DNA of 64,000 nucleotides from Phyllobacterium bourgognense (GTDB taxonomy: Bacteria > Pseudomonadota > Alphaproteobacteria > Rhizobiales > Rhizobiaceae). The stretch's first letter is position 1, and each line of letters begins with the position of its first letter. Both the position numbers and the translations under genes were made by a program. The notes beneath the pieces were generated by a model. The model searched no databases. It had not been told where the DNA came from and saw only the letters and a program-made list of their open reading frames with translations. Positions 1 through 64,000 of the stretch are shown piece after piece. The stretch covers positions 1-64,000 of the forward strand of contig NZ_QPJM01000001.1 in the NCBI RefSeq assembly GCF_003337575.1, written 5' to 3'.

Positions 1-2781
1 CAGCTGGCGCTCGACGCCGCCAACAAGCTTGGCGCGAGTGCCACCGACGATTTCAAGACGCGCATCTCCGCGCTGGAAGCGGCGGTTGAAAAGCTCAAAT
101 TCGAACCGCAATTGCTGGCGGATTATGTCAATACGACACGTGGTTCCATAAATCACGACTATGCCAGTGACGGCGTTGCGCGCGGCAATACTTTTCCTGC
201 CACTGCCATGCCTTTCGGCTTCAATATGTGGACGCCCGTCAACAAATCCAATCGGGATTGGTTCTACGACGTCACCTCAAACTCCATGCAAGGCTTCGCA
301 GTCACGCATGAAGCCAGCGGGCACAATGGCAACCACCAGGCTTTGAAATTCATGCCCGTTGGGGACGAAACCAGGGTGAGCGCCGGCGAACCATTCGAAC
401 GCAAGGACGAAATCGCAAAGGCGCACTATTATGGTGTGACCTTTAAAAACGGCATGAAAACCGAAATCACGCCGACCCATCATGCCGCCTATGTGCGCTT
501 TACCGCGCCAGCGGCTTTCACAAAGACCACGATCGCTTTCGACCAATTCGTCGGCAATGGTTTGCAGAAAATCGACAAGGAGAAAGGCACGATTTCAGGA
601 GAAACCCATCACCAACACGACGTGCATACGCCGAAATTATACTTTTTTGTCAGGTTCGACAGCCCGATAACGAACTTCAAGAACACTTCGTCAAGTGTTG
701 CCAAGGGTTGGGTACAATTCGACACGCCCACCGATAATAAGGTGGTAGGCATGCGCATGGCGACCTCGTTCATCAGCGAGGCGCAGGCCGAAGAAAACCT
801 CAATCAGGAAATCCCGGCCGCCAAGAACTTCGACGATGTCCTGGAATTGGCGCAGGCCGCCTGGAATGAAAGGCTGAATACGATTCAGGTGGACGGTGCG
901 ACCGAGGACCAGAAGATTATTCTCTATTCCAATATGTATCGCGCTTTCCTTTACCCCAACTCCGCCTGGGAAAAGGTCAAGGGCGCGGACGGCAGGTACG
1001 AGGCGAAATATTCCAGCCCCTACACGGACGATGACAAGATCAAGAAGGGCAAGATCTGGGTCGGTAACGGCTTTTGGGATACGTACCGTACCACTTGGCC
1101 GCTTTATACGCTGCTTAATCCGAACGAAGCGGGCGAAATGCTCGATGGTTTCGTCAATGGCTACAAAGATGGAGGCTGGACGACCAGATGGTCCAATCCC
1201 GGCTACCGCGATTCCATGGTTGCGACCAGCCTCGACGTTATCCTTGCCGATGCCTACATGAAGGGCGTACGCAATTTCGATGTCGATGCTGCCTACAAAT
1301 CCATGCTGCGCAATGCCACCGCCTATAGCTATCAAAATGATCGGGGCCGTAAGGGCATGGATCAAATGCCGTTCTACGGTCACAAGCCCGGAGGAGGCGA
1401 GGCCGTCGCCTGGTCTCTGGAAGCCTATCTCAACGACTTCGGCATTTCCGAGATTGCAAAAGCCCTCGGCAAGACGGACGACGCCGCCTATCTTGCCAAC
1501 CGGGCGATCAGCTATCCCAATATTTTCGATTCCACTTCTACAGGGACATGGGCAGACGGCTGGTTCCGTACGAAGTACACGAATGGAAACTGGGACACAG
1601 GACCCTCGTCGCCACAGACCTGGGGTTACGGCTACACCGAGGGCAATGCCTGGTCCTATGCTTTCCTTGCACCGCAGGACGGCCAGGGCTTGGCCAATCT
1701 CTATGGCGGGCGCGACAAGCTGAAAATCAAACTCGACAAGTTTTTCGCAACCAGACCGGGCAGCGATGGCGGTAGCTACGGCATGATCCACGAAGTCAGG
1801 GAAGCCTTGGAGGTCTACAACAAAGCCCCCCTTCTCGGCGAATATCAGCATTCCAACCAGACCGTGCACCACTCCATCTATATGTACAACTACGCCGGAG
1901 CGCCTTCAGGCACGCAAAACCTTGTGCGTGAAGTCATGGACAAGCTCTATTTCACCGGCTTCGACAAAAGCGGCGTGTCCAACGGCGAGGGCTATATCGG
2001 TGATGAGGACAACGGCGAGCAGTCGGCTTGGTATGTCCTCTCCGCCATGGGCTTCTATCCGGTGAGCATGGGCCGACCGGAATATGCCATTGGTGCGCCA
2101 TACTTCCCGAAAATGACAATTGGTCTGCGCGATGCAGATGGGGTGACGAACAGGCTCAACATCAAAGCGCCCAATGTCAATGCCGCCAACCGCTATGTGC
2201 AGGCGGTGCGGCTCAATGGTATGGCGGTTACCCGCAACTATTTGCTTCATATGGAAATTGCCAAGGGAGGGACTCTCGAATTCGATATGGGCCCCAACCC
2301 TTCACAATGGGGAACCGGCGAAAACGATGTTCCGACATCGATAACTAAGCCAGGCGTCAAACCCTCGCCGCTGCAATCGCTGCTGCCGCAAGGCAATTAT
2401 GATGTGACTTCTACGCCTGCAGCAAATTCTGTCCGTATCTTTGACCGGACATCAGGCACCGAATGGGCAAGCGATACGGGCGCCCCGACTATCAACGTCG
2501 CTCTGAAGGCGAGCAAGGCGGCGACACCGGTCAGCATCTATACGCTGACCGACGGAAGCGATGTTACCAAAAGCCCGAAGAGCTGGACTTTCAAGGGTTC
2601 CAATGACGGCATCACCTGGGTCGAACTGGACAAGCGGGAGAATCAGACATTCCTCTGGCCCCGCCAGACCCGCCCCTTCGTCCTGAAAAATCCGGCGACC
2701 TACAAGCAGTACCGGCTGGAGCTGGGAACTGGCGCGGTTACCATCGCCGAGTTCGAACTATTGGGGAATGCGCCCCAATAG
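1..2781 (+). CDS. GH92 alpha-mannosidase, 5'-truncated by window edge
   Basis: The reading frame is open from base 1, so the true start lies upstream; 926 residues are visible. GH92 enzymes are calcium-dependent exo-alpha-mannosidases, usually secreted or periplasmic. Family signatures are clear: GNGFWDTYRTTWPLY (near 1062), GYTEGNAWSY (near 1627), which carries the conserved glutamate of the YTEGNAW motif, and GDEDNGEQSAWY followed by GFYPV (near 2000-2060). After about 2400 there is a separate beta-rich domain resembling a galactose-binding/F5-8C fold (SWTFKGSNDGITW, then IAEFELLG at the end), probably carbohydrate-binding. The first 40 visible residues are a charged helix and belong to an upstream domain. 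Substrate linkage cannot be read from sequence. Family confidence is high. Confidence 0.93.
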   Translation, partial: QLALDAANKLGASATDDFKTRISALEAAVEKLKFEPQLLADYVNTTRGSINHDYASDGVARGNTFPATAMPFGFNMWTPVNKSNRDWFYDVTSNSMQGFAVTHEASGHNGNHQALKFMPVGDETRVSAGEPFERKDEIAKAHYYGVTFKNGMKTEITPTHHAAYVRFTAPAAFTKTTIAFDQFVGNGLQKIDKEKGTISGETHHQHDVHTPKLYFFVRFDSPITNFKNTSSSVAKGWVQFDTPTDNKVVGMRMATSFISEAQAEENLNQEIPAAKNFDDVLELAQAAWNERLNTIQVDGATEDQKIILYSNMYRAFLYPNSAWEKVKGADGRYEAKYSSPYTDDDKIKKGKIWVGNGFWDTYRTTWPLYTLLNPNEAGEMLDGFVNGYKDGGWTTRWSNPGYRDSMVATSLDVILADAYMKGVRNFDVDAAYKSMLRNATAYSYQNDRGRKGMDQMPFYGHKPGGGEAVAWSLEAYLNDFGISEIAKALGKTDDAAYLANRAISYPNIFDSTSTGTWADGWFRTKYTNGNWDTGPSSPQTWGYGYTEGNAWSYAFLAPQDGQGLANLYGGRDKLKIKLDKFFATRPGSDGGSYGMIHEVREALEVYNKAPLLGEYQHSNQTVHHSIYMYNYAGAPSGTQNLVREVMDKLYFTGFDKSGVSNGEGYIGDEDNGEQSAWYVLSAMGFYPVSMGRPEYAIGAPYFPKMTIGLRDADGVTNRLNIKAPNVNAANRYVQAVRLNGMAVTRNYLLHMEIAKGGTLEFDMGPNPSQWGTGENDVPTSITKPGVKPSPLQSLLPQGNYDVTSTPAANSVRIFDRTSGTEWASDTGAPTINVALKASKAATPVSIYTLTDGSDVTKSPKSWTFKGSNDGITWVELDKRENQTFLWPRQTRPFVLKNPATYKQYRLELGTGAVTIAEFELLGNAPQ

Positions 2782-2841
2782 ACGAAACAGAGGCGGCCTT
2801 AGGACCAGCCCTGCTATCGACTTCCAACGCTCAACAAAAAA

Positions 2842-2856
2842 GGCCGCGATGCGGCC
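2842..2856 (-). terminator. Rho-independent terminator of pgm
   Basis: Stem GGCCGC-GAT-GCGGCC. Read on the minus strand it is followed by six T (bases 2836-2841 are A on the plus strand), 22 bases after the pgm stop codon. It also closes the plus-strand GH92 gene on the other side, so it probably works for both convergent genes, better for pgm. Confidence 0.75.
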
Positions 2857-2878
2857 CTTTCAGTGTTCGTATAACATA

Positions 2879-4510
<1,632 letters not shown>

Positions 4511-4660
4511 TCATTCCAGTCTCTGCTATGTTTCTGCGTCAATCTATGGGCCGGTCGTGTATCAGGTCAACACGACAGAATTTCGAAGACACGATGCAAT
4601 AAGCGCAACTTGATGGCAGCGCCCAAACGTAGTAACGTAGCTACAATTATAGGAGGCGTC

Positions 4661-4921
4661 ATGGGTATTACCACAATCTCCAGTAGAGAGTTCAATCAGC
4701 ATGCCAGCGAAGCCAAAAAAAAAGCGAAGGATGGACCTGTGTTCATTACCGATCGCGGCAGGCCTGCGCACGTGCTTTTGAGTATCGAGGAGTACAGAAA
4801 GCTGACAGGCCGTGGAAAAAGCCTCTTGGAGGCTTTGGCTCAGCCGGGAGGGCCGGAGTATGATTTTGACGTGGAGTTTCCCCGTGTTGACTTCAAATTG
4901 AAGCCTGCTGATTTTTCCTGA
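4661..4921 (+). CDS. Phd/YefM-family antitoxin
   Basis: 86 residues. The start is the ATG at 4661, preceded by a strong AGGAGG at 4651-4656; the frame is open far upstream but that stretch is the antisense of pgm. The N-terminal half (ISSREFNQHASEAKKKAK, then VFITDRGRPAHVLLSIEEY) is typical of the Phd/YefM fold, which binds operator DNA; the acidic C-terminal tail (EYDFDVEFPRVDFKL) would wrap the toxin. Its stop overlaps the next ATG (TGATG), implying translational coupling with the PIN-domain toxin. Autoregulation by the toxin-antitoxin complex is expected for the family but no operator was identified with confidence. Confidence 0.9.
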   Translation: MGITTISSREFNQHASEAKKKAKDGPVFITDRGRPAHVLLSIEEYRKLTGRGKSLLEALAQPGGPEYDFDVEFPRVDFKLKPADFS

Positions 4922-5334
4922 TGTTCATTCTGGATACGAATGTTATTTCAGAGTTACGCCGCCCAAAGAAAGCTGACCCAAACGTCGTAAAATGGGCATC
5001 GGCACATGTCCAAGCCAGTTTCTTCCTGTCTTCAATGACCGTTATGGAACTTGAGATAGGCGTATTGCTCACGGAAAGGCGAGATGCCATGCAAGGGGCC
5101 ATGTTGCGCACGTGGCTGGAGACGATCGTTCTGCCGGATTTTGCCGAAAGAATTCTTGTATTCGACGCGGAAGTCGCCCTTTGCTGTGCGGGTCTGCACG
5201 TGCCCAATCCGAAATCCGAGCGCGATGCATTTATTGCCGCGACGGCGCTCGTCCATGGTATGATCGTCGTCACCCGAAACGTCGCCGATTTCAAATCCAC
5301 CGGCGTTCAGGTATTCAACCCCTGGAACGAATAA
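4921..5334 (+). CDS. VapC-type PIN-domain toxin (FitB-like)
   Basis: 137 residues. PIN-domain ribonuclease toxin; acidic metal-binding residues are in place: D5 in FILDTNVISELRRP, E43 in MTVMELEIGVLLTERR, the aspartate in SERDAFIAATAL, and a late one in TRNVADF. Homologous VapC toxins cut tRNA or rRNA; the target here is unknown. It overlaps its antitoxin by one base. It is similar to the second PIN toxin of this window (26585-26998): both start with an F/I-LDTNV-SE pattern and end close to a PW motif, so they are distant paralogues with unrelated antitoxin types. Confidence 0.92.
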   Translation: MFILDTNVISELRRPKKADPNVVKWASAHVQASFFLSSMTVMELEIGVLLTERRDAMQGAMLRTWLETIVLPDFAERILVFDAEVALCCAGLHVPNPKSERDAFIAATALVHGMIVVTRNVADFKSTGVQVFNPWNE

Positions 5335-5355
5335 AGGCCGCTCGAGAGCGGCCTT
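5334..5355. terminator. Bidirectional terminator hairpin between vapC and the L,D-transpeptidase gene
   Basis: Perfect 9-bp stem AAGGCCGCT / AGCGGCCTT with a CGAG loop, starting at the last base of the vapC stop codon. The plus-strand tail is TTCTC and there is no long T run, so it may act as a hairpin barrier for both convergent units. Confidence 0.6.
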
Positions 5356-5380
5356 CTCAATGGGTTGCTGAGCCAGCAAA

Positions 5381-5998
5381 TTATCTGACGATGACCTTGG
5401 CGCCGACTTCTGCGCGGTTATAAAGATCCATGATGTCCTGGTTCATCAGGCGGATACAGCCGGAAGACATGGCCTTGCCGATCGACCACCATTCCGGGGT
5501 GCCGTGCAGGCGGTAGCCGGTGTCACCGCCCTTGTTGAACAGGTAGAGCGCGCGGGCGCCAAGCGGGTTGGTGATGCCCGGGTCCATGCCGTCGCGGAAT
5601 TCCGCAAGCTTGGGCTGGCGCTGGATCATCTCGCGCGGCGGTGTCCATGTCGGCCATTCGCGTTTCATCGCGACGCGCGCGGTACCGTGCCATTCAAAAC
5701 CCTGCTTGCCGACACCGATGCCGTAACGCATCGCCTTGCCGCCGCCGAGCACATAATAGAGATATTTCGCACCCGTATCGACGATGATCGTCCCCGGGGC
5801 CTCGCTGCCATCGTAGTTGACTTGCTGGCGCAAATATTGCGGCGGGATCTTGGAGCGGGGAACAGCGGGAATCACGTAGCCGGCATCGACGACGGAATTG
5901 TAGGAGGCAGTGGAATAGCTGAAACCGATCGTAGAACAGCCGGTCAAGGCAGTTGTAGCCATCAGCCCAACTGCGAGGACGATAGTCTTGAGTTGCAT
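5381..5998 (-). CDS. L,D-transpeptidase (YkuD/ErfK family) lipoprotein
   Basis: 205 residues from the ATG at 5998, which has GGGGTG just upstream; an in-frame GTG at 6004 is the alternative. A signal peptide ends in the lipobox LTGC, so the protein is probably anchored to a periplasm-facing membrane. The YkuD catalytic signature is complete: HGTPEWWSIGKAMSSGCIRL, with His, Ser, Cys and Arg. Such enzymes make 3-3 peptidoglycan cross-links or attach envelope proteins, functions prominent in polar-growing Hyphomicrobiales. It is divergent from mmcB across a gap containing a CtrA-type site at 6065-6080, which suggests cell-cycle control. Confidence 0.93.
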   Translation of the reverse strand: MQLKTIVLAVGLMATTALTGCSTIGFSYSTASYNSVVDAGYVIPAVPRSKIPPQYLRQQVNYDGSEAPGTIIVDTGAKYLYYVLGGGKAMRYGIGVGKQGFEWHGTARVAMKREWPTWTPPREMIQRQPKLAEFRDGMDPGITNPLGARALYLFNKGGDTGYRLHGTPEWWSIGKAMSSGCIRLMNQDIMDLYNRAEVGAKVIVR

Positions 5999-6064
5999 GG
6001 TCACCCCAATGTTAAAGCGAATCTATGTGCGTTTTCTTGTGTTGCCTCTCTAGCGCCATTATTG

Positions 6065-6080
6065 TTAATGGCTGATTAAC
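6065..6080. promoter_or_regulatory. CtrA-type binding site TTAA-N7-TTAAC
   Basis: TTAA TGGCTGA TTAAC matches the full CtrA consensus of alphaproteobacteria; with the preceding G it is a GTTAA/TTAAC palindrome and can serve either direction. It lies 67 bases upstream of the L,D-transpeptidase start and 94 bases upstream of the mmcB start. The match is seen directly; function is inferred. Confidence 0.5.
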
Positions 6081-6173
6081 CGTAAAGCGAAGTTTTTCGT
6101 TAACCTGTCAATCCTCAACCGGGCGGTGTAGTTTTTTTGCCATGGTTGCAAATTTGCCGATATTCTGCGGATC

Positions 6174-6668
6174 ATGCCTCTAGTCAGCCTGGGTCAGACA
6201 AGCCCGCTCATCGATGGGCGGCAATCGGAAAACGCCATGCTGGTGCGCCGCGGCGTGCAGCGGCTTTTTCTCGAACTCGGGCTTGCGGTGATGCCGGAAT
6301 TGCCTTTGGCGTCCGGTCGGCGCGCCGACCTTGTGGCTCTGACCCGCAGCGGCGAAATCTGGATCGTCGAGATCAAATCCTCGATCGAGGACTGGAGGGT
6401 GGATCGCAAATGGCCGATCTATCGCGCGCATTGCGACCGGCTGTTCTTCGCCACGCATCCGGGTGTTCCGGCGGACATTTTCCCCGATGATTGCGGGTTC
6501 ATTCTTTCGGACGGCTACGGCGCCGAGATCATCCGCGATGCGCCGGAGCACAAGCTTGCAACCGCAACCCGCAAGGCGATGACGCTGCGGTTTGCCCGTG
6601 TGAGTGCAGCGCGCATGACGCTGGCGGAACTGTCGGGGATAGATCTGCCTGAAACGGATATGGAGTAG
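6174..6668 (+). CDS. mmcB: MmcB-family DNA repair protein (DUF1052)
   Basis: 164 residues, usual length. The family is restricted mainly to alphaproteobacteria and is named after a Caulobacter gene of the DNA-damage (mitomycin C) response. The fold resembles PD-(D/E)XK nucleases: a conserved E early in the protein, RRADLVAL (Asp) and IWIVEIKSSIEDW (ExK) form a nuclease-like active site. No other repair gene is adjacent; the neighbours are the divergent L,D-transpeptidase gene and the convergent actR. The ATG at 6174 gives the usual N terminus; no strong ribosome binding site is visible before it. Confidence 0.85.
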   Translation: MPLVSLGQTSPLIDGRQSENAMLVRRGVQRLFLELGLAVMPELPLASGRRADLVALTRSGEIWIVEIKSSIEDWRVDRKWPIYRAHCDRLFFATHPGVPADIFPDDCGFILSDGYGAEIIRDAPEHKLATATRKAMTLRFARVSAARMTLAELSGIDLPETDME

Positions 6669-6700
6669 GCTCTATCGATATTCATGCCATGGCGGCCTGC

Positions 6701-6775
6701 AAATGGCATTTTCTGCGCTTCCGGCGCTCATGAACCCAAAAGTTCACTGCGCTCCGGTTCTCGAAAATACCATTT
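6701..6775. repeat. Long imperfect palindrome, family 1, copy 1
   Basis: About 34-base arms around the loop CCAAAA (6736-6741). The core TGAAC-CCAAAA-GTTCA is flanked by CGGCGCTCA / TGCGCTCCGG. The outer arms (AAATGGCATTTTC on the left; AAATGGTATTTTC when the right arm is reverse-complemented) are also complementary. A second copy with other outer-arm sequence is at 31387-31463. It sits between the convergent mmcB and actR and could fold as a terminator hairpin. Confidence 0.75.
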
Positions 6776-6815
6776 TCGGCTCCCCCTGACCTGAATCTCA
6801 ACAGACCCTGGAGCT

Positions 6816-7379
6816 CTATCGCGGCGCGCGCTTGGCCAGAATACGCTGCAAGGTGCGGCGGTGCATGTTGAGGCGGCGGGCCGTTTCGGAAACATTGCGG
6901 TCGCACATCTCGTAGACGCGCTGGATATGTTCCCAACGAACCCTGTCTGCCGACATTGGGTTTTCGGGCGGGGCGACCTTTTCACCGGAACGCCGCGTCA
7001 ATGCCGCAAAGACTTCATCAGCATCGGCCGGCTTCGACAGGTAATCGATGGCGCCGAGTTTGACCGCATTGACCGCGGTCGCGATGTTACCGTACCCGGT
7101 AAGGATAACGGCACGCGTGTCTTCGCGCCGGGCGCGGATAGCCTCGATAATGTCGAGACCGTTGCCGTCGCCGAGCCGCATGTCGACCACCGCATAGGCC
7201 GGGGCGTGGGTCTTGACGCTGGCAAGTCCGGCTTCGACCGAATCGGCAATGGCGACGGTGAAGCCTCGCGTTTCCATGGCGCGTGCAAGACGCTGCAAGA
7301 ACGGCTTGTCGTCATCGACAAGAAGAAGTGTCGGATCGCCGCCTATGGCTGCAATATCGTCCTGATCCGTGTTTTCCAT
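6816..7379 (-). CDS. actR: Redox response regulator ActR/RegA/PrrA
   Basis: 187 residues, the usual RegA length. An N-terminal receiver domain (LLLVDDDKPFLQRL; phosphoacceptor Asp in YAVVDMRLGDGNG; conserved Thr in AVILTGYG; Lys in LSKPADADEV) is joined by a short proline-containing linker to a Fis-type helix-turn-helix (NVSETARRLNMHRRTLQRIL), which is highly conserved in this family. It is cotranscribed behind actS with a 70-base gap. Homologues control low-oxygen metabolism, nitrogen fixation, CO2 fixation and acid tolerance in response to the redox state sensed by ActS/RegB. Confidence 0.95.
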   Translation of the reverse strand: MENTDQDDIAAIGGDPTLLLVDDDKPFLQRLARAMETRGFTVAIADSVEAGLASVKTHAPAYAVVDMRLGDGNGLDIIEAIRARREDTRAVILTGYGNIATAVNAVKLGAIDYLSKPADADEVFAALTRRSGEKVAPPENPMSADRVRWEHIQRVYEMCDRNVSETARRLNMHRRTLQRILAKRAPR

Positions 7380-7449
7380 CAGGGTTTCCTGCTCATTTTT
7401 TATATTATTCGTTGTTAATGGTTCGCAATGAACAAAAAGTCAAAGATTA

Positions 7450-8748
7450 TCAATCGGCAGCGAGTTGATTGCGCGGCCAGCTCACGATGACCTCGGCACC
7501 CTGGCCCGGATCGTTGCGATTGCGGAAGGTAATCGTCGCGCCCGAACGCTCCAAAAGCGTCTTGGCGATGAACAGCCCAAGCCCGAGCCCGCCACCATGT
7601 TCGTTGATTTCGCGGTCGCGGCCGGTGGTGTAGGGCTCGCCGATCCGGTCAAGAATTTCGGCGGCAAAACCCTGGCCATCGTCGCTGACGATGATCTCCA
7701 CGGTCCTGTCGGTCCAGCCCCAGCTCACCTCGATTGTCGCCCTGGCAAAATCAATCGCGTTCTCGACCAGATTGCCTAGCCCGTAGATGATGCCGGGATT
7801 ACGCCGGATGATCGGCTCGACACCTTCGCCCCTCAGCTTCTTGACCACGATATTGATACCAAAGTTGCGGTTGGGCTCGATGACTTCCTCGATGAGCGAG
7901 GAGATCCTCAACCGCGACATGTGTTCTTCGCTGGTTGAGGACAGGCTGGTCAGCCGCTTCAGAATCTCGCGGCAACGGTCGGTCTGCGAACGCAGAAGCT
8001 CGATGTCTTCGGCAAAACGGTCATCCTGTTTCAGGCTCCGCTCCATTTCCTTGGCGACGAGGGCGATCGTCGCAAGCGGAGTGCCGAGCTCATGCGCGGC
8101 GGCGGCGGCAAGTCCATCCAGCGCAGAGAGATGTTGCTCGCGCTGCAGGATCAGCTCCGTCGCAGTCAGCGCATCGGCGAGGAGGCGCGCCTCTTCCGCG
8201 ACACGATAGGCATAGACGGCGGTGAAGGCGAGGGCGGAGACCACCGAACACCAGACGCCGGCAATGAGCACGAAGGGAAGTTGCATGCTCTCGCCGGCAT
8301 ACCAGGGCAGCGGCAGGTAGACATTGGCAAGAACCGTGGCGCAGATGGTGACGAGAAGGCCGAGCGCGATCGTGGCGTAAGCCGGCAGCGAGGTGGCCGA
8401 AATGATCACCGGGACGATCATCAGCACCGCGAAGGGGTTCTGCAGTCCGCCGGTCATATAGAGAAGACCCGCCACCTGCAGGATATCGAAGGCGAGGACT
8501 GTGACCGCCGCGCGCGGCTCGAGCCGGTGGTTGATGGGATAGCGGAATGACATCAACAGGTTCAGCCACGCCGAACAGGCGATCATCGCGAAACAGATGC
8601 TGACCGGGAAGGGAAATTTGAGGTAGAGCGCAACGAAAAGCACCGCTATGCTCTGCCCGGCAACGGCAAGCCAGCGCAGGCGAATGAGCGTCGTCAGCCG
8701 TAGCCGCCGCGACAGATAAGATGAGCGTATGCCGAAATCCTGAACCAT
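7450..8748 (-). CDS. actS: Redox sensor histidine kinase ActS/RegB/PrrB
   Basis: 432 residues. Six hydrophobic segments fill the N-terminal 190 residues and include GGLQNPFAVLM, the quinone-binding motif of RegB proteins. The H box AAAAHELGTPLATIALV carries the phosphoacceptor histidine; a cysteine lies exactly 40 residues later (SQTDRCREIL), the spacing of the redox-active cysteine of RegB. Then come the N box (LVENAIDFA) and G boxes (SDDGQGF, GGGLGLGLFIAK). It phosphorylates the ActR encoded just downstream. The gap upstream to hrpB holds a palindromic repeat. Confidence 0.95.
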   Translation of the reverse strand: MVQDFGIRSSYLSRRLRLTTLIRLRWLAVAGQSIAVLFVALYLKFPFPVSICFAMIACSAWLNLLMSFRYPINHRLEPRAAVTVLAFDILQVAGLLYMTGGLQNPFAVLMIVPVIISATSLPAYATIALGLLVTICATVLANVYLPLPWYAGESMQLPFVLIAGVWCSVVSALAFTAVYAYRVAEEARLLADALTATELILQREQHLSALDGLAAAAAHELGTPLATIALVAKEMERSLKQDDRFAEDIELLRSQTDRCREILKRLTSLSSTSEEHMSRLRISSLIEEVIEPNRNFGINIVVKKLRGEGVEPIIRRNPGIIYGLGNLVENAIDFARATIEVSWGWTDRTVEIIVSDDGQGFAAEILDRIGEPYTTGRDREINEHGGGLGLGLFIAKTLLERSGATITFRNRNDPGQGAEVIVSWPRNQLAAD

Positions 8749-8827
8749 GCGGGAGCTTTAGAACAAACGGAGTGCAAAGGGAATTGTGGAGTTGCGTTGC
8801 TTAGCCAACGATCGGCATTCCAGATGT

Positions 8828-8944
8828 CGTGGTTCGACAAGCTCACCATGAGGGAGGTGGTGGTTGCAGGGAGCCAGGGTCGGCGACGCCGATGGTTGTC
8901 TTGCAGCCCACAGATTTCCCTCATGGTGAGCTTGTCGAACCACG
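8828..8944. repeat. Inverted-repeat element, family 2, copy 1
   Basis: Perfect 28-base arms (8828-8855 and 8917-8944) built on GGTTCGACAAGCTCACCATG, separated by 61 bases that contain GCAGGGAG and a smaller hairpin around 8880. It is related to the element at 19952-20074, whose arms read CGGGGCTC where these read CAAGCTC. It lies between hrpB and actS. This is the widespread alphaproteobacterial palindrome that gives spurious VRQAHHEG / HGELVEPR translations. No transposase is nearby. Confidence 0.9.
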
Positions 8945-9000
8945 CACAGCGCCAATGCTGAATAGTAGGTTCAGCATTGGCGGAAACGGCAACACGAGGC

Positions 9001-11469
9001 TCAAGTCCCGCGTGGCTTTGCCCTTGCGGTCGGCGATGCATTTGCCGGATCCTCCGGCCAGACATGCCTCGGATAGCGGCCGCGCATGTCGCTGCGCACA
9101 TCGGCCCAAGAACCTCTCCAGAAGCCGGGAAGATCGCGTGTAATCTGGATCGGGCGATGTGCGGGCGACAGGAGTTCAAGCAGGAGCGGGATGGTACCGC
9201 CGGCAATGGCGGGATGCATGCCAAGACCGAAGAGCTCCTGCACACGCACGCTCAGGACCGGTTCCCCTTCATCGTAGCGGATCGGGATATTCGAGCCGGT
9301 CGGCACTTCGAAATGGGTCGGTGCGAGCGTGTCGATCTTGCGTTGCAGATCGTAAGGAACAGCTGAGCGCAGCCCCTCGATCAGCGCATGGGCGGGGATC
9401 TGGCTCAAGTGTGCAGTGCCCTTGAGGAAGGGCAACAGCCAATCATCCACCGACGCGATGAGAGCATCGTCATCCATGGCAGGCCAGGGCGAACCGAGCC
9501 CCTGATGCAGCCAGGCGAGCCGGCGGCGCAGGATCGTCGCTTCCTTCGACCATGGCAGAATGCCCGGACCATGCGCGCGAACGGCGGCGATGACGCCAAG
9601 ATCAGCCTCCTCGCCTGTAGGTGCAGGCAAGGTCTTTTCGGAAAGGGCAATCGCGCCGATGCGGGTGGCGTCACGCGCCTGCAGGGCGTTGCGGGTCGGA
9701 TCGTAGGTCACCTGCCGGCCGCTGACGATGCGGGTTGCCAAGGCATCGCGGATTTCGCCTTCGGTAACTTCCGCAGCGGCAAGAATGCGTGCGCGCCCCG
9801 CACGCCCGGCGAGATCAGCCACGACCAGCCATGGCGACTTCGCCAGCGATGTGGCGGGGTCAACCTCGCCGCCACGACCATTGGCAAGGGTGAACTGGCC
9901 ATTGCCACGCGCCTTGGCGATGCGGTCAGGATAGGCGCCGATGAGCAGGCGCCCGACACTGTCCGGATCTGCCGCAGCGCCGCCATTCCCGGCCAGCCGC
10001 CTCGCCAAGGATCGCGCCCGCGTAGCCCGGTCGCCGCCCTCGCGCTGGAAGCGCGAAAGACGCACATCGAGATCGATATCGTTACCGCCGAGGCCGCGTT
10101 CCGTGAGGAGGACGGCAAGCTCCGCCGCCCGGTATGCCTGCCCGCGTTCGCGCGCGGTCAGCACCATATGGGCAAGGCGCGCAGGCAAAGCCAACTTCCG
10201 CATCGCGTCGCCCATGGGTGTGACGCGATTGCTTTCCAGCGCTCCGAGATTTTCCAGAAGCAGCTTGGCTTCCTTTATGGCAGGGGCCGGCGGCGCATCG
10301 AGAAAGGCGAGGCTGGTTGGGTCCGCAACGCCCCAGGCCGCGCAATCGAGAACCAGACCGGTAAGATCTGCTTCGAGAATTTCCGGCGGGCCGAAGGCTT
10401 CCAGCGCCGCGGTCTGTTCGGCTCGCCAGAGGCGCAGCGCGATGCCGGGCTCCGTTCGCCCGGCGCGCCCGGCTCGCTGATCGACTGCCGCACGGGAAGC
10501 ACGCACGGTTTCCAGACGAGTCAATCCGGTGGCGGGTTCGAATTTCGGCAGACGCGCCAAGCCGCTATCGATGACAACGCGGACGCCATCGATGGTAATC
10601 GAAGTTTCGGCGATGGAGGTAGCAAGCACCACTTTGCGCTTGCCGGTCGGCGCGGGTTTGATTGCCGCGTCCTGATCGCGACCTTCGAGTGCACCGTAAA
10701 GCGGCGCGATCAGCACGTCGGGGGAGACGCGTCCTTGCAGCGCCTCGGCGGTGCGCTCGATCTCGCGCTGGCCCGGCAGGAAGGCGAGGATGCTACCGGT
10801 CTCGTCGGCGAGCGTATCGCGGATGGCCTTGGCCATGGCATCTTCGATCCGTTCGTCGGGGCTGCGTGGCCGGTAGCGAATATCGATGGGGAATGAGCGC
10901 CCCTTGCTTTCCAGCACCGGGGCTTCGTTAAGGAGTCTTGCAACGCGCGCGCCATCGAGCGTTGCCGACATCACCAGCAATTTCAGGTCCGGTCGAAGGG
11001 CTGCTTGTACATCGAGCGCCAGTGCAAGGCCGAAATCCGCATCGAGGCTGCGCTCGTGGAACTCGTCGAAGAGCACGGCTGCAACCTCTTTAAGATCGGG
11101 GTCGTCGAGGATCATCCGCGCAAAGACGCCCTCGGTGACGACGAGGACGCGCGTTTTCGCCGAGACTTTATTCTCAAGCCGCATACGGTAACCGACCGTT
11201 GCGCCGACATCCTCACCGAGGAGGCTTGCCATGCGGCTGGCGGCGGCGCGGGCGGCAAGGCGGCGCGGTTCGAGCAGGATGATCGTGCGGTTGTCCCGCC
11301 ATGGAGCGTCGAGAAGATGCAGCGGAACGAGGGTGGTCTTGCCCGCACCCGGCGGCGCGACCAGCACGGCGGCATTGCCTTCGTTCAACGCATCATCGAG
11401 CGACGGCAGGATCTCGGTGACAGGAAGGGCAGGCAGGTCTCTCAAGGCGTTGTATCCGCATTGCAACAA
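9001..11469 (-). CDS. hrpB: ATP-dependent helicase HrpB
   Basis: About 820 residues, full length for HrpB (DEAH/RHA superfamily 2 helicase). Walker A APPGAGKTTL is near residue 40, the Walker B variant is DEFHERSLDADF, and motif VI is in VDQRAGRAGRTEPG; motif III is VMSATLDG. The helicase core is followed by the HA2 region and the HrpB-specific C-terminal domain ending in RHVWPEDPANASPT. The start is uncertain: the longest reading begins at TTG 11469, but a TTG about 24 bases further in (before RDLPALPVTEILP) fits the usual N terminus better. The cellular role of HrpB is poorly known. It lies upstream of actS on the same strand, an arrangement I recall from related genomes. Confidence 0.93.
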   Translation of the reverse strand: MLQCGYNALRDLPALPVTEILPSLDDALNEGNAAVLVAPPGAGKTTLVPLHLLDAPWRDNRTIILLEPRRLAARAAASRMASLLGEDVGATVGYRMRLENKVSAKTRVLVVTEGVFARMILDDPDLKEVAAVLFDEFHERSLDADFGLALALDVQAALRPDLKLLVMSATLDGARVARLLNEAPVLESKGRSFPIDIRYRPRSPDERIEDAMAKAIRDTLADETGSILAFLPGQREIERTAEALQGRVSPDVLIAPLYGALEGRDQDAAIKPAPTGKRKVVLATSIAETSITIDGVRVVIDSGLARLPKFEPATGLTRLETVRASRAAVDQRAGRAGRTEPGIALRLWRAEQTAALEAFGPPEILEADLTGLVLDCAAWGVADPTSLAFLDAPPAPAIKEAKLLLENLGALESNRVTPMGDAMRKLALPARLAHMVLTARERGQAYRAAELAVLLTERGLGGNDIDLDVRLSRFQREGGDRATRARSLARRLAGNGGAAADPDSVGRLLIGAYPDRIAKARGNGQFTLANGRGGEVDPATSLAKSPWLVVADLAGRAGRARILAAAEVTEGEIRDALATRIVSGRQVTYDPTRNALQARDATRIGAIALSEKTLPAPTGEEADLGVIAAVRAHGPGILPWSKEATILRRRLAWLHQGLGSPWPAMDDDALIASVDDWLLPFLKGTAHLSQIPAHALIEGLRSAVPYDLQRKIDTLAPTHFEVPTGSNIPIRYDEGEPVLSVRVQELFGLGMHPAIAGGTIPLLLELLSPAHRPIQITRDLPGFWRGSWADVRSDMRGRYPRHVWPEDPANASPTARAKPRGT

Positions 11470-11662
11470 TGTGGCGGTTTGACAGGGTTCCTGCTCACAA
11501 GTCCAGCAGCTTTTCGAGATCCTTGGTCATCAACAACTGTGTGCACTTCATGAAATGCAACGAGTAAGAGCTTTTTTCTTGCCTGATTAAACTTTAGGCG
11601 AATTGTGCAGCGCAGCAAATTTTGAAAGGGTTGTAAGCAATTGTAGTCAGGATTTTGCACTT

Positions 11663-14248
11663 ATGAATTTTCGCGTTTTGCTGCTTTTCGCAGCGCTCGG
11701 CCTCAGCGCCTGCAATGGTTCCGGTTCTTCCGATTCCTCCACAACAGCTACGAGTACGTTCGATGCCGAGTCTGCCGCGGCACAGGCGAAGCTCGATGGG
11801 CTCAACGCAGACATCGGCCAAAAGACCGCTGCTTTAACTGCCGCCGGAACCAAGCTCACCGAAACCGAACAGGCAGACGCGGCGCTCAGCGCCAAAATCC
11901 AGCAGGGTGAAGAACAACTGGCTGGGCTGCTCGTCGCGGCGGCTGCCAAGACCGGGGAAGTCGAAACGGCGAGCACGACGCTCAAAGAGCGGCGGGATGA
12001 ACTTGCCGGCCTCGAGGGGCCGAACGGCCGGATCGAGATACTGAGCCGGGAAATCGCTGATCTGGAGAAGACGCGCGATGGTCTTGCGGGCATCAAGGAC
12101 GGTGATCCGGGCGAAATTGCGCGGCTCAAAGGCGATCGCGAGGATTTGGAAAAGCGGTTGCTTGAGCTGAAGGGCGACCCCAACGGCGCGAATGACGAGA
12201 AAAGGCTGGGCACGATCAAACTGGCCGAAAAGGAGCTGTCGGCCCGCACAAACGAACTCACCGCCCTGACGGGGGACCCGAAAGACCCGCAGAAGCCGGG
12301 CAAGATCAAGCTGGCGATGGATACTCTGGCCACATATGAGGGTACGGGCGGGAAGATCGAAGTAGCCAAGACAGAGCTTGCACGGCTCGACAAGCTGAAG
12401 AACGATGCGCTTGAGGATACCAAGACAGCAAAACTCGAAGCAGTGCGCATCCGCAGCAGTGCCTTGATCGAGACCGGACAATTTGCCGAGGCGGCGAAAA
12501 TCCTCGAGGCAGCGGGCCTGACAACGGACGGCCCGGCGCTTCGCATCGTCGAGGCTTTCGTCAAGGATGGCAAGATCATCGAGGCAGCGGGCGAATTGAC
12601 GAAGCTCGCGCCGCGCAAATCCGTGGCGGCGCTCTACACCCGCGCCGGCATGGACCAGGAAGCGTATAAGCTTTATGCGCCGCCGGACTTCCAACTGGTC
12701 GACAAAACGGAATATGATGGCTCGGCCGGCGCGCAGCTCACTGCTGCCGTGGACGAGAAGCCATCGGTCAAACGCCAAAAGATGATGCTGAACGGCAAGA
12801 CCTTCTGGTACACAGCATCAGCCGGTCATTTGACCGCCTTTGCCAAGAGCCCGGAAAAACAGGACCCGCAGGCCTCGATCTTCTATACCGCCTATACGCG
12901 CGACGATTTGCCGAAGGAGGATCGCCCCGTCACCTTCTTTTTCAACGGCGGGCCAGGCGCGTCATCGATCTATCTGCATCTTACGTCGTGGGCGCCAAAG
13001 CGGCTTGTCATCGATGCACCGAAAGTCAAGCCGGAATGGGCTGACAACCCGCCGGAAAAATTCAATCAGGTCGATGACAAGGAATCCCTCATGGATAAAA
13101 CAGACCTTGTCTTCGTCGATATCATACCAGGCACAGGCTACTCGCAAGCAATCGCTCCAAATACCAATCAGAGCTTCTGGGATGTCACCGCCGATGTGCA
13201 ACTGTCGCATCGGTTCATTCAGCGCTATGTCAATTACAACCAACGCCAGGAATCGCCAAAATATCTCTATGGCGAATCCTATGCAGGCGGTACCCGTGTA
13301 CCGAAGCTGGCGCGGGCCATGGAGGAGGCAGGCGAGAAAGGCTTTGACGCCAGCCAGGCTGGCGCAAGAACCAAGGTTTTGACTGGCGTCGTCTTCCATT
13401 CGCCTGGATTTTATGCGGGCGATAACGATGCGGCCATGCTGCCAACGACTGCCATGACTGCGATTGCTATCAAAAAAATCACAATACCGGCAACGACAAC
13501 GCTCGACGTCTATGCTCAGGAGTTGCGCGGCTTCATGACAGACACTTATTTGCCCGCCCGTGCATCCAAGAAAAATGTCGATATTTCGAAGTATACGGGA
13601 TCGTCGAGTTCTGCCGCGAAGGATCTCCTACCGGACGTTGTTTTTAACACGTACGATGCCCGGATGTATCTCCTGCGTGGTCATGAGTTTGATCCCGTTG
13701 CCGGACCGAGGGAGACGCCGTGGTACAATATAGATTTTTTCGAAGAACGTGCTTTTTACAATGCCATTACTGTGCTTCTTCCTCGCGATACGAACTATAA
13801 AGCGACATCATCTTATATCAATGCCTCCTGGAATAGCTGGTATCATCCATCTGCTGGTGCCTTTGAAAGTTGGAAAGGCGGAGAATTGAGAAACGGCTTG
13901 TCGGATATTGTAGCTGCACTTGGAATGAATCCTTCGCTCAAGCTTCTCACCGTACATGGCTATTATGATACGGCGACACCTTTTTATCGCACGGAGCTGG
14001 ATCTCAAAGGTGTCGAGATTGATCCCGTGAAGAAAACCACCCTGCTTGACCGCATTCCGGTGAAGAACTTTGAAGGCGGGCACATGATCTACTATTCGGA
14101 AAAGGCGCGCGAGCCGCTGAAGAGGACGCTCGACGAGTTCTACGATGCGCCGCCCTACGGCACGGGGCCGACAATTGTCAAAGCACTCGATCTTGTCACT
14201 GCCGCGCCGGTGCAGGGTGCGCCTGTCCCTGCCGTTGCCCTGCATTAG
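11663..14248 (+). CDS. S10-family serine carboxypeptidase lipoprotein with long N-terminal coiled coil (cassette 1)
   Basis: 861 residues from the ATG at 11663 (MNFRVLLLFAALGLSAC), whose lipobox marks a lipoprotein. Residues about 30-260 are Glu/Lys/Ala-rich coiled coil with repeated LKGD / LTGDP turns; a short helical, repeat-like region follows (AGQFAEAAKILEAAGL). The last 500 residues are a serine carboxypeptidase: FFFNGGPGASS (oxyanion region), YGESYAGGTRVP (nucleophile Ser, 13270-13290), HGYYDTATPF (Asp) and FEGGHMIYY (His). The natural substrate is unknown; periplasmic peptide trimming is likely. Immediately downstream is a small EF-hand gene, the same pairing as at 21683-23820. The coiled-coil extension is absent from that second copy. 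Confidence 0.88.
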   Translation: MNFRVLLLFAALGLSACNGSGSSDSSTTATSTFDAESAAAQAKLDGLNADIGQKTAALTAAGTKLTETEQADAALSAKIQQGEEQLAGLLVAAAAKTGEVETASTTLKERRDELAGLEGPNGRIEILSREIADLEKTRDGLAGIKDGDPGEIARLKGDREDLEKRLLELKGDPNGANDEKRLGTIKLAEKELSARTNELTALTGDPKDPQKPGKIKLAMDTLATYEGTGGKIEVAKTELARLDKLKNDALEDTKTAKLEAVRIRSSALIETGQFAEAAKILEAAGLTTDGPALRIVEAFVKDGKIIEAAGELTKLAPRKSVAALYTRAGMDQEAYKLYAPPDFQLVDKTEYDGSAGAQLTAAVDEKPSVKRQKMMLNGKTFWYTASAGHLTAFAKSPEKQDPQASIFYTAYTRDDLPKEDRPVTFFFNGGPGASSIYLHLTSWAPKRLVIDAPKVKPEWADNPPEKFNQVDDKESLMDKTDLVFVDIIPGTGYSQAIAPNTNQSFWDVTADVQLSHRFIQRYVNYNQRQESPKYLYGESYAGGTRVPKLARAMEEAGEKGFDASQAGARTKVLTGVVFHSPGFYAGDNDAAMLPTTAMTAIAIKKITIPATTTLDVYAQELRGFMTDTYLPARASKKNVDISKYTGSSSSAAKDLLPDVVFNTYDARMYLLRGHEFDPVAGPRETPWYNIDFFEERAFYNAITVLLPRDTNYKATSSYINASWNSWYHPSAGAFESWKGGELRNGLSDIVAALGMNPSLKLLTVHGYYDTATPFYRTELDLKGVEIDPVKKTTLLDRIPVKNFEGGHMIYYSEKAREPLKRTLDEFYDAPPYGTGPTIVKALDLVTAAPVQGAPVPAVALH

Positions 14249-14259
14249 GAGAGCGATCC

Positions 14260-14631
14260 ATGACCATGTCACGTACAATCATCATCGCGCTTCTCTTGAC
14301 CGCAATGGCCGGATCAACCCAAGCCGGCGATCGCGTCTGGGATCCGGAACCTGGAGCCAAAACGCAAAAGCAGGATGCGGCTTCGATCCAGAAGCAACTC
14401 GATCAGGAACTGCGGGCCAAATTCGACGCGGCGGCGAAGTCCAATCACCTTCTCACCGCACAAGCTGCCAGCGATGCCGGCTGGGGCTTCGTCGCCGATC
14501 ATTTCGCCGAGATCGATCGCGACCACGACGGCTATGCCAGCCTCAGTGAAGCGCAGGCCTTCTTCGATGGCCGCTCGCCCCTGCCTGCCGCCAGAGCAAG
14601 AGCTGCGGCGAAAGTGCAGGTGGTGGAGTAG
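14260..14631 (+). CDS. Periplasmic EF-hand protein (cassette 1 partner)
   Basis: 123 residues, starting 11 bases after the S10 gene stop. It has an N-terminal signal peptide (IIIALLLTAMAGSTQAG) and one canonical calcium-binding loop, DRDHDGYASLSE, with Asp at positions 1, 3 and 5, Gly at 6 and Glu at 12. The C terminus is a short basic/alanine stretch ending VQVVE. A paralogue lies at 23392-23820 behind the second S10 gene, with a degenerate loop and the ending IQIIE. The tight pairing suggests a calcium-dependent partner or inhibitor of the peptidase; this is inference. The start could be M1 (14260) or M3. Confidence 0.8.
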   Translation: MTMSRTIIIALLLTAMAGSTQAGDRVWDPEPGAKTQKQDAASIQKQLDQELRAKFDAAAKSNHLLTAQAASDAGWGFVADHFAEIDRDHDGYASLSEAQAFFDGRSPLPAARARAAAKVQVVE

Positions 14632-14782
14632 GACCGGGCCCTGACAGAAGGCGTGCCATGGGAGGCGCGCCATTTCCGGCGAGAAATGTCGCCGGTCCGA
14701 TTGACGACCCTTGGTGCTATCCCGATAGTGCAACCAGCAAATCACTACGTTGCATTGATCGAGACGCATCAGGGAGACAATC

Positions 14783-15894
<1,112 letters not shown>

Positions 15895-15895
<1 letters not shown>

Positions 15896-16365
15896 TGGGC
15901 GAGAACGTCAAGGTTGTCTTGAGCGGGCTGGACGAGCTTAGCCCGCGCGACCTTTATGACATGCTGAAATTGCGGGTGGATGTGTTCGTAGTCGAGCAGA
16001 AATGCCCCTATCCCGAGCTAGACGGCAAGGATGTGGATGCGCTCCATTTGAGGCTGCTTTGCGGGAACGATCTTGTCGGGAGCGTGCGAATCCGCAAGCC
16101 CGCAAAAACCGATCCGGCTGCGCGGATAGGCCGGGTTGTCGTTGCGCCTCAACACCGCGGCAAGAAGCTCGGTGACAGGCTGATGGTCGAGGCCATCGCG
16201 CAGTGCGAGCGGCTTTATCCCGAGAGCCCGATCAAACTATCGGCGCAAAGCCAGTTGCTGCGGTTTTATGGATCCTTCGGTTTCGTGCCGATCTCGAAGG
16301 AATATCTCGAAGACGGGATTCCCCATGTCGACATGCAGCGCCCCGCCGCGCTAACCACGGAGTGA
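15895..16365 (+). CDS. GNAT-family acetyltransferase (ElaA-like)
   Basis: 156 residues. The ATG at 15895 overlaps the dehydrogenase stop codon (TGATG), so translation is probably coupled. The ElaA-type signature is DMLKLRVDVFVVEQKCPYPELDGKD near the start (VFVVEQ and YPE-DG), followed by an acetyl-CoA binding loop VVVAPQHRGKKLGDRLM and a C-terminal YGSFGFVPISKEYLEDGIPHVDM. The substrate of ElaA proteins is not established. Its place within a formaldehyde-detoxification operon is notable. Confidence 0.9.
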
Positions 16366-16371
16366 GAAACG

Positions 16372-17022
16372 ATGTGGAAGCGGCATAATCCCTTCTATCT
16401 TGCCGCTTTTTTTGGCATCGTCGCTCTCGCTCTGGCGCTGTTCTTCGCGCCACGTATCGCCTATGTCGTGGCTGCCAATGTGTTCTTCGTGATTTATCTG
16501 GTTCTCTCCATGATCAAGGTCCGGAAATTGACGCCGGAATACCTGCAGCGCAACGCGGCCAAATCCGATGAACCGGTGTGGATCATTTTTGCGGTGACTT
16601 TCGGCACCGTCGTCGTCGCCGTCAGTTCGCTGTTCGTGCTGATCAATTCCAGTGAGGATCCGCATCCTCTTGATCTATCGCTGGCGCTGGCTGCGGTGCC
16701 GCTCGGCTGGTTCACCGTGCACATGATGGCGGCCATCCACTATGCCCATCTCTACTGGCAGCCGGACGAGACGGCAGAGGGCGCAAAGCGAGCGCCCCGC
16801 AAGCATGTCGGCGGGCTCGCCTTCCCGGGCGACAAGGAGCCAGGCGGTTATGATTTTCTCTATTTCTCATACGTTATCGGCATGACGGCGCAGACATCGG
16901 ATACTGCCATCACCAGTACAGATATGCGCAAGATTAATCTGCTACACGCCATTGTTTCATACGTGTTCAATACGGTGCTCGTTGCCGCCGCCGTCAACGT
17001 CATCGTTTCGCTGGGCCAATAA
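16372..17022 (+). CDS. DUF1345 membrane protein
   Basis: 216 residues, four or five transmembrane helices (for example LAAFFGIVALALALFF and VVAANVFFVIYLVLSM near the N terminus and the last 30 residues). The conserved DUF1345 motif YDFLYFSYVIGMTAQTSD with the following TS-DMRKINLLHA is present. Function is unknown. The gene follows the acetyltransferase by six bases and precedes S-formylglutathione hydrolase by 21, so it is part of the formaldehyde operon. Confidence 0.88.
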   Translation: MWKRHNPFYLAAFFGIVALALALFFAPRIAYVVAANVFFVIYLVLSMIKVRKLTPEYLQRNAAKSDEPVWIIFAVTFGTVVVAVSSLFVLINSSEDPHPLDLSLALAAVPLGWFTVHMMAAIHYAHLYWQPDETAEGAKRAPRKHVGGLAFPGDKEPGGYDFLYFSYVIGMTAQTSDTAITSTDMRKINLLHAIVSYVFNTVLVAAAVNVIVSLGQ

Positions 17023-17043
17023 GAACTTCAAACGGGAATATTC

Positions 17044-17877
17044 ATGGAAACGCTATCTATCGCCAAGAGTTTCGAGGGAATGCAAGGGGTCTATCGCCAT
17101 CGCAGCGATGCCTGCCAGTGCGACATGACCTTCGCGGTTTTCCTGCCGCCACAGGCAAAGGAGCATCCGGTGCCGCTGCTCTGGTACCTTTCAGGCCTGA
17201 CCTGCACCCATCAGAATGTCATGGACAAGGGCGAATATCGCCGCGTTGCCGCCGAGCTTGGCATTGCAATCATCTGCCCGGACACCAGCCCGCGCGGCGA
17301 GGATGTTCCCGACGAAAAGGACAACTGGCAGTTTGGCAGCGGTGCCGGTTTCTATCTGGATGCCACTCAGGAACCTTGGTCGACGAATTATCGTATGGCG
17401 AGCTATATCGCCTATGAACTTCCCGAACTGGTTGCCGCGCAGTTTCCAGTCGACGTGACGCGCCAGAGCATTTTTGGCCACTCCATGGGCGGTCACGGCG
17501 CCATTACCCTGGCTCTAAAGAATCCGGAACGCTTCAGGTCGGTGTCCGCCATTGCACCTATTGCTCGGCCGATGGTTGCGGGCTGGTCGCGTCCCGCCTT
17601 CGAGAAATATCTCGGCAACGATGAAACGGCATGGCGCGCCTATGACAGTGTGGCATTAATCGAGGACGGCTATCGTGTGCCCGAATTGCTGGTCGACCAA
17701 GGGAAGGCCGACGGATTTCTTGATGACGGGCTTCGGCCCTGGCTTCTGGAAGAGGCCTGTGCCAAAGCCGACATCCCGCTGACACTCAACATGCGCGACG
17801 GCTACGACCACTCGTATTTCTTTATCTCGACATTCATGGCCGATCATATCGCCTGGCACGCTGACAGACTGTCTTAA
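17044..17877 (+). CDS. fghA: S-formylglutathione hydrolase
   Basis: 277 residues, full length. An esterase D-type alpha/beta hydrolase that releases formate and glutathione from S-formylglutathione. The nucleophile elbow GHSMGGHGA, the catalytic Asp in the VDQGKADGFLDD region and the His in DGYDHSYFF are present, as are the family motifs WYLSGLTCTHQN and DTSPRG. It closes the operon that begins with the glutathione-dependent formaldehyde dehydrogenase; a strong terminator follows directly. Confidence 0.96.
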   Translation: METLSIAKSFEGMQGVYRHRSDACQCDMTFAVFLPPQAKEHPVPLLWYLSGLTCTHQNVMDKGEYRRVAAELGIAIICPDTSPRGEDVPDEKDNWQFGSGAGFYLDATQEPWSTNYRMASYIAYELPELVAAQFPVDVTRQSIFGHSMGGHGAITLALKNPERFRSVSAIAPIARPMVAGWSRPAFEKYLGNDETAWRAYDSVALIEDGYRVPELLVDQGKADGFLDDGLRPWLLEEACAKADIPLTLNMRDGYDHSYFFISTFMADHIAWHADRLS

Positions 17878-17882
17878 ACGTC

Positions 17883-17922
17883 CGCGACCATCTCATCGGT
17901 TGTGAGATGGTCGCGTTTCTTT
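17883..17922 (+). terminator. Rho-independent terminator after fghA
   Basis: 13-bp stem CGCGACCATCTCA / TGAGATGGTCGCG with loop TCGGTTG, followed by TTTCTTTTG. It starts six bases after the fghA stop and ends just before the convergent SRPBCC gene. Confidence 0.88.
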
Positions 17923-17928
17923 TGTCGC

Positions 17929-18378
17929 TCAGTCGAGGCGGGCGATCACGTGCTCGAGCTGTCCGATGAATTTCTGCCAGCCATATTGCGCGCCGCGATA
18001 ATTGGCTTCTTCGTTTTGACCAAAGCCGGACTGCTCCATGCGCAGGAATGTGCCGCCATTCACCGGGGTGAGCGTGAAGGTGACGATGGTCTTGACGCCG
18101 TTTGCGGCTTCATCGCCTGAGGCGTTCCAGCTGTAGGAAAGGCGCTGCTGCGGCTCTACCACCAGGACTTCGCAATCGGTGACGCCGTTCCAGTTTGGCA
18201 TGGGCGGGGCGCGGAAGTTGAACCTGTGACCAACAACGGGCTGGAAGTCGTTGCTCATAAGCCAATCAGCGATAAGCGGGCCTTGGGTGAGTGCGCGCCA
18301 GACTTTTTCCGGCGCATGCGGCATTTCCCGTTCGATGGTGAGGGAGCGTGTGGCTGTAGCTGTAGCATGTTGAGTCAT
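17929..18378 (-). CDS. SRPBCC (AHSA1-like) domain protein
   Basis: 149 residues. The START/Bet v1-like helix-grip fold is indicated by LTIEREMPHAPEKVWRALT at the N terminus, GHRFNFRAPPMPNWNG in the middle and the amphipathic C-terminal helix RGAQYGWQKFIGQLEHVI. Members bind small hydrophobic ligands; the ligand here is unknown. It overlaps the ArsR-type regulator gene by four bases (ATGA), the widespread ArsR-SRPBCC pair in which the regulator controls both genes. Confidence 0.9.
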   Translation of the reverse strand: MTQHATATATRSLTIEREMPHAPEKVWRALTQGPLIADWLMSNDFQPVVGHRFNFRAPPMPNWNGVTDCEVLVVEPQQRLSYSWNASGDEAANGVKTIVTFTLTPVNGGTFLRMEQSGFGQNEEANYRGAQYGWQKFIGQLEHVIARLD

Positions 18379-18698
18379 TGGTCCATCCTGTTTAACAAAT
18401 CTTCGAGACGATCGAATCGCTCACGCCAGAATGCGCCGTAGAGGCCCATCCAGTCGATCAGCGGCGCGAGACCTTGCGGTTCCGCGCTATAGTGGGTTTG
18501 GCGCCCGTCGGGCCTATCCCGCACCAGGCCGGCAAGCTTGAGCACGCCGAGATGCTTGGATACGGCAGGCTGTGAGATGCCAGAATATTCGGTCAATCCC
18601 CGCACGTTTTGCTCGCCGTGCCGCATCAGCTGTTCGAAAATCGCGCGGCGTGTCGGGTCGGCGAGAGTGCGGAAAATACCGTCGGCTGTTGTGTCCAT
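18375..18698 (-). CDS. ArsR-family transcriptional regulator
   Basis: 107 residues. Winged helix-turn-helix with TADGIFRTLADPTRRAIFEQLM at the start and the recognition-helix region SGISQPAVSKHLGVLKLAGLV; the C-terminal half (GLAPLIDWMGLYGAFWRERFDRLEDLL) is that of regulators linked to SRPBCC partners. No metal-binding CVC motif is visible, so it is not a classical arsenic sensor. A perfect GAGCTATG-N8-CATAGCTC dyad 15 bases upstream of its start is a likely autoregulatory operator. Confidence 0.92.
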   Translation of the reverse strand: MDTTADGIFRTLADPTRRAIFEQLMRHGEQNVRGLTEYSGISQPAVSKHLGVLKLAGLVRDRPDGRQTHYSAEPQGLAPLIDWMGLYGAFWRERFDRLEDLLNRMDQ

Positions 18699-18712
18699 GA
18701 TTGATAACCCGT

Positions 18713-18736
18713 GAGCTATGAATTAATCCATAGCTC
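18713..18736. promoter_or_regulatory. Probable ArsR operator
   Basis: Perfect 8-bp dyad GAGCTATG-AATTAATC-CATAGCTC located 15-38 bases upstream of the arsR-type start codon (18698, minus strand). Size and position fit an autoregulated ArsR operator. Binding is inferred. Confidence 0.55.
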
Positions 18737-18770
18737 TACAGTTATGAATCTGTCAAGCCGAAAAATGAAA

Positions 18771-19532
18771 TTATGATCTGGCCTTTTCCGCCAGTCGGGG
18801 GTCGTTGGCAAAAATCTCCCGACTGAACCCAAGCCTGAGTTCGGGATAGTCGCAGATGGCGTTGACGCCGTGCCCGGAGAAATGCAGCCGCCATGTCGTC
18901 ATGCGAACAGGGTTCGGCATGGCAAAGCAGCCGCATGACAGCAGCGCAAGATTGATCCCGCCAAGCGGATCGCGCACGGATTGATAGCGGATGAGGTCTA
19001 TACGCGCCTCATGCGCTTTGTCGGCAAGATCGAGACAAGCGGAATAGTCGGTGAGGTGCGTCCACTGCGGCGCCTGCTCGATGAAGGGTACTGCGGTTAG
19101 ATCGATCGCGCTGGTGGTGGCATAGCGTGCTTCGAACGCGGTGAATTCGAGGGCGTTTCGCGGCCAGGGTGTCGCCGGACTTTCGGCAAAGAAAAGCAGG
19201 CGGTAGAAGGCAGTTTCGGCCACAGAGGTTTCAACGTTCTCGCTGGCATAGAAGACGCCGGGCGAATAACCTTCGCGCCGAAAGCGCGAATTGCCGGGAT
19301 AGCGGCCATAGCGAAACGGCGTCGCCAGCAGGTAATCGAGATGGACGCACGCTGGCGGAAGCGGTGGCTTGGTGGCTTCCAGCTCGTCTTCAAGCAGAGC
19401 CTGCTCATCGAGCGTATCGACCAGCTTCATGGTGGAAACGCGGTGCTGCGCTTCAACCAGACGCCAGCATGCGCCGTGCAGAGATCGCGATTCAGATCGG
19501 AGCGCGTCGGGCGTCCAGATAGGCAAGGACAT
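18771..19532 (-). CDS. RES-domain toxin
   Basis: 253 residues from the ATG at 19532; a TTG at 19547 is an alternative. RES-domain toxins are ADP-ribosyltransferase-like enzymes that degrade or consume NAD+. Visible RES features: WRLVEAQHRVST near the N terminus (Arg), FRYGRYPGNSRFRREGYSPGVFYAS (conserved Tyr and Arg) and ETSVAETAFYRLLFF (Glu), and a late serine region (HFSGHGVNAICDYPE). It overlaps the upstream Xre/MbcA-type antitoxin gene by 41 bases, the normal order in this toxin-antitoxin family. Confidence 0.9.
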   Translation of the reverse strand: MSLPIWTPDALRSESRSLHGACWRLVEAQHRVSTMKLVDTLDEQALLEDELEATKPPLPPACVHLDYLLATPFRYGRYPGNSRFRREGYSPGVFYASENVETSVAETAFYRLLFFAESPATPWPRNALEFTAFEARYATTSAIDLTAVPFIEQAPQWTHLTDYSACLDLADKAHEARIDLIRYQSVRDPLGGINLALLSCGCFAMPNPVRMTTWRLHFSGHGVNAICDYPELRLGFSREIFANDPRLAEKARS

Positions 19533-19878
19533 GGGCGAGACCGTCAATGGTTTTGATCCGGTTGAGCGGCTTGCCGCCGAGCATGGTATTGTCAGTGCGC
19601 ATCCACTGTCGCGCTACGGTATCGTCGCCGCCGACAATGGCGTCGAGCGAGCGGTAGAGGCGGATGAACAGGAGCGCGAGTTCGTAGCTCTTGCCGGTGA
19701 GCGGGCCGGCAGTTCCTTCGTTGCGCTTGAGCCGGGAAATGCTGGGTTCGGACAGGCCGACGACGGTTGACAGTTCCCTGGCGGTCAGGCCGAGCAATTC
19801 AGCGGAACGCAGCAGCGCCTTGGACACAACGGCGGTCTTGCTCGGGGTGTCTTCAATATGTTGCGCGGTGGTTCGCAT
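19492..19878 (-). CDS. Xre/MbcA/ParS-type antitoxin (DUF2384)
   Basis: 128 residues from the ATG at 19878, which has AAAGGAG eight bases upstream; a GTG at 19893 is less likely. The N-terminal helix-turn-helix is LLGLTARELSTVVGLSEPSISRLKRNEG; the C-terminal DUF2384 toxin-binding region is LFIRLYRSLDAIVGGDDTVARQWMRTDNTMLGGKPLNRIKTIDGLAHVLAYLDA. The last residues neutralise the RES toxin in known complexes. The upstream gap carries a palindromic element (19952-20074) shared with the end of the P450 gene. Confidence 0.92.
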   Translation of the reverse strand: MRTTAQHIEDTPSKTAVVSKALLRSAELLGLTARELSTVVGLSEPSISRLKRNEGTAGPLTGKSYELALLFIRLYRSLDAIVGGDDTVARQWMRTDNTMLGGKPLNRIKTIDGLAHVLAYLDARRAPI

Positions 19879-19951
19879 GAGAGCTCCTTTCACTGGAAAT
19901 AAATGTACATTAAATTTCTGGTGAAATCAAGTTCTCCGTTGCATATCTATG

Positions 19952-20074
19952 GTGCGTGGTTCGACGGGGCTCACCATGAGATTTTTGACTGCAGGGAGTG
20001 TTTGCTTGCGACGTTTGCCGGACGTTTTTGCACAACACGACTTCCCTCATGGTGAGCCCCGTCGAACCACGCAC
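19952..20074. repeat. Inverted-repeat element, family 2, copy 2
   Basis: Perfect 29-base arms (19952-19980 and 20046-20074) centred on GGTTCGACGGGGCTCACC, with a 65-base internal segment containing TGCAGGGAG, a word shared with copy 1 at 8828-8944. Where copy 1 has CAAGCTC in both arms this copy has CGGGGCTC in both. It lies between the RES/Xre pair and the P450 gene. Confidence 0.9.
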
Positions 20075-20088
20075 TGCGCTTCTGCAGG

Positions 20089-21468
20089 TCACCGTCTTGC
20101 CGTCACGCTCATCGGCAATCCGCCATCCGGTTGTGTGGTCAGTTTCTGCACGGGCCATGGCTTTATATCGGGTGCCATATCGAAGCGATAGCGATGCAGC
20201 AGGGTCGCCAAAGCGATGATTGCCTCCTGCAGCGCAAAGCTTGCGCCGATGCAGACGCGGGGTCCGGCCCCGAAGGGCAGATATTGAAACCGGTCGATCC
20301 TGTCGCGATTTTCCGGATGAAAGCGCGACGGCATGAAAGCTTCGGGATTTTCCCAATAAAGCCGGTGGCGATGCACAGTCCATGGCATGACCAGAACCGC
20401 CGCGCCCTTTGGAAGCTTCAAATCCTTGTACTGATCGTCCTCGATAGGTTCGCGGTTGATCGACGGCGCGGGGGGATAAAGCCGCATGGCCTCCTCGAAT
20501 GCGGAGCGGGTGAAGGGCAAGGCGTCCAGCCATTGATGCGGCGGCGGGACCTCGCGCTGACCCATGAAAGCATCGATCTCCTGCTCGATCAGATCGCGTT
20601 CCCATGGCGCCTTTGCCAGCAAATACAGCGTCCAGCCCAATGCACGCGCCGTGGTTTCGTGGCCCGCGCCGATGAAGGTGATGATATTGTCCTCGATCTC
20701 GGCGCGCGAAAGCCCTTGGGGACCTTCGGCTCTCAGCAGGAGGGTGAGGAAATCGTTCGGAACCTTGTCGCCTTCCTTTTCCATGCGGGCCTTGCGCATC
20801 TCCATCGTGTTGGCGACGATCTGGCGGAAGAAGGCGAGCGCGCGGCGGCCGCGGATCTGGGTGAAGCGCGGCAACCATGCAGGTGCTCCGAGAAGATCGA
20901 GTGGATCGACCCGGCCCATGGTTTCGAACAGCCGGTCCACCTCATGGGAAAACTGGTCCGGATCACCAGCAATTTCTCCGGAAAACAAAGTGTCCGCAAG
21001 AATGTCATAGGTCAGCATGGTCATGTCGCGCGATACATCGGTCGTGCCGGTCAAGCCGTCGTAGCGATCGGCGAAAACATCGGCTGTCCGCTTCATGCTT
21101 TCGGCGAAACCATCGATGTGGCGCGGCGTGAAAACCGGCGCCATCGCCTTGCGCGACCGTTTCCAGACATCGCCTTCCGCCGTCAGCAATCCATCGCGCA
21201 GGATGGGGCGAAGGATGCGCTGGCGTACCGCCGCCATCTTGTAATTCTTCGCATTGTCGACGAGCACATGGCGGATCAGCCCGGGATCATTGGCGATGAT
21301 CGTGTGGGCGAAGGACCAGTCGATGGAAACCCAGGGTTCATTATAAGAAGGCTCCCCCCACAGCTCCAACGGATTGCGGTAAATGGTGCGAATAAGCTGC
21401 AATGTGCCGACAGGACCAGTACGCGGTACTGGCGCCGGCGGGACAAAAGCGATCGGTATCGTATCCAT
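20089..21468 (-). CDS. Cytochrome P450
   Basis: 459 residues, complete. Heme-binding loop FGAGPRVCIGASFA (axial Cys), I-helix AGHETTARALGW, K-helix ExxR in FEEAMRLYPPAP and the PERF-like FMPSRFHPENRDR are all present. The absence of a membrane anchor and the length are typical of soluble bacterial P450s. A strong GGAGGTGATGA sequence overlaps the start. No ferredoxin or reductase gene is adjacent, so electrons must come from elsewhere. Substrate unknown; the motifs resemble fatty-acid or terpenoid hydroxylases, but this is only an impression. Confidence 0.95.
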   Translation of the reverse strand: MDTIPIAFVPPAPVPRTGPVGTLQLIRTIYRNPLELWGEPSYNEPWVSIDWSFAHTIIANDPGLIRHVLVDNAKNYKMAAVRQRILRPILRDGLLTAEGDVWKRSRKAMAPVFTPRHIDGFAESMKRTADVFADRYDGLTGTTDVSRDMTMLTYDILADTLFSGEIAGDPDQFSHEVDRLFETMGRVDPLDLLGAPAWLPRFTQIRGRRALAFFRQIVANTMEMRKARMEKEGDKVPNDFLTLLLRAEGPQGLSRAEIEDNIITFIGAGHETTARALGWTLYLLAKAPWERDLIEQEIDAFMGQREVPPPHQWLDALPFTRSAFEEAMRLYPPAPSINREPIEDDQYKDLKLPKGAAVLVMPWTVHRHRLYWENPEAFMPSRFHPENRDRIDRFQYLPFGAGPRVCIGASFALQEAIIALATLLHRYRFDMAPDIKPWPVQKLTTQPDGGLPMSVTARR

Positions 21469-21682
21469 TCATCACCTCCGCCACGGATGTGGGGACAAGC
21501 GGGGAAAAAGTCTACCAATTAACCGGAATTGGCGGCTCCTTACCCTACTAATTGCTACGTTGACGCAAAGAGCCGAATGCGTTCTGGTCCAGCCTGAATA
21601 CGTCCGACAGTCTATTTTGCGCATCATTTTTTAAAGAACATACCAGAAACATATTCAAATCGATATTGTGAGGTTTTTCACC

Positions 21683-23395
21683 ATGCATTTTCGCCTGTGC
21701 TGGCTTTTGCTGGCGGTCTTTCTGGCATCGTGCAGCGGGAGTTCGGATTCGGAGGAGTCTGACGCGAGCACGTTTGAGCCGCTACCCGTTCTGGAACGTT
21801 CGGTGTTTAGCTATGGCGCTGGCGATTCAATCTACTATCGGTATGTCGATCAAACACCAACCAGCAAAACTCAAGTTATCACGGTGAAGGGCGTTGCTAT
21901 GGAGTTTACCGCGACCGCGGGGCATTTGGTTGCCTCGCGTCCAGTCAACGGGGCTGGGAGTCGGGATGATGCGGCGATTTTCTATACAGCCTATGCCCGT
22001 GATGATCTGCCGAAAGATACGCGTCCAATAACGTTCATTTTCAACGGCGGACCTGGAGGTGCCTCGGCTGATCTTGACCTCAATTTTCTTGGACCAAAAA
22101 GTGTGGATCTCGATGTGCTTACGTCGGCATCGACAACCCTGCCGCTGATCGACAATCCCAATACATTGCTCGACAAATCGGACCTTGTTTTTGTTGACCC
22201 AGTGGGAACCGGTTACTCCTCGGCGATCTTTCCGAGCGAAAATGTCGACTTCTGGGGAGTTGACAGTGATGCTAGTATTCTCAGCGATTTTGTCATCAAA
22301 TATATCAATACCAACAAGCGCCAATACTCGCCAAAATATATCTACGGCGTCTCCTACGGCGGCTTTCGCACGCCAATTATGGCGCGACTGCTCCTGGAAA
22401 GGAGTGCCACCGACTACGCTGAGGGGAAAGACGGCAAGAATATCCTGAACGGGTTGGTTCTCAACTCACCTTTGATGAACCGGAGGAATGACTGCCTAAC
22501 GCATTCCACCTTTGCCTGTGACGGTGCCGTGCCAACCTATGCCATGATTGCCGACCATCACGGCAAGGCGACTGCTCGAAACGCAGCGACTTCCGACGTG
22601 TTTCTGATCGGTGTCCGCTCGTTCGCCGCGGAATTCAAGAAACATTATGACGGGGCTTTCTCCGGACTGGGATGGGGCGATAGAACCGGTTGGGAAGCAT
22701 TCTTGCGGGACAACAAGGAGGCGCCGCCATTCCTTGATCGACTCTATCAGTTGACCGGTTTGGGCAAAGTGTTCACGCTCGGCGACACGGCGGCGAACAA
22801 TCCCTGGATCGAGAATCCAAATATGAATGCCTGGCGCTTTACGGCATTGTTTGGTGAAAGATACGGTCCCGACAGACGCAAGCTCTCCTTGAATGATGGC
22901 CGGGATTATTTACCACCGGATACAATCGATCCGGCTGTCGATGATGGAAGCGACGTTTACGAGTATGTCCGACAATATCAAAGACAATTCATTGGTTATC
23001 AGCAGGCCGCATCCTATTTGGGGTTCAACGGCGAGAGTTTTGACCGGTGGTCCTATAGTCCTGATCAGAAGCTACCCAGCGATCCCGATCGAATAGAAAA
23101 CAGCATTCCTGATCTCGCCTTTGGGCTGCAGCTCAATCCACAATTGAAGGTTTTGATTCAGCACGGCTACTATGATTTGAATACGCCTTTTCACAAATCT
23201 GAACTTGATATCAGTCGATCGGGGATAGCGGCCAAGGTGCCCGTGAGACTTTATAGCGGCGGTCACGGTGTATCGCCATTCGATACAGACGGCTATGATC
23301 AGCTCAAAGCAGAACTGGGATCATTCTACGATCAAACTCCTGCGGCCAAACTGGCACGCTGGCAAGAGGCAAAACTTGCGGAGCCAGGACAATGA
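21683..23395 (+). CDS. S10-family serine carboxypeptidase-like lipoprotein (cassette 2)
   Basis: 570 residues from the ATG at 21683 (an in-frame GTG at 21668 is possible). Signal peptide with lipobox LASC. The peptidase domain parallels cassette 1: FIFNGGPGGASADL, DDLPKDTRPITF, PVGTGYSSAI, nucleophile YGVSYGGFRTP (22342-22374), Asp in HGYYDLNTPF, His in YSGGHGVSPF. The usual Glu before the catalytic Ser (GES) is replaced by Val, while Ser, Asp and His remain. It lacks the 230-residue coiled coil of the first copy. Its stop overlaps the start of the EF-hand partner (ATGA). Confidence 0.87.
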   Translation: MHFRLCWLLLAVFLASCSGSSDSEESDASTFEPLPVLERSVFSYGAGDSIYYRYVDQTPTSKTQVITVKGVAMEFTATAGHLVASRPVNGAGSRDDAAIFYTAYARDDLPKDTRPITFIFNGGPGGASADLDLNFLGPKSVDLDVLTSASTTLPLIDNPNTLLDKSDLVFVDPVGTGYSSAIFPSENVDFWGVDSDASILSDFVIKYINTNKRQYSPKYIYGVSYGGFRTPIMARLLLERSATDYAEGKDGKNILNGLVLNSPLMNRRNDCLTHSTFACDGAVPTYAMIADHHGKATARNAATSDVFLIGVRSFAAEFKKHYDGAFSGLGWGDRTGWEAFLRDNKEAPPFLDRLYQLTGLGKVFTLGDTAANNPWIENPNMNAWRFTALFGERYGPDRRKLSLNDGRDYLPPDTIDPAVDDGSDVYEYVRQYQRQFIGYQQAASYLGFNGESFDRWSYSPDQKLPSDPDRIENSIPDLAFGLQLNPQLKVLIQHGYYDLNTPFHKSELDISRSGIAAKVPVRLYSGGHGVSPFDTDGYDQLKAELGSFYDQTPAAKLARWQEAKLAEPGQ

Positions 23396-23820
23396 GGCAG
23401 ATATTCCTGATGGTTCTTCTCGTTCTCGCAACTGCGACCGGAGTTCCGGCGAGCGCCAAGGATAGTGTTCTGCGCAGGCCCTCTGAACACTTGCTGCTGC
23501 GTCGGCCACTTCCGGACCCTACTCTGGCGAGCAAAACCAAATCACCGATTACGCCCGAGGCAGTGCGCGATGCCGTGGACGCGCGGATCCGATCACTCTT
23601 TGTACGGGCGGCGGACCCGTCGACAGGTCGTGTAACCGTCACGTCTGCAGAAAACGCAGGATTGGGCTACTTCACCGGTCATTTCGCAGCAATGGACAGC
23701 AATCGCGACAGCAGTCTGACTTATGACGAGGTTAAAGACTTTTTGGATGCGCAATCTCCCATCGAAAAACCGGCGACGATTGAAAGGCCGGCAATCGGGG
23801 ATATCCAGATTATCGAATAG
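23392..23820 (+). CDS. Periplasmic EF-hand-like protein (cassette 2 partner)
   Basis: 142 residues, overlapping the S10 gene by four bases. Signal peptide (IFLMVLLVLATATGVPASA). The single EF-hand-like loop DSNRDSSLTYDE keeps Asp 1, Asn 3, Asp 5 and Glu 12 but has Ser at the glycine position 6. The preceding stretch GYFTGHFAAMDSN aligns with GFVADHFAEIDRD of the paralogue at 14260-14631, and both proteins end with an acidic tail (IQIIE here, VQVVE there). Likely partner of the adjacent peptidase; function unknown. Confidence 0.78.
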   Translation: MRQIFLMVLLVLATATGVPASAKDSVLRRPSEHLLLRRPLPDPTLASKTKSPITPEAVRDAVDARIRSLFVRAADPSTGRVTVTSAENAGLGYFTGHFAAMDSNRDSSLTYDEVKDFLDAQSPIEKPATIERPAIGDIQIIE

Positions 23821-24017
23821 CACTTTCAGGGTTTTGGCTGAAACCGCTTCTGCCATCCATCATCCCGATCTGTAAATTTAAGAGGATGAGCCGCCGACCC
23901 GAGGGGATGAACGAGGCGCACATCGAGCCCGTATCCGCTGTCGCACCAATTTGGCCATCATCCGTGGATATCAAGCCCTCCAGAATTGGAAAAAGCTGCA
24001 TTAATCACTATATCTAA

Positions 24018-26543
<2,526 letters not shown>

Positions 26544-26582
26544 ATGGCATCATAAGTTTGAGATAGCCTCAAGAGGTTATTG

Positions 26583-26609
26583 CCTCATCTTTCCCAAGGA
26601 GAGATGAGG
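26583..26609. terminator. Possible bidirectional terminator between gyrB and vapC
   Basis: Perfect 8-bp stem CCTCATCT / AGATGAGG with an 11-base loop, 40 bases after the gyrB stop and spanning the last codons of the convergent PIN toxin gene. There is no T run, so strength is doubtful. Confidence 0.35.
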
Positions 26610-26998
26610 TCCAGGCCAGTTGTGCTGAAATCGGTAACATTCCGGGTGGCTAAACGGCCGCCATTCACCCGAACAATGGCTGCAATCATACCATCAGGAG
26701 CCGACATTATTGATCCTTGCCGTGTGGCGGTTCCCATGATCTCGCCATAAGCCATCGCTGCCTCTTCGGTTAAACCAAATATGCGGTCAGCAAAACGCCG
26801 ACGCCAGTCCGAGAGACCCCGCTCGAGGCGAAGGGCCCGTTGATCGGGCAATATCTTCTGAATGCCAAACGCAATCTCTGCGATCGTTACAGTCGGTAAA
26901 GCCAGTTCTGAATCATGCCGGACGAGCCAAGAGATCACAGCCTCGTTTGGCGCCTTGCGTAAGGTTTCGGAAAGAACATTGGTGTCTAGAAATATCAA
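26585..26998 (-). CDS. VapC-type PIN-domain toxin (FitB-like), second copy
   Basis: 137 residues. Acidic residues of the PIN active site: MIFLDTNVLSE (D5), TVTIAEIAFGI (Glu), SAPDGMIAAI (Asp) and TRNVTDF (Asp). It overlaps the upstream ribbon-helix-helix antitoxin gene by four bases (ATGA). Endoribonuclease activity against tRNA or similar RNA is expected from the family. Confidence 0.93.
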   Translation of the reverse strand: MIFLDTNVLSETLRKAPNEAVISWLVRHDSELALPTVTIAEIAFGIQKILPDQRALRLERGLSDWRRRFADRIFGLTEEAAMAYGEIMGTATRQGSIMSAPDGMIAAIVRVNGGRLATRNVTDFSTTGLDLISPWER

Positions 26999-27243
26999 AG
27001 CTCAGGACCCGGATGGCCGCGGCGCCCTTGCCGGATGACAGCCTCCAGATCGATATCTGTACCGGCATCTTTTGACAGGCGGTTGTAGAATGCCGACGCT
27101 GGCTCCCGGCCGGTTTCGCGGATTTCATAGGACTCAAGAGCCCGCTCTACAATTTCGGCGATTGATCTGTTTTCACGGCTCGCCAGGCGATGTGCCAAGT
27201 CGCGTGCTCTGGCGCTGCGCACAGACAATTGAGGTTCGGCCAT
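26995..27243 (-). CDS. VapB/FitA-type antitoxin
   Basis: 82 residues. The N terminus PQLSVRSARARDLAHRLASRENRSIAEIVERALESYE is a ribbon-helix-helix/VapB-like DNA-binding domain; the C-terminal DAGTDIDLEAVIRQGRRG would occupy the PIN active site. It is coupled to vapC. A hairpin-rich stretch lies directly upstream, including ATATGGGC/GCCCATAT halves (27275-27325) that could be the autoregulatory operator. Confidence 0.9.
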   Translation of the reverse strand: MAEPQLSVRSARARDLAHRLASRENRSIAEIVERALESYEIRETGREPASAFYNRLSKDAGTDIDLEAVIRQGRRGHPGPEL

Positions 27244-27576
27244 CCGGATACTCCAATTTTGGAAGAATATAGGTCATATGGGCGCTGCCATCAAGATGGC
27301 TACCCACTTTAGCAGCCCATATTTGCCATGTTGCATGGGCTCCTCTCCTTGCAACATCCATTCGTCACCGACGCAGGCGCACTACGACCTGCAGGTTACG
27401 CCTGTTGGGCGTTGGCCCCCCTGAGCGGCTTTTTATACTTTTGTACAACAACTCTCTTGCCTGTTCGCGGGCATCATGATCTTTTGTCGAAAAAGGCGAT
27501 GGGCGCCGAGGGGTCGACAAAAGATTACCCGGCGAACATATGGCCTTTTTTCAAGTCAATCTGATCGGGAATTGAA
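27244..27576. other. 333-base intergenic region with several dyads, no gene
   Basis: It separates the divergent vapBC and dipeptidase/ABC operons. Visible are a nested hairpin near 27275-27325 (ATATGGGC...GCCCATAT, with GCCATC-AA-GATGGC inside), a CAGGCG / CGCCTG pair around CCTGCAGG (27375-27402), a TTGTACAA palindrome at 27441-27448, and a long dyad at 27479-27525. No open frame longer than about 80 codons looks coding. A promoter for 27577 rightward is expected after 27440. Confidence 0.6.
27479..27525. promoter_or_regulatory. 12-bp inverted repeat, probable operator of dipeptidase/ABC operon
   Basis: Perfect arms ATCTTTTGTCGA (27479-27490) and TCGACAAAAGAT (27514-27525), 23 bases apart, ending 51 bases before the dipeptidase start. 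The spacing (about three helical turns between arm centres) suits a regulator binding two half-sites on one DNA face or a leader hairpin. The regulator is not identified. Confidence 0.5.
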
Positions 27577-28632
27577 ATGCAGCCTGTCTTCGATGGTCAC
27601 AACGATGTGCTTTACCGGTTGTGGAAACATTCGAGAGACGGCGCCGATCCGGTTCAGGAGTTCATCGAAGGCACCACTTCCGGTCACATTGACAAGATCA
27701 GGGCGCTAAAGGGCGGACTGATCGGCGGGCTCTGCGCGATTTACGTTCCATCCGGGGATCTTGCCTTCAAAGCGCCAGACGCCAACGGCCATTATTCGAC
27801 GCCGCTCGCAGTGCCGCTGGAGCGCTCTTCCTCCCTCGACATTGCGCTGGAAATGGCCTCGATCGCGCTGAAGCTCCAGCGGTTCGGCGGCTGGAAATTG
27901 TGCCGCAGCACGGCCGAGATTACCGAGTGCATGCAAAACGATATGTTCGCTGCGGTGCTCCATATGGAGGGCTGCGAGGCGATTGGCGCCGATCTGGCCG
28001 CGCTCGATGTGTTCTACGCCGCCGGCTTGCGTTCGCTCGGTCCAGTGTGGAGCCGCAACAATATCTTCGCCCACGGTGTGCCCTTCGCCTATCCGATGAG
28101 CCCGGATACGGGACCCGGACTCACCGCGATCGGCGAAGAACTGGTCAAGGCATGCAATCGTCTCGGCATCCTCATCGATCTCGCGCATATCACCGAAAAG
28201 GGTTTCTGGGATGTGGCGCGGATCAGCGATCAGCCGCTTGTCGCCAGTCACTCCAATGTGCACGCGTTGACGCCTGTCGCACGCAATCTCACCGACAAGC
28301 AGCTTGATGCCATACGAGAAAGCCGGGGGCTCGTCGGGCTGAATTATGCGGTGGCCATGCTGCGCCCCGACGCACGTGAAAATGCCGATACGCCGCTGAC
28401 CGACATGGTGCGCCACATCGACTACATGGTTAACCGAATGGGTATCGATTGCGTGGCACTTGGTTCTGATTTCGATGGTGCTAAAATCCCCGGCGAGATT
28501 GCCGATGCGAGCGGCAATCAAAATCTCGTCGCGGCGCTGCGCGACGCCGGATACTCCGGAGATGACCTGGCAAAAATCTGCCGCGAAAACTGGCTGCGGG
28601 TATTACGCTCGGCCTGGCACGAAGAAAATTAA
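27577..28632 (+). CDS. Membrane dipeptidase (peptidase M19)
   Basis: 351 residues. Zinc-dependent renal-dipeptidase family enzyme. Metal ligands: FDGHNDVLYRLW (HxD), AVLHMEGCEAIG (bridging Glu), LIDLAHITEKGFWDV (His) and VASHSNVHAL (His); the late GSDFDGAKIPGEI contains the conserved Asp. Bacterial members hydrolyse dipeptides, often with a D-residue or beta-amino acid. It leads an operon with a full dipeptide-type ABC transporter (28670-34011), so it probably processes the imported substrate in the cytoplasm; no signal peptide is visible. Confidence 0.94.
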   Translation: MQPVFDGHNDVLYRLWKHSRDGADPVQEFIEGTTSGHIDKIRALKGGLIGGLCAIYVPSGDLAFKAPDANGHYSTPLAVPLERSSSLDIALEMASIALKLQRFGGWKLCRSTAEITECMQNDMFAAVLHMEGCEAIGADLAALDVFYAAGLRSLGPVWSRNNIFAHGVPFAYPMSPDTGPGLTAIGEELVKACNRLGILIDLAHITEKGFWDVARISDQPLVASHSNVHALTPVARNLTDKQLDAIRESRGLVGLNYAVAMLRPDARENADTPLTDMVRHIDYMVNRMGIDCVALGSDFDGAKIPGEIADASGNQNLVAALRDAGYSGDDLAKICRENWLRVLRSAWHEEN

Positions 28633-28669
28633 AAAAGTCAAATTGCTCATAAAACAGGGAACCAGAACA

Positions 28670-30280
28670 ATGTTGATGAACCAAATAAACCCGAAATTCC
28701 GGCTTCTGCTCGGCAGCGCGGCGCTGTCCACGATGTTGCTTTCCGGCGTACCAGCATGGGCCGAGACGCCGGCCGATACGCTGGTCGAAGCCTTCGCCAT
28801 CGATGACGTGATAACGCTCGATCCCGCTGAAGCTTTCGAGCTCACCACTGGTGAAATCAACGGCAATACTTACGACAAGCTCGTTCGGCTCGATATCAAC
28901 GATCCTTCGAAGGTCGTTGCAGACGTTGCCGAAAGCTGGACGGTTTCCGACGATGGCCTGACCTATACTTTCAAATTGAAACAGGGCCTGAAATTCGCGT
29001 CGGGCAATCCGGTCACGGCCGATGATGTCGCCTGGTCCTTCGAGCGCGCCGTCAAGCTCGACAAGAGCCCGGCGTTCATCCTGACCCAGTTCGGCCTGAA
29101 GCCGGACAATGTCGCCGAAAAGGCCAAGGCAACCGATCCTTCGACCTTTGTGTTCACGGTCGATCAGCCTTATGCACCGAGCTTCGTCCTGAACTGCCTG
29201 ACTGCGACGGTTGCTTCGGTTGTCGACAAGAAGCTCACTTCCGAGCATGTCGTCAATGATGATTTCGGCTGGGCCTGGCTGAAGACCGCCTATGCGGGTT
29301 CCGGTCCGATGAAGATCCGAGACTGGCGTGCCAACGAAATTATCGTTCTGGAACGCAATGACAACTACTGGGGCACAAAGGCGCCTCTGATGCGTGTCAT
29401 TTATAGGCATGTGAAGGAAAGCGCGGCCCAGCGCCTGCTGCTTGAAAAGGGCGATATCGACATTGCCCGCAATCTTGAGCCCAATGATCTGGAGCAGGTG
29501 GTCAAGAACAGCGACATTGCGACCACCAACGCGCCCAAAGGCACCGTCTACTACATCAGCCTTAACCAAAAGAACGCGGACCTTGCCAAGCCCGGCGTAA
29601 GCGAGGCGCTGAAATATCTCGTCGATTACGACGCGATCGGCGAAAAGCTGATCAAGGGCATTGGCGAAATCCATCAGACATTCCTGCCGAAGGGCGTCCT
29701 CGGCGAACTCGACGAGAACCCTTACAAGCTCGATGTCGCCAAAGCCAAGGAACTGCTCGAAAAGGCAGGCCTGAAGGATGGTTTCACCGTTACCATGGAC
29801 GTGCGCAACAATCAGCCGGTGACGGGCATTGCCGAATCCGTGCAGCAGACATTCGCTCAGGGCGGCGTGAAGATGGAGATCATTCCGGGCGATGGTAAGC
29901 AGACGCTGACCAAGTACCGTGCGCGTACCCATGATATGTATATCGGCCAGTGGGGCGTGGATTATTGGGATCCGCATTCGAATGCGGATACATTCACCAA
30001 CAACCCCAACAATTCCGATGAGGGCACCAACAAGACGCTCGCATGGCGCAATGCCTGGGATGTGCCGGAACTGACCAAGGAAACCAAGGCGGCTCTGCTT
30101 GAGCGCGATGGCGCCAAACGAGCCCAGATGTATCAGGACCTGCAGAAAAAAGTTCTCGCAACCAGCCCATTCATCATGATTTTCCAGCAGATCGAAGTCG
30201 CGGGCTATCGTTCGAACCTCAAGGGATTCAAGCTCGGACCGTCATTCGACACCAACTACGTTTTCAATATCTCGAAGTGA
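28670..30280 (+). CDS. ABC transporter substrate-binding protein, family 5 (DppA/OppA-like)
   Basis: 536 residues from the ATG at 28670 (CAGGGA upstream); an ATG six bases on is equally possible. Signal peptide FRLLLGSAALSTMLLSGVPAWAE. SBP_bac_5 signatures: DPAEAFELTTGEINGNTYDKLVRLD, VADVAESWTVSDDGLTYTFKLKQGLKF, and YVNY-like motifs replaced by GPMKIRDWRANEIIVLERNDNYWG. It binds oligopeptides or similar ligands in the periplasm for the permeases and ATPases encoded next. The open frame extends upstream over the dipeptidase 3' end but that part is not coding. Confidence 0.95.
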   Translation: MLMNQINPKFRLLLGSAALSTMLLSGVPAWAETPADTLVEAFAIDDVITLDPAEAFELTTGEINGNTYDKLVRLDINDPSKVVADVAESWTVSDDGLTYTFKLKQGLKFASGNPVTADDVAWSFERAVKLDKSPAFILTQFGLKPDNVAEKAKATDPSTFVFTVDQPYAPSFVLNCLTATVASVVDKKLTSEHVVNDDFGWAWLKTAYAGSGPMKIRDWRANEIIVLERNDNYWGTKAPLMRVIYRHVKESAAQRLLLEKGDIDIARNLEPNDLEQVVKNSDIATTNAPKGTVYYISLNQKNADLAKPGVSEALKYLVDYDAIGEKLIKGIGEIHQTFLPKGVLGELDENPYKLDVAKAKELLEKAGLKDGFTVTMDVRNNQPVTGIAESVQQTFAQGGVKMEIIPGDGKQTLTKYRARTHDMYIGQWGVDYWDPHSNADTFTNNPNNSDEGTNKTLAWRNAWDVPELTKETKAALLERDGAKRAQMYQDLQKKVLATSPFIMIFQQIEVAGYRSNLKGFKLGPSFDTNYVFNISK

Positions 30281-30296
30281 TCCGGGGCTCGTACCG

Positions 30297-31364
30297 TTGA
30301 CCAACCCCGACATGCAACTGGAGTCCAGGCGCACGGGCGCCTGGGCTTCCAACTTCGCTTGGGCCGCCGGCAGGTTCGTCCTGATCGGCATCATCACGTT
30401 CCTGGGGTTGATCGCAGTAACGTTCTTCATCGGACGCGTCATTCCGATCGATCCGGCTCTTGCCATCGTTGGCGACAGGGCGCCCGCCCACGTCGTCGAG
30501 CGGGTGCGTGAAGAACTCGGTCTCAATCTGCCGCTTTACCGGCAGTTTTTCATCTATGTGCAAGGCGTTTTGGAGGGCAATTTCGGCAATTCGGTTTTGA
30601 CGACCAACCCGGTGATGCAGGACATAAGGCGCGTCTTCCCCGCCACGATGGAGCTTGCGACATTCGGCACGCTCATCGGCGCGGTTTTTGGTGTGCCGCT
30701 AGGGGTTCTCGCGGCAGTCAAACGCGGCAGCATCATCGACCAGATCGTTCGCGTCATCGGCCTCATCGGTTATTCGGTCCCGATATTCTGGCTCGGAATG
30801 ATCGGTCTTGTCGTGTTCTACGCCAAGCTCGGCTGGACTTCGGGTCCGGGCCGCATCGACGTCGTCTACGAATACACATTCACGCCTATCACCGGCTTCT
30901 ATCTGCTCGATGCGGTTCTGCAGCAGAACTGGGAAGCGTTTCGCAACATTTTCAGCTTCATCATCCTGCCTGCCTCGCTGCTCGGTTATTTTTCGCTGGC
31001 CTATATCAGCCGCATGACGCGATCATTCATGCTCAATGAGCTGGAACAGGAATATATCGTTGCCGCACGGGCCAAGGGCCTTTCCGAGACGCGCATCATC
31101 TGGGGCCATGCCCTGCGCAACGCCGCGGTGCCGCTGGTCACGGTGATCGCGCTGTCCTATGCCGGATTGCTCGAGGGCTCGGTGCTGACCGAAACAGTTT
31201 TCTCCTGGCCGGGTCTGGGGCTCTACATCACCAATTCGCTGCAGAACGCCGACATGAATGCGGTACTGGGCGGCACGATCATCATCGGAACGGTGTTCGT
31301 CGCCATCAACCTTTTGTCCGATCTGCTGTACCGGGCGCTTGACCCACGGACGCGCGCACGATGA
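30297..31364 (+). CDS. Dipeptide-type ABC transporter permease (DppB-like)
   Basis: 355 residues from a TTG at 30297 with GGGG nine bases before it; an ATG at 30312 is the alternative. Six transmembrane helices, the N-terminal IPIDPALAIVGDRAPAHVVERVREELGLNLPLYRQFF of this family and the EAA loop EYIVAARAKGLSETRIIWGHALRNA, which contacts the ATPase. It is followed by an unusual 132-base gap holding a long palindrome before the second permease gene. Confidence 0.95.
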   Translation: MTNPDMQLESRRTGAWASNFAWAAGRFVLIGIITFLGLIAVTFFIGRVIPIDPALAIVGDRAPAHVVERVREELGLNLPLYRQFFIYVQGVLEGNFGNSVLTTNPVMQDIRRVFPATMELATFGTLIGAVFGVPLGVLAAVKRGSIIDQIVRVIGLIGYSVPIFWLGMIGLVVFYAKLGWTSGPGRIDVVYEYTFTPITGFYLLDAVLQQNWEAFRNIFSFIILPASLLGYFSLAYISRMTRSFMLNELEQEYIVAARAKGLSETRIIWGHALRNAAVPLVTVIALSYAGLLEGSVLTETVFSWPGLGLYITNSLQNADMNAVLGGTIIIGTVFVAINLLSDLLYRALDPRTRAR

Positions 31365-31386
31365 AAAATTTGCCAGAGCGGGCTGC

Positions 31387-31463
31387 AAACGTCAATTTTC
31401 TGTGCTCCGGTGCTCATGTACCCAAAAGTACACTGCGCTCCGGTGCTCAAAAATCGACGTTTT
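31387..31463. repeat. Long imperfect palindrome, family 1, copy 2 (inside ABC operon)
   Basis: Arms 31387-31421 and 31428-31463 around the loop CCAAAA. The core is TGTAC-CCAAAA-GTACA with CCGGTGCTCA / TGCGCTCCGG. The outer part AACGTCAATTTT pairs with its own right arm (AACGTCGATTTT reverse-complemented), and differs from the outer part of copy 1. It lies between the two permease genes of one operon. Confidence 0.8.
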
Positions 31464-31496
31464 CGCCGCCCTCTACCCAATTTTGTGGGTTTTGAG

Positions 31497-32414
31497 ATGA
31501 CAACACGCCCCCTTTCCCGCCGCGAATGGCTGATGAGCGACCGGCCGCAATCGCGCATGCAGGCGCGGCTGGGCCGGGCCTATCTGGTCTGGAGCCGCTT
31601 CGCCAGCAACAAGCTGGCTGTTGTCGGTCTCGGCATCATCATCGCACTTCTGCTCGTCGCCGCCTTCGCGAATGTGCTTGCGCCGCATTCGCCGGTGGTT
31701 GGCGATTTGCGCAATGCACGCCTGTTGCCGCCGGGCGGCGAGTATCTGCTCGGTACCGATGACCAGGGCCGCGATATCCTTTCGCGGTTGATTTATGGCT
31801 CGCGGCTGACGCTGTATGTGGTTATCCTCGTCGCCATCATAGCAGCACCTATCGGGCTTCTGGTTGGAACCATCGCCGGTTATGCCGGGGGCTGGACCGA
31901 TTCAATTCTGATGCGCATCACCGATATATTCCTGGCGTTTCCCAAGCTTATTCTTGCGCTTGCCTTCGTCGCCGCCCTCGGACCTGGCATCGAGAACGCG
32001 GTCATTGCCATTGCGATCACCTCCTGGCCGCCCTATGCGCGTATCGCACGCGCTGAAACGCTGACCGTGCGTAACTCCGACTACATCGCCGCGGTGCGGC
32101 TGATGGGTGCGTCGCCGATTCGCATCGTGCTGCGTCACATCATGCCGTTGTGTCTCTCATCGCTGATCGTGCGCGTAACGCTCGACATGGCGGGAATCAT
32201 CCTGACCGCCGCCGGGCTTGGCTTCCTCGGCCTCGGTGCACAGCCGCCATTGCCGGAATGGGGCGCGATGATCGCCTCAGGACGACGCTTCATTATGGAT
32301 CAATGGTGGGTTGCGGCAGCGCCGGGCTTTGCCATCCTCATCGTCAGCCTCGGCTTTAATCTTCTAGGCGATGGCCTGCGCGATGCGCTCGACCCGCGAG
32401 GCAGCAACCAATGA
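31497..32414 (+). CDS. Dipeptide-type ABC transporter permease (DppC-like)
   Basis: 305 residues from the ATG at 31497, chosen because the upstream in-frame part is the palindromic repeat. The N terminus has the usual soluble segment and first helix (KLAVVGLGIIIALLLVAAFANVLAP), then GTDDQGRDILSRLIYGSRLTL, the DppC/OppC signature, and the EAA loop YIAAVRLMGASPIRIVLRHIMP. It ends overlapping the first ATPase gene by four bases (ATGA). Confidence 0.95.
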   Translation: MTTRPLSRREWLMSDRPQSRMQARLGRAYLVWSRFASNKLAVVGLGIIIALLLVAAFANVLAPHSPVVGDLRNARLLPPGGEYLLGTDDQGRDILSRLIYGSRLTLYVVILVAIIAAPIGLLVGTIAGYAGGWTDSILMRITDIFLAFPKLILALAFVAALGPGIENAVIAIAITSWPPYARIARAETLTVRNSDYIAAVRLMGASPIRIVLRHIMPLCLSSLIVRVTLDMAGIILTAAGLGFLGLGAQPPLPEWGAMIASGRRFIMDQWWVAAAPGFAILIVSLGFNLLGDGLRDALDPRGSNQ

Positions 32415-33244
32415 GCACCATGCTGACCGTCGAGGATCTGAGGGTACAGTTTCCGACCCGTACGGGCACTGTCGATGCGGTGCGCGGCGTTTCCTTCACG
32501 CTTGGACGCGAGCGGCTTGGCATTGTCGGCGAGTCCGGTTCAGGCAAGTCGCAGACCGGCCGCGCCATCATGGGGCTGACACCGCCACATGCGAAGATCA
32601 CTGCACAGAAGCTCAACTTCGACGGCATCGACTTGCTGGGGGCTTCGGTGAAGCAGCGGCGAAGCCTTCGCGGCAACCGCATTGCCATGATCCTGCAAGA
32701 CCCCAAATATTCGCTCAATCCTGTCATGAGTATCGGCCGGCAGATCGTCGAAACGCTCAGGACGCATGAGAAGGTCAGCAAGGCCGAGGCACGCAGACGG
32801 GCGCTCGACATGCTTGCCGCCGCACAAATCCGTGATGCAGAACGGGTCTACGATTTGCATCCGCATGAGGTTTCCGGCGGCATGGGTCAGCGCGCCATGA
32901 TTGCCATGATGCTGATCACCGGGCCGGAGCTGCTGATCGCCGACGAGCCAACTTCCGCGCTGGACGTGACCGTACAACTCGACGTGCTGAGGATCCTCGA
33001 CAATCTGGTGCGGGATCGCGGCATGGGGCTGATCTTCATTTCGCATGATCTGCGGCTGGTTTCATCGTTCTGCGACCGCGTCATCGTCATGTATGCGGGG
33101 CGGATCGTTGAGGAGATTGCTGCAACCGACTTGCACAATGCCAAGCATCCCTACACGCAAGGCTTGCTCAATTGCATGCCGCAGATCGGTGCCGACCGGC
33201 ATCCGCTGCCGGTGCTTGACCGCAAGCCGGAGTGGGCGGCATGA
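32411..33244 (+). CDS. Dipeptide-type ABC transporter ATPase (DppD-like)
   Basis: 277 residues. Walker A GESGSGKSQTGRAI, Q loop MILQDPKYSLNP, signature EVSGGMGQRAMIAMM, Walker B LLIADEPTSALD, switch His in ISHDLRLV. It is shorter than typical DppD because the C-terminal oligopeptide-type extension is brief, without a visible CxxC...C iron-sulfur motif. It overlaps both neighbours by four bases, indicating coupled translation. Confidence 0.95.
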   Translation: MSTMLTVEDLRVQFPTRTGTVDAVRGVSFTLGRERLGIVGESGSGKSQTGRAIMGLTPPHAKITAQKLNFDGIDLLGASVKQRRSLRGNRIAMILQDPKYSLNPVMSIGRQIVETLRTHEKVSKAEARRRALDMLAAAQIRDAERVYDLHPHEVSGGMGQRAMIAMMLITGPELLIADEPTSALDVTVQLDVLRILDNLVRDRGMGLIFISHDLRLVSSFCDRVIVMYAGRIVEEIAATDLHNAKHPYTQGLLNCMPQIGADRHPLPVLDRKPEWAA

Positions 33245-34011
33245 CACCATCCCAATCCAAAGCATTGGTCATTGAAAAGCTGGAAGTGAAATTCGATCGC
33301 TTTCTCGCCCTGCGCGGCGTCAGCTTCGATGTTGCGCCGGGGGAATCCTTCGGTCTTGTCGGTGAATCCGGTTCGGGAAAATCCACATTGCTGCGCGCTG
33401 TCGCAGGTCTGGCGCCGGTCAGCGCCGGGATGATCACGGTCAACGGCAAAACGCTGGGTTCGTCCCGTACCAAGACGTTTTACCGCGAAGTGCAGATGGT
33501 ATTCCAGGACCCTTACGGCTCGCTGCACCCACGCCAGACCGTTGATCGGTTATTGTTGGAACCGCTGGTGATCCATGGGTTCAGTGATATCGAAAAACGC
33601 ATCCTGCGCGCACTCGATGAAGTGGGATTGGGATCGAGCTTCCGTTTCCGCTATTCGCACCAGCTGTCGGGCGGGCAACGTCAACGCGTCGCCATCGCCC
33701 GGGCGCTGATCCTTGAACCGTCGATCCTGCTGCTTGATGAGCCGACATCGGCGCTAGATGCCTCGGTGCAGGCGGAGGTGCTGAACCTGCTTGAGCAGAT
33801 CAGGCGCGACCGGAAACTGACTTTCCTTATGGTAAGCCACGATCTCGCCGTTGTAACTCACATGTGCGATCGGCTGATGGTCATGCAGAATGGTGCCGAG
33901 GTGGAGCGACTGACGGCATCGGAACTTGTCAACCGCAAGGTCACGCAGGACTACACACGCAATCTTCTCGTCGCGAGCCAGGGTTTCGTCAGGCCGGATA
34001 TCCAGCCTTAA
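33241..34011 (+). CDS. Dipeptide-type ABC transporter ATPase (DppF-like)
   Basis: 256 residues from the ATG at 33241, overlapping the previous stop (ATGA). Walker A GESGSGKSTLLRAV, Q loop MVFQDPYGSLHPRQ, signature HQLSGGQRQRVAIARAL, Walker B ILLLDEPTSALDASV and switch His in MVSHDLAVV. It is the last gene of the operon; with the DppD-like protein it forms the heterodimeric ATPase. Confidence 0.95.
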   Translation: MTPSQSKALVIEKLEVKFDRFLALRGVSFDVAPGESFGLVGESGSGKSTLLRAVAGLAPVSAGMITVNGKTLGSSRTKTFYREVQMVFQDPYGSLHPRQTVDRLLLEPLVIHGFSDIEKRILRALDEVGLGSSFRFRYSHQLSGGQRQRVAIARALILEPSILLLDEPTSALDASVQAEVLNLLEQIRRDRKLTFLMVSHDLAVVTHMCDRLMVMQNGAEVERLTASELVNRKVTQDYTRNLLVASQGFVRPDIQP

Positions 34012-34161
34012 AGTTAACGATCTTCATTGGTTTTTTACCATTCCAACAATGATTTCACAGAAATCGTGCTGCCGGAGCATGATCGTGAAAATATGAATGA
34101 ATTTACTAAGCACGAATTTACGCCGGAGATTCAATGGTCCATGTAACGACGGAGTGGGCCA

Positions 34162-35127
34162 ATGAAAAAATTTACAAAATTCCTCAAAGACCGTAGCGGA
34201 GCAACAGCGGTAACATTCGGATTGCTGCTTGTGCCGCTTCTCGGCATGACCGGCCTCGCTGTGGATTACAGCCTTGCAAGCAATGAGCGGTCAAAATTGC
34301 AGAACGCTGCCGATTCGGCCGCATTGGCCGGCGCTTCGATCTATATTGGCACGAATTCAGCTCAAGCGGAGGCACGGGCACGTGCCTACCTGAAAGCCAA
34401 CCTCGGCGAACAAGCTGCAAATGCCGTTACCATTAATTTCAAGGCAGACAACCAGCTTGTTACGGTCTCCCTCAACGGCCTATCAGGTACGACGTTCATG
34501 CGCGTGCTGAACAAGAACTCGGTGCCGATCGGTGTCACGGCGACAGCTTTGGCGCCGCTAAAGCCGACCACGGCGACGATCACAATCGACAAGGTTACTG
34601 GCTACTGGTTCAAACGCATCTCCATCGTTGGAGTGAAGGACGGCAAGGAAACGGTCGTGGGAACAATCGCCTATACCGCAAAGGACCATAGCGGAGAGGG
34701 GGGACGAGGTACCGGCACCACCGTACCCGGTCTAGATTCGCCAGTAACTTTCCAGCTTGGTGACTACAAAACGCTGTATCTGAAAATGGAAGTAAAAACC
34801 GATGGTTGCGATATTGGCTATCGGAACACTTCAACGGGTAATACCGTCACCTGTAAAGCAAGTTCAAATTCGGCGTATGCGGGCTACAACTCTACTTTGC
34901 GTACTGATGATCCCCTCACAGTGAACAATCTCTTTGTAGATGACGTGCGGTTGCCAAAAGGTTCAACACCCCCCGTTCTGGACTTGTTGAGCTGCGATGG
35001 TGCTGATCACAAGCACGCGTGGGAAGACGGTGGTAGCGCTGATAACGTCATACAGCCGGACTTCTTTTACAGAATAAAATCGTCCTGCAAGGCCGTCGAT
35101 AACGAAAACGTCCGCCTGACACACTAG
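34162..35127 (+). CDS. TadE/TadG-like pilus-assembly family protein
   Basis: 321 residues. The N terminus FLKDRSGATAVTFGLLLVPLLGMTGLAVDYSLASNERSKLQNAADSAALAGA is the TadG-type membrane anchor with the conserved hydrophobic stretch and the DSAALAGA segment. Residues 40-135 continue the anchor module; the following 180 residues, with four cysteines in DGCDIGY, VTCKASS, LLSCDGA and SSCKAVD, match nothing I recognise and may be an extracytoplasmic disulfide-bonded domain. No other tad/flp genes are in the window, so it is an orphan. The 150-base gap upstream implies its own promoter. Confidence 0.8.
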   Translation: MKKFTKFLKDRSGATAVTFGLLLVPLLGMTGLAVDYSLASNERSKLQNAADSAALAGASIYIGTNSAQAEARARAYLKANLGEQAANAVTINFKADNQLVTVSLNGLSGTTFMRVLNKNSVPIGVTATALAPLKPTTATITIDKVTGYWFKRISIVGVKDGKETVVGTIAYTAKDHSGEGGRGTGTTVPGLDSPVTFQLGDYKTLYLKMEVKTDGCDIGYRNTSTGNTVTCKASSNSAYAGYNSTLRTDDPLTVNNLFVDDVRLPKGSTPPVLDLLSCDGADHKHAWEDGGSADNVIQPDFFYRIKSSCKAVDNENVRLTH

Positions 35128-35186
35128 ACCAAGAACAACCCTGCGGTGCAATTGACTTTGTCGTTGCGCCGCTCCATCATGACTTC

Positions 35187-35275
35187 ATTCCGAGGGGGGC
35201 ACTGCACAGTGCTGAGATAGCGTCGAGCTGGACCCTTGAACCTGATCCGGGTTATGCCGGCGTAGGAACGGGAAT
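35187..35275 (+). promoter_or_regulatory. TPP riboswitch (thi-box)
   Basis: All conserved elements are present: closing stem ATTCC / GGAAT, a GGGGGGC...GTGCTGAGAT arm (CTGAGAT at 35212-35218), the ACCCTTGAACCTGATC core (35232-35247) and CGGGTTATGCCGGCGTAGGAA (split here around 35248-35268). It senses thiamine pyrophosphate and should reduce expression of the thiamine genes that follow. About 116 bases separate it from the first start codon; the expression platform was not resolved, although a CTCC...GGAG hairpin lies near 35325. Confidence 0.93.
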
Positions 35276-35391
35276 TGAGCCTTCTTCGCACACCTCAAAT
35301 CTTGTCTTCGCACATATCCGGATCTCCGATCATGATGGAGTCCAGACCGTGCCCGTTCCCTTGAAATTTCTCCGCCAAAAACGGTAGTGGC

Positions 35392-36147
35392 GTGAACAGC
35401 GCCATGCGCTTGATTTTGCAGATAGCGGCAGCTTTGCTGGCGGTGGTCCTGTGCTGGCAAATGATTGTCTGGGTGATGGCACCGCCGCGTTTCATCCTGC
35501 CGGGGCCATTGACGGTTATCGCTACGCTGGTCGAGGAGCAGCATTATCTGCTGACCAACGCGGCCATCACGCTGGTGGAGATCATCCTTGGGCTGATATT
35601 CGGGGCGCTGGCCGGCATCGTTACTGCGCTTCTCGTATGCGCCGTGCCCGGTTTCCGGCGGATCGTCTGGCCGCTGATGCTCGTTCTGCAGGCGTTGCCG
35701 GTTTTTGCGATCGCACCGCTGCTGGTGCTGTGGTTTGGCTTTGGCCTTGCCTCCAAGGTCGTCATGGCGAGCCTCATCATATTCTTTCCGGTGGCCTCCG
35801 CCTTCGCCGACGGCCTGCAGCGCACCAATCAGGACCTGCTCGACGCGGCGGCGCTGACACAGGCATCACCCCTCGCGACACTGTTCCTCGTGCGCGTGCC
35901 GAGCGCCTTGCCCGCACTGGGTTCCGGCTTGCGCGTCGCGGCGGTTTTCGCGCCTATGGGCGCCGTCATCGGTGAATGGGTTGGTTCTTCGCGCGGTCTC
36001 GGCTTCGTCATGCTGCAAGCCAATGCGCGCATGCAGACGGATACACTCTTTGCCGCCCTCATCATCCTCGCCACGCTGACGATTGTCCTGCGCTTCCTTG
36101 TGGACGCGCTGGCAAGACGGCTGACGCCATGGGCGCGGGAGACATGA
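35392..36147 (+). CDS. thiX: Thiamine-precursor ABC transporter permease
   Basis: 251 residues from a GTG at 35392, or 247 from the ATG at 35404. SsuC/TauC-type permease: hydrophobic N terminus (ILQIAAALLAVVLCWQMIVWVM), the family segment VLQALPVFAIAPLLVLWFGFG and the EAA-like loop LLDAAALTQASPLATLFLVRVPSALPALGSGLRVAAVFA. Directly behind a TPP riboswitch and followed by a ThiY-type binding protein, it most likely imports hydroxymethylpyrimidine or a degradation product of thiamine. No ATPase gene is found in this operon. Confidence 0.88.
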   Translation: MNSAMRLILQIAAALLAVVLCWQMIVWVMAPPRFILPGPLTVIATLVEEQHYLLTNAAITLVEIILGLIFGALAGIVTALLVCAVPGFRRIVWPLMLVLQALPVFAIAPLLVLWFGFGLASKVVMASLIIFFPVASAFADGLQRTNQDLLDAAALTQASPLATLFLVRVPSALPALGSGLRVAAVFAPMGAVIGEWVGSSRGLGFVMLQANARMQTDTLFAALIILATLTIVLRFLVDALARRLTPWARET

Positions 36148-36184
36148 CAATTCCCCCATTTCATCGCATGTAAAAGGATCTTCG

Positions 36185-37138
36185 ATGTTTCGCATTCTTC
36201 CCCTGATTTTCATGGTCGGTCTCGCCGTTTCTGCCTCCGGCATTTCCTGTCAGGCCATGGCCGCCGACAAGCTGACTGTTCTGCTGGAGTGGTTTGTCAA
36301 TCCCGACCATGCGCCGCTGGTCATCGCCAAAGAGAAGGGCTACTTCGCGGAGGCCGGTCTCGATGTCGAGCTGATCCCGCCGGCTGATCCGGCAGCGCCG
36401 CCACGCCTTGTTGCGGCGAAGCAGGCGGACATCGCCATCCACTATCAGCCCACGCTTTTTTTCGACCATGCTGAAGGCCTGCCGCTGGTGCGGTTCGGCA
36501 CGCTGGTCGAAACGCCGCTCAATACGGTGATGACACTGGCGGACGGACCAATCAAAAGCTTGAAGGATTTGAAGGGCAAGAAAGTTGGCTTCTCTGTCGC
36601 CGGCTTCGAAGACGCGATGCTGGGCGCCATGCTGAAAGCGGAGGGCCTGTCGACCAAGGATGTCGAGTTGATCAATGTCAACTTTGCCCTCTCCACCTCG
36701 CTGATTTCCGGGCAGGTGGATGCGACCGTCGGTGCCTATCGCAATTTCGAGCTGACGCAGATGGCCCAGGAGGGGCATAAGGGGCTCGCCTTCTTCCCGG
36801 AGGAACATGGCGTGCCTCCCTATGACGAGCTTATTTTCGTCACTCATCCGGATTTGCTCAAGGACGACCGGCTCAAGCGCTTTCTCGGCGCGGTGGAGAA
36901 GGGGGCGATCTATCTGACCAACCACCCGGAAGAATCCTGGCAGCTCTTCATCAAGGCTTATCCGGACCTCGACAATCCGTTGAACAAGCAGGCCTGGATC
37001 GACACGCTGCCGCGCTTTGCCAAGCGGCCCGCTGCGCTCGATCGCGGCCGCTACGAACGGTTCGGTGTCTTCATGCACGATGCAGGACTGATCAAGAGCG
37101 TCCCCAAGGTCGAAGACATCGCCGTGGACTTATACTGA
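36185..37138 (+). CDS. thiY: Thiamine-precursor substrate-binding protein, NMT1/THI5-like
   Basis: 317 residues. Signal peptide ending QAMAADK; then LTVLLEWFVNPDHAPLVIAKEKGYFAEAGLDVELIPPADP, the NMT1 signature of pyrimidine-binding ThiY proteins. Conserved middle parts are IAIHYQPTLFF and GKKVGFSVAGFEDAML. Periplasmic; delivers formylaminopyrimidine or HMP-like ligands to the permease encoded just upstream. Eukaryotic THI5 relatives make HMP, but the ABC context points to transport. Confidence 0.92.
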   Translation: MFRILPLIFMVGLAVSASGISCQAMAADKLTVLLEWFVNPDHAPLVIAKEKGYFAEAGLDVELIPPADPAAPPRLVAAKQADIAIHYQPTLFFDHAEGLPLVRFGTLVETPLNTVMTLADGPIKSLKDLKGKKVGFSVAGFEDAMLGAMLKAEGLSTKDVELINVNFALSTSLISGQVDATVGAYRNFELTQMAQEGHKGLAFFPEEHGVPPYDELIFVTHPDLLKDDRLKRFLGAVEKGAIYLTNHPEESWQLFIKAYPDLDNPLNKQAWIDTLPRFAKRPAALDRGRYERFGVFMHDAGLIKSVPKVEDIAVDLY

Positions 37139-37163
37139 ATATTTCAACCCAAAGAGAGAACCC

Positions 37164-37823
37164 ATGCCAAAAGTAGATTACCGGCTCAACGCCATTGTCG
37201 ATGTCGACGCTATCGGCGGCGACAAAGATCTCGGCCAGCTTGCGCTTAGCTCCGCGCGCGGTGGCGCGACGATTATCCAGTACCGTGACAAGAACTCGCC
37301 GACGCGACTTATGGTGGAGCGGGCGAGAGCGATCCACGCGGCTTTGAACGGGACGGGGGTGCCATTGGTGGTCAATGACCGCATCGACGTAGCGCTTGCT
37401 GCGGGCGTCGAAGGCGTACATGTCGGGCGCGAGGACATGCTGGTGGCAGATGTGCGCCGTCTGCTCGGACCGGACGCGATCATCGGCCTGACGGTCAAGA
37501 ACGAAGCAGACGCCCGAGCGGCCATCGAGGCGGATATCGACTATGCCTGCATTGGCGGCCTGTTCGAGACGCCGGCGAAGCAAAATCTGCAGCCTATCGG
37601 CTTTGAAGGGTTCAGCCGTCTGGCGCCGATCATCCGCAATGTGAAGCCCGACCTGCCGATCGGCGCGATCGCGGGCATCGATCTTGCGCGTACGCCGCCT
37701 GCGATTGCAGCCGGAGCCGATGGCGTGGCGGTGATTTCGGCGATCTTCCGGCAGGACGATCCGCAAGGTGCGACTGCCGCACTGCTGGCGGCGGTCGATG
37801 CGGCTCTGAAGGAGCGGACATGA
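37164..37823 (+). CDS. thiE: Thiamine phosphate synthase
   Basis: 219 residues, full length. TIM-barrel enzyme joining HMP pyrophosphate and thiazole phosphate to thiamine phosphate. Motifs: GGATIIQYRDKNSPT, PLVVNDRIDVALAAGVEGVHVGREDM, DYACIGGLFETPAKQN (usually GP-F-T-TK) and AIAGIDLART followed by AAGADGVAVISAIF. An AGAGAG sequence precedes the ATG. It overlaps thiD by four bases. Confidence 0.95.
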   Translation: MPKVDYRLNAIVDVDAIGGDKDLGQLALSSARGGATIIQYRDKNSPTRLMVERARAIHAALNGTGVPLVVNDRIDVALAAGVEGVHVGREDMLVADVRRLLGPDAIIGLTVKNEADARAAIEADIDYACIGGLFETPAKQNLQPIGFEGFSRLAPIIRNVKPDLPIGAIAGIDLARTPPAIAAGADGVAVISAIFRQDDPQGATAALLAAVDAALKERT

Positions 37824-38620
37824 CAGCCATTGCATTGACGATTGCCGGTTCCGACAGCGGCGGGGGCGCGGGCATACAGGCGGATTTGAAGACGTTCTCG
37901 GCGCTTGGCGTTTATGGCACCAGCGTTCTGACGGCGATCACCGCGCAGAATACGCGCGGAGTGACCGCCATCGAGAATCTTTCGGCTGGCATAGTCCGCG
38001 CGCAGATCGATGCTGTCCTGTCGGATATCGACGTCAAGGCCATAAAGATCGGAATGGTCGGCGTGGTCGAAACGATCGAGGCGATCGCCGACGCGCTAGA
38101 AAACTGGAACAGAAGGGTGGTACTGGACCCGGTTATGGTCGCCACCTCGGGGGACCGCCTGTTGCAGCCAGAGGCTATTGAAGCATTGCGCCAGCTTCTT
38201 CTGCCACGCGCCGTGGTGCTGACACCCAATCTGCCGGAAGCGGCATTGCTGACAGGTGAGCCTATAGCAAAGGACGAGGCCGGGATGGCCCGGCAGGCGG
38301 AAAAACTGCTGGCGCTGGGGGCGGCGGCGGTGCTCGTCAAGGGCGGTCACGCGAAATCCGAGATGAGCACGGACCTGCTTTTCGACGGTGTCACGATGCA
38401 GCGCTTTTCGAGCCCGCGCATCATCACGAAGAATGACCATGGCACTGGCTGCACTCTGGCCGCTGCGATAGCTGCCGGATTGGCTAAAGGCCTTGATTTA
38501 GGTGAGGCTGTGACTGAAGCGAAAGACTATCTGACGGCGGCGATTGCCGCGGCTGAAACGCTCAAAGTGGGGCAGGGACGCGGGCCTGTGCACCACTTCC
38601 ACCGCTGGTGGCCGGCATAA
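37820..38620 (+). CDS. thiD: Hydroxymethylpyrimidine/phosphomethylpyrimidine kinase
   Basis: 266 residues. Ribokinase-like fold: IAGSDSGGGAGIQADLKTFSALGVYGTS at the N terminus, VLDPVMVATSGDRLL in the middle, LTPNLPEAALLTG, and the catalytic anion-hole motif NDHGTGCTLAAAIAAGLAKG. It makes HMP pyrophosphate for ThiE. It is the last gene of the riboswitch operon; its 3' 59 bases overlap the convergent lytic transglycosylase gene. Confidence 0.96.
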   Translation: MTAIALTIAGSDSGGGAGIQADLKTFSALGVYGTSVLTAITAQNTRGVTAIENLSAGIVRAQIDAVLSDIDVKAIKIGMVGVVETIEAIADALENWNRRVVLDPVMVATSGDRLLQPEAIEALRQLLLPRAVVLTPNLPEAALLTGEPIAKDEAGMARQAEKLLALGAAAVLVKGGHAKSEMSTDLLFDGVTMQRFSSPRIITKNDHGTGCTLAAAIAAGLAKGLDLGEAVTEAKDYLTAAIAAAETLKVGQGRGPVHHFHRWWPA

Positions 38621-39344
38621 CGGTGTCGATCATTTCGGGACGCTCGAACGGCAACGGGACCATCGCGGGAAGAACGACTTGATCGCCCGCATATGCGAGT
38701 TGCGCTGCGGCCGGAGCAACTGCCGGTGCGAAGGGTTGTGTTGCAGTCTGGGCGGTCGCAGCCACTGCGGCATTTCCGGTAACCGGAGCAGGTTCGGCAG
38801 TGGCAGCGGTTTCGACCGGCGACGCTGGCTTCAACACGTCCAGCATGCCCTTGCGCTTGGCCTGGAAATAATAGCCGCGTGAGTAAAGTCGCACAGCCTG
38901 GTCCGGATTGTAACCGGCGACCTTGTAAGCCCCGGCCAGATATCGCACGCCATATTTGAGATTGGTCTCGGCATCGAGCAGATCCTTGGCGCTGCCATCA
39001 TGCCCCATACCACGTGCGGTCGCGGGCAGCATTTGCATCAGGCCCCAATACGGACCGTTGCGGGCTGCGGGATTGAACCTGCTCTCACGTTGCACGACGC
39101 GGCGCACCAGCGATTCCGGTACGGCATAGGCAACGGAATATTTCGAGATCAGACCATCGACGGACCTGGCCGAAGATTTCGGTTGCGGCTTGGCGTCTGC
39201 AGCATTTGCAAGCCGTGGCGATGGTTCGGGAAGCGGAATCGACGCTGCATTGGGCAATTTCGGATCGGCTGTCGTGCAAGCGCCGAGGAGCAGAGCAAGG
39301 CTCAGGCAGGCGAAGGCGCGCGGCAATCGGGTATCAGGCAGCAT
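38562..39344 (-). CDS. Lytic transglycosylase, SLT domain, lipoprotein
   Basis: 260 residues. Signal peptide with lipobox LLGAC. The Slt domain has the catalytic Glu in VVQRESRFNPAARNGPYWGLMQMLPATARGMG, then LLDAETNLKYGVRYLAGAYKVAGYNPDQAVRLYSRGYY. The C-terminal 80 residues are Ala/Pro/Thr-rich with no recognisable domain and may be a periplasmic linker. It cleaves peptidoglycan glycan strands with anhydro-muramic ends. The 3' end overlaps thiD by 59 bases on the opposite strand. Confidence 0.92.
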   Translation of the reverse strand: MLPDTRLPRAFACLSLALLLGACTTADPKLPNAASIPLPEPSPRLANAADAKPQPKSSARSVDGLISKYSVAYAVPESLVRRVVQRESRFNPAARNGPYWGLMQMLPATARGMGHDGSAKDLLDAETNLKYGVRYLAGAYKVAGYNPDQAVRLYSRGYYFQAKRKGMLDVLKPASPVETAATAEPAPVTGNAAVAATAQTATQPFAPAVAPAAAQLAYAGDQVVLPAMVPLPFERPEMIDTVMPATSGGSGAQARVPAPL

Positions 39345-39532
39345 TTGTCACCGAATGGACGAGGCAGAGTTGAGCTCTCATAGCTTGTTCGCAGGGGAGT
39401 GGGGCAATCACTTTCCAATACAAAGCGTAACAATAGGATACAGCACCCCGATTTACCTTGTGCCTTTTCGAGATTTCTTGGACTAAAGTCTGCCTTGACT
39501 CTGTCATATATATCAATGTATCAGTTGTATAT

Positions 39533-39551
39533 TGGTAAGGCCAGTTTACCA
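39533..39551. promoter_or_regulatory. Probable GntR (FadR-type) operator
   Basis: Dyad TGGTAA-N7-TTACCA, 38-56 bases before the gntR start codon and downstream of an AT-rich stretch (CATATATATCAATGTATC) that may contain the promoter. TGGT/ACCA half-sites are typical of FadR/FCD regulators. Inferred autoregulation. Confidence 0.5.
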
Positions 39552-39588
39552 GTCGAGTGCGGAAGGGAGAGCCGTGCGGGGAGGACCA

Positions 39589-40347
39589 ATGTTTGCAGCG
39601 ATCGAGCCGCGCCGCTTGTACCGGCAGGTGGCAGACCAGATACGCACGCTGATCGAGAGCGGCGAGTTTGCCGTCGGCGAGCGGCTGCCCGGTGAGCGTG
39701 AACTTGCGGAAAAACTTGGCGTATCCCGCCCGACCATCCGCGAAGCATTGATTGCGCTTGAAGTCGAAGGGCTCGTTCATATCCGCATGGGCTCCGGTAT
39801 TTATGTCACGCGTCAGCAGCGCGAGAAGCCTGCATCTGTACAAGCCGAAGCCGAAAATCTGGAAGGACCATTCGAACTGCTGCGCGCCCGTGCGTTGATC
39901 GAATGTGCGATTGCGGAAGAGGCGGCCAAGGCGATTACGCCAGCTCATGTCGATGCGCTGGATGACGTGCTGACAAAGATGGCGAGCACCTTCAATGACC
40001 CGCGCACATCCATTGCGCTCGACCGGACTTTTCACACGACGATTGCCGGCATTATTGAAAACGCCGCGCTCAATCGATTTGTCGGAGAACTCTTCGACCA
40101 GAGGATGACGCCCTATTTCGAGAAGCTGGCGAGTTATTTCGAAAGTCCCGCTTCCTGGCGCGAGGCATTCGAGGAACACCGGGCCATTCGCGACGCTATC
40201 GCATCAGGCGATCCGGCGCATGCCAAGTCGGCGATGCGGCACCATCTGCTGCAATCGCAATTGAGATTTTCCAAGAGCTTCGATGAGGAATTGGAAAGTG
40301 AAAAAGGCCATCCCGCGGGAGGCCGGAGCAGAAGTACCAAGATCTGA
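39589..40347 (+). CDS. GntR-family regulator, FadR/FCD subfamily
   Basis: 252 residues from the ATG at 39589, with GGGGAGG upstream. Winged helix: RRLYRQVADQIRTLIESGEF, GERLPGERELAEKLGVSRPTIREALIALEVEGLV. The C-terminal all-helical FCD ligand domain has the metal/ligand residues in DRTFHTTIAGIIENA, EHRAIRDAIASGD and MRHHLL. It lies 23 bases before the TRAP transporter operon and should control it, sensing an idonate/gluconate-like sugar acid. Confidence 0.93.
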   Translation: MFAAIEPRRLYRQVADQIRTLIESGEFAVGERLPGERELAEKLGVSRPTIREALIALEVEGLVHIRMGSGIYVTRQQREKPASVQAEAENLEGPFELLRARALIECAIAEEAAKAITPAHVDALDDVLTKMASTFNDPRTSIALDRTFHTTIAGIIENAALNRFVGELFDQRMTPYFEKLASYFESPASWREAFEEHRAIRDAIASGDPAHAKSAMRHHLLQSQLRFSKSFDEELESEKGHPAGGRSRSTKI

Positions 40348-40370
40348 ATTCAATCTGGGAGGACTACGAT

Positions 40371-41348
40371 ATGAAGATCAAACTGACGACCATTCTGGGA
40401 GCGGTTGCCGCTCTCGCGCTATCGGCCGTGGTGGCGCAAGCGCAAACGGCGCTCAAATGGGCGCATGTCTACGAAACGTCGGAGCCGTTCCATACGGAGT
40501 CTGTCTGGGCGGCCGAAGAGATCGCCAAGCGGACCAACGGCCGCTACAAGATCGATGTATTCCCGGCTTCACAGTTGGGCAAGGAAGCCGATATCAATCA
40601 AGGGCTGAAGCTCGGCACGGTCGATATCATCATTTCCGGATCGAGCTTTGCTGCCCGGGACTACAAGCCGATCGGCGTCACCTATTTCCCCTATATCTTC
40701 CGCGGGCCGGAACATCTGATCGCTTACACAAAGAGTGATGTGTTCAAGCGTCTGGCTGCTGGTTACGAGACAAAGAGCGGCAATCACATTGCAGCCGTCA
40801 GCTATTACGGCACAAGGCAAACCACATCGAACAAGCCGATCGCCAAGTGCTCGGATATGCAGGGTCTGAAGATCCGTGTGCCGGATGTGCCTGCCTATCT
40901 CGCCATGCCGCGTGCCTGCGGCGCCAACACAACGCCGATTGCTTTCGCCGAAGTCTATCTCGCGCTGCAGAACGGCACAGTCGAGGCGCAGGAAAATCCG
41001 CTGACGACGATCGAAGCCAAGAAGTTCTTCGAGGTTCAGAAGAACATCATCCTGACCGGTCACATTGTCGATCATCTGAACACGGTGATCTCGAAGCAGC
41101 TCTGGGCCAGCCTGTCCGACGAAGACAAGAAGATCTTCGGCGACGTGATGCAGGAAGCTGCCGAACGCACGACGAAGATCATATCCGAGAAGGAAAAAAA
41201 GCTCGTCGCGACGTTCAAGGAAAAGGGTATCAACGTGACTGAAGTCGACAAGGCCGACTTCGAAAAGAACGTGGTGGAGAAGGTGAAATTCGAGGATTTC
41301 GGCTACGAGAAATCCGATTGGGAAGCCATTCGCGCGATCAAGGAATGA
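40371..41348 (+). CDS. TRAP transporter solute-binding protein (DctP family)
   Basis: 325 residues. Signal peptide IKLTTILGAVAALALSAVVAQAQT. DctP features: LKWAHVYETSEPFHTESVWAAEEIAKRTNGRYKIDVFPASQLG, the conserved arginine in MQGLKIRVPDVPAYLAM, and FAEVYLALQNGTVEAQENPLTTI. It binds a sugar acid in the periplasm for the DctQ/DctM membrane proteins encoded next. Association with L-idonate dehydrogenase suggests an L-idonate or related ligand. Confidence 0.95.
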   Translation: MKIKLTTILGAVAALALSAVVAQAQTALKWAHVYETSEPFHTESVWAAEEIAKRTNGRYKIDVFPASQLGKEADINQGLKLGTVDIIISGSSFAARDYKPIGVTYFPYIFRGPEHLIAYTKSDVFKRLAAGYETKSGNHIAAVSYYGTRQTTSNKPIAKCSDMQGLKIRVPDVPAYLAMPRACGANTTPIAFAEVYLALQNGTVEAQENPLTTIEAKKFFEVQKNIILTGHIVDHLNTVISKQLWASLSDEDKKIFGDVMQEAAERTTKIISEKEKKLVATFKEKGINVTEVDKADFEKNVVEKVKFEDFGYEKSDWEAIRAIKE

Positions 41349-41413
41349 TCCAATGGGGCCGGGCGGTACTCTCGCCCGGCCGCATCCATGCTGACGCCAA
41401 CCGGAGACGGAAC

Positions 41414-41986
41414 ATGTCAAATGAAATTCATACCCCGGTAACCGCCGAAGAGCTTGCGCATTCCTTTGAAGATGCTGCGCCGGTGGCTGATCTGTCGGAT
41501 TATGCCATTGAAGATTGGCTGACACTGATCGTCTTCTGGCTCATGACGGGGTGCGTATTCCTTCAGTTCTTTACGCGATACGTCATGAACGACAGCTATG
41601 CCTGGACCGAAGAAATCGCGATCAACTGTCTGATCGGCGTTGTGTTTCTCGGTTCGGTGATGTGCGTCCGCGTCTCGCGGCATATTCAGGTGGACGTGCT
41701 CTACCATTACTTGCCGGCGGGTGTCGCTCGCACACTGTCCAACTTCGTCGATATCGTGCGCATCGGCTTCTTCGCCTATGCGGTGTGGTTGATGTGGCGA
41801 TACGTCGAAATCGTTGCGGAAGAACGCATGGTGACAGTCGATCTTCCGCGCAACATCGTTTTTTACAGCGTGCTCGTCGCATTCATATTGATGCTGATCC
41901 GAGCCGTTCAGGTTTTCATCCGCAACGTTCGCCGCGGCTATTCCGTCCTGGAACGTCCCGAAGAATTCCAGAAGATCGAGGACTGA
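41414..41986 (+). CDS. TRAP transporter small permease (DctQ family)
   Basis: 190 residues from the ATG at 41414, with GGAGACGG just before. Four transmembrane helices; the DctQ motif FTRYVMNDSYAWTEEIAINCLIGVVFLGS and RHIQVDVLYHYLP are clear. The N-terminal 35 residues are acidic and cytosolic, somewhat longer than usual. It pairs with DctM. Confidence 0.94.
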   Translation: MSNEIHTPVTAEELAHSFEDAAPVADLSDYAIEDWLTLIVFWLMTGCVFLQFFTRYVMNDSYAWTEEIAINCLIGVVFLGSVMCVRVSRHIQVDVLYHYLPAGVARTLSNFVDIVRIGFFAYAVWLMWRYVEIVAEERMVTVDLPRNIVFYSVLVAFILMLIRAVQVFIRNVRRGYSVLERPEEFQKIED

Positions 41987-41989
41987 TTA

Positions 41990-43396
41990 ATGTTATTGCT
42001 TGTTGGAACTTTCCTTATCCTCATGCTCGTTGGCGTGCCGGTCGCTATCTCCATGGCGGTCGCCTCGGTGCTCTATCTCGTCTTCTTCGGTATTGCGCCG
42101 GACATTATCGTGGCGCAGCGAATGATTGCCGGTGTTGAAAGCTTCCCGCTTCTCGCCGTGCCATTCTTCATCCTTGCGGGCAATCTCATGAATTCCGCGG
42201 GTGTCACCGGGCGTATCTATTCCTTCGCCGTCTCCCTCGTCGGCTGGATGAAGGGTGGCCTGGCGCAGGTCAATATCATCGGGTCCGTGATTTTCTCCGG
42301 CATGTCGGGAACTGCTCTCGCGGACGCCGCAGGTATCGGCACCATCGAGATCAAGGCGATGAAGGATCACGGCTATCCCGTCGAAGCAGCTGTCGGCGTT
42401 ACCGCGGCTTCCGCCACGCTCGGGCCGATCTTTCCGCCGTCATTGCCATTCGTCATCTACGGGATGATGGCCAACGTCTCGATCGGCGCACTGTTCATGG
42501 CCGGCATCCTGCCCGGCATCGTCATGACCGCGCTGATGATGGTTACCGTTGCGATTTTCGCCTATGTGAAGCGCTGGGGGTCCGATGCGCCCTTCGAGAT
42601 AAAGCAGCTTCTGGAGGCCTCGCTCGAGATCGTGGTCGTGGCGTGCGTTCCGGTGGTTATTTACCTGCTGATGCTCACCGGCCTTTCCGTCAATGCGTCG
42701 GTCGGTATCGCGCTGGTGCTACTCCTCGCCGCCGACTGGTATTTCGATTTCTCCGCCGTTATGGCGCTGATGACGCCGGTCATCCTTATTGGTGGCATGA
42801 CCATGGGCTGGTTCACGCCGACGGAAGCGGCCGTGGCGGCAGTCTTGTGGTCGCTGTTCCTCGGCTTGGTCCGCTACCGGACGATGACGCTAAAGACTCT
42901 TGCCAAGGCGAGTTTCGACACGATCGAGACAACCGCTTCGGTACTGTTCATCGTGACGGCGGCCTCCGTCTTCGCATGGCTTTTGACCGTCAGCCAGGCG
43001 GCCCAGCTCCTGTCGACGGCAATCCTGTCGATTACCGAGAACAAATGGGTGTTCCTCATTCTCGTTAATCTGCTGATGCTGTTCGTCGGCTGCTTCCTCG
43101 ATACGATCGCCGCCATCACCATCCTTGTGCCGATCCTGTTGCCGCTCGTATTGAAGTTCGGCATCGATCCGGTGCATTTCGGCTTGATCATGACATTGAA
43201 CCTGATGATTGGCCTGCTGCACCCGCCGCTTGGCATGGTATTGTTCGTCTTGTCGCGTGTTGCCAAGCTCTCCGTCGAACGCACCACAATGGCGATCTTG
43301 CCCTGGCTCGTTCCACTGTTCATCGCACTGATCGCGATCACATTCATTCCGGCCATCACCCTTTGGCTGCCAACACAACTGGGTCTGATCAAATGA
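41990..43396 (+). CDS. TRAP transporter large permease (DctM family)
   Basis: 468 residues, a little longer than the usual 425-440. About twelve hydrophobic segments; signatures include VPFFILAGNLMNSAGVTGRI, IFSGMSGTALADAAGIGTIEIKAMKDHGYPVEAA, ASATLGPIFPPSLPFVIYG and GLLHPPLGMVLFV. Sodium-driven uptake of the ligand held by the DctP protein. Its stop overlaps the dehydrogenase start (ATGA). Confidence 0.95.
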   Translation: MLLLVGTFLILMLVGVPVAISMAVASVLYLVFFGIAPDIIVAQRMIAGVESFPLLAVPFFILAGNLMNSAGVTGRIYSFAVSLVGWMKGGLAQVNIIGSVIFSGMSGTALADAAGIGTIEIKAMKDHGYPVEAAVGVTAASATLGPIFPPSLPFVIYGMMANVSIGALFMAGILPGIVMTALMMVTVAIFAYVKRWGSDAPFEIKQLLEASLEIVVVACVPVVIYLLMLTGLSVNASVGIALVLLLAADWYFDFSAVMALMTPVILIGGMTMGWFTPTEAAVAAVLWSLFLGLVRYRTMTLKTLAKASFDTIETTASVLFIVTAASVFAWLLTVSQAAQLLSTAILSITENKWVFLILVNLLMLFVGCFLDTIAAITILVPILLPLVLKFGIDPVHFGLIMTLNLMIGLLHPPLGMVLFVLSRVAKLSVERTTMAILPWLVPLFIALIAITFIPAITLWLPTQLGLIK

Positions 43397-44439
43397 GTAC
43401 CACGGGCATTGCTGCAACTCTCTTCGGCGCTGAAGATCTTCGTGTCGTCGATATCGAACTCGGTGACCTCGCGCCGAACATGGTGCGGATCCGCTTCGGG
43501 GCTGCCGGCATATGCGGCTCCGACATGCATTATTTCCGTCATGCGAGAACCGGCGATTTCGTCGTTACCTCGCCGTTGATACTTGGTCACGAGGTAGCGG
43601 GTGAAGTCGTCGAGATCGGGAGCAACGTGACCGGACTGGCGGTTGGTGAGCGGGTTGCGGTCAATCCGTCGCGCTGGTGCGAACACTGCGCCTATTGCCA
43701 CGAAGGTCGGGCAAACCTTTGCGAGAACATTTACTTCATGGGTTCGGCTTCGAAAACGCCGCATATGCAGGGAGGATTCGCCAGTCTGTTCGATGCAACT
43801 GCATCGCAATGCGTCAAGGTGCCAGCAGACTTGCCCTATCAGGCTGCGGCGCTCGCCGAACCACTGGCGGTTTGTCTGCACGCCGTACGTCGCGCCGGCC
43901 ATGTCAAAGGAACTTCGGCTATCATATTCGGTTCGGGCCCCATTGGTCTCTTGACCATGCTGGCTCTGAAACATGCGGGTGCGGGCTCGGTAGCCATGGT
44001 CGACGTTGCCGCCGCCCCCTTGAAATTCGCGGAAGAGCTCGGCGCCGACCAGACGATTGACCTGTCGCAAGGCGAGGAACAGCTGGCGGAGTTCGCCGCC
44101 GCTACGCCTTACGATATCGCCTTCGAAATTTCCGGAACAGCGGCGGGACTGGCTTCGGCCATTCGCACGGTCAGGCGGGGCGGAACGGTGGTTCAGGTCG
44201 GTAATCTTGCTGGCGGGTCTATTCCCGTCCCTGCAAATGCGGTGATGTCAAAGGAACTCGATCTGATCGGGACATTCCGCTTTGGCGAGGAGTTCTTCGA
44301 AGCGGTCGAGTTGATCGTCGAGGGCAAGATCGATGTGCTGCGACTGGTAACCAGCGAGTTCAAACTTGCCGACGCGCCCGAGGCGTTTCGTGTGGCTCTG
44401 GACCGCTCGCGCAGCGTCAAGGTGGTGTTGACGGCATAA
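43393..44439 (+). CDS. idnD: L-idonate 5-dehydrogenase (zinc alcohol dehydrogenase family)
   Basis: 348 residues from the ATG at 43393, overlapping the DctM stop. Medium-chain zinc dehydrogenase: catalytic zinc motif GAAGICGSDMHYF and GHEVAGEVVEIG, structural zinc cysteines in CEHCAYCHEGRANLCENIYFMGSAS, the following MQGGFASLF and NAD motif FGSGPIGLL. The FMGSAS and QGGF parts are characteristic of L-idonate 5-dehydrogenase, which forms 5-ketogluconate. In the TRAP operon it would catalyse the first catabolic step. Confidence 0.85.
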   Translation: MSTTGIAATLFGAEDLRVVDIELGDLAPNMVRIRFGAAGICGSDMHYFRHARTGDFVVTSPLILGHEVAGEVVEIGSNVTGLAVGERVAVNPSRWCEHCAYCHEGRANLCENIYFMGSASKTPHMQGGFASLFDATASQCVKVPADLPYQAAALAEPLAVCLHAVRRAGHVKGTSAIIFGSGPIGLLTMLALKHAGAGSVAMVDVAAAPLKFAEELGADQTIDLSQGEEQLAEFAAATPYDIAFEISGTAAGLASAIRTVRRGGTVVQVGNLAGGSIPVPANAVMSKELDLIGTFRFGEEFFEAVELIVEGKIDVLRLVTSEFKLADAPEAFRVALDRSRSVKVVLTA

Positions 44440-44595
44440 GTGCGCGACAATTTGCTTTGGCCTCTTTCGCTTGGCGCGCGCAGTCAAATCGGCTAACAAG
44501 CCCGGGCTAAGCTGAATTATTAACCTCTCCTGCGCTAGACATCTGCTCTTTCGCATAAGCATTATGTCCGGAATTTTAACGTGCCGCGAGTTCTT

Positions 44596-45453
44596 ATGTC
44601 GTTCTATTCATTTTCGAAAGTTGTGGTGTTGATAGGGGTGATTCTTGGCACAGCCAGCGGCTGTACCACCGCTGCAACGCTGAGCACCGTCACCCCGACG
44701 GTTGCACCGGTTTCAGAAAAATCCGCTTCCATAGTGGTCGATGGCAGCACGGGCGCAGTTCTCTATCAGGCGAGCGCCGATCTACCGCGGGTACCTGCCT
44801 CGCTGACCAAGATGATGACGCTCTACCTCACCTTCGAGGCACTGAAATCAGGTCGGATAACCAAGACGACCCTCCTGCCGGTCTCCGCTCGCGCCGCATC
44901 GCAGGCGCCAAGCAAACTTGGTTTGAAGCCGGGCCAGACGATCGATGTCGATACCGCGATCAGGGCGATCGTTGTCAAATCCGCCAATGATGTTGCTGTC
45001 GTCCTTGCCGAATATCTCGGCGGCACGGAAGAGCAGTTCGCAGCCCAGATGACGGCGAAGGCGCGTCAACTTGGCATGCGAGGCACGAACTTCCACAACG
45101 CTTCCGGTCTGCCAGATCCGCAGCAGATTACAACGGCGCGTGACATGGCGCTCCTCGGTATGTCGCTGCGCAAGCACTACCCCCAGGAATACTATTATTT
45201 CGTCACCCGGGATTTCGTCTACAACGGTAAGTTGATCCGCGGGCATAACCGGGTTCTGGCACAGCTGAATGGCGCGGATGGCATCAAGACGGGTTATGTG
45301 CGGGCTTCCGGCTTCAACATCGTCACATCCATCAGCGACAATGGACGGCAGCTTGTAGCAGTCGTCATGGGCGGCGAGACAGCACGAAGCCGAGACGCAC
45401 AGGTTGTAAGTCTGGTTAACGCTTATCTACCCCAAGTTGCCTCGCGGTTCTGA
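44596..45453 (+). CDS. D-alanyl-D-alanine carboxypeptidase (peptidase S11, DacF-like)
   Basis: 285 residues from the ATG at 44596; a GTG at 44581 would add five. Signal sequence with a possible lipobox TASGC. Penicillin-binding motifs: SxxK in VPASLTKMMTLYL, SxN in VVKSANDVAVVLAEYLGG and KTG in ADGIKTGYVRASGFN. It trims the terminal D-Ala from peptidoglycan pentapeptides. It is short and lacks the C-terminal beta domain of PBP5-type enzymes. Confidence 0.93.
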   Translation: MSFYSFSKVVVLIGVILGTASGCTTAATLSTVTPTVAPVSEKSASIVVDGSTGAVLYQASADLPRVPASLTKMMTLYLTFEALKSGRITKTTLLPVSARAASQAPSKLGLKPGQTIDVDTAIRAIVVKSANDVAVVLAEYLGGTEEQFAAQMTAKARQLGMRGTNFHNASGLPDPQQITTARDMALLGMSLRKHYPQEYYYFVTRDFVYNGKLIRGHNRVLAQLNGADGIKTGYVRASGFNIVTSISDNGRQLVAVVMGGETARSRDAQVVSLVNAYLPQVASRF

Positions 45454-45618
45454 TGGACGTGATGCGATTTTCCACAGCCGCCTAGGCTCACGGACTCGCG
45501 GCGACCTTCCACAACTTGGCGCGCGTTAAAATCCAAGACTTGAAATTTGCCCTGCAAACATTGCATGGTGCGTGACGACAGCGACTCATTATTGCTCTCG
45601 AGGAGAACGATCGGGCCG

Positions 45619-46200
45619 ATGCGATCCCGTTTCCTGAACCTGCGCTCTAAAGCAATCGCCTGGTTGACGGCGGGCTTCGGTTCATTTGCAGCACTGGCAA
45701 CTGCATTTGCACTTGGGGCATTCGAGGCAGCGGACAAGCCCGAACTGCCGCAAATCACCGCCGGCCAGTCGATTGATGCGGGGAAATGGCTGATCAAACC
45801 CTTGAAAGCATGGGTGACCGACCAGAAAATCTTCAGTGTGACCCCGAAGGAAGGGCAGAAGGCCGTCGTTTTCGCAGTCGAATTGATGAATCGCACGACC
45901 CAGTCCGACAGCGGCTATGCCAATACGTTTCATCCGCTTGGGAAATTGCAAGCAATCACCGAGCAGCCTCTTGCCTATCTTGATCGGGATGGATCGTCAT
46001 TGCCCGATCTGCAACCGGGAATGCCTGAGAAGATTACTTACGTCTGGGTGGTGCCGTCCGATGCTGTCCCGACCGGCTCCATCGAACTTGGTATCGAGGC
46101 ATGGAAGTTCAAGCTGCGCAACAACCTGACTGGCACGCCGGGCTGGTGGAGCAAGGCTCCGGCAGGCACCGTAAGTCTGCCACTCTCGGAGGAAGGCTAA
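45619..46200 (+). CDS. Uncharacterised membrane-anchored beta-rich protein A
   Basis: 193 residues from the ATG at 45619 (AGGAGA upstream). One N-terminal transmembrane segment (IAWLTAGFGSFAALATAFALGAF), then a beta-rich extracytoplasmic domain with the pattern of DUF4352-like sandwiches: AVVFAVELMNRT, then LQPGMPEKITYVWVVPSDAVPTGSIELG near the end. I do not recognise a named family. It overlaps gene B by one base (TAATG). The PG-P-K...VPSDV motif recurs in proteins B and C, so the three look like diverged paralogues. Confidence 0.65.
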   Translation: MRSRFLNLRSKAIAWLTAGFGSFAALATAFALGAFEAADKPELPQITAGQSIDAGKWLIKPLKAWVTDQKIFSVTPKEGQKAVVFAVELMNRTTQSDSGYANTFHPLGKLQAITEQPLAYLDRDGSSLPDLQPGMPEKITYVWVVPSDAVPTGSIELGIEAWKFKLRNNLTGTPGWWSKAPAGTVSLPLSEEG

Positions 46201-46781
46201 TGCGCCGGCTCGCCAATATTCTCGTCTTGATCGTTGCGATCGCCGTGCTTTACGGCATGCAACAGACCAAGCCGCGCTTCGGTGAGCTGACGGCACCAAT
46301 TCCCGTCTATGGCAAGATGCATGATCAGATTCACACCAGAGAATTCGATGTGACGCTGGATCAGGTCGTTTTCGCGCGCCAGCTGGACTTTACCCAGTAT
46401 GGCGAGAAGAAAACGCTGACGACTTCGGGTCTTTGGGTGATTGTCACCGCACAGCTTGCGGCCACGACGAGTAGCACAAGCGTTGCAGCGGCGACCTGGC
46501 TCGGGCCGACAGGTTTGAAGTTTGCGCCGTCCGGCCGGATAGGCCCGGCTCCGGGCATGCCGCCGCACCTGCTTGCTCCGGGATTGCCCAAGAAAGTTCG
46601 GTTCATCTTTGAGACAATGCCCGACCAGGTGAACGGGGCTACACTGCTTCTTTCGGGCAAGGTAGAGCCGGCATTGGACTCCGAAGCGCGCATTTCGATC
46701 GATGATCTCAAGACGTTCAATGACGGACAGCCGCCGGTCGTCGACAGTTACGACCCGCTGCGGCCACTAACAGGAACATGA
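46200..46781 (+). CDS. Uncharacterised membrane-anchored beta-rich protein B
   Basis: 193 residues from the ATG at 46200, which overlaps the stop of gene A; the open frame extends upstream but the first residues there are not plausible. N-terminal membrane segment LANILVLIVAIAVLYGM, then an extracytoplasmic domain (LWVIVTAQLAATTSST; LAPGLPKKVRFIFETMPDQVNGATLLLSG). Same size as protein A. Function unknown. Confidence 0.65.
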   Translation: MRRLANILVLIVAIAVLYGMQQTKPRFGELTAPIPVYGKMHDQIHTREFDVTLDQVVFARQLDFTQYGEKKTLTTSGLWVIVTAQLAATTSSTSVAAATWLGPTGLKFAPSGRIGPAPGMPPHLLAPGLPKKVRFIFETMPDQVNGATLLLSGKVEPALDSEARISIDDLKTFNDGQPPVVDSYDPLRPLTGT

Positions 46782-46782
46782 A

Positions 46783-47352
46783 ATGTCGGTCTTGATCGAG
46801 GACAAACAGAACGCTTTGGAGCGGCGATGGCGCAAGCGCAGCCTGTGGGCCTTGCTATTCCTCGTTCCGATTTCACTGCTATCGATCTCGTATAGGGACA
46901 TCAATGAACTCATCCGGTACCGCGATATGCTGCCGGTTGACGTCGCCGCAGGAGAGACCAAACACTATGGCGGCAGCGACTGGCAATTTCAGGGATTGCG
47001 CAAGGTGGAAGGCATAAGGCCCGGCCGCCTTCCCCCAGGTTCAGTGCCAATCATCGCACGTTTTGTGGTCGAGATAGGCGATCCCGACCTTCAAAATCTC
47101 TGGCTTATGTGTGCTATCAAGCTGACCGATCGTGCGGGACGCACCTGGTATCCTTCCAGCGTGCCGGGCATGCCTTCGCCCCAACCGGGCATCGAGACGT
47201 GCAGTTCTACAGCATTTTCCGGGGCGCAGAAGGGCGAGCGCAGAGTGATCGAGGAGAACTATCTTGTGCCGTCTGATGTCGCAGACGAACTTGTCGCGAC
47301 ATTGGGAATGCACAGCGAGCGGCCGTTCTATCTCAGATTTGCTAAGCCGTAG
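46783..47352 (+). CDS. Uncharacterised membrane-anchored beta-rich protein C
   Basis: 189 residues, starting two bases after gene B. N-terminal membrane segment RSLWALLFLVPISLLSIS, then an extracytoplasmic domain with IIARFVVEIGDPDLQ, two cysteines (WLMCAIKL; IETCSSTAF) that could form a disulfide, and KGERRVIEENYLVPSDVADELVATLG, the motif shared with A and B. Its 3' end overlaps the convergent multi-pass membrane gene by 11 bases. Confidence 0.65.
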   Translation: MSVLIEDKQNALERRWRKRSLWALLFLVPISLLSISYRDINELIRYRDMLPVDVAAGETKHYGGSDWQFQGLRKVEGIRPGRLPPGSVPIIARFVVEIGDPDLQNLWLMCAIKLTDRAGRTWYPSSVPGMPSPQPGIETCSSTAFSGAQKGERRVIEENYLVPSDVADELVATLGMHSERPFYLRFAKP

Positions 47353-48604
47353 TTTTTCGGGTCATCGAAAACGCTGTTTCAAGGACGGCGGCAAGGAAAC
47401 AGATGCGCAAGGGCTCTACGAGAATTCCCGTCGATGAATCCTGTAGCGGACTGCCAAACAGGAAGCTTACTCCGTTGGCAAGGACCTCCCACACGGCGAT
47501 CGAATGCGGGCCAATCAGGTGCGCAGTGCCGAGCCACAGCCAGGCCGCGGCCCACTCGATAAAGCGATAGCCGAGGATCAATGTAATGATCAGCAGCAGC
47601 CCGGAATTCAGCGTGAGCCTGACTCCATTCGCGATGGGCAAGTATCTCGAGCGATACCCGCGGATGAAATGCTCGATGAAGTCGCGCAGGAATTTCGGGA
47701 TGGCCTGATATCGCTCGCCAAAGCGTTCGACGCGATGGTGAATGCGCATGAGTTCTTTCTGGTCGCGGACGTCATGGCCGTAGACAAGCGCGACCATGAC
47801 CAGCCAGATCACCGGCAGGAGTGCGTGGAAGAACAGGTTGATCGCTACTGCACTGAAGTTCTCCGGAACCTGTTCGACCGGGACCAGGGCCGCGGCAAAG
47901 GCCGATGAAACCGGCTGGGCGAGTGCTGCGAAGAATTGTTCGAACCACGACCACAGCCGCCCTTCGACCAGTGCCTGCAACCAGTCATCCTTCCAGCGGC
48001 TGATGATGTAGAGACCGATGAATATCCAGTTGGTCTCGCACACGACCATGATGATATCCCAGACCGAGCGCTTGGTGCGTTCCTTCATGGCCTTGGCGAA
48101 ACTGCGCACGATCCACGAAATGGCAACCGACAGAAGTATCCATTTCGAATCCAGGACATCGAGCACGCTACCACCACCGCCTTCGAATGGCCGCAACTCA
48201 AGTGCGAGGCGCGAATATTGGCGCACCGTGTCGCCGAGGAAACCCCATGCTGCGTAATAGGCAAAGAAAGGAAGCAGCGCGACGGCAATGATCGTGGTGA
48301 GTCGGGACAGGCCGAATTCGCGTCTGTCCGCTTGTTCATCTGCCTGGGTCTGTGCGGCGTTGACGGAGGGCAATCCCGGCCGCACGATCTGGATCATGGA
48401 AACCGTCGTTACGAGTTGGGTAAGCGCAACGAGGGCCAAAAGTCCAAGACCGGCATAGTGGTTGATATAGGCGGCCTTGACCGCCACCCACATCAGCAGA
48501 TCCGATACGGTGAGCCCGAGCAGGACGACAGCGATGAGCTGTGGCCAGAAGCGCAACCAGAGCCTGAATGTCAGCTTGATGGGCAATGCCACTTCGGCCA
48601 GCAT
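47342..48604 (-). CDS. Uncharacterised multi-pass membrane protein
   Basis: 420 residues with about eight hydrophobic segments (for example LIAVVLLGLTVSDLLMWVAV, LGLLALVALTQLVTTVSMI and FFHALLPVIWLVMVALVYG). AAAGG-like AAAGGTTTTCC precedes the ATG. I do not recognise a named family. It is convergent with the A-B-C gene set, overlapping by 11 bases; the common size of the neighbourhood and overlap suggest a functional link but do not prove it. The C terminus (PLRICFLAAVLETAFSMTRKT) faces another short loop. Confidence 0.7.
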   Translation of the reverse strand: MLAEVALPIKLTFRLWLRFWPQLIAVVLLGLTVSDLLMWVAVKAAYINHYAGLGLLALVALTQLVTTVSMIQIVRPGLPSVNAAQTQADEQADRREFGLSRLTTIIAVALLPFFAYYAAWGFLGDTVRQYSRLALELRPFEGGGGSVLDVLDSKWILLSVAISWIVRSFAKAMKERTKRSVWDIIMVVCETNWIFIGLYIISRWKDDWLQALVEGRLWSWFEQFFAALAQPVSSAFAAALVPVEQVPENFSAVAINLFFHALLPVIWLVMVALVYGHDVRDQKELMRIHHRVERFGERYQAIPKFLRDFIEHFIRGYRSRYLPIANGVRLTLNSGLLLIITLILGYRFIEWAAAWLWLGTAHLIGPHSIAVWEVLANGVSFLFGSPLQDSSTGILVEPLRICFLAAVLETAFSMTRKTTA

Positions 48605-48681
48605 GGAAAACCTTTCGCGAATCTCATGCCGACCTTAGCAAATTATCTCGGGCTGTCACCCCTTCGGACGGCCTCTTCGCT

Positions 48682-49866
48682 TTAGCAGGTGGCGAGAGCT
48701 TCGGTCGTCGCACGGCGGTCGAGCATCTGGCTCCAGAGGGTCAGGCCGAGCGCACCAACCACCAGAAGCGAACCAACCCAGGGCGTTGCGCCGAGCCCAA
48801 GCGGCGAAGCGACTATGAGACCACCGAGGAAGGCGCCGCCGGCGATGCCGAGATTGAAGGCGGCGATGTTCAGTGCCGAGGCAACGTCGACCGTTTCGGG
48901 TGTGTGGATCTTGGCAAGTTGCACGACATAAAGCTGGAGGCCGGGGACGTTGGAGAAGGAGAGCGCACCGAGAGCGGCGAGCGTCACCAAAGACCATATG
49001 GGCGAGACCATCGTGAACGTGAAAATCGCCAGCACTGCAGCTTGCAGCGTGAACATGACCGCGAGTGCACCGACCGGATTACCATCGGCGACGCGTCCGC
49101 CAACCATGTTGCCCACTGCGATGGAAAGACCGTAGAGGACGAGGATCAGGCTGACAGTCGAGCCGGCATAGCCTGTGATTTCCTGCAGGACGGGCGCAAG
49201 GAACGTGAACATGACGAACGTGCCGCCATAGCCTAGCGCCGTCATGGCAAAGGCGAGAAGCAGGCGGCCACTGGCGAGAACACGAACCTGATCGATAAGC
49301 CGCGCAGGTTCTGCTTTGGCGATCTTTGACGGTAACAGGAATGCGATGGCGAGCAAGGCAATGACACCAAGTCCGGATACGGCCCAGAATGTCGCGCGCC
49401 AGCCGAGCTGCTGACCTATGAAGGTGCCGAGCGGCACACCCGTAACGATGGCGACGGTCAAGCCAAGGAACATCATGGCGATGGCGGATGCGCGGCGGTT
49501 CGGAGCCACCAGATCAGCAGCGATTGTGGCACCCACGGAGAAGAATACGCCGTGGGCAAAAGCGCTGAGCACGCGGGCGACGAGCAGTAACTCATAGTTC
49601 GGTGAGAGCGCCGCGGCGGTATTGCCGATGATGAAAAGCGCCATCAGACCTAGCAGCAGAGGCTTGCGCTCGATACGGCCTGTCAGGGCGGTCAGAATGG
49701 GTGCGCCGAAGGTCACGCCAAGTGCATAGACGCTGACGATAAGACCAGCGAGTGGCAGCGTAATATTGAGATCGGAGGCAACCGTGGGGAGAAGGCCAAC
49801 GATGACGAATTCCGTCGTTCCGATGGCATAAGCGCTGATAGTCAACGCCAGAAGAGCGAGAGGCAT
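48682..49866 (-). CDS. MFS transporter, drug:H+ antiporter-1 (AraJ/YdhP-like)
   Basis: 394 residues with twelve transmembrane helices. Family signature at the start, ISAYAIGTTEFVIVGLLPTVASDLNI, and the motif GAPILTALTGRIERKPLLLG between helices 2 and 3. Likely an exporter of small sugars, purines or drugs; the substrate is unknown. It is divergent from a LysR regulator at 50008, with a palindromic LysR-type box in the shared region. Confidence 0.93.
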   Translation of the reverse strand: MPLALLALTISAYAIGTTEFVIVGLLPTVASDLNITLPLAGLIVSVYALGVTFGAPILTALTGRIERKPLLLGLMALFIIGNTAAALSPNYELLLVARVLSAFAHGVFFSVGATIAADLVAPNRRASAIAMMFLGLTVAIVTGVPLGTFIGQQLGWRATFWAVSGLGVIALLAIAFLLPSKIAKAEPARLIDQVRVLASGRLLLAFAMTALGYGGTFVMFTFLAPVLQEITGYAGSTVSLILVLYGLSIAVGNMVGGRVADGNPVGALAVMFTLQAAVLAIFTFTMVSPIWSLVTLAALGALSFSNVPGLQLYVVQLAKIHTPETVDVASALNIAAFNLGIAGGAFLGGLIVASPLGLGATPWVGSLLVVGALGLTLWSQMLDRRATTEALATC

Positions 49867-49980
49867 TGTCTTGTCCTTTGAATAGCGGCTGCTTGGGAGT
49901 CAGCCGGAGAATTGATGAAAGCTGCAGGGAATATGGCGCATCGTCATTGCCTTGATAATCACCCTATAATGCTCAATACT

Positions 49981-49997
49981 TGTGAAACCAATTCACA
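49981..49997. promoter_or_regulatory. LysR-type operator between MFS and LysR genes
   Basis: Perfect dyad TGTGAA-ACCAA-TTCACA containing a T-N11-A core, 11 bases before the LysR start and 115 bases from the divergent MFS start. Typical recognition site of a LysR regulator for its divergent target; binding is inferred. Confidence 0.55.
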
Positions 49998-50007
49998 GGT
50001 GCAGCAC

Positions 50008-50955
50008 ATGGACAATCGAGCTGGAGAAATGGAAGTTTTCGTTCAGGCGGTCGACCTCAACAGCTTCTCTGCTGCGGGGCGGCGCCTTGGCCTTACGCCG
50101 TCTGCTGTCAGCAAAATCATCAGCCGTATCGAAGAGAGGCTTGGAACCCGTCTGCTCGTACGCTCGACGCGTACGCTGAGATTAACGGCGGAGGGCGAAA
50201 TCTATCATCAGCGGGCGCTGCGCATTGTCGCGGAGATTGACGAGGCGGAACGGGCTGTTGCCTCAGGTGCCTCGGCAGCGCCCCGCGGACTGTTGCGGGT
50301 GAATTCTTCTGTTCCGGTCGGGATGATGTGCATTTTGCCGCTCGTTCCCAAGTTTTTGCGTCGCTACCCGGAGGTAGAGCTCGATGTTTCCCTGAGCGAT
50401 GGCGTGGTCGATCTGATCGAGGAACGAGCCGACGTCGCCATTCGCGTTGGACCCATGCGAAGTTCGAGCCTGAAGGCGCGCAAGCTCTTCGAGAGCCGGG
50501 TGGTGGTCATCGCGTCTCCGGCCTATCTGGCCGAGCACGGCACCCCGATGCACCCCCGTGATCTTGAGCGCCACAACTGCCTCAACTTCAACTTTCGGCG
50601 GATACTGAATGAGTGGCCGTTTCGGGATCCCAAAACCGGGGAGATCGATACGATCGCGGTCGCCGGAAATTTCCTTTCCAACAATGGATCGACCGCGCAG
50701 CAGATGTGCGTGGCGGGGCTTGGTATCGCCAGACTGGGCCTCTTTCATGTCAGAGCCGACATCGCGGCCGGGCGGCTGGTCGCGTTGCTTGAGGACTACA
50801 ACCCGGGTGACATTGAACTCGTCCATGCCGTATTCGTCGGGCATGAATACCTTGCGGCGCGCGTGCGGAGCTTCGTTGATTTTTTAGCCGAGAATTTGGG
50901 GACGGACACGGCGGGCTCGACGAGCATGCACGGTGAGCTGCCACCCAACGATTGA
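50008..50955 (+). CDS. LysR-family transcriptional regulator
   Basis: 315 residues from the ATG at 50008; the longer open frame crosses the operator. HTH: MEVFVQAVDLNSFSAAGRRLGLTPSAVSKIISRIEERLGTRLLVRSTRTLRLT. The effector domain carries LLRVNSSVPVGMMCILPLVPKFLRRYPEVELDVSLSDGVVDLIEE typical of the DsdC/PA0477-like broad group. It probably activates or represses the divergent MFS gene. Confidence 0.94.
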   Translation: MDNRAGEMEVFVQAVDLNSFSAAGRRLGLTPSAVSKIISRIEERLGTRLLVRSTRTLRLTAEGEIYHQRALRIVAEIDEAERAVASGASAAPRGLLRVNSSVPVGMMCILPLVPKFLRRYPEVELDVSLSDGVVDLIEERADVAIRVGPMRSSSLKARKLFESRVVVIASPAYLAEHGTPMHPRDLERHNCLNFNFRRILNEWPFRDPKTGEIDTIAVAGNFLSNNGSTAQQMCVAGLGIARLGLFHVRADIAAGRLVALLEDYNPGDIELVHAVFVGHEYLAARVRSFVDFLAENLGTDTAGSTSMHGELPPND

Positions 50956-51010
50956 AGTTGAACCTTCCGCAACGACATGGCTACAATAGCAATGTCGTAG
51001 TCCAACCGGA

Positions 51011-51886
51011 ATGCAATGGATGACCGATCCTGACGAACTGAAGATCGTTCGCCGCTCATTCGCCAAACAGATATTGGCGAGCGTTGGCGTTGAGGATCAC
51101 CGTATCGAAAATGCCTTTGCGGAAGTTCCGCGCGAGGATTTTCTCGGACCCGGCCCGTGGCCGATGCGCCGTTTCGGTATTGGCTATGTCGATACGCCAA
51201 ACGCCGATCCAGTTTACCTCTACACGGACGATCTGGTCGGCATATCGCCGGAGCGGCACATCAACAATGGTGAACCGTCATTGCACGCGCACTTGCTATG
51301 GTGCGCGCATCCAGTTGAAGGCGAACACATCGTGCATGTCGGCGCGGGCGTCGGCTATTACACGGCAATCATGGCACACCTGGCGGGATCGTCCGGGCAC
51401 GTTACGGGCATTGAGTTGGAGACTGACCTTGCGGCACGCGCCAAGTCCAATCTTTCGGCTTTTCCAAACGTTGAGGTGATTGAAGGTGACGGTACGAAAG
51501 TCGCGTTCGAACCGGCGGACATAATCTATGTCAACGCGGGTGCGACGCGCCCTGCCGATATTTGGCTGGACCGGCTCAAAGATGGCGGGCGCCTGGTTTT
51601 GCCTATGACAACCGATGATGGGTACGCCAGCCGGAGCCGGCGGAGCAGACCGCGCGGTGCCGTGTTCGTTATCACGCGTGAAGGCGAAGACTTCGCGGCG
51701 CGCTGGGTGTCAGGTGTCGCCATCTATCCGTGTGCCGGCCTGAGGGACGAAGAGTCGGAGGATGCACTCGCAAGGGCGTTTGCGAATGGCGGCTGGGATC
51801 GCGTCGCGCGCCTCTATCGCAGCGACGACATCGCAGATGATCGCTGCTGGCTCAAGGGTGCGGGCTGGGCATTGGCCTATGACTGA
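51011..51886 (+). CDS. PCMT-like SAM-dependent methyltransferase
   Basis: 291 residues from the ATG at 51011 (a second ATG nine bases on). SAM-binding motif I IVHVGAGVGYYTAIMAHLAG, motif post-I GIELETDLAA and the segment VEVIEGDGTKVAFEPADIIYVNAGATRPADIWLDRL resemble protein-L-isoaspartate O-methyltransferase. The usual PCMT substrate motif is only partly kept (FAEVPREDFLGPGPW), and the C-terminal 80 residues differ, so the true substrate may be another molecule. No operon partner: LysR is upstream on the same strand and iorB is convergent. Confidence 0.8.
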   Translation: MQWMTDPDELKIVRRSFAKQILASVGVEDHRIENAFAEVPREDFLGPGPWPMRRFGIGYVDTPNADPVYLYTDDLVGISPERHINNGEPSLHAHLLWCAHPVEGEHIVHVGAGVGYYTAIMAHLAGSSGHVTGIELETDLAARAKSNLSAFPNVEVIEGDGTKVAFEPADIIYVNAGATRPADIWLDRLKDGGRLVLPMTTDDGYASRSRRSRPRGAVFVITREGEDFAARWVSGVAIYPCAGLRDEESEDALARAFANGGWDRVARLYRSDDIADDRCWLKGAGWALAYD

Positions 51887-51900
51887 GAACCATCTTGGTC

Positions 51901-51931
51901 AATGCACCGGGAGGATTTCCCCCGATGCATT
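51901..51931. terminator. Probable bidirectional terminator hairpin
   Basis: 11-bp stem AATGCACCGGG / CCCGATGCATT with one C-A mismatch on the plus strand that becomes a T-G wobble on the minus strand; loop of nine bases. It lies 14 bases after the methyltransferase stop and 12 bases beyond the convergent iorB stop. Confidence 0.5.
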
Positions 51932-51943
51932 TGTGCAGTCGTT

Positions 51944-54148
51944 TTAGCTGGATGATTTCAGCATTTCCGGGTCGACAGGCAGTGTGCGGACACGCTTGCC
52001 GGTGGCGGCAAATATTGCGTTCGTCACGGCCGCGCTGACGATTGAGGTTGGCACCTCACCAATACCGCCAGGCGCCTCCAAGCTTTTGATGAGATGGGTC
52101 TCGATAACCGGCACTTCATCGATCCGCATGGGAAGGTAATTGTCGAAATTACTCTGCTCCACGCGGCCGTCTTTTATGGTGATTGCACCGTGCAAGGCGG
52201 CGGTCAGGCCGAAGATAGAGCCGCCCTCGATCTGCGCTTCGATTGTATCGGGATTGACCGACATACCACAATCGAGTCCGCAGACAATGCGATTGACCTT
52301 GACGGCCCCGTCAGGACCAACTTCCACCTCGGCCACCTGCGCGACATAGGAGCCGAAAATGAAGGCTACCGAAACGCCGCGGCCCTGACCCTCGGGCAAG
52401 GGCGTGCCCCATCCGGCTTTCTCTGCAGCCAAAGTCAGCACGCCGAGCGCACGCGGGTTGTTTGCGAGCAGCGCCTTGCGGTAGGCAACCGGATCCTGTT
52501 TGGCAGCATGGGCGAGTTCATCCATGAAACTCTCGACCACGAACACATTGTGGGTTGGACCAACACCCCGCCAGAACGCGGTAGGCACACCAGGCGGCTC
52601 AACCTGGACATAGTCCACATGGATATTCGGCAAGGCATAGGGCGGCTCGGCTGCCCCCTCCACAGCGTCAGGATCGAGGCCATTGACGAAAGCCTGCGGT
52701 ATATAACGCGCAAAAATGGACGAACCGGCGATACGATGGGTCCAAGCGATCGGCTTGCCATCGGCGCCCAGGCCGGCCGACATCCGATCGTAGTAATAGG
52801 GCCGGTACATGTCGTGTTGGATATCCTCTTCGCGGCTCCAGACGACCTTGACCGGGCCATCCACTTGTTGTGCTATCTTGACGGCCAATACTGTGCCGTC
52901 CGGCTCAAGACGCCGACCGAAACCTCCACCCAGGAGGTGGTTGTGAATCCGGATTGCCTCCTTGGGGAACCCGGTAACGCCGGCAAGCACCATCTGGGTC
53001 AATGTTGGCACCTGCGTACCGACCCAGATATCGCAGCTGTCCTTTTGCATATGCACCGTGCAGTTCATCGGTTCCATTGTCGCATGGGCAAGGAACGGCA
53101 CTTGATAAATGGCATCGATGCGTTGTGCAGCCGATCCAAGTGCCTTTTCCGCATCGCCTTCATTGCGAGCAACCGCGCCGGGCTGCTTCGACTTTTCTTC
53201 GAGCTCCTTGATAATATCTGCACTGTTTACCGTGGCATGCGGGCCATCATCCCATTCGATGGCAGCGGCTTCCAGCCCTTTCTTGGCCGCACCCAGATGA
53301 TCTGCGACCACCGCTACAGCCTCGTCGATTTTGACGACCTGATGCACGCCCTTCATGGCGAGGGCTGCCTTTTCATCGACCGCCTTCACCTTGCCGCCGA
53401 ACACAGGGGAAATCGCAATTGCTGCGACTTTCATTCCCGGCAATTTGGTATCGATGCCATAGATGGCCCGGCCATCGACCTTCATCGGCGCGTCGACTCG
53501 CTTGGCAGGTGTGCCGATCAGGGTGAAATCCTTGGGATCCTTCAGCTTGACGCTGTCAGCCGCCGGTACGGGCAGCTTCGATGCTGCCTCGGCCAATTCG
53601 CCATAGCTCAGATGTTTTGAACCGGACCCGTCGGTTACCACACCATGTGCGGCTTTGCAGGTCGCAGGTTCGACGCTCCATTCTTTGGCCGCAGCAGCGA
53701 TCAAAAGCGTGCGGCCGACAGCGCCGGCCTGACGCAGGGGCGTCCAGAACGCTCGCACCGATGATGAAAGGCCGGTCGACTGGATATGCAATATCGAATT
53801 GGCGTAGAGCGCATCGTTGGGCGGCGCATGCTGCACCTGAACCTGATCAAGATCGACTTCCAGTTCCTCGGCCAGCAACATGGCAAGCGAGGTATATGTA
53901 CCCTGACCCATTTCAACCATGGGCATGACCAGCGTGACCGTGCCCTTGGGATCTATGCGAATGAAGCCATTCGGGGCGAAAGGTGCCTTTACGTCATCTT
54001 CGGTCACCTGCGCTGCGTTTGCCGCGAAGACCGATGTCGTCGTGCCATCGAGCAGGGCGAAGCCGAGAAGCAGTCCGCCTCCTTTCAGGAAAGCGCGGCG
54101 CGAGGTGCTGGGTCCGGAGGTTGGTTCGTTGAGATTAAGCGTGTCCAT
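51944..54148 (-). CDS. Isoquinoline 1-oxidoreductase-type molybdoenzyme, beta (large) subunit
   Basis: 734 residues, typical of this xanthine-oxidase relative. A twin-arginine signal (SRRAFLKGGGLLLGFALL) marks Tat export. Molybdopterin contacts: MVEMGQGTYTSLAMLLAEEL, GGGFGRRLEPDGT, WRGVGPTHNVFVVESFMDELAH, and the catalytic Glu region EAPGGIGEVPTSIVSAAV. With the small 2Fe-2S subunit encoded just upstream it should oxidise an N-heterocycle or aldehyde in the periplasm. No XdhC-like maturation factor or cytochrome partner is adjacent. Confidence 0.9.
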   Translation of the reverse strand: MDTLNLNEPTSGPSTSRRAFLKGGGLLLGFALLDGTTTSVFAANAAQVTEDDVKAPFAPNGFIRIDPKGTVTLVMPMVEMGQGTYTSLAMLLAEELEVDLDQVQVQHAPPNDALYANSILHIQSTGLSSSVRAFWTPLRQAGAVGRTLLIAAAAKEWSVEPATCKAAHGVVTDGSGSKHLSYGELAEAASKLPVPAADSVKLKDPKDFTLIGTPAKRVDAPMKVDGRAIYGIDTKLPGMKVAAIAISPVFGGKVKAVDEKAALAMKGVHQVVKIDEAVAVVADHLGAAKKGLEAAAIEWDDGPHATVNSADIIKELEEKSKQPGAVARNEGDAEKALGSAAQRIDAIYQVPFLAHATMEPMNCTVHMQKDSCDIWVGTQVPTLTQMVLAGVTGFPKEAIRIHNHLLGGGFGRRLEPDGTVLAVKIAQQVDGPVKVVWSREEDIQHDMYRPYYYDRMSAGLGADGKPIAWTHRIAGSSIFARYIPQAFVNGLDPDAVEGAAEPPYALPNIHVDYVQVEPPGVPTAFWRGVGPTHNVFVVESFMDELAHAAKQDPVAYRKALLANNPRALGVLTLAAEKAGWGTPLPEGQGRGVSVAFIFGSYVAQVAEVEVGPDGAVKVNRIVCGLDCGMSVNPDTIEAQIEGGSIFGLTAALHGAITIKDGRVEQSNFDNYLPMRIDEVPVIETHLIKSLEAPGGIGEVPTSIVSAAVTNAIFAATGKRVRTLPVDPEMLKSSS

Positions 54149-54151
54149 GGC

Positions 54152-54607
54152 TCAGGCCTCCGCTGCTTGCTTGATGGCGGCGCGAATGCGCTGATAGGTG
54201 CCGCATCGACAGACATTGCCGGACATGGCGCTATTAATGTCCTCGTCGGTGGGCTTTGGAGTTTCCTTCAATAGGGCGGCAGCCGACATGAGCTGGCCGG
54301 ACTGACAGTAGCCGCATTGAACGACTTCGAGATCGAGCCAGGCTTTCTGCAGTGCCGCTCCTTGCGGCGTCTCTCCGATTGCTTCGATTGTCGTGATGGC
54401 GCTATCGCCGACACTGTCGACTGTAGTAATGCAGGAGCGAGTTGCGACGCCGTCGATATGGACAGTGCACGCACCACAGAGTGCGGCGCCGCAGCCGAAC
54501 TTTGTGCCGGTCATGCCGAGCACATCGCGTATTACCCAGAGCAGTGGAGTGTCGTCATCGACGTCCACGCTGTGAGCGGTTCCGTTAATCTTAAGACTAT
54601 AGGCCAT
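54152..54607 (-). CDS. 2Fe-2S subunit of isoquinoline-type oxidoreductase (alpha)
   Basis: 151 residues from the ATG at 54607; the open frame continues 29 codons upstream but the family N terminus fits this ATG. Ferredoxin-type cluster GCGAALCGACTVHIDG (cysteines in FGCGAALCGAC and RSC) and the C-terminal cluster CGYCQSGQLMSA with VCRCGTYQRIRAAI. It transfers electrons from the molybdenum centre of the large subunit, whose gene follows after three bases. Confidence 0.93.
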   Translation of the reverse strand: MAYSLKINGTAHSVDVDDDTPLLWVIRDVLGMTGTKFGCGAALCGACTVHIDGVATRSCITTVDSVGDSAITTIEAIGETPQGAALQKAWLDLEVVQCGYCQSGQLMSAAALLKETPKPTDEDINSAMSGNVCRCGTYQRIRAAIKQAAEA

Positions 54608-54757
54608 GGCTTCCTCGAGGGTGGCTGGGGCAGGGGGAAAGGCGGAGTTGACACGAGCTGAAAGTCGGCGGGAGAGCATCTGCGCCCTCGTCAAATCCTC
54701 GGCGAAGATACGCCGGATGCATCGCCGTGTCCACGGGTTGCAGTCGAGGATAAAGAC

Positions 54758-56308
54758 CTATTCCGCGAGTTTACTGGAGGAGGTTTCGTAAAGGATTTTT
54801 TCCGAGCCTGCCTCGACCCCGACAAGGCTGACATCATAACCCCAAAGACGGCGGACGTGCCGCAAGGTGGCGGTGCGCGCGTGCTCGTCGAGAACAATAC
54901 CGTCCCGCACCGTGTGTTGCAGGTGGAGGTGCCGATTGCCGCGAAAATCCACATCGACGACCTGGATGTTGGGCTGGTTCACGCCAATATCATAGCTCCG
55001 CGCCAATGTGCTCCGGATACGCTCATAACCGCGCTCGTTATGGATGGATGAGACCTTGTAGTGATTTTCTTTGGTCTCGTCCTCAAGAGCAAACAATCGA
55101 AACTTGCGGATGAGCGCCGGGCTCAAATATTGCAGGATAAACGATTCGTCGCGGTGATTAGCCCAGGCGTCGAGCAGTGTCCCGCGCCAGTCACCATTGC
55201 CCGCAAACTCTGGAAACCAGTCGCGGTCCTCTGCGGTGGGCTCTGTGCAGATACGTTCGATATCCTGCATCATGGCAAAACCGAGCGCATAAGGGTTGAG
55301 ACCGGAAAAGCGTGGATCATCGAAACCTGGCTGAAACACGACGTTGGAGTGGCTATGCAGCATTTCCAGAAGATTGCCTTCGCTAAGCTGCCCCTTGTCG
55401 AACATCATATTCATGATCGTGTAATGGACGAACGTGGCACAGCCCTCGTTCATCACCTTGGTCTGGCGCTGCGGGTAAAAATATTGCGCGACGACACGAA
55501 CGATACGGAGAATCTCCCGCTGCCATGGTTCGAGGATGATGCTGTTCTTCTCGATGAAATAGAGAAGGTTTTCTTCCGGAAGGTTGAGTGTCTTCTTGCG
55601 CTCGGATAGGTCCCGCTCTATTTCGCTGGGATCCTCGTCGGCCTTGCGCTGCGGCAGGGTACGCCATAGGTCACTGAAGGCGCGCTCTTCATATTCCAGC
55701 CGATCGCGGACTCGCGCACGTTCTTTCATGGGCGAATTACGCGGAGGCCGGTTATACCGGAACACCGCCTGTTCCATGAGTGCATGGGCGGCATCGATAA
55801 TGGGTTCCACTGCAGCGAGGCCATACTTTTCCTCGCAGCGTGCGATATAGCCTTTGGCAAACTCCATATAGTTCAGAATGGCATCGGCATCCGTCCACTG
55901 CTTGAACAGATAGTTGTTCTTGAAAAAATGGTTGTGGCCGAAGGCGGCGTGTGCAGTCACCAATGTCTGCATCGACATGGTGTTTTCTTCCATCAGATAG
56001 GTAATGCAGGGATTGGAATTGATGACCAATTCATAAGCAAGACCACGATGCCCCTTGCGGTAATGGTGCTCTTCATAGACGAAATGCTTGCCGAAAGACC
56101 AGTGCCGGTAGATCAGCGGCATGCCATTGGAGGAATAGGCATCAAGCATCTGCTCGGATGAAATGATCTCCAGCTGGTTGGGATAGACATCAAGACCAAG
56201 CTCGTCGAGCGCGATTTCCTTGATCGCGTCATAAGTGCGGTACAGCGTGTTGAAGTTCCATTCGGAACTCTGAAACAGAAGGTTCGAGGTGTCTGCGCGC
56301 TTGTTCAT
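54758..56308 (-). CDS. spoVR: SpoVR-family protein
   Basis: 516 residues, full length. Family motifs: YPNQLEIISSEQMLDAYSSNGMPLIYRHWSFGKHF, GLAYELVINSNPCITYLMEEN, and HAAFGHNHFFKNNYLF. SpoVR acts in Bacillus spore cortex formation; proteobacterial homologues (YcgB) are part of a stress- and starvation-induced operon with PrkA and YeaH, as here. Thirteen bases separate it from yeaH. Molecular function is not established. Confidence 0.95.
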   Translation of the reverse strand: MNKRADTSNLLFQSSEWNFNTLYRTYDAIKEIALDELGLDVYPNQLEIISSEQMLDAYSSNGMPLIYRHWSFGKHFVYEEHHYRKGHRGLAYELVINSNPCITYLMEENTMSMQTLVTAHAAFGHNHFFKNNYLFKQWTDADAILNYMEFAKGYIARCEEKYGLAAVEPIIDAAHALMEQAVFRYNRPPRNSPMKERARVRDRLEYEERAFSDLWRTLPQRKADEDPSEIERDLSERKKTLNLPEENLLYFIEKNSIILEPWQREILRIVRVVAQYFYPQRQTKVMNEGCATFVHYTIMNMMFDKGQLSEGNLLEMLHSHSNVVFQPGFDDPRFSGLNPYALGFAMMQDIERICTEPTAEDRDWFPEFAGNGDWRGTLLDAWANHRDESFILQYLSPALIRKFRLFALEDETKENHYKVSSIHNERGYERIRSTLARSYDIGVNQPNIQVVDVDFRGNRHLHLQHTVRDGIVLDEHARTATLRHVRRLWGYDVSLVGVEAGSEKILYETSSSKLAE

Positions 56309-56321
56309 TCGCCGTTACCCT

Positions 56322-57644
56322 TCAACCACTTTTCGCTGTTTTTGGTTGCTTGGCAAAAAGCTGATGGAACACCGGATATATGTCGCCGGGCTTGGCTATG
56401 CGCGTCATCTGGAAATTGCGCCAGTTCGTTCCGACAAGGCGATAGGAGCGCCAAAGTGAGGTACCATTGTCGGTAGACCTGAATATGGCGCTTTCCCGTT
56501 CGTCGAGGATTTCAACATAGGCATAATATTGGCAAAGCTTCATCAGTTCGTTGTTCAGAAGATTGACGCAATTTTCGGAATCGCCCGTCAGATTATCTCC
56601 ATCCGAGGCTTGGGCCGCGTAAATGTTCCAGTCCCTGCTGGGATAACGGTCTTCGATGATGCGCCGCATTTCCTCCAACGCTGTGGATACGACCGTTCCG
56701 CCGCTTTGTGTGCTGTGGAAGAATGTCTCCTCATCGACTTCGTGAGCCTGATGGGTGTGGCGGATGAAGACGATATCGATTCGCTCGTATCGCCGCTTGA
56801 GAAACAGATGCAGCAGGACGAAAAATCGCTTGGCGAGATCCTTTTCGCGCTCGCCCATGGAACCGGAAACATCCATCAGGCAGAACATGACCGCATTGGC
56901 GTTCGGCACGGGCATGGGCTCGAAGCGGTTGAAGCGAATATCGACGGGATCGATGTAGGCCACCAATTTGCGCCGCCGTTGCAAGACCTCAAGTTCCCGG
57001 CGCAATTCGGCAAGGTGCTCGAGTGATGCCGGACTTGGTTTCGCTTCAGCCTCCAGGAGCGCCACCTCATCTGCAATGGCGTCCAGATCGGCCTGCTTTG
57101 GTCGCCTCAGGGCAATGCGCCGGCCGAAGCTGTTGCGCATGGATCGCCCGACATTGATATTGGTCGGGGCTCCGGCAGTCGTAAAACCGGCGCGGCGAGG
57201 CTTGAATGCAATGGCTTCCTTGAGGCTCGACTTGACCATGTCCGGGAGTTCCAGATCCTCGAAAAACAGATCGAGAACCTCCTCACGCGACAGTACAAAA
57301 CGGAAATCGTCTTCGAGTTCGAGATCGGCCGCGCCGCCTTTGCCGGCACCCGCACCACCCCCCACACCTGGCTTTGGCAAGCGATCGCCCAGCACGAATT
57401 CCCGATTGCCCGGCAAGACATATTCACGGCGGCCGGTGCCGCGGTCCGGCGAGAAGCTGGGTTCACTGGTGCCACTCACCGGCAAAGAAATTGCGTGCCC
57501 GGCATCGACATCCGTTATCTTCTCGGTCGAAATCTTCTCATTGATGACCCGCTTCAGCTCCACGCGCGCGCGCCTCAGAAAGCGCTGGCGATTGCTCAGG
57601 CTCTTGTCTTTCGGGTTCAGGCGACGATCAATGAAGTTCGGCAT
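56322..57644 (-). CDS. yeaH: YeaH/YhbH-family protein (DUF444, von Willebrand A-like)
   Basis: 440 residues. N-terminal FIDRRLNPKDKSLSNRQRFLRRARVELKRVI is characteristic; the middle has a glycine-rich stretch (GGGAGAGKGGAAD) and the VWA-like domain contains the MIDAS-type CLMDVSGSMGEREKDLAKRFF. The middle gene of the prkA-yeaH-spoVR operon, 24 bases after prkA and 13 bases before spoVR. It is thought to be a partner of PrkA; this is known for homologous operons, not shown here. Confidence 0.95.
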   Translation of the reverse strand: MPNFIDRRLNPKDKSLSNRQRFLRRARVELKRVINEKISTEKITDVDAGHAISLPVSGTSEPSFSPDRGTGRREYVLPGNREFVLGDRLPKPGVGGGAGAGKGGAADLELEDDFRFVLSREEVLDLFFEDLELPDMVKSSLKEAIAFKPRRAGFTTAGAPTNINVGRSMRNSFGRRIALRRPKQADLDAIADEVALLEAEAKPSPASLEHLAELRRELEVLQRRRKLVAYIDPVDIRFNRFEPMPVPNANAVMFCLMDVSGSMGEREKDLAKRFFVLLHLFLKRRYERIDIVFIRHTHQAHEVDEETFFHSTQSGGTVVSTALEEMRRIIEDRYPSRDWNIYAAQASDGDNLTGDSENCVNLLNNELMKLCQYYAYVEILDERESAIFRSTDNGTSLWRSYRLVGTNWRNFQMTRIAKPGDIYPVFHQLFAKQPKTAKSG

Positions 57645-57668
57645 TCACGCACCTTTCTTCGGCGGTCG

Positions 57669-59618
57669 TCAGCCGGCCTTGTTCACCCGCATGTACCAAT
57701 CGACCAGACGGCGAACCTGCCGCTCCGTATAACCGCGTTCGACCATGCGCTGGACGAATTCCGTGTGCTGCTTCTCGGTTGCGCCGTCCTTCTTCGACCC
57801 GAAGCTGATAACCGGCAGCAGATCCTCCACTTGACCGAACATGCGCTTCTCGATGACTTCGCGCAACTTTTCGTAGCTCGTCCACGATGGATTGCGGCCA
57901 TTGTTCTTGGCTTTGGCACGCAGGGTGAACTTCACAACTTCATTGCGGAAGTCCTTCGGATTGGCAATGCCCGCAGGCTTTTCGATCTGCGATAGCTCGC
58001 TGTCGAGAATGCCCCGATTGAGTATCTGCCCCGTGTCTGGATCCTTGTAGTCCTGATCTTCGATCCATGCGTCGGCATAGGCGATATAGCGGTCGAACAG
58101 GTTTTGACCATATTCACTATAGGATTCCAGATAGGCTTTCTGGATCTCGTGGCCGATGAACTCGGCATAACGCGAGGCGAGTTCAGTCTTTATGAAATCG
58201 AGATAGTTCGCCTCGATCTCCTGGGGGAACTGCTCACGTTTGATTGCCTGCTCCAGCACATACATGAGATGCACTGGATCGGCCGCCACCTGCTTGGTAT
58301 CGTAGTTGAAGGTTTCCGAAAGCACCTTGAAGGCAAATCGCGTGCTGATGCCATTCATGCCTTCATCGACACCGGCCGCATCGCGATATTCCTGCACTGA
58401 TTTGGCTTTCGGATCGGACTCTCTGAGGTTTTCGCCGTCGTAGACGCGCATCTTGGTATAGAGCGGCGAGTTCTCATGCTCCGCCATGCGGGTGGAGACG
58501 GTAAATCGGCTAAGTATCTCCAGCACTTCTGGTGCACATGGGTTGTTCAAGAGCTCGCTCTCACGCAGCAGTTTTTCGTAGATCTGCTTTTCCTCGGTGA
58601 CCCGCAGGCAATAGGGAACCTTGACCACCGACATGCGGTCGAGGAATGCTTCGTTGTTCTTGTTGTTCTTGAATTGCAGCCATTCAGATTCGTTCGAGTG
58701 TGCAAGAATGATACCCTGGAACGGGAAAGCACCGAAATTCTCGGTCCCGTTGTAATTACCTTCCTGCGTCGCTGTCAGCAAAGGATGCAGCACCTTGATC
58801 GGCGCTTTGAACATTTCAACAAATTCAAGCATGCCCTGCGTCGTCCGGTTCAAGCCGCCACTAAAGGAATAGGCGTCAGGATCGGCCTGGCTGAAATTTT
58901 CGAGTTGGCGAATATCGACCTTGCCGACCAGTGACGAGACATCCTGATTGTTGTCGTCGCCGGGTTCCGTCTTGGCAATGCCGATCTGGCGCAATCGCGA
59001 TGGCATAATCTTGACGACGCTGAATTTAGAGATATCGCCGGCAAACTCGTCAAGCCGCTTTGTGGCCCACGGCGAGATCAGGCCGTTGAGGCGTCGACGG
59101 GCAATTCCATATTTATCTTCGAGCAACCCGGACATTCGCTCCGGGTGGAAAAGGCCCAGCGGAGATTCGAAGATGGGACTGATCTGGTTCCCGGCCTTCA
59201 GCGTGTAGATGGGCCGGTGTTCCATGAGTTGCTTGAGCCGCTCGGCCAACGAAGACTTGCCACCGCCGACGGGGCCGAGCAGATAAAGTATCTGCTTACG
59301 TTCCTCGAGACCTTGGGCAGCATAGCGGAAATAACCGACGATCCGTTCGATCGTATCTTCCATGCCGTAGAAGTCGGCAAAGGCTGGATAGATCTTGATG
59401 GTGCGGTTGAGAAAGATCCGACCTAGACGTTCATCATCGCTGGTATCGACCAAAGTCGGCTCGCCAATAGCGTCAACCATTCGCTCGGAAGCGGTGGCAA
59501 ACATCTTTGGATCATTGCGGCAAGCGAGGAGATATTCCTGCAGGCTCATCTCTTCCTGCTTCTCGCTGCTGTAGATCTCAGAGAAGAGGCTAAATACGTC
59601 AGACGCTTGCGTAGTCAT
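57669..59618 (-). CDS. prkA: PrkA-type AAA/serine protein kinase
   Basis: 649 residues, full length. N-terminal AAA-like region with Walker A LLGPVGGGKSSLAERLKQLM; typical PrkA segments EYLLACRNDPKMFATASERMVDAIG and GLLEFVEMFKAPIKVLHPLLTATQEGNY (with TQGM before it); C-terminal PrkA kinase-like domain ending PVISFGSKKDGATEKQHTEFVQRMVERGYTERQVRRLVDWYMR. First gene of the stress operon. GGAGG stands seven bases before the ATG. Homologues are controlled by nitrogen limitation or general stress. Confidence 0.96.
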   Translation of the reverse strand: MTTQASDVFSLFSEIYSSEKQEEMSLQEYLLACRNDPKMFATASERMVDAIGEPTLVDTSDDERLGRIFLNRTIKIYPAFADFYGMEDTIERIVGYFRYAAQGLEERKQILYLLGPVGGGKSSLAERLKQLMEHRPIYTLKAGNQISPIFESPLGLFHPERMSGLLEDKYGIARRRLNGLISPWATKRLDEFAGDISKFSVVKIMPSRLRQIGIAKTEPGDDNNQDVSSLVGKVDIRQLENFSQADPDAYSFSGGLNRTTQGMLEFVEMFKAPIKVLHPLLTATQEGNYNGTENFGAFPFQGIILAHSNESEWLQFKNNKNNEAFLDRMSVVKVPYCLRVTEEKQIYEKLLRESELLNNPCAPEVLEILSRFTVSTRMAEHENSPLYTKMRVYDGENLRESDPKAKSVQEYRDAAGVDEGMNGISTRFAFKVLSETFNYDTKQVAADPVHLMYVLEQAIKREQFPQEIEANYLDFIKTELASRYAEFIGHEIQKAYLESYSEYGQNLFDRYIAYADAWIEDQDYKDPDTGQILNRGILDSELSQIEKPAGIANPKDFRNEVVKFTLRAKAKNNGRNPSWTSYEKLREVIEKRMFGQVEDLLPVISFGSKKDGATEKQHTEFVQRMVERGYTERQVRRLVDWYMRVNKAG

Positions 59619-59889
59619 GTTTACCTCCAGCCACGTGCAAATTCAGTGGACTCTGAGCTGAAGGGGCTGCCCCTCGCTCAGAGGATTGCATGCCGAATGG
59701 ACACAGTGTCGGATGAGTCGCTGCACTGCGCAAGACACTGATTGCTATAATATTGTATATATCAATCAAGATATTGAGATGTGTCCGCCGTCGAACGATT
59801 ATCATCCCGCATATTTATGTCCTTCCTATGGCTATGTAGGAAGTCCGATTGCCTATAGTAACGGGTAAGACGAAAGAATTTGCGGGAAA

Positions 59890-60762
59890 TTACGCCCCTA
59901 TTGGCGCAGGGGTGCGATTTTTGAGATTAAGGAGATTGCCCGAAAGGATAAGCGCCGCACCAAGAGCGGTGAAAACATCGATCCGTTCGGAATAGATCAG
60001 CCAGCCGAGCACAGCCGTCAGCGGCACGCGCAGGAAGTCCATGGGAATGACTACGGTCGCATCGGCGTACTGCAAAGCCTTCGCCATGCAAAAATGCGAA
60101 AACGTACCGGTGAAGGCAATGATCACTACCCACGGCATCATATGGAGTGAGGGCCAGTGCCAGACATAGATGGCGGGCAGGAGGCCTATCGCCGACTGGA
60201 TGATCAGCATCCAGAAAATGATCTTCACAACGCTGTCCGTTCGGGTCAGAGATTTGACCATCGTGAACGATATGCCGAAGGTGAGGGCAGCGCCGAGCAC
60301 GATGAGTTGACCCACCTCCACCGTGCCTATGCCAGGTCGGACGATGATAATGACGCCGATGATACCCAGTGCAATTGTCAAAATCCGCCAGATGTTCAAG
60401 CGCTCGCCGAGAAAGGCCACAGCCATTACCGCCGTCCACGCCGGCGTGGTGAATTCGATGGCGATGACCTGTGCGAGCGGGATCATCGACAGGGCCTGTA
60501 ACCAGGCAAACTGCCCGGCGTAGTGCGCTGTATTTCGTCCGAGGTGCTGCCAGATACGCGCGGTCTTCATGGCTCTGAAACCACCGGATGAGCGTATCAA
60601 GGGATAGAGCATCGCAAGTCCGATGACCGAGCGCATTTCCATGATCTGGAAAACGTTGAGCTCCCTCGAGGCTTCGCGGCCAGAAATCGCCATGAGCAGG
60701 ATGGCGGTAAGCGAACCGGTCATCCAGAACGCTGCTTTCAGGTTGGACTGCTGTACTTCCAC
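59890..60762 (-). CDS. EamA/DMT-family transporter
   Basis: 290 residues with ten transmembrane helices arranged as two EamA repeats; typical motifs are EFTTPAWTAVMAVAFLGERLNIWRILTIALGIIGVIIIVRPG and MDFLRVPLTAVLGWLIYSERIDVFTALGAALILSG. RhaT/YdcZ-type exporters move metabolites such as amino acids; substrate unknown. It follows the VOC gene (60775-61188) by 12 bases, so the two form an operon. Confidence 0.92.
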   Translation of the reverse strand: MEVQQSNLKAAFWMTGSLTAILLMAISGREASRELNVFQIMEMRSVIGLAMLYPLIRSSGGFRAMKTARIWQHLGRNTAHYAGQFAWLQALSMIPLAQVIAIEFTTPAWTAVMAVAFLGERLNIWRILTIALGIIGVIIIVRPGIGTVEVGQLIVLGAALTFGISFTMVKSLTRTDSVVKIIFWMLIIQSAIGLLPAIYVWHWPSLHMMPWVVIIAFTGTFSHFCMAKALQYADATVVIPMDFLRVPLTAVLGWLIYSERIDVFTALGAALILSGNLLNLKNRTPAPIGA

Positions 60763-60774
60763 GATGAACGGGCG

Positions 60775-61188
60775 CTATTTCGCGTAGACGCTGGCGAAAT
60801 CGGCAAAACCTTTGACCTCGATCGGATTGCCTGAGGGGTCGCGGAAGAACATCGTCCACTGCTCGCCGGGCTCATCCTTGAATCGCACAACCGGCGGCAT
60901 GACGAAATCGACGTCCGCCTGTTTCAGCCGGTCGGCCAGGATATTCCAGTCGTCGAGCGGCAGGACAACCCCGAGATGCGGCATTGGCACCAAGTGGTCG
61001 CCGACCTTGCCAGTATTGGTTGTTGCAAAAGGCTTGCCAAGATGCAGCGAAATCTGATGGCCGAAGAAGTCGAAATCGACCCAGGTCCCGGTGCTGCGGC
61101 CCTCTTCGCACCCGAGAACTCCACCGTAAAATTGCCTTGCATCGTCGAGATCAGTGACATGATAGGCAAGGTGAAACAAGGAGCGCAT
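60775..61188 (-). CDS. VOC-family (glyoxalase/bleomycin-resistance-like) protein
   Basis: 137 residues. Two beta-alpha-beta-beta-beta modules; metal-ligand positions are in FHLAYHVTDLDDARQFYGGVLG (His), HLGVVLPLDDWNILADRL (His), and the end FFRDPSGNPIEVKGF (Glu). Probably binds a divalent metal and a small substrate; function unknown. First gene of a two-gene unit with the DMT transporter. Confidence 0.92.
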   Translation of the reverse strand: MRSLFHLAYHVTDLDDARQFYGGVLGCEEGRSTGTWVDFDFFGHQISLHLGKPFATTNTGKVGDHLVPMPHLGVVLPLDDWNILADRLKQADVDFVMPPVVRFKDEPGEQWTMFFRDPSGNPIEVKGFADFASVYAK

Positions 61189-61363
61189 TGGAGAAATCCT
61201 GGTGAGGCGGGAGTGCGCTGGAGCCTATCAGCAGATATCCAAGCAGACAATGAAAGGTTGCAGGAAATGCAAGGTTTCAACTTCTGCTCAGGGGAACCAA
61301 ACCACCCAACTGTGAGTTGTATTTGGCTACTCTCGCCTTGATCCCGAAACCAGGAAGTTTGAA

Positions 61364-61525
61364 ATGTCTTTATTAATCAGCCTTTTGATCACCGTACTCG
61401 TGATTTTTCTTGTTCTTTACCTTGTCCAGATGCTTCCTCTCGACGCCCGTGCAAAACAGATCGCCCAGGTCATCGTCGTGGTGATCGGCATTATTTCATT
61501 GTTGCGCTATCTCGCCGTTTTTTAA
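61364..61525 (+). CDS. Small membrane protein, Thivi_2564-like family
   Basis: 53 residues, with CAGGAAG seven bases before the ATG. Two hydrophobic helices (LLISLLITVLVIFLVLYLV and IAQVIVVVIGIISLLRYLAVF) joined by QMLPLDARAKQ. The two-helix pattern with a P-D-AR-KQI loop is that of the small conserved membrane proteins named Thivi_2564 family. Function unknown. A hairpin terminator follows its stop codon. Confidence 0.8.
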   Translation: MSLLISLLITVLVIFLVLYLVQMLPLDARAKQIAQVIVVVIGIISLLRYLAVF

Positions 61526-61534
61526 GCGTTTCGG

Positions 61535-61559
61535 CGGGCGGGATATGTTGTTCCGCCCG
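61535..61559. terminator. Bidirectional terminator hairpin
   Basis: Stem CGGGCGG / CCGCCCG (61535-61541, 61553-61559) with an 11-base loop, between the stop of the small membrane protein and the stop of the convergent LysR gene. There is only a short A/T tail on either side. Confidence 0.55.
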
Positions 61560-61563
61560 ATTC

Positions 61564-62445
61564 TTATTGATCCACCAACTGTTCCAACAACCAGTCCCGA
61601 AACGCCCGGACCTTCGGTACATTGCGCCGCGCTTCCGGATAGACCAGCCAATAAAAGTGATCGTCGTTGCCGACAATATCGAATGGCTGAATCAGCAGGC
61701 CTGATTTAAGTTCCGTTTCGAAAAAGGCCGGAGTGAGAATGCCAACTCCTTGGCCTGCAATGACTGCCTTTCCTTCAAGATGCTGATCGCCAAAGCGGCC
61801 GCGTGGATTACCGCGCAGTTCAGGATCTGCCACTCCGACCGCAGCAAACCATATTTTCCACCATGGGTCGCTTGGATCGACGATTGGCAGCTTGAGAAAA
61901 TCCATCGGGGTGTTTACCCCGCCAATCGTTGCGGCCAGCACGGGGCTGAGCATGGGTGTGAAATCGGCTCCAAAAATCTTGTGAGCGATCATGCCGGGCC
62001 AGTTCCCCCCGCCAGAGCGTATGCCGATGTCGGCGTCCTGGCGGGCGAAGTCTATCACCTCTCGCGTTGCCTGCAGACGAACTGCAAGAGATGGGTGCGC
62101 CAATTGAAACGAACCGAGCCGGGGGACAAGCCAGTTTGCTGCAAACGTCGGAATGGTCGTGATCGTAAGGATGCCGTCGGCGTTTTCACGCGTAGCGGCA
62201 ATGGCCGCTCTTATCATGTCAAAAGCCTCGCTGATTGCCGGTGAAAGCCGCGCTCCGACTTCTGTCAGGATCACCTGCCTCGGCCGGCGAAGAAAAAGTG
62301 ACGCACCTATCCGCTCCTCAAGAAGTTTGATCTGATAACTCACTGCTGCCTGCGTCATTCCGAGTTCTTCTGCAGCATTGGTAAAACTGCCGTGACGCGC
62401 GGCAGCTTCAAAGACGCGAATGGCGGCTAGGGGAGGCAGATTCAT
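61564..62445 (-). CDS. LysR-family transcriptional regulator (GcvA-like)
   Basis: 293 residues from the ATG at 62445; a TTG three bases before gives one more residue. HTH: LAAIRVFEAAARHGSFTNAAEELGMTQAAVSYQIKLLEERIGASLFLRRPRQVILT. The effector domain has TIPTFAANWLVPRLGSFQLAHPSLAVRL and the GcvA-group GIRSGGGNWPGM motif. It is divergent from a DUF1127 gene with a LysR-type dyad between them. Confidence 0.94.
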   Translation of the reverse strand: MNLPPLAAIRVFEAAARHGSFTNAAEELGMTQAAVSYQIKLLEERIGASLFLRRPRQVILTEVGARLSPAISEAFDMIRAAIAATRENADGILTITTIPTFAANWLVPRLGSFQLAHPSLAVRLQATREVIDFARQDADIGIRSGGGNWPGMIAHKIFGADFTPMLSPVLAATIGGVNTPMDFLKLPIVDPSDPWWKIWFAAVGVADPELRGNPRGRFGDQHLEGKAVIAGQGVGILTPAFFETELKSGLLIQPFDIVGNDDHFYWLVYPEARRNVPKVRAFRDWLLEQLVDQ

Positions 62446-62455
62446 CAACGATCTC

Positions 62456-62474
62456 GCATAAGCTGTCCTTATGC
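62456..62474. promoter_or_regulatory. LysR-type operator
   Basis: Perfect dyad GCATAAG-CTGTC-CTTATGC with a T-N11-A core (ATAAG-N5-CTTAT), 11 bases before the LysR start and 100 bases from the DUF1127 start. Likely binding site of the adjacent GcvA-like regulator. Confidence 0.6.
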
Positions 62475-62574
62475 ATGCTACTCGGCGTTTTGTTGGAAAA
62501 CAAGCGGGGAAGAGCGCATCTTCAGGTCAACATATCAAGGCAGAAATTGCTGCCGACACCTTGGAGTTGAGGCT

Positions 62575-62817
62575 ATGAACCCTGTATCAGCATCTCTATC
62601 GCACGTATCAAGCCACGCTTCGTGGTGGAGCCGGATTGCAAATCCATGGAAGCAGGAGAAGGATGAGAGTGAACTTGTTCGTATCGATACCGAGGATTTT
62701 TCCGATCATATGCTCAGGGACATCGGCTTACGTGATGGCCGAACCACAAGAGGCCAACGGACAGACCACGACGATCTGAGCGATCTGCTCAGAGACCATC
62801 CCAAGCGCTTTCTATAG
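62575..62817 (+). CDS. DUF1127-domain small protein
   Basis: 80 residues. The end of the YjiS/DUF1127 motif is visible as LVRIDTEDFSDHMLRDIGLRDGR (usual form: L--L-D--LRDIGL-R). Small arginine-rich DUF1127 proteins in alphaproteobacteria affect RNA turnover and metabolism. Divergent from the GcvA-like regulator, the pairing seen in many relatives; expression is therefore probably under that regulator. Confidence 0.85.
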   Translation: MNPVSASLSHVSSHASWWSRIANPWKQEKDESELVRIDTEDFSDHMLRDIGLRDGRTTRGQRTDHDDLSDLLRDHPKRFL

Positions 62818-62825
62818 TGAGATGA

Positions 62826-63014
62826 TCAAGAGTCGAAGTCGGTTTCCAGGCGTTTTTCGAGCGCAACAAGGTCATCGGGCAGGGGCATGCCCATGGCCTT
62901 CAGCTCGTTGAGGTGCTCGCGCAGTGTCTCGTGAATCTCATGGGCGTCAGTCGGTCGCCTCACCATCTCTTCGACCAGAAGCGCGATCCGGGCCTTGATG
63001 TCTTCGAACGCCAT
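62826..63014 (-). CDS. Small acidic hypothetical protein
   Basis: 62 residues: an N-terminal helix (FEDIKARIALLVEEMVRR) and a long amphipathic helix (EIHETLREHLNELKAMGMP), ending LPDDLVALEKRLETDFDS. AAAGGAA precedes the ATG. No recognised domain; the composition is soluble and coiled-coil-like. Resembles short conserved rhizobial proteins without known function. Its stop is nine bases from the convergent DUF1127 stop. Confidence 0.65.
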   Translation of the reverse strand: MAFEDIKARIALLVEEMVRRPTDAHEIHETLREHLNELKAMGMPLPDDLVALEKRLETDFDS

Positions 63015-63057
63015 GGTGGGTTCCTTTCACATGCACTGCATACCCTATGTTAGCAGA

Positions 63058-63459
63058 TTAATCGTGGCCGGAATATTGCGTATCGGAGACCTTTTCCAGC
63101 CATTCGACGGTTTTACCGTCCAAGGCTTCCTGCATGGCGATATGCACCATGAAATTTTCGGGACCAGCGCCGTGCCAGTGTTTTTCGCCAGGCGGAATCC
63201 AAACCGTATCGCCGACCTTGATCGTTTGTATCGGCCCGCCCCAGACTTGCGCCAAACCAAATCCGGACGTTACGTGCAATGTCTGGCCGAGAGGATGTGT
63301 ATGCCACGCGGTCCTGGCTCCAGGCTCAAAGCGTACGACAGCTGCTTGCAGTCGTGCTGGTGCGCCTGCATCGATAATCGGGTCTATCCAGACGGTGCCG
63401 GAGAACCACTCGTACGACGCGCGACGCGACGGGACCGATCCGGATGGTTTGATATCCAT
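63058..63459 (-). CDS. Cupin-domain protein
   Basis: 133 residues. Cupin motif 1 FEPGARTAWHTHPLGQTLHVTSGFG gives two histidines and a downstream position; motif 2 VWIPPGEKHWHGAGPENFMVHIAM gives the third histidine. A metal-dependent isomerase, oxygenase or (R)-hydroxynitrile-lyase-like activity is possible, since this subgroup is named after the latter. It follows the ArsR gene by two bases, with CAGGAGA before its start. Confidence 0.88.
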   Translation of the reverse strand: MDIKPSGSVPSRRASYEWFSGTVWIDPIIDAGAPARLQAAVVRFEPGARTAWHTHPLGQTLHVTSGFGLAQVWGGPIQTIKVGDTVWIPPGEKHWHGAGPENFMVHIAMQEALDGKTVEWLEKVSDTQYSGHD

Positions 63460-63461
63460 TT

Positions 63462-63839
63462 CTATTCTCCTGCGAATTGAGCCGCTTCCAGCATGCCAGG
63501 GCTGTTATACGCTTCTGACTGCAATGTTGCTGTAGTTGAGGCGATCACTGTGTCGAGAAAACCGGGAAACCGGCTTTCAAGATCGCTGCGCCGAAGTGTC
63601 AGTAGCCGTTTGGTACCGTCGGGACGTACGTGGATGATGCCGGCTTCACGCAACTTTGCTACGTGATAGCTGATAGCGGTCTTCGAGCCGAACTGCAGAA
63701 ACTGGCCGCAAGTCATGGCCCGCTCGCCATTACGGGCGAGAATGGCAATGATCGCAAGGCGCGTTTCATCGCCGAGCGCGGTCAAGACGGCAGGAAGCGC
63801 GATGTCCCCAACGGCGGGATGCGGGAGATAATCAGTCAT
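63462..63839 (-). CDS. ArsR-family transcriptional regulator
   Basis: 125 residues from the ATG at 63839; the longer open frame runs over the operators. Winged HTH: AVLTALGDETRLAIIAILARNGERAMTCGQFLQFGSKTAISYHVAKLREAGIIHVRPDGTKRLLTLR. No thiol-rich metal site is visible apart from one cysteine (MTCGQFL). Cotranscribed with the cupin gene and divergent from the gene starting at 63961. Twin GTTCAA-N6-TTGAAC dyads in the shared region are probable operators. Confidence 0.92.
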   Translation of the reverse strand: MTDYLPHPAVGDIALPAVLTALGDETRLAIIAILARNGERAMTCGQFLQFGSKTAISYHVAKLREAGIIHVRPDGTKRLLTLRRSDLESRFPGFLDTVIASTTATLQSEAYNSPGMLEAAQFAGE

Positions 63840-63875
63840 GGATCTGTAATAGCAATTGGCAGGAGAGATTTCAAT

Positions 63876-63893
63876 GTTCAATATTTGTTGAAC
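63876..63893. promoter_or_regulatory. ArsR operator 1
   Basis: Perfect dyad GTTCAA-TATTTG-TTGAAC, 37 bases before the arsR start (minus strand). Same arm sequence and spacer length as the site at 63929-63946. Confidence 0.65.
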
Positions 63894-63928
63894 TTTATTC
63901 TTGACACCCGGAGAGACTGGGTTCATTA

Positions 63929-63946
63929 GTTCAAGGATCATTGAAC
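63929..63946. promoter_or_regulatory. ArsR operator 2
   Basis: Perfect dyad GTTCAA-GGATCA-TTGAAC, 15 bases before the start of the rightward gene at 63961. A TTGACA at 63901-63906 followed by a 17-base spacer and CATTAG (63924-63929) looks like the rightward promoter, placing this operator over the transcription start. Confidence 0.65.
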
Positions 63947-63960
63947 ATTAAGGTGATCCC

Positions 63961-64000
63961 ATGGATATTCGTCTCGTCGGATTGGCTCTCGGCACATTTG
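63961..64000 (+). CDS. 5' end of a gene cut by the window edge, possibly an MFS transporter
   Basis: Only 13 codons are visible (MDIRLVGLALGTF), starting at an ATG preceded by AAGGTGA. The sequence resembles the start of DHA1-type MFS exporters, often controlled by a divergent ArsR gene, but the evidence is thin. Confidence 0.4.
   Translation, partial: MDIRLVGLALGTF

What the first reader, a model, noticed from the sequence alone, without database searches (positions are those of the whole stretch)
11663..23820. Two paralogous secreted S10 carboxypeptidase plus EF-hand cassettes
Two gene pairs about 9 kb apart (11663-14631 and 21683-23820) each join an S10 serine carboxypeptidase-like lipoprotein with a small signal-peptide protein carrying a single EF-hand loop. 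The second pair overlaps by four bases, the first is separated by 11. The small proteins share a GxxxxHFAxxD motif before the loop and near-identical acidic tails (VQVVE, IQIIE). This looks like a conserved calcium-linked peptidase-partner unit that I cannot match to a described system.
Basis: partly seen in the sequence, partly recalled or inferred. Interest (0 to 1): 0.7.

Follow-up and report, generated by a model that had tools for sequence, protein, structure and literature searches.

The report
Secreted peptidase with its own partner
Plant-associated bacteria carry many copies of a two-gene unit in which a membrane-anchored serine peptidase is followed by a small secreted protein found almost only beside it, probably to hold the peptidase in check or help it mature.

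Summary
The window is from a Phyllobacterium. Its genome has five S10 + small EF-hand-like (EFp) pairs, and EFp searches of that genome hit only these five places. In 20 Phyllobacterium genomes, 49 of 54 EFp hits have an S10 gene upstream; of the other five, two are at contig ends, two are deletion remnants of a pair, one is alone. The two genomes without S10 lack EFp. The unit also occurs in Burkholderia and Paraburkholderia.

"Calcium-linked" is not supported: loop ligands are degenerate in 12 of 52 Phyllobacterium and 8 of 9 Burkholderiales EFps. Conserved instead are a GWG..ADHF..ID core and, in Phyllobacterium only, a C-terminal [V/I]Q[I/V][I/V]E tail on a variable linker.

Dispersed copies share an upstream element that also precedes lipoprotein alpha-galactosidases. 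Window pair 2 belongs to an S10 subgroup with Glu to Val beside the catalytic serine.

Best reading: EFp is a cognate partner, most likely a periplasmic inhibitor, of a lipoprotein S10. Binding and inhibition are inferred; structure prediction never ran. I found no description in print. New variant of the protease plus cognate-partner operon.

The parts
11585..11605 (+). Upstream element GATTAAACTTTAGGCGAATTG, 57 bp before the start of pair 1's S10
   Evidence: Shared with 18 other S10 upstream regions; 17-mer sites in 19 genomes, reversed control 0
11663..14248 (+). Pair 1 lipoprotein S10 peptidase (861 aa), triad motifs GESYAGG, HGYYDTATP, GGHM
   Evidence: PF00450 49.5 bits; motifs
11720..12650 (+). 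Approximate coiled-coil and TPR-like N-terminal stalk of pair 1's S10
   Evidence: Alignment with other S10s; like stalk on GH27 lipoproteins; limits set by eye
14260..14631 (+). Pair 1 EFp (123 aa), loop DRDHDGYASLSE
14614..14628 (+). Conserved C-terminal tail VQVVE of pair 1's EFp
21683..23395 (+). Pair 2 lipoprotein S10 peptidase (570 aa), GVSYGG subgroup, no stalk
   Evidence: PF00450 63.3 bits; subgroup
23392..23820 (+). Pair 2 EFp (142 aa), loop DSNRDSSLTYDE; starts inside the S10 stop (ATGA)
23803..23817 (+). Conserved C-terminal tail IQIIE of pair 2's EFp

Best explanation
Each pair is an operon for a lipoprotein S10 peptidase and its cognate small exported partner (EFp), a two-hand EF-like fold that in general does not depend on calcium. 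Shown: gene linkage across two classes of Proteobacteria, tight spacing, and pairs inherited as units. Inferred: EFp is exported with the peptidase, binds it and blocks it in the periplasm until it is anchored or displayed. In Phyllobacterium the C-terminal [V/I]Q[I/V][I/V]E tail, on a flexible linker, would enter the active-site cleft as a product-like peptide, because S10 enzymes bind peptide C-termini; in Burkholderiales, which lack the tail, the globular core would have to do the work. Also inferred: the peptidases are foraging exo-enzymes, because the same upstream element precedes lipoprotein glycosidases.
For: EFp hits in the own genome lie only behind S10 (5 of 5); 49 of 54 in the genus; co-presence and co-absence in 20 genomes; 39 of the 42 pairs with a spacing between -60 and 400 nt are within 32 nt, 17 of them overlapping; mirror-tree r = 0.83 over 45 pairs, 0 of 2000 permutations; the pair is found again in Burkholderiales; S10 Ser, Asp and His are kept in the untruncated enzymes apart from one His to Gln, so there is an activity to control; the tail is kept in 51 of 52 rows with many synonymous DNA versions. 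Precedent: Bacteroides C10 proteases with downstream staphostatin-like inhibitors, one 5 bp behind and some exported (PMC3462683, passages).
Against: No binding, inhibition or structure was shown. The tail is missing in all nine Burkholderiales rows. Co-inheritance follows from linkage alone. Seven S10s in the genus have no EFp nearby by HMM, and 10 more of the L008 form do without one, so an S10 can do without a partner. One EFp is alone (L092), and four of the 49 paired S10 ORFs are truncated while their EFp persists.
Confidence: 0.42

Rival explanations
1. EFp is a dedicated foldase or holdase (like lipase-specific foldases, recalled) that helps the S10 lipoprotein fold, mature or reach the outer membrane, and is not an inhibitor.
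For: The same linkage, coupling and co-inheritance data fit; S10s with long stalks may need help.
Against: Lipoprotein S10s without EFp exist (L085, L086, L087, L233); a conserved free C-terminal tail is not explained.
Confidence: 0.27
2. EFp is a calcium-sensing regulatory subunit: it binds or releases the S10 according to external calcium.
For: 40 of 52 Phyllobacterium EFps, including both in the window, keep canonical loop ligands.
Against: 12 of 52 Phyllobacterium and 8 of 9 Burkholderiales EFps have degenerate ligands yet keep the core and the S10 linkage.
Confidence: 0.12
3. The cassettes are a lipoprotein toxin-immunity system: conserved N-terminal anchor and stalk, exchangeable enzyme head, and EFp as immunity protein for the S10 head.
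For: Stalk with different heads (S10, GH27), one GH27 head at the same hrpB-frmA site as window pair 1; many diverged paralogues per genome; cognate gene behind the head.
Against: The heads are a peptidase and a glycosidase, not known toxins; GH27 heads have no EFp by HMM; no PADLOC match for the window proteins; no delivery system was looked for.
Confidence: 0.08
4. EFp and S10 are only neighbours that spread together, with no contact.
For: No interaction has been shown; linkage by descent explains part of the pattern.
Against: Pairing holds in two classes, at different loci and often with overlapping genes. Related generic EF-hand proteins show no S10 within 14 loci read at 6.6-10 kb.
Confidence: 0.04

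Closest known systems
Peptidase family S10 (PF00450; yeast carboxypeptidase Y, KEX1)
   Same: Above-cut-off match and the Ser, Asp, His motifs; KEX1 (1ac5) is the only solved relative found by sequence
   Different: Bacterial lipoproteins, some with long coiled-coil stalks; pair 2 has Val for the Glu before the catalytic Ser; dedicated EFp partner
Protease plus cognate inhibitor operons: staphopain-staphostatin, SpeB-Spi, Bacteroides C10 protease-Bti (PMC3462683, passages)
   Same: Small exported or cytoplasmic partner coded next to the protease, several paralogous pairs per genome
   Different: Cysteine proteases with other inhibitor folds; inhibition not shown here; EF-hand-like partner
SitA-SitI lipoprotein toxins of myxobacteria (PMC5562445, passages)
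   Same: Lipoprotein with a variable C-terminal domain and a downstream cognate gene
   Different: SitA heads typically resemble nucleases; here S10 or GH27 heads, with no evidence of toxicity or exchange
Generic small bacterial EF-hand proteins (EF-hand_6, EF-hand_7 in Pfam)
   Same: Fold and part of the core; 13 of 24 members match EF-hand_6 weakly
   Different: Those found in the phylum search are not beside S10, and most members here keep only one good loop or none

Membership tests
Peptidase S10 | Profile match above curated cut-off | tested here: met
   49.5 and 63.3 bits against 21.9
Peptidase S10 | Catalytic Ser, Asp, His | tested here: met
   Both window S10s have all three motifs
Peptidase S10 | Glu before the catalytic Ser (GESY), which I recall as part of C-terminal carboxylate recognition | tested here: not met
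   Met in pair 1, not met in pair 2 (GVSY), as in 14 distinct Phyllobacterium S10s; 56 ORFs outside the genus have GESY
Peptidase S10 | Carboxypeptidase activity | not testable with these tools
   No assay
EF-hand calcium-binding proteins | Profile match above curated cut-off | tested here: not met
   Best 15.9 against 25 and 15.1 against 30 bits
EF-hand calcium-binding proteins | Canonical ligands at loop positions 1, 3, 5, 12 | tested here: inconclusive
   Present in both window EFps and 40 of 52 Phyllobacterium rows, but in 1 of 9 Burkholderiales rows
Protease plus cognate inhibitor operon | Small partner gene coupled to the protease gene | tested here: met
Protease plus cognate inhibitor operon | Partner inhibits the protease | not testable with these tools
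   Structure prediction unavailable; no assay
Polymorphic toxin-immunity system | Toxic head domain, with a cognate immunity gene for each head | tested here: not met
   Heads are S10 or GH27; no EFp behind GH27 by HMM (other immunity families were not searched)

The most novel reading that the evidence does not exclude
An EF-hand fold has become a largely calcium-independent, dedicated inhibitor of S10 serine carboxypeptidases, with its conserved VQIIE-type C-terminal tail filling the peptidase cleft as a product mimic. The pairs form a co-regulated, head-swapping set of lipoprotein exo-enzymes (S10, alpha-galactosidase, perhaps alpha-mannosidase) in plant-associated bacteria.
Probability: 0.25. 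Interest if true: 0.75.

Novelty: new variant of a known kind. Interest (0 to 1): 0.52.

Why it matters
Where annotation was seen, the partner is a 'hypothetical protein' (P. sprentiae; P. largidicola), so the unit is not recognised there. If EFp controls S10 it would be a protein inhibitor of a serine carboxypeptidase family built on an EF-hand scaffold; the only protein inhibitor of this family that I recall is the PEBP-type yeast IC, not checked in a paper. It would also show an EF-hand fold kept for a protein contact after loss of its calcium site, and it points to a co-regulated set of lipoprotein exo-enzymes in root- and leaf-associated bacteria.

Tried and rejected
Calcium as the unifying feature: rejected as general. 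Unit confined to Phyllobacterium: my first conclusion, all seeded with Phyllobacterium sequences; tblastn against plasmid records overturned it. Phage origin: no hit for pair 1's EFp in phage records, no PHROGs match for the four window proteins. Defence system: no PADLOC match for the four window proteins. Natural S10-EFp fusion as proof of contact: one found (L090), but its lipoprotein signal lies in another frame, so I give it little weight. Sigma-70 promoter and terminator scans: 3 promoter-like sites at pair 1 (shuffles 1.4, sd 1.2) and 2 at pair 2 (2.8); terminators not above shuffles. Structure of S10 with EFp and of EFp alone: alignments A6 and A7 were built but prediction never ran. 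Weak phylum-level EF hits (18 of 25 hits, E from 1e-12 to 0.008): 14 were read at 6.6-10 kb and none has S10 beside it; the other four were seen only at 3 kb. In one search one motif match in L209 looked spurious; L231, the longer stretch of that place, has no S10.

Full report
What is there. Each S10 has a lipobox and its PF00450 score is above cut-off; EF-hand models match the small proteins only below cut-off. The small proteins carry Sec-type leaders by eye; no signal predictor was available. The genus is Phyllobacterium by inference: in 199 genomes of the family, EFp was found only in the own genome and one of the same genus; that one (G063) carries the same contig as Phyllobacterium sp. 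YR531; and the 13 loci found in named genomes are all Phyllobacterium (one peptide pattern, 73 stretches matched, 13 confirmed).

Own genome. PF00450 finds seven S10 genes. Searches with each window EFp find the same five places, all directly behind an S10. The two S10 genes without an EFp of their own are a 559-aa non-lipoprotein form (L008) and the second S10 of an S10-EFp-S10 cluster (L011).

Genus. With a 19-row profile, 18 of 20 genomes (own included) have EFp, 54 hits; PF00450 hits the same 18, 73 hits; the other two have neither. 49 of 54 EFp hits have a same-strand S10 domain within 3.5 kb upstream. In 42 of these 49 the spacing lies between -60 and 400 nt; 39 of the 42 are within 32 nt and 17 overlap; in the other seven the spacing I computed (earliest start codon) fell outside this range. 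Four of the 49 S10 ORFs are truncated: L090 second gene, L096 second gene, L104 first gene, L105. The five exceptions were read: two lie at contig ends in one genome whose partnerless S10s start other contigs (L088, L089); one follows an S10 that has lost its core (L091); one is an internal-deletion remnant of a pair (L094); one is an orphan with a degenerate loop (L092).

S10 without EFp directly behind it: 24 of 73. Ten resemble the L008 form by frame length and profile span (two of the ten were read: L008 and L232/L184); five are second members of S10-EFp-S10 clusters; two are at contig ends; seven have no EFp by HMM (L085, L086, two in L087, L233, L234 which is broken, L235).

Other genera. 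In a class sample of 385 genomes, the Phyllobacterium profile found only the own genome and one weak hit without S10 nearby. No EFp is found near the S10 genes read from other alphaproteobacterial genera (75 ORFs with some genes held twice, 73 with at least 450 nt downstream). In a tree of 115 S10 rows, 57 Phyllobacterium lipoprotein S10 rows fall on one side of a fully supported branch and the other 58 rows (other genera and the L008 form) on the other (quick method, midpoint root). tblastn of pair 1's S10 domain against plasmid records gave Burkholderiales as best hits, and pair 1's EFp hit one of the same records right behind its S10 (B. arboris). Of nine records opened (of 68 with a match), seven have S10 followed by an EFp; Caballeronia and Sphingobium do not. 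A Paraburkholderia EFp query hits 11 records: ten have S10 beside it by the coordinates, and one (P. caribensis MBA4, L260) is a truncated EFp without S10 in the 8 kb held. B. arboris has a second, different pair (L186). In a phylum sample of 398 genomes one relative (G978) has two pairs (L216, L217); 18 weaker hits are generic EF-hand proteins or noise, and none of the 14 read at 6.6-10 kb has S10.

What is conserved. Across 52 Phyllobacterium EFps (two remnants of 54 left out; one contig-end partial kept), the Phe, Ala, Gly and Phe of the core are nearly invariant (for instance F 49, A 52, G 52, F 50 of 52). Ligands at loop positions 1, 3, 5 and 12 (D; D/N/S; D/N/S; D/E, my criterion) are present in 40 of 52 and in 1 of 9 Burkholderiales EFps. 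The last five residues fit [VIT][QKRE]x[IV]x in 51 of 52 (a pattern chosen after seeing them) and the stricter [VI]Qx[IV][EKQRH] in 46, after a linker of variable length. The same pentapeptide is encoded by many DNA versions (VQVVE 13 copies, 7 versions; IQIIE 8, 7; VQIIE 7, 7), so selection acts on the protein. None of the nine Burkholderiales EFps has this tail.

Pairs move as units. EFp and S10 distance matrices correlate at r = 0.83 (45 pairs) and 0.79 among GESY-type pairs (31); none of 2000 permutations reached either value. This shows co-inheritance and does not by itself prove contact. Pair 1 is missing between hrpB and frmA in G063, which keeps pair 2 between a P450 gene and gyrB.

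Two enzyme types. The 14 distinct untruncated S10s of the pair 2 type have GVSY and an Asp in place of the usual His after NGGPG; the 56 S10 ORFs read outside the genus (some held twice) have GESY. In carboxypeptidase Y the triad is S146, D338, H397, and a hydrogen-bond network at the bottom of S1' takes part in recognition (PMC6609556, passages); that the Glu before the Ser belongs to that network is recalled. Pair 2 may thus have altered specificity with its triad kept.

Shared control. Nineteen S10 upstream regions have GATTAAACTTTAGGCGAATTG with at most 4 mismatches, with a second block about 15 bp before it. AAACTTTAGRCGAATTG with up to 1 mismatch occurs 20 times in 19 genomes, the reversed control 0 times. 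By position, sixteen sites precede S10 genes (14 of the 15 exact sites, two with one mismatch), including all three in the own genome. Two precede lipoproteins with a like stalk but a GH27 alpha-galactosidase head and an NPCBM domain (L256 exact, L257 one mismatch); one (one mismatch) precedes a GH92 lipoprotein without that stalk; one (one mismatch) precedes nothing similar. The stalk likeness rests on weak pairwise matches in coiled-coil sequence (E about 1e-5 to 1e-6). L257 lies between hrpB and frmA, the site of window pair 1. Window pair 2 lacks this element (10 mismatches at best).

Mechanism. The evidence makes EFp a dedicated partner (I put that at about 0.85). Inhibitor is my first choice because protease plus cognate-inhibitor operons are an established arrangement, including exported inhibitors (PMC3462683, passages), and because a conserved free C-terminus suits an enzyme family that binds C-termini. 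A foldase is the closest rival.

Print. Searches for S10 with EF-hand, operon, Phyllobacterium, lipoprotein or periplasm, and for EF-hand with protease inhibitor, listed no description of the unit (listings only). The library lacks most subscription journals.

Noticed in passing
window 35183-35285 (+): TPP riboswitch (Rfam RF00059, 75.4 bits), the only Rfam match in the window.
   Followed up: no
window 18771-19893 (-): Two overlapping genes that look like a RES-domain toxin and its Xre/ParS-type antitoxin (recalled from sequence, no family search).
   Followed up: no
window 26585-27243 (-): Two overlapping small genes that look like a PIN-domain (VapC-type) toxin and antitoxin next to gyrB (recalled, no family search).
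   Followed up: no
L256 4473-6605 (-), L257 963-3062 (+): Lipoproteins with a stalk like that of the window's pair 1 S10 but a GH27 alpha-galactosidase head and NPCBM domain; L257 occupies the hrpB-frmA site.
   Followed up: partly
L258 918-3668 (+): GH92 lipoprotein behind a one-mismatch copy of the shared upstream element.
   Followed up: partly
S10 C-termini, table: 33 of 47 non-GVSY S10 rows end in a short hydrophobic stretch plus His, Gln or Asn (VALH, AALQ, TVLN), against 1 of 14 GVSY rows; meaning unknown.
   Followed up: no
L090 3516-5657 (-): Natural S10-EFp single open frame at the site of window pair 2, with its lipoprotein signal in another frame; probably decaying.
   Followed up: partly
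L194 2098-7972 (+): Sphingobium plasmid with a TonB-dependent receptor gene followed by two S10 genes, without EFp.
   Followed up: no
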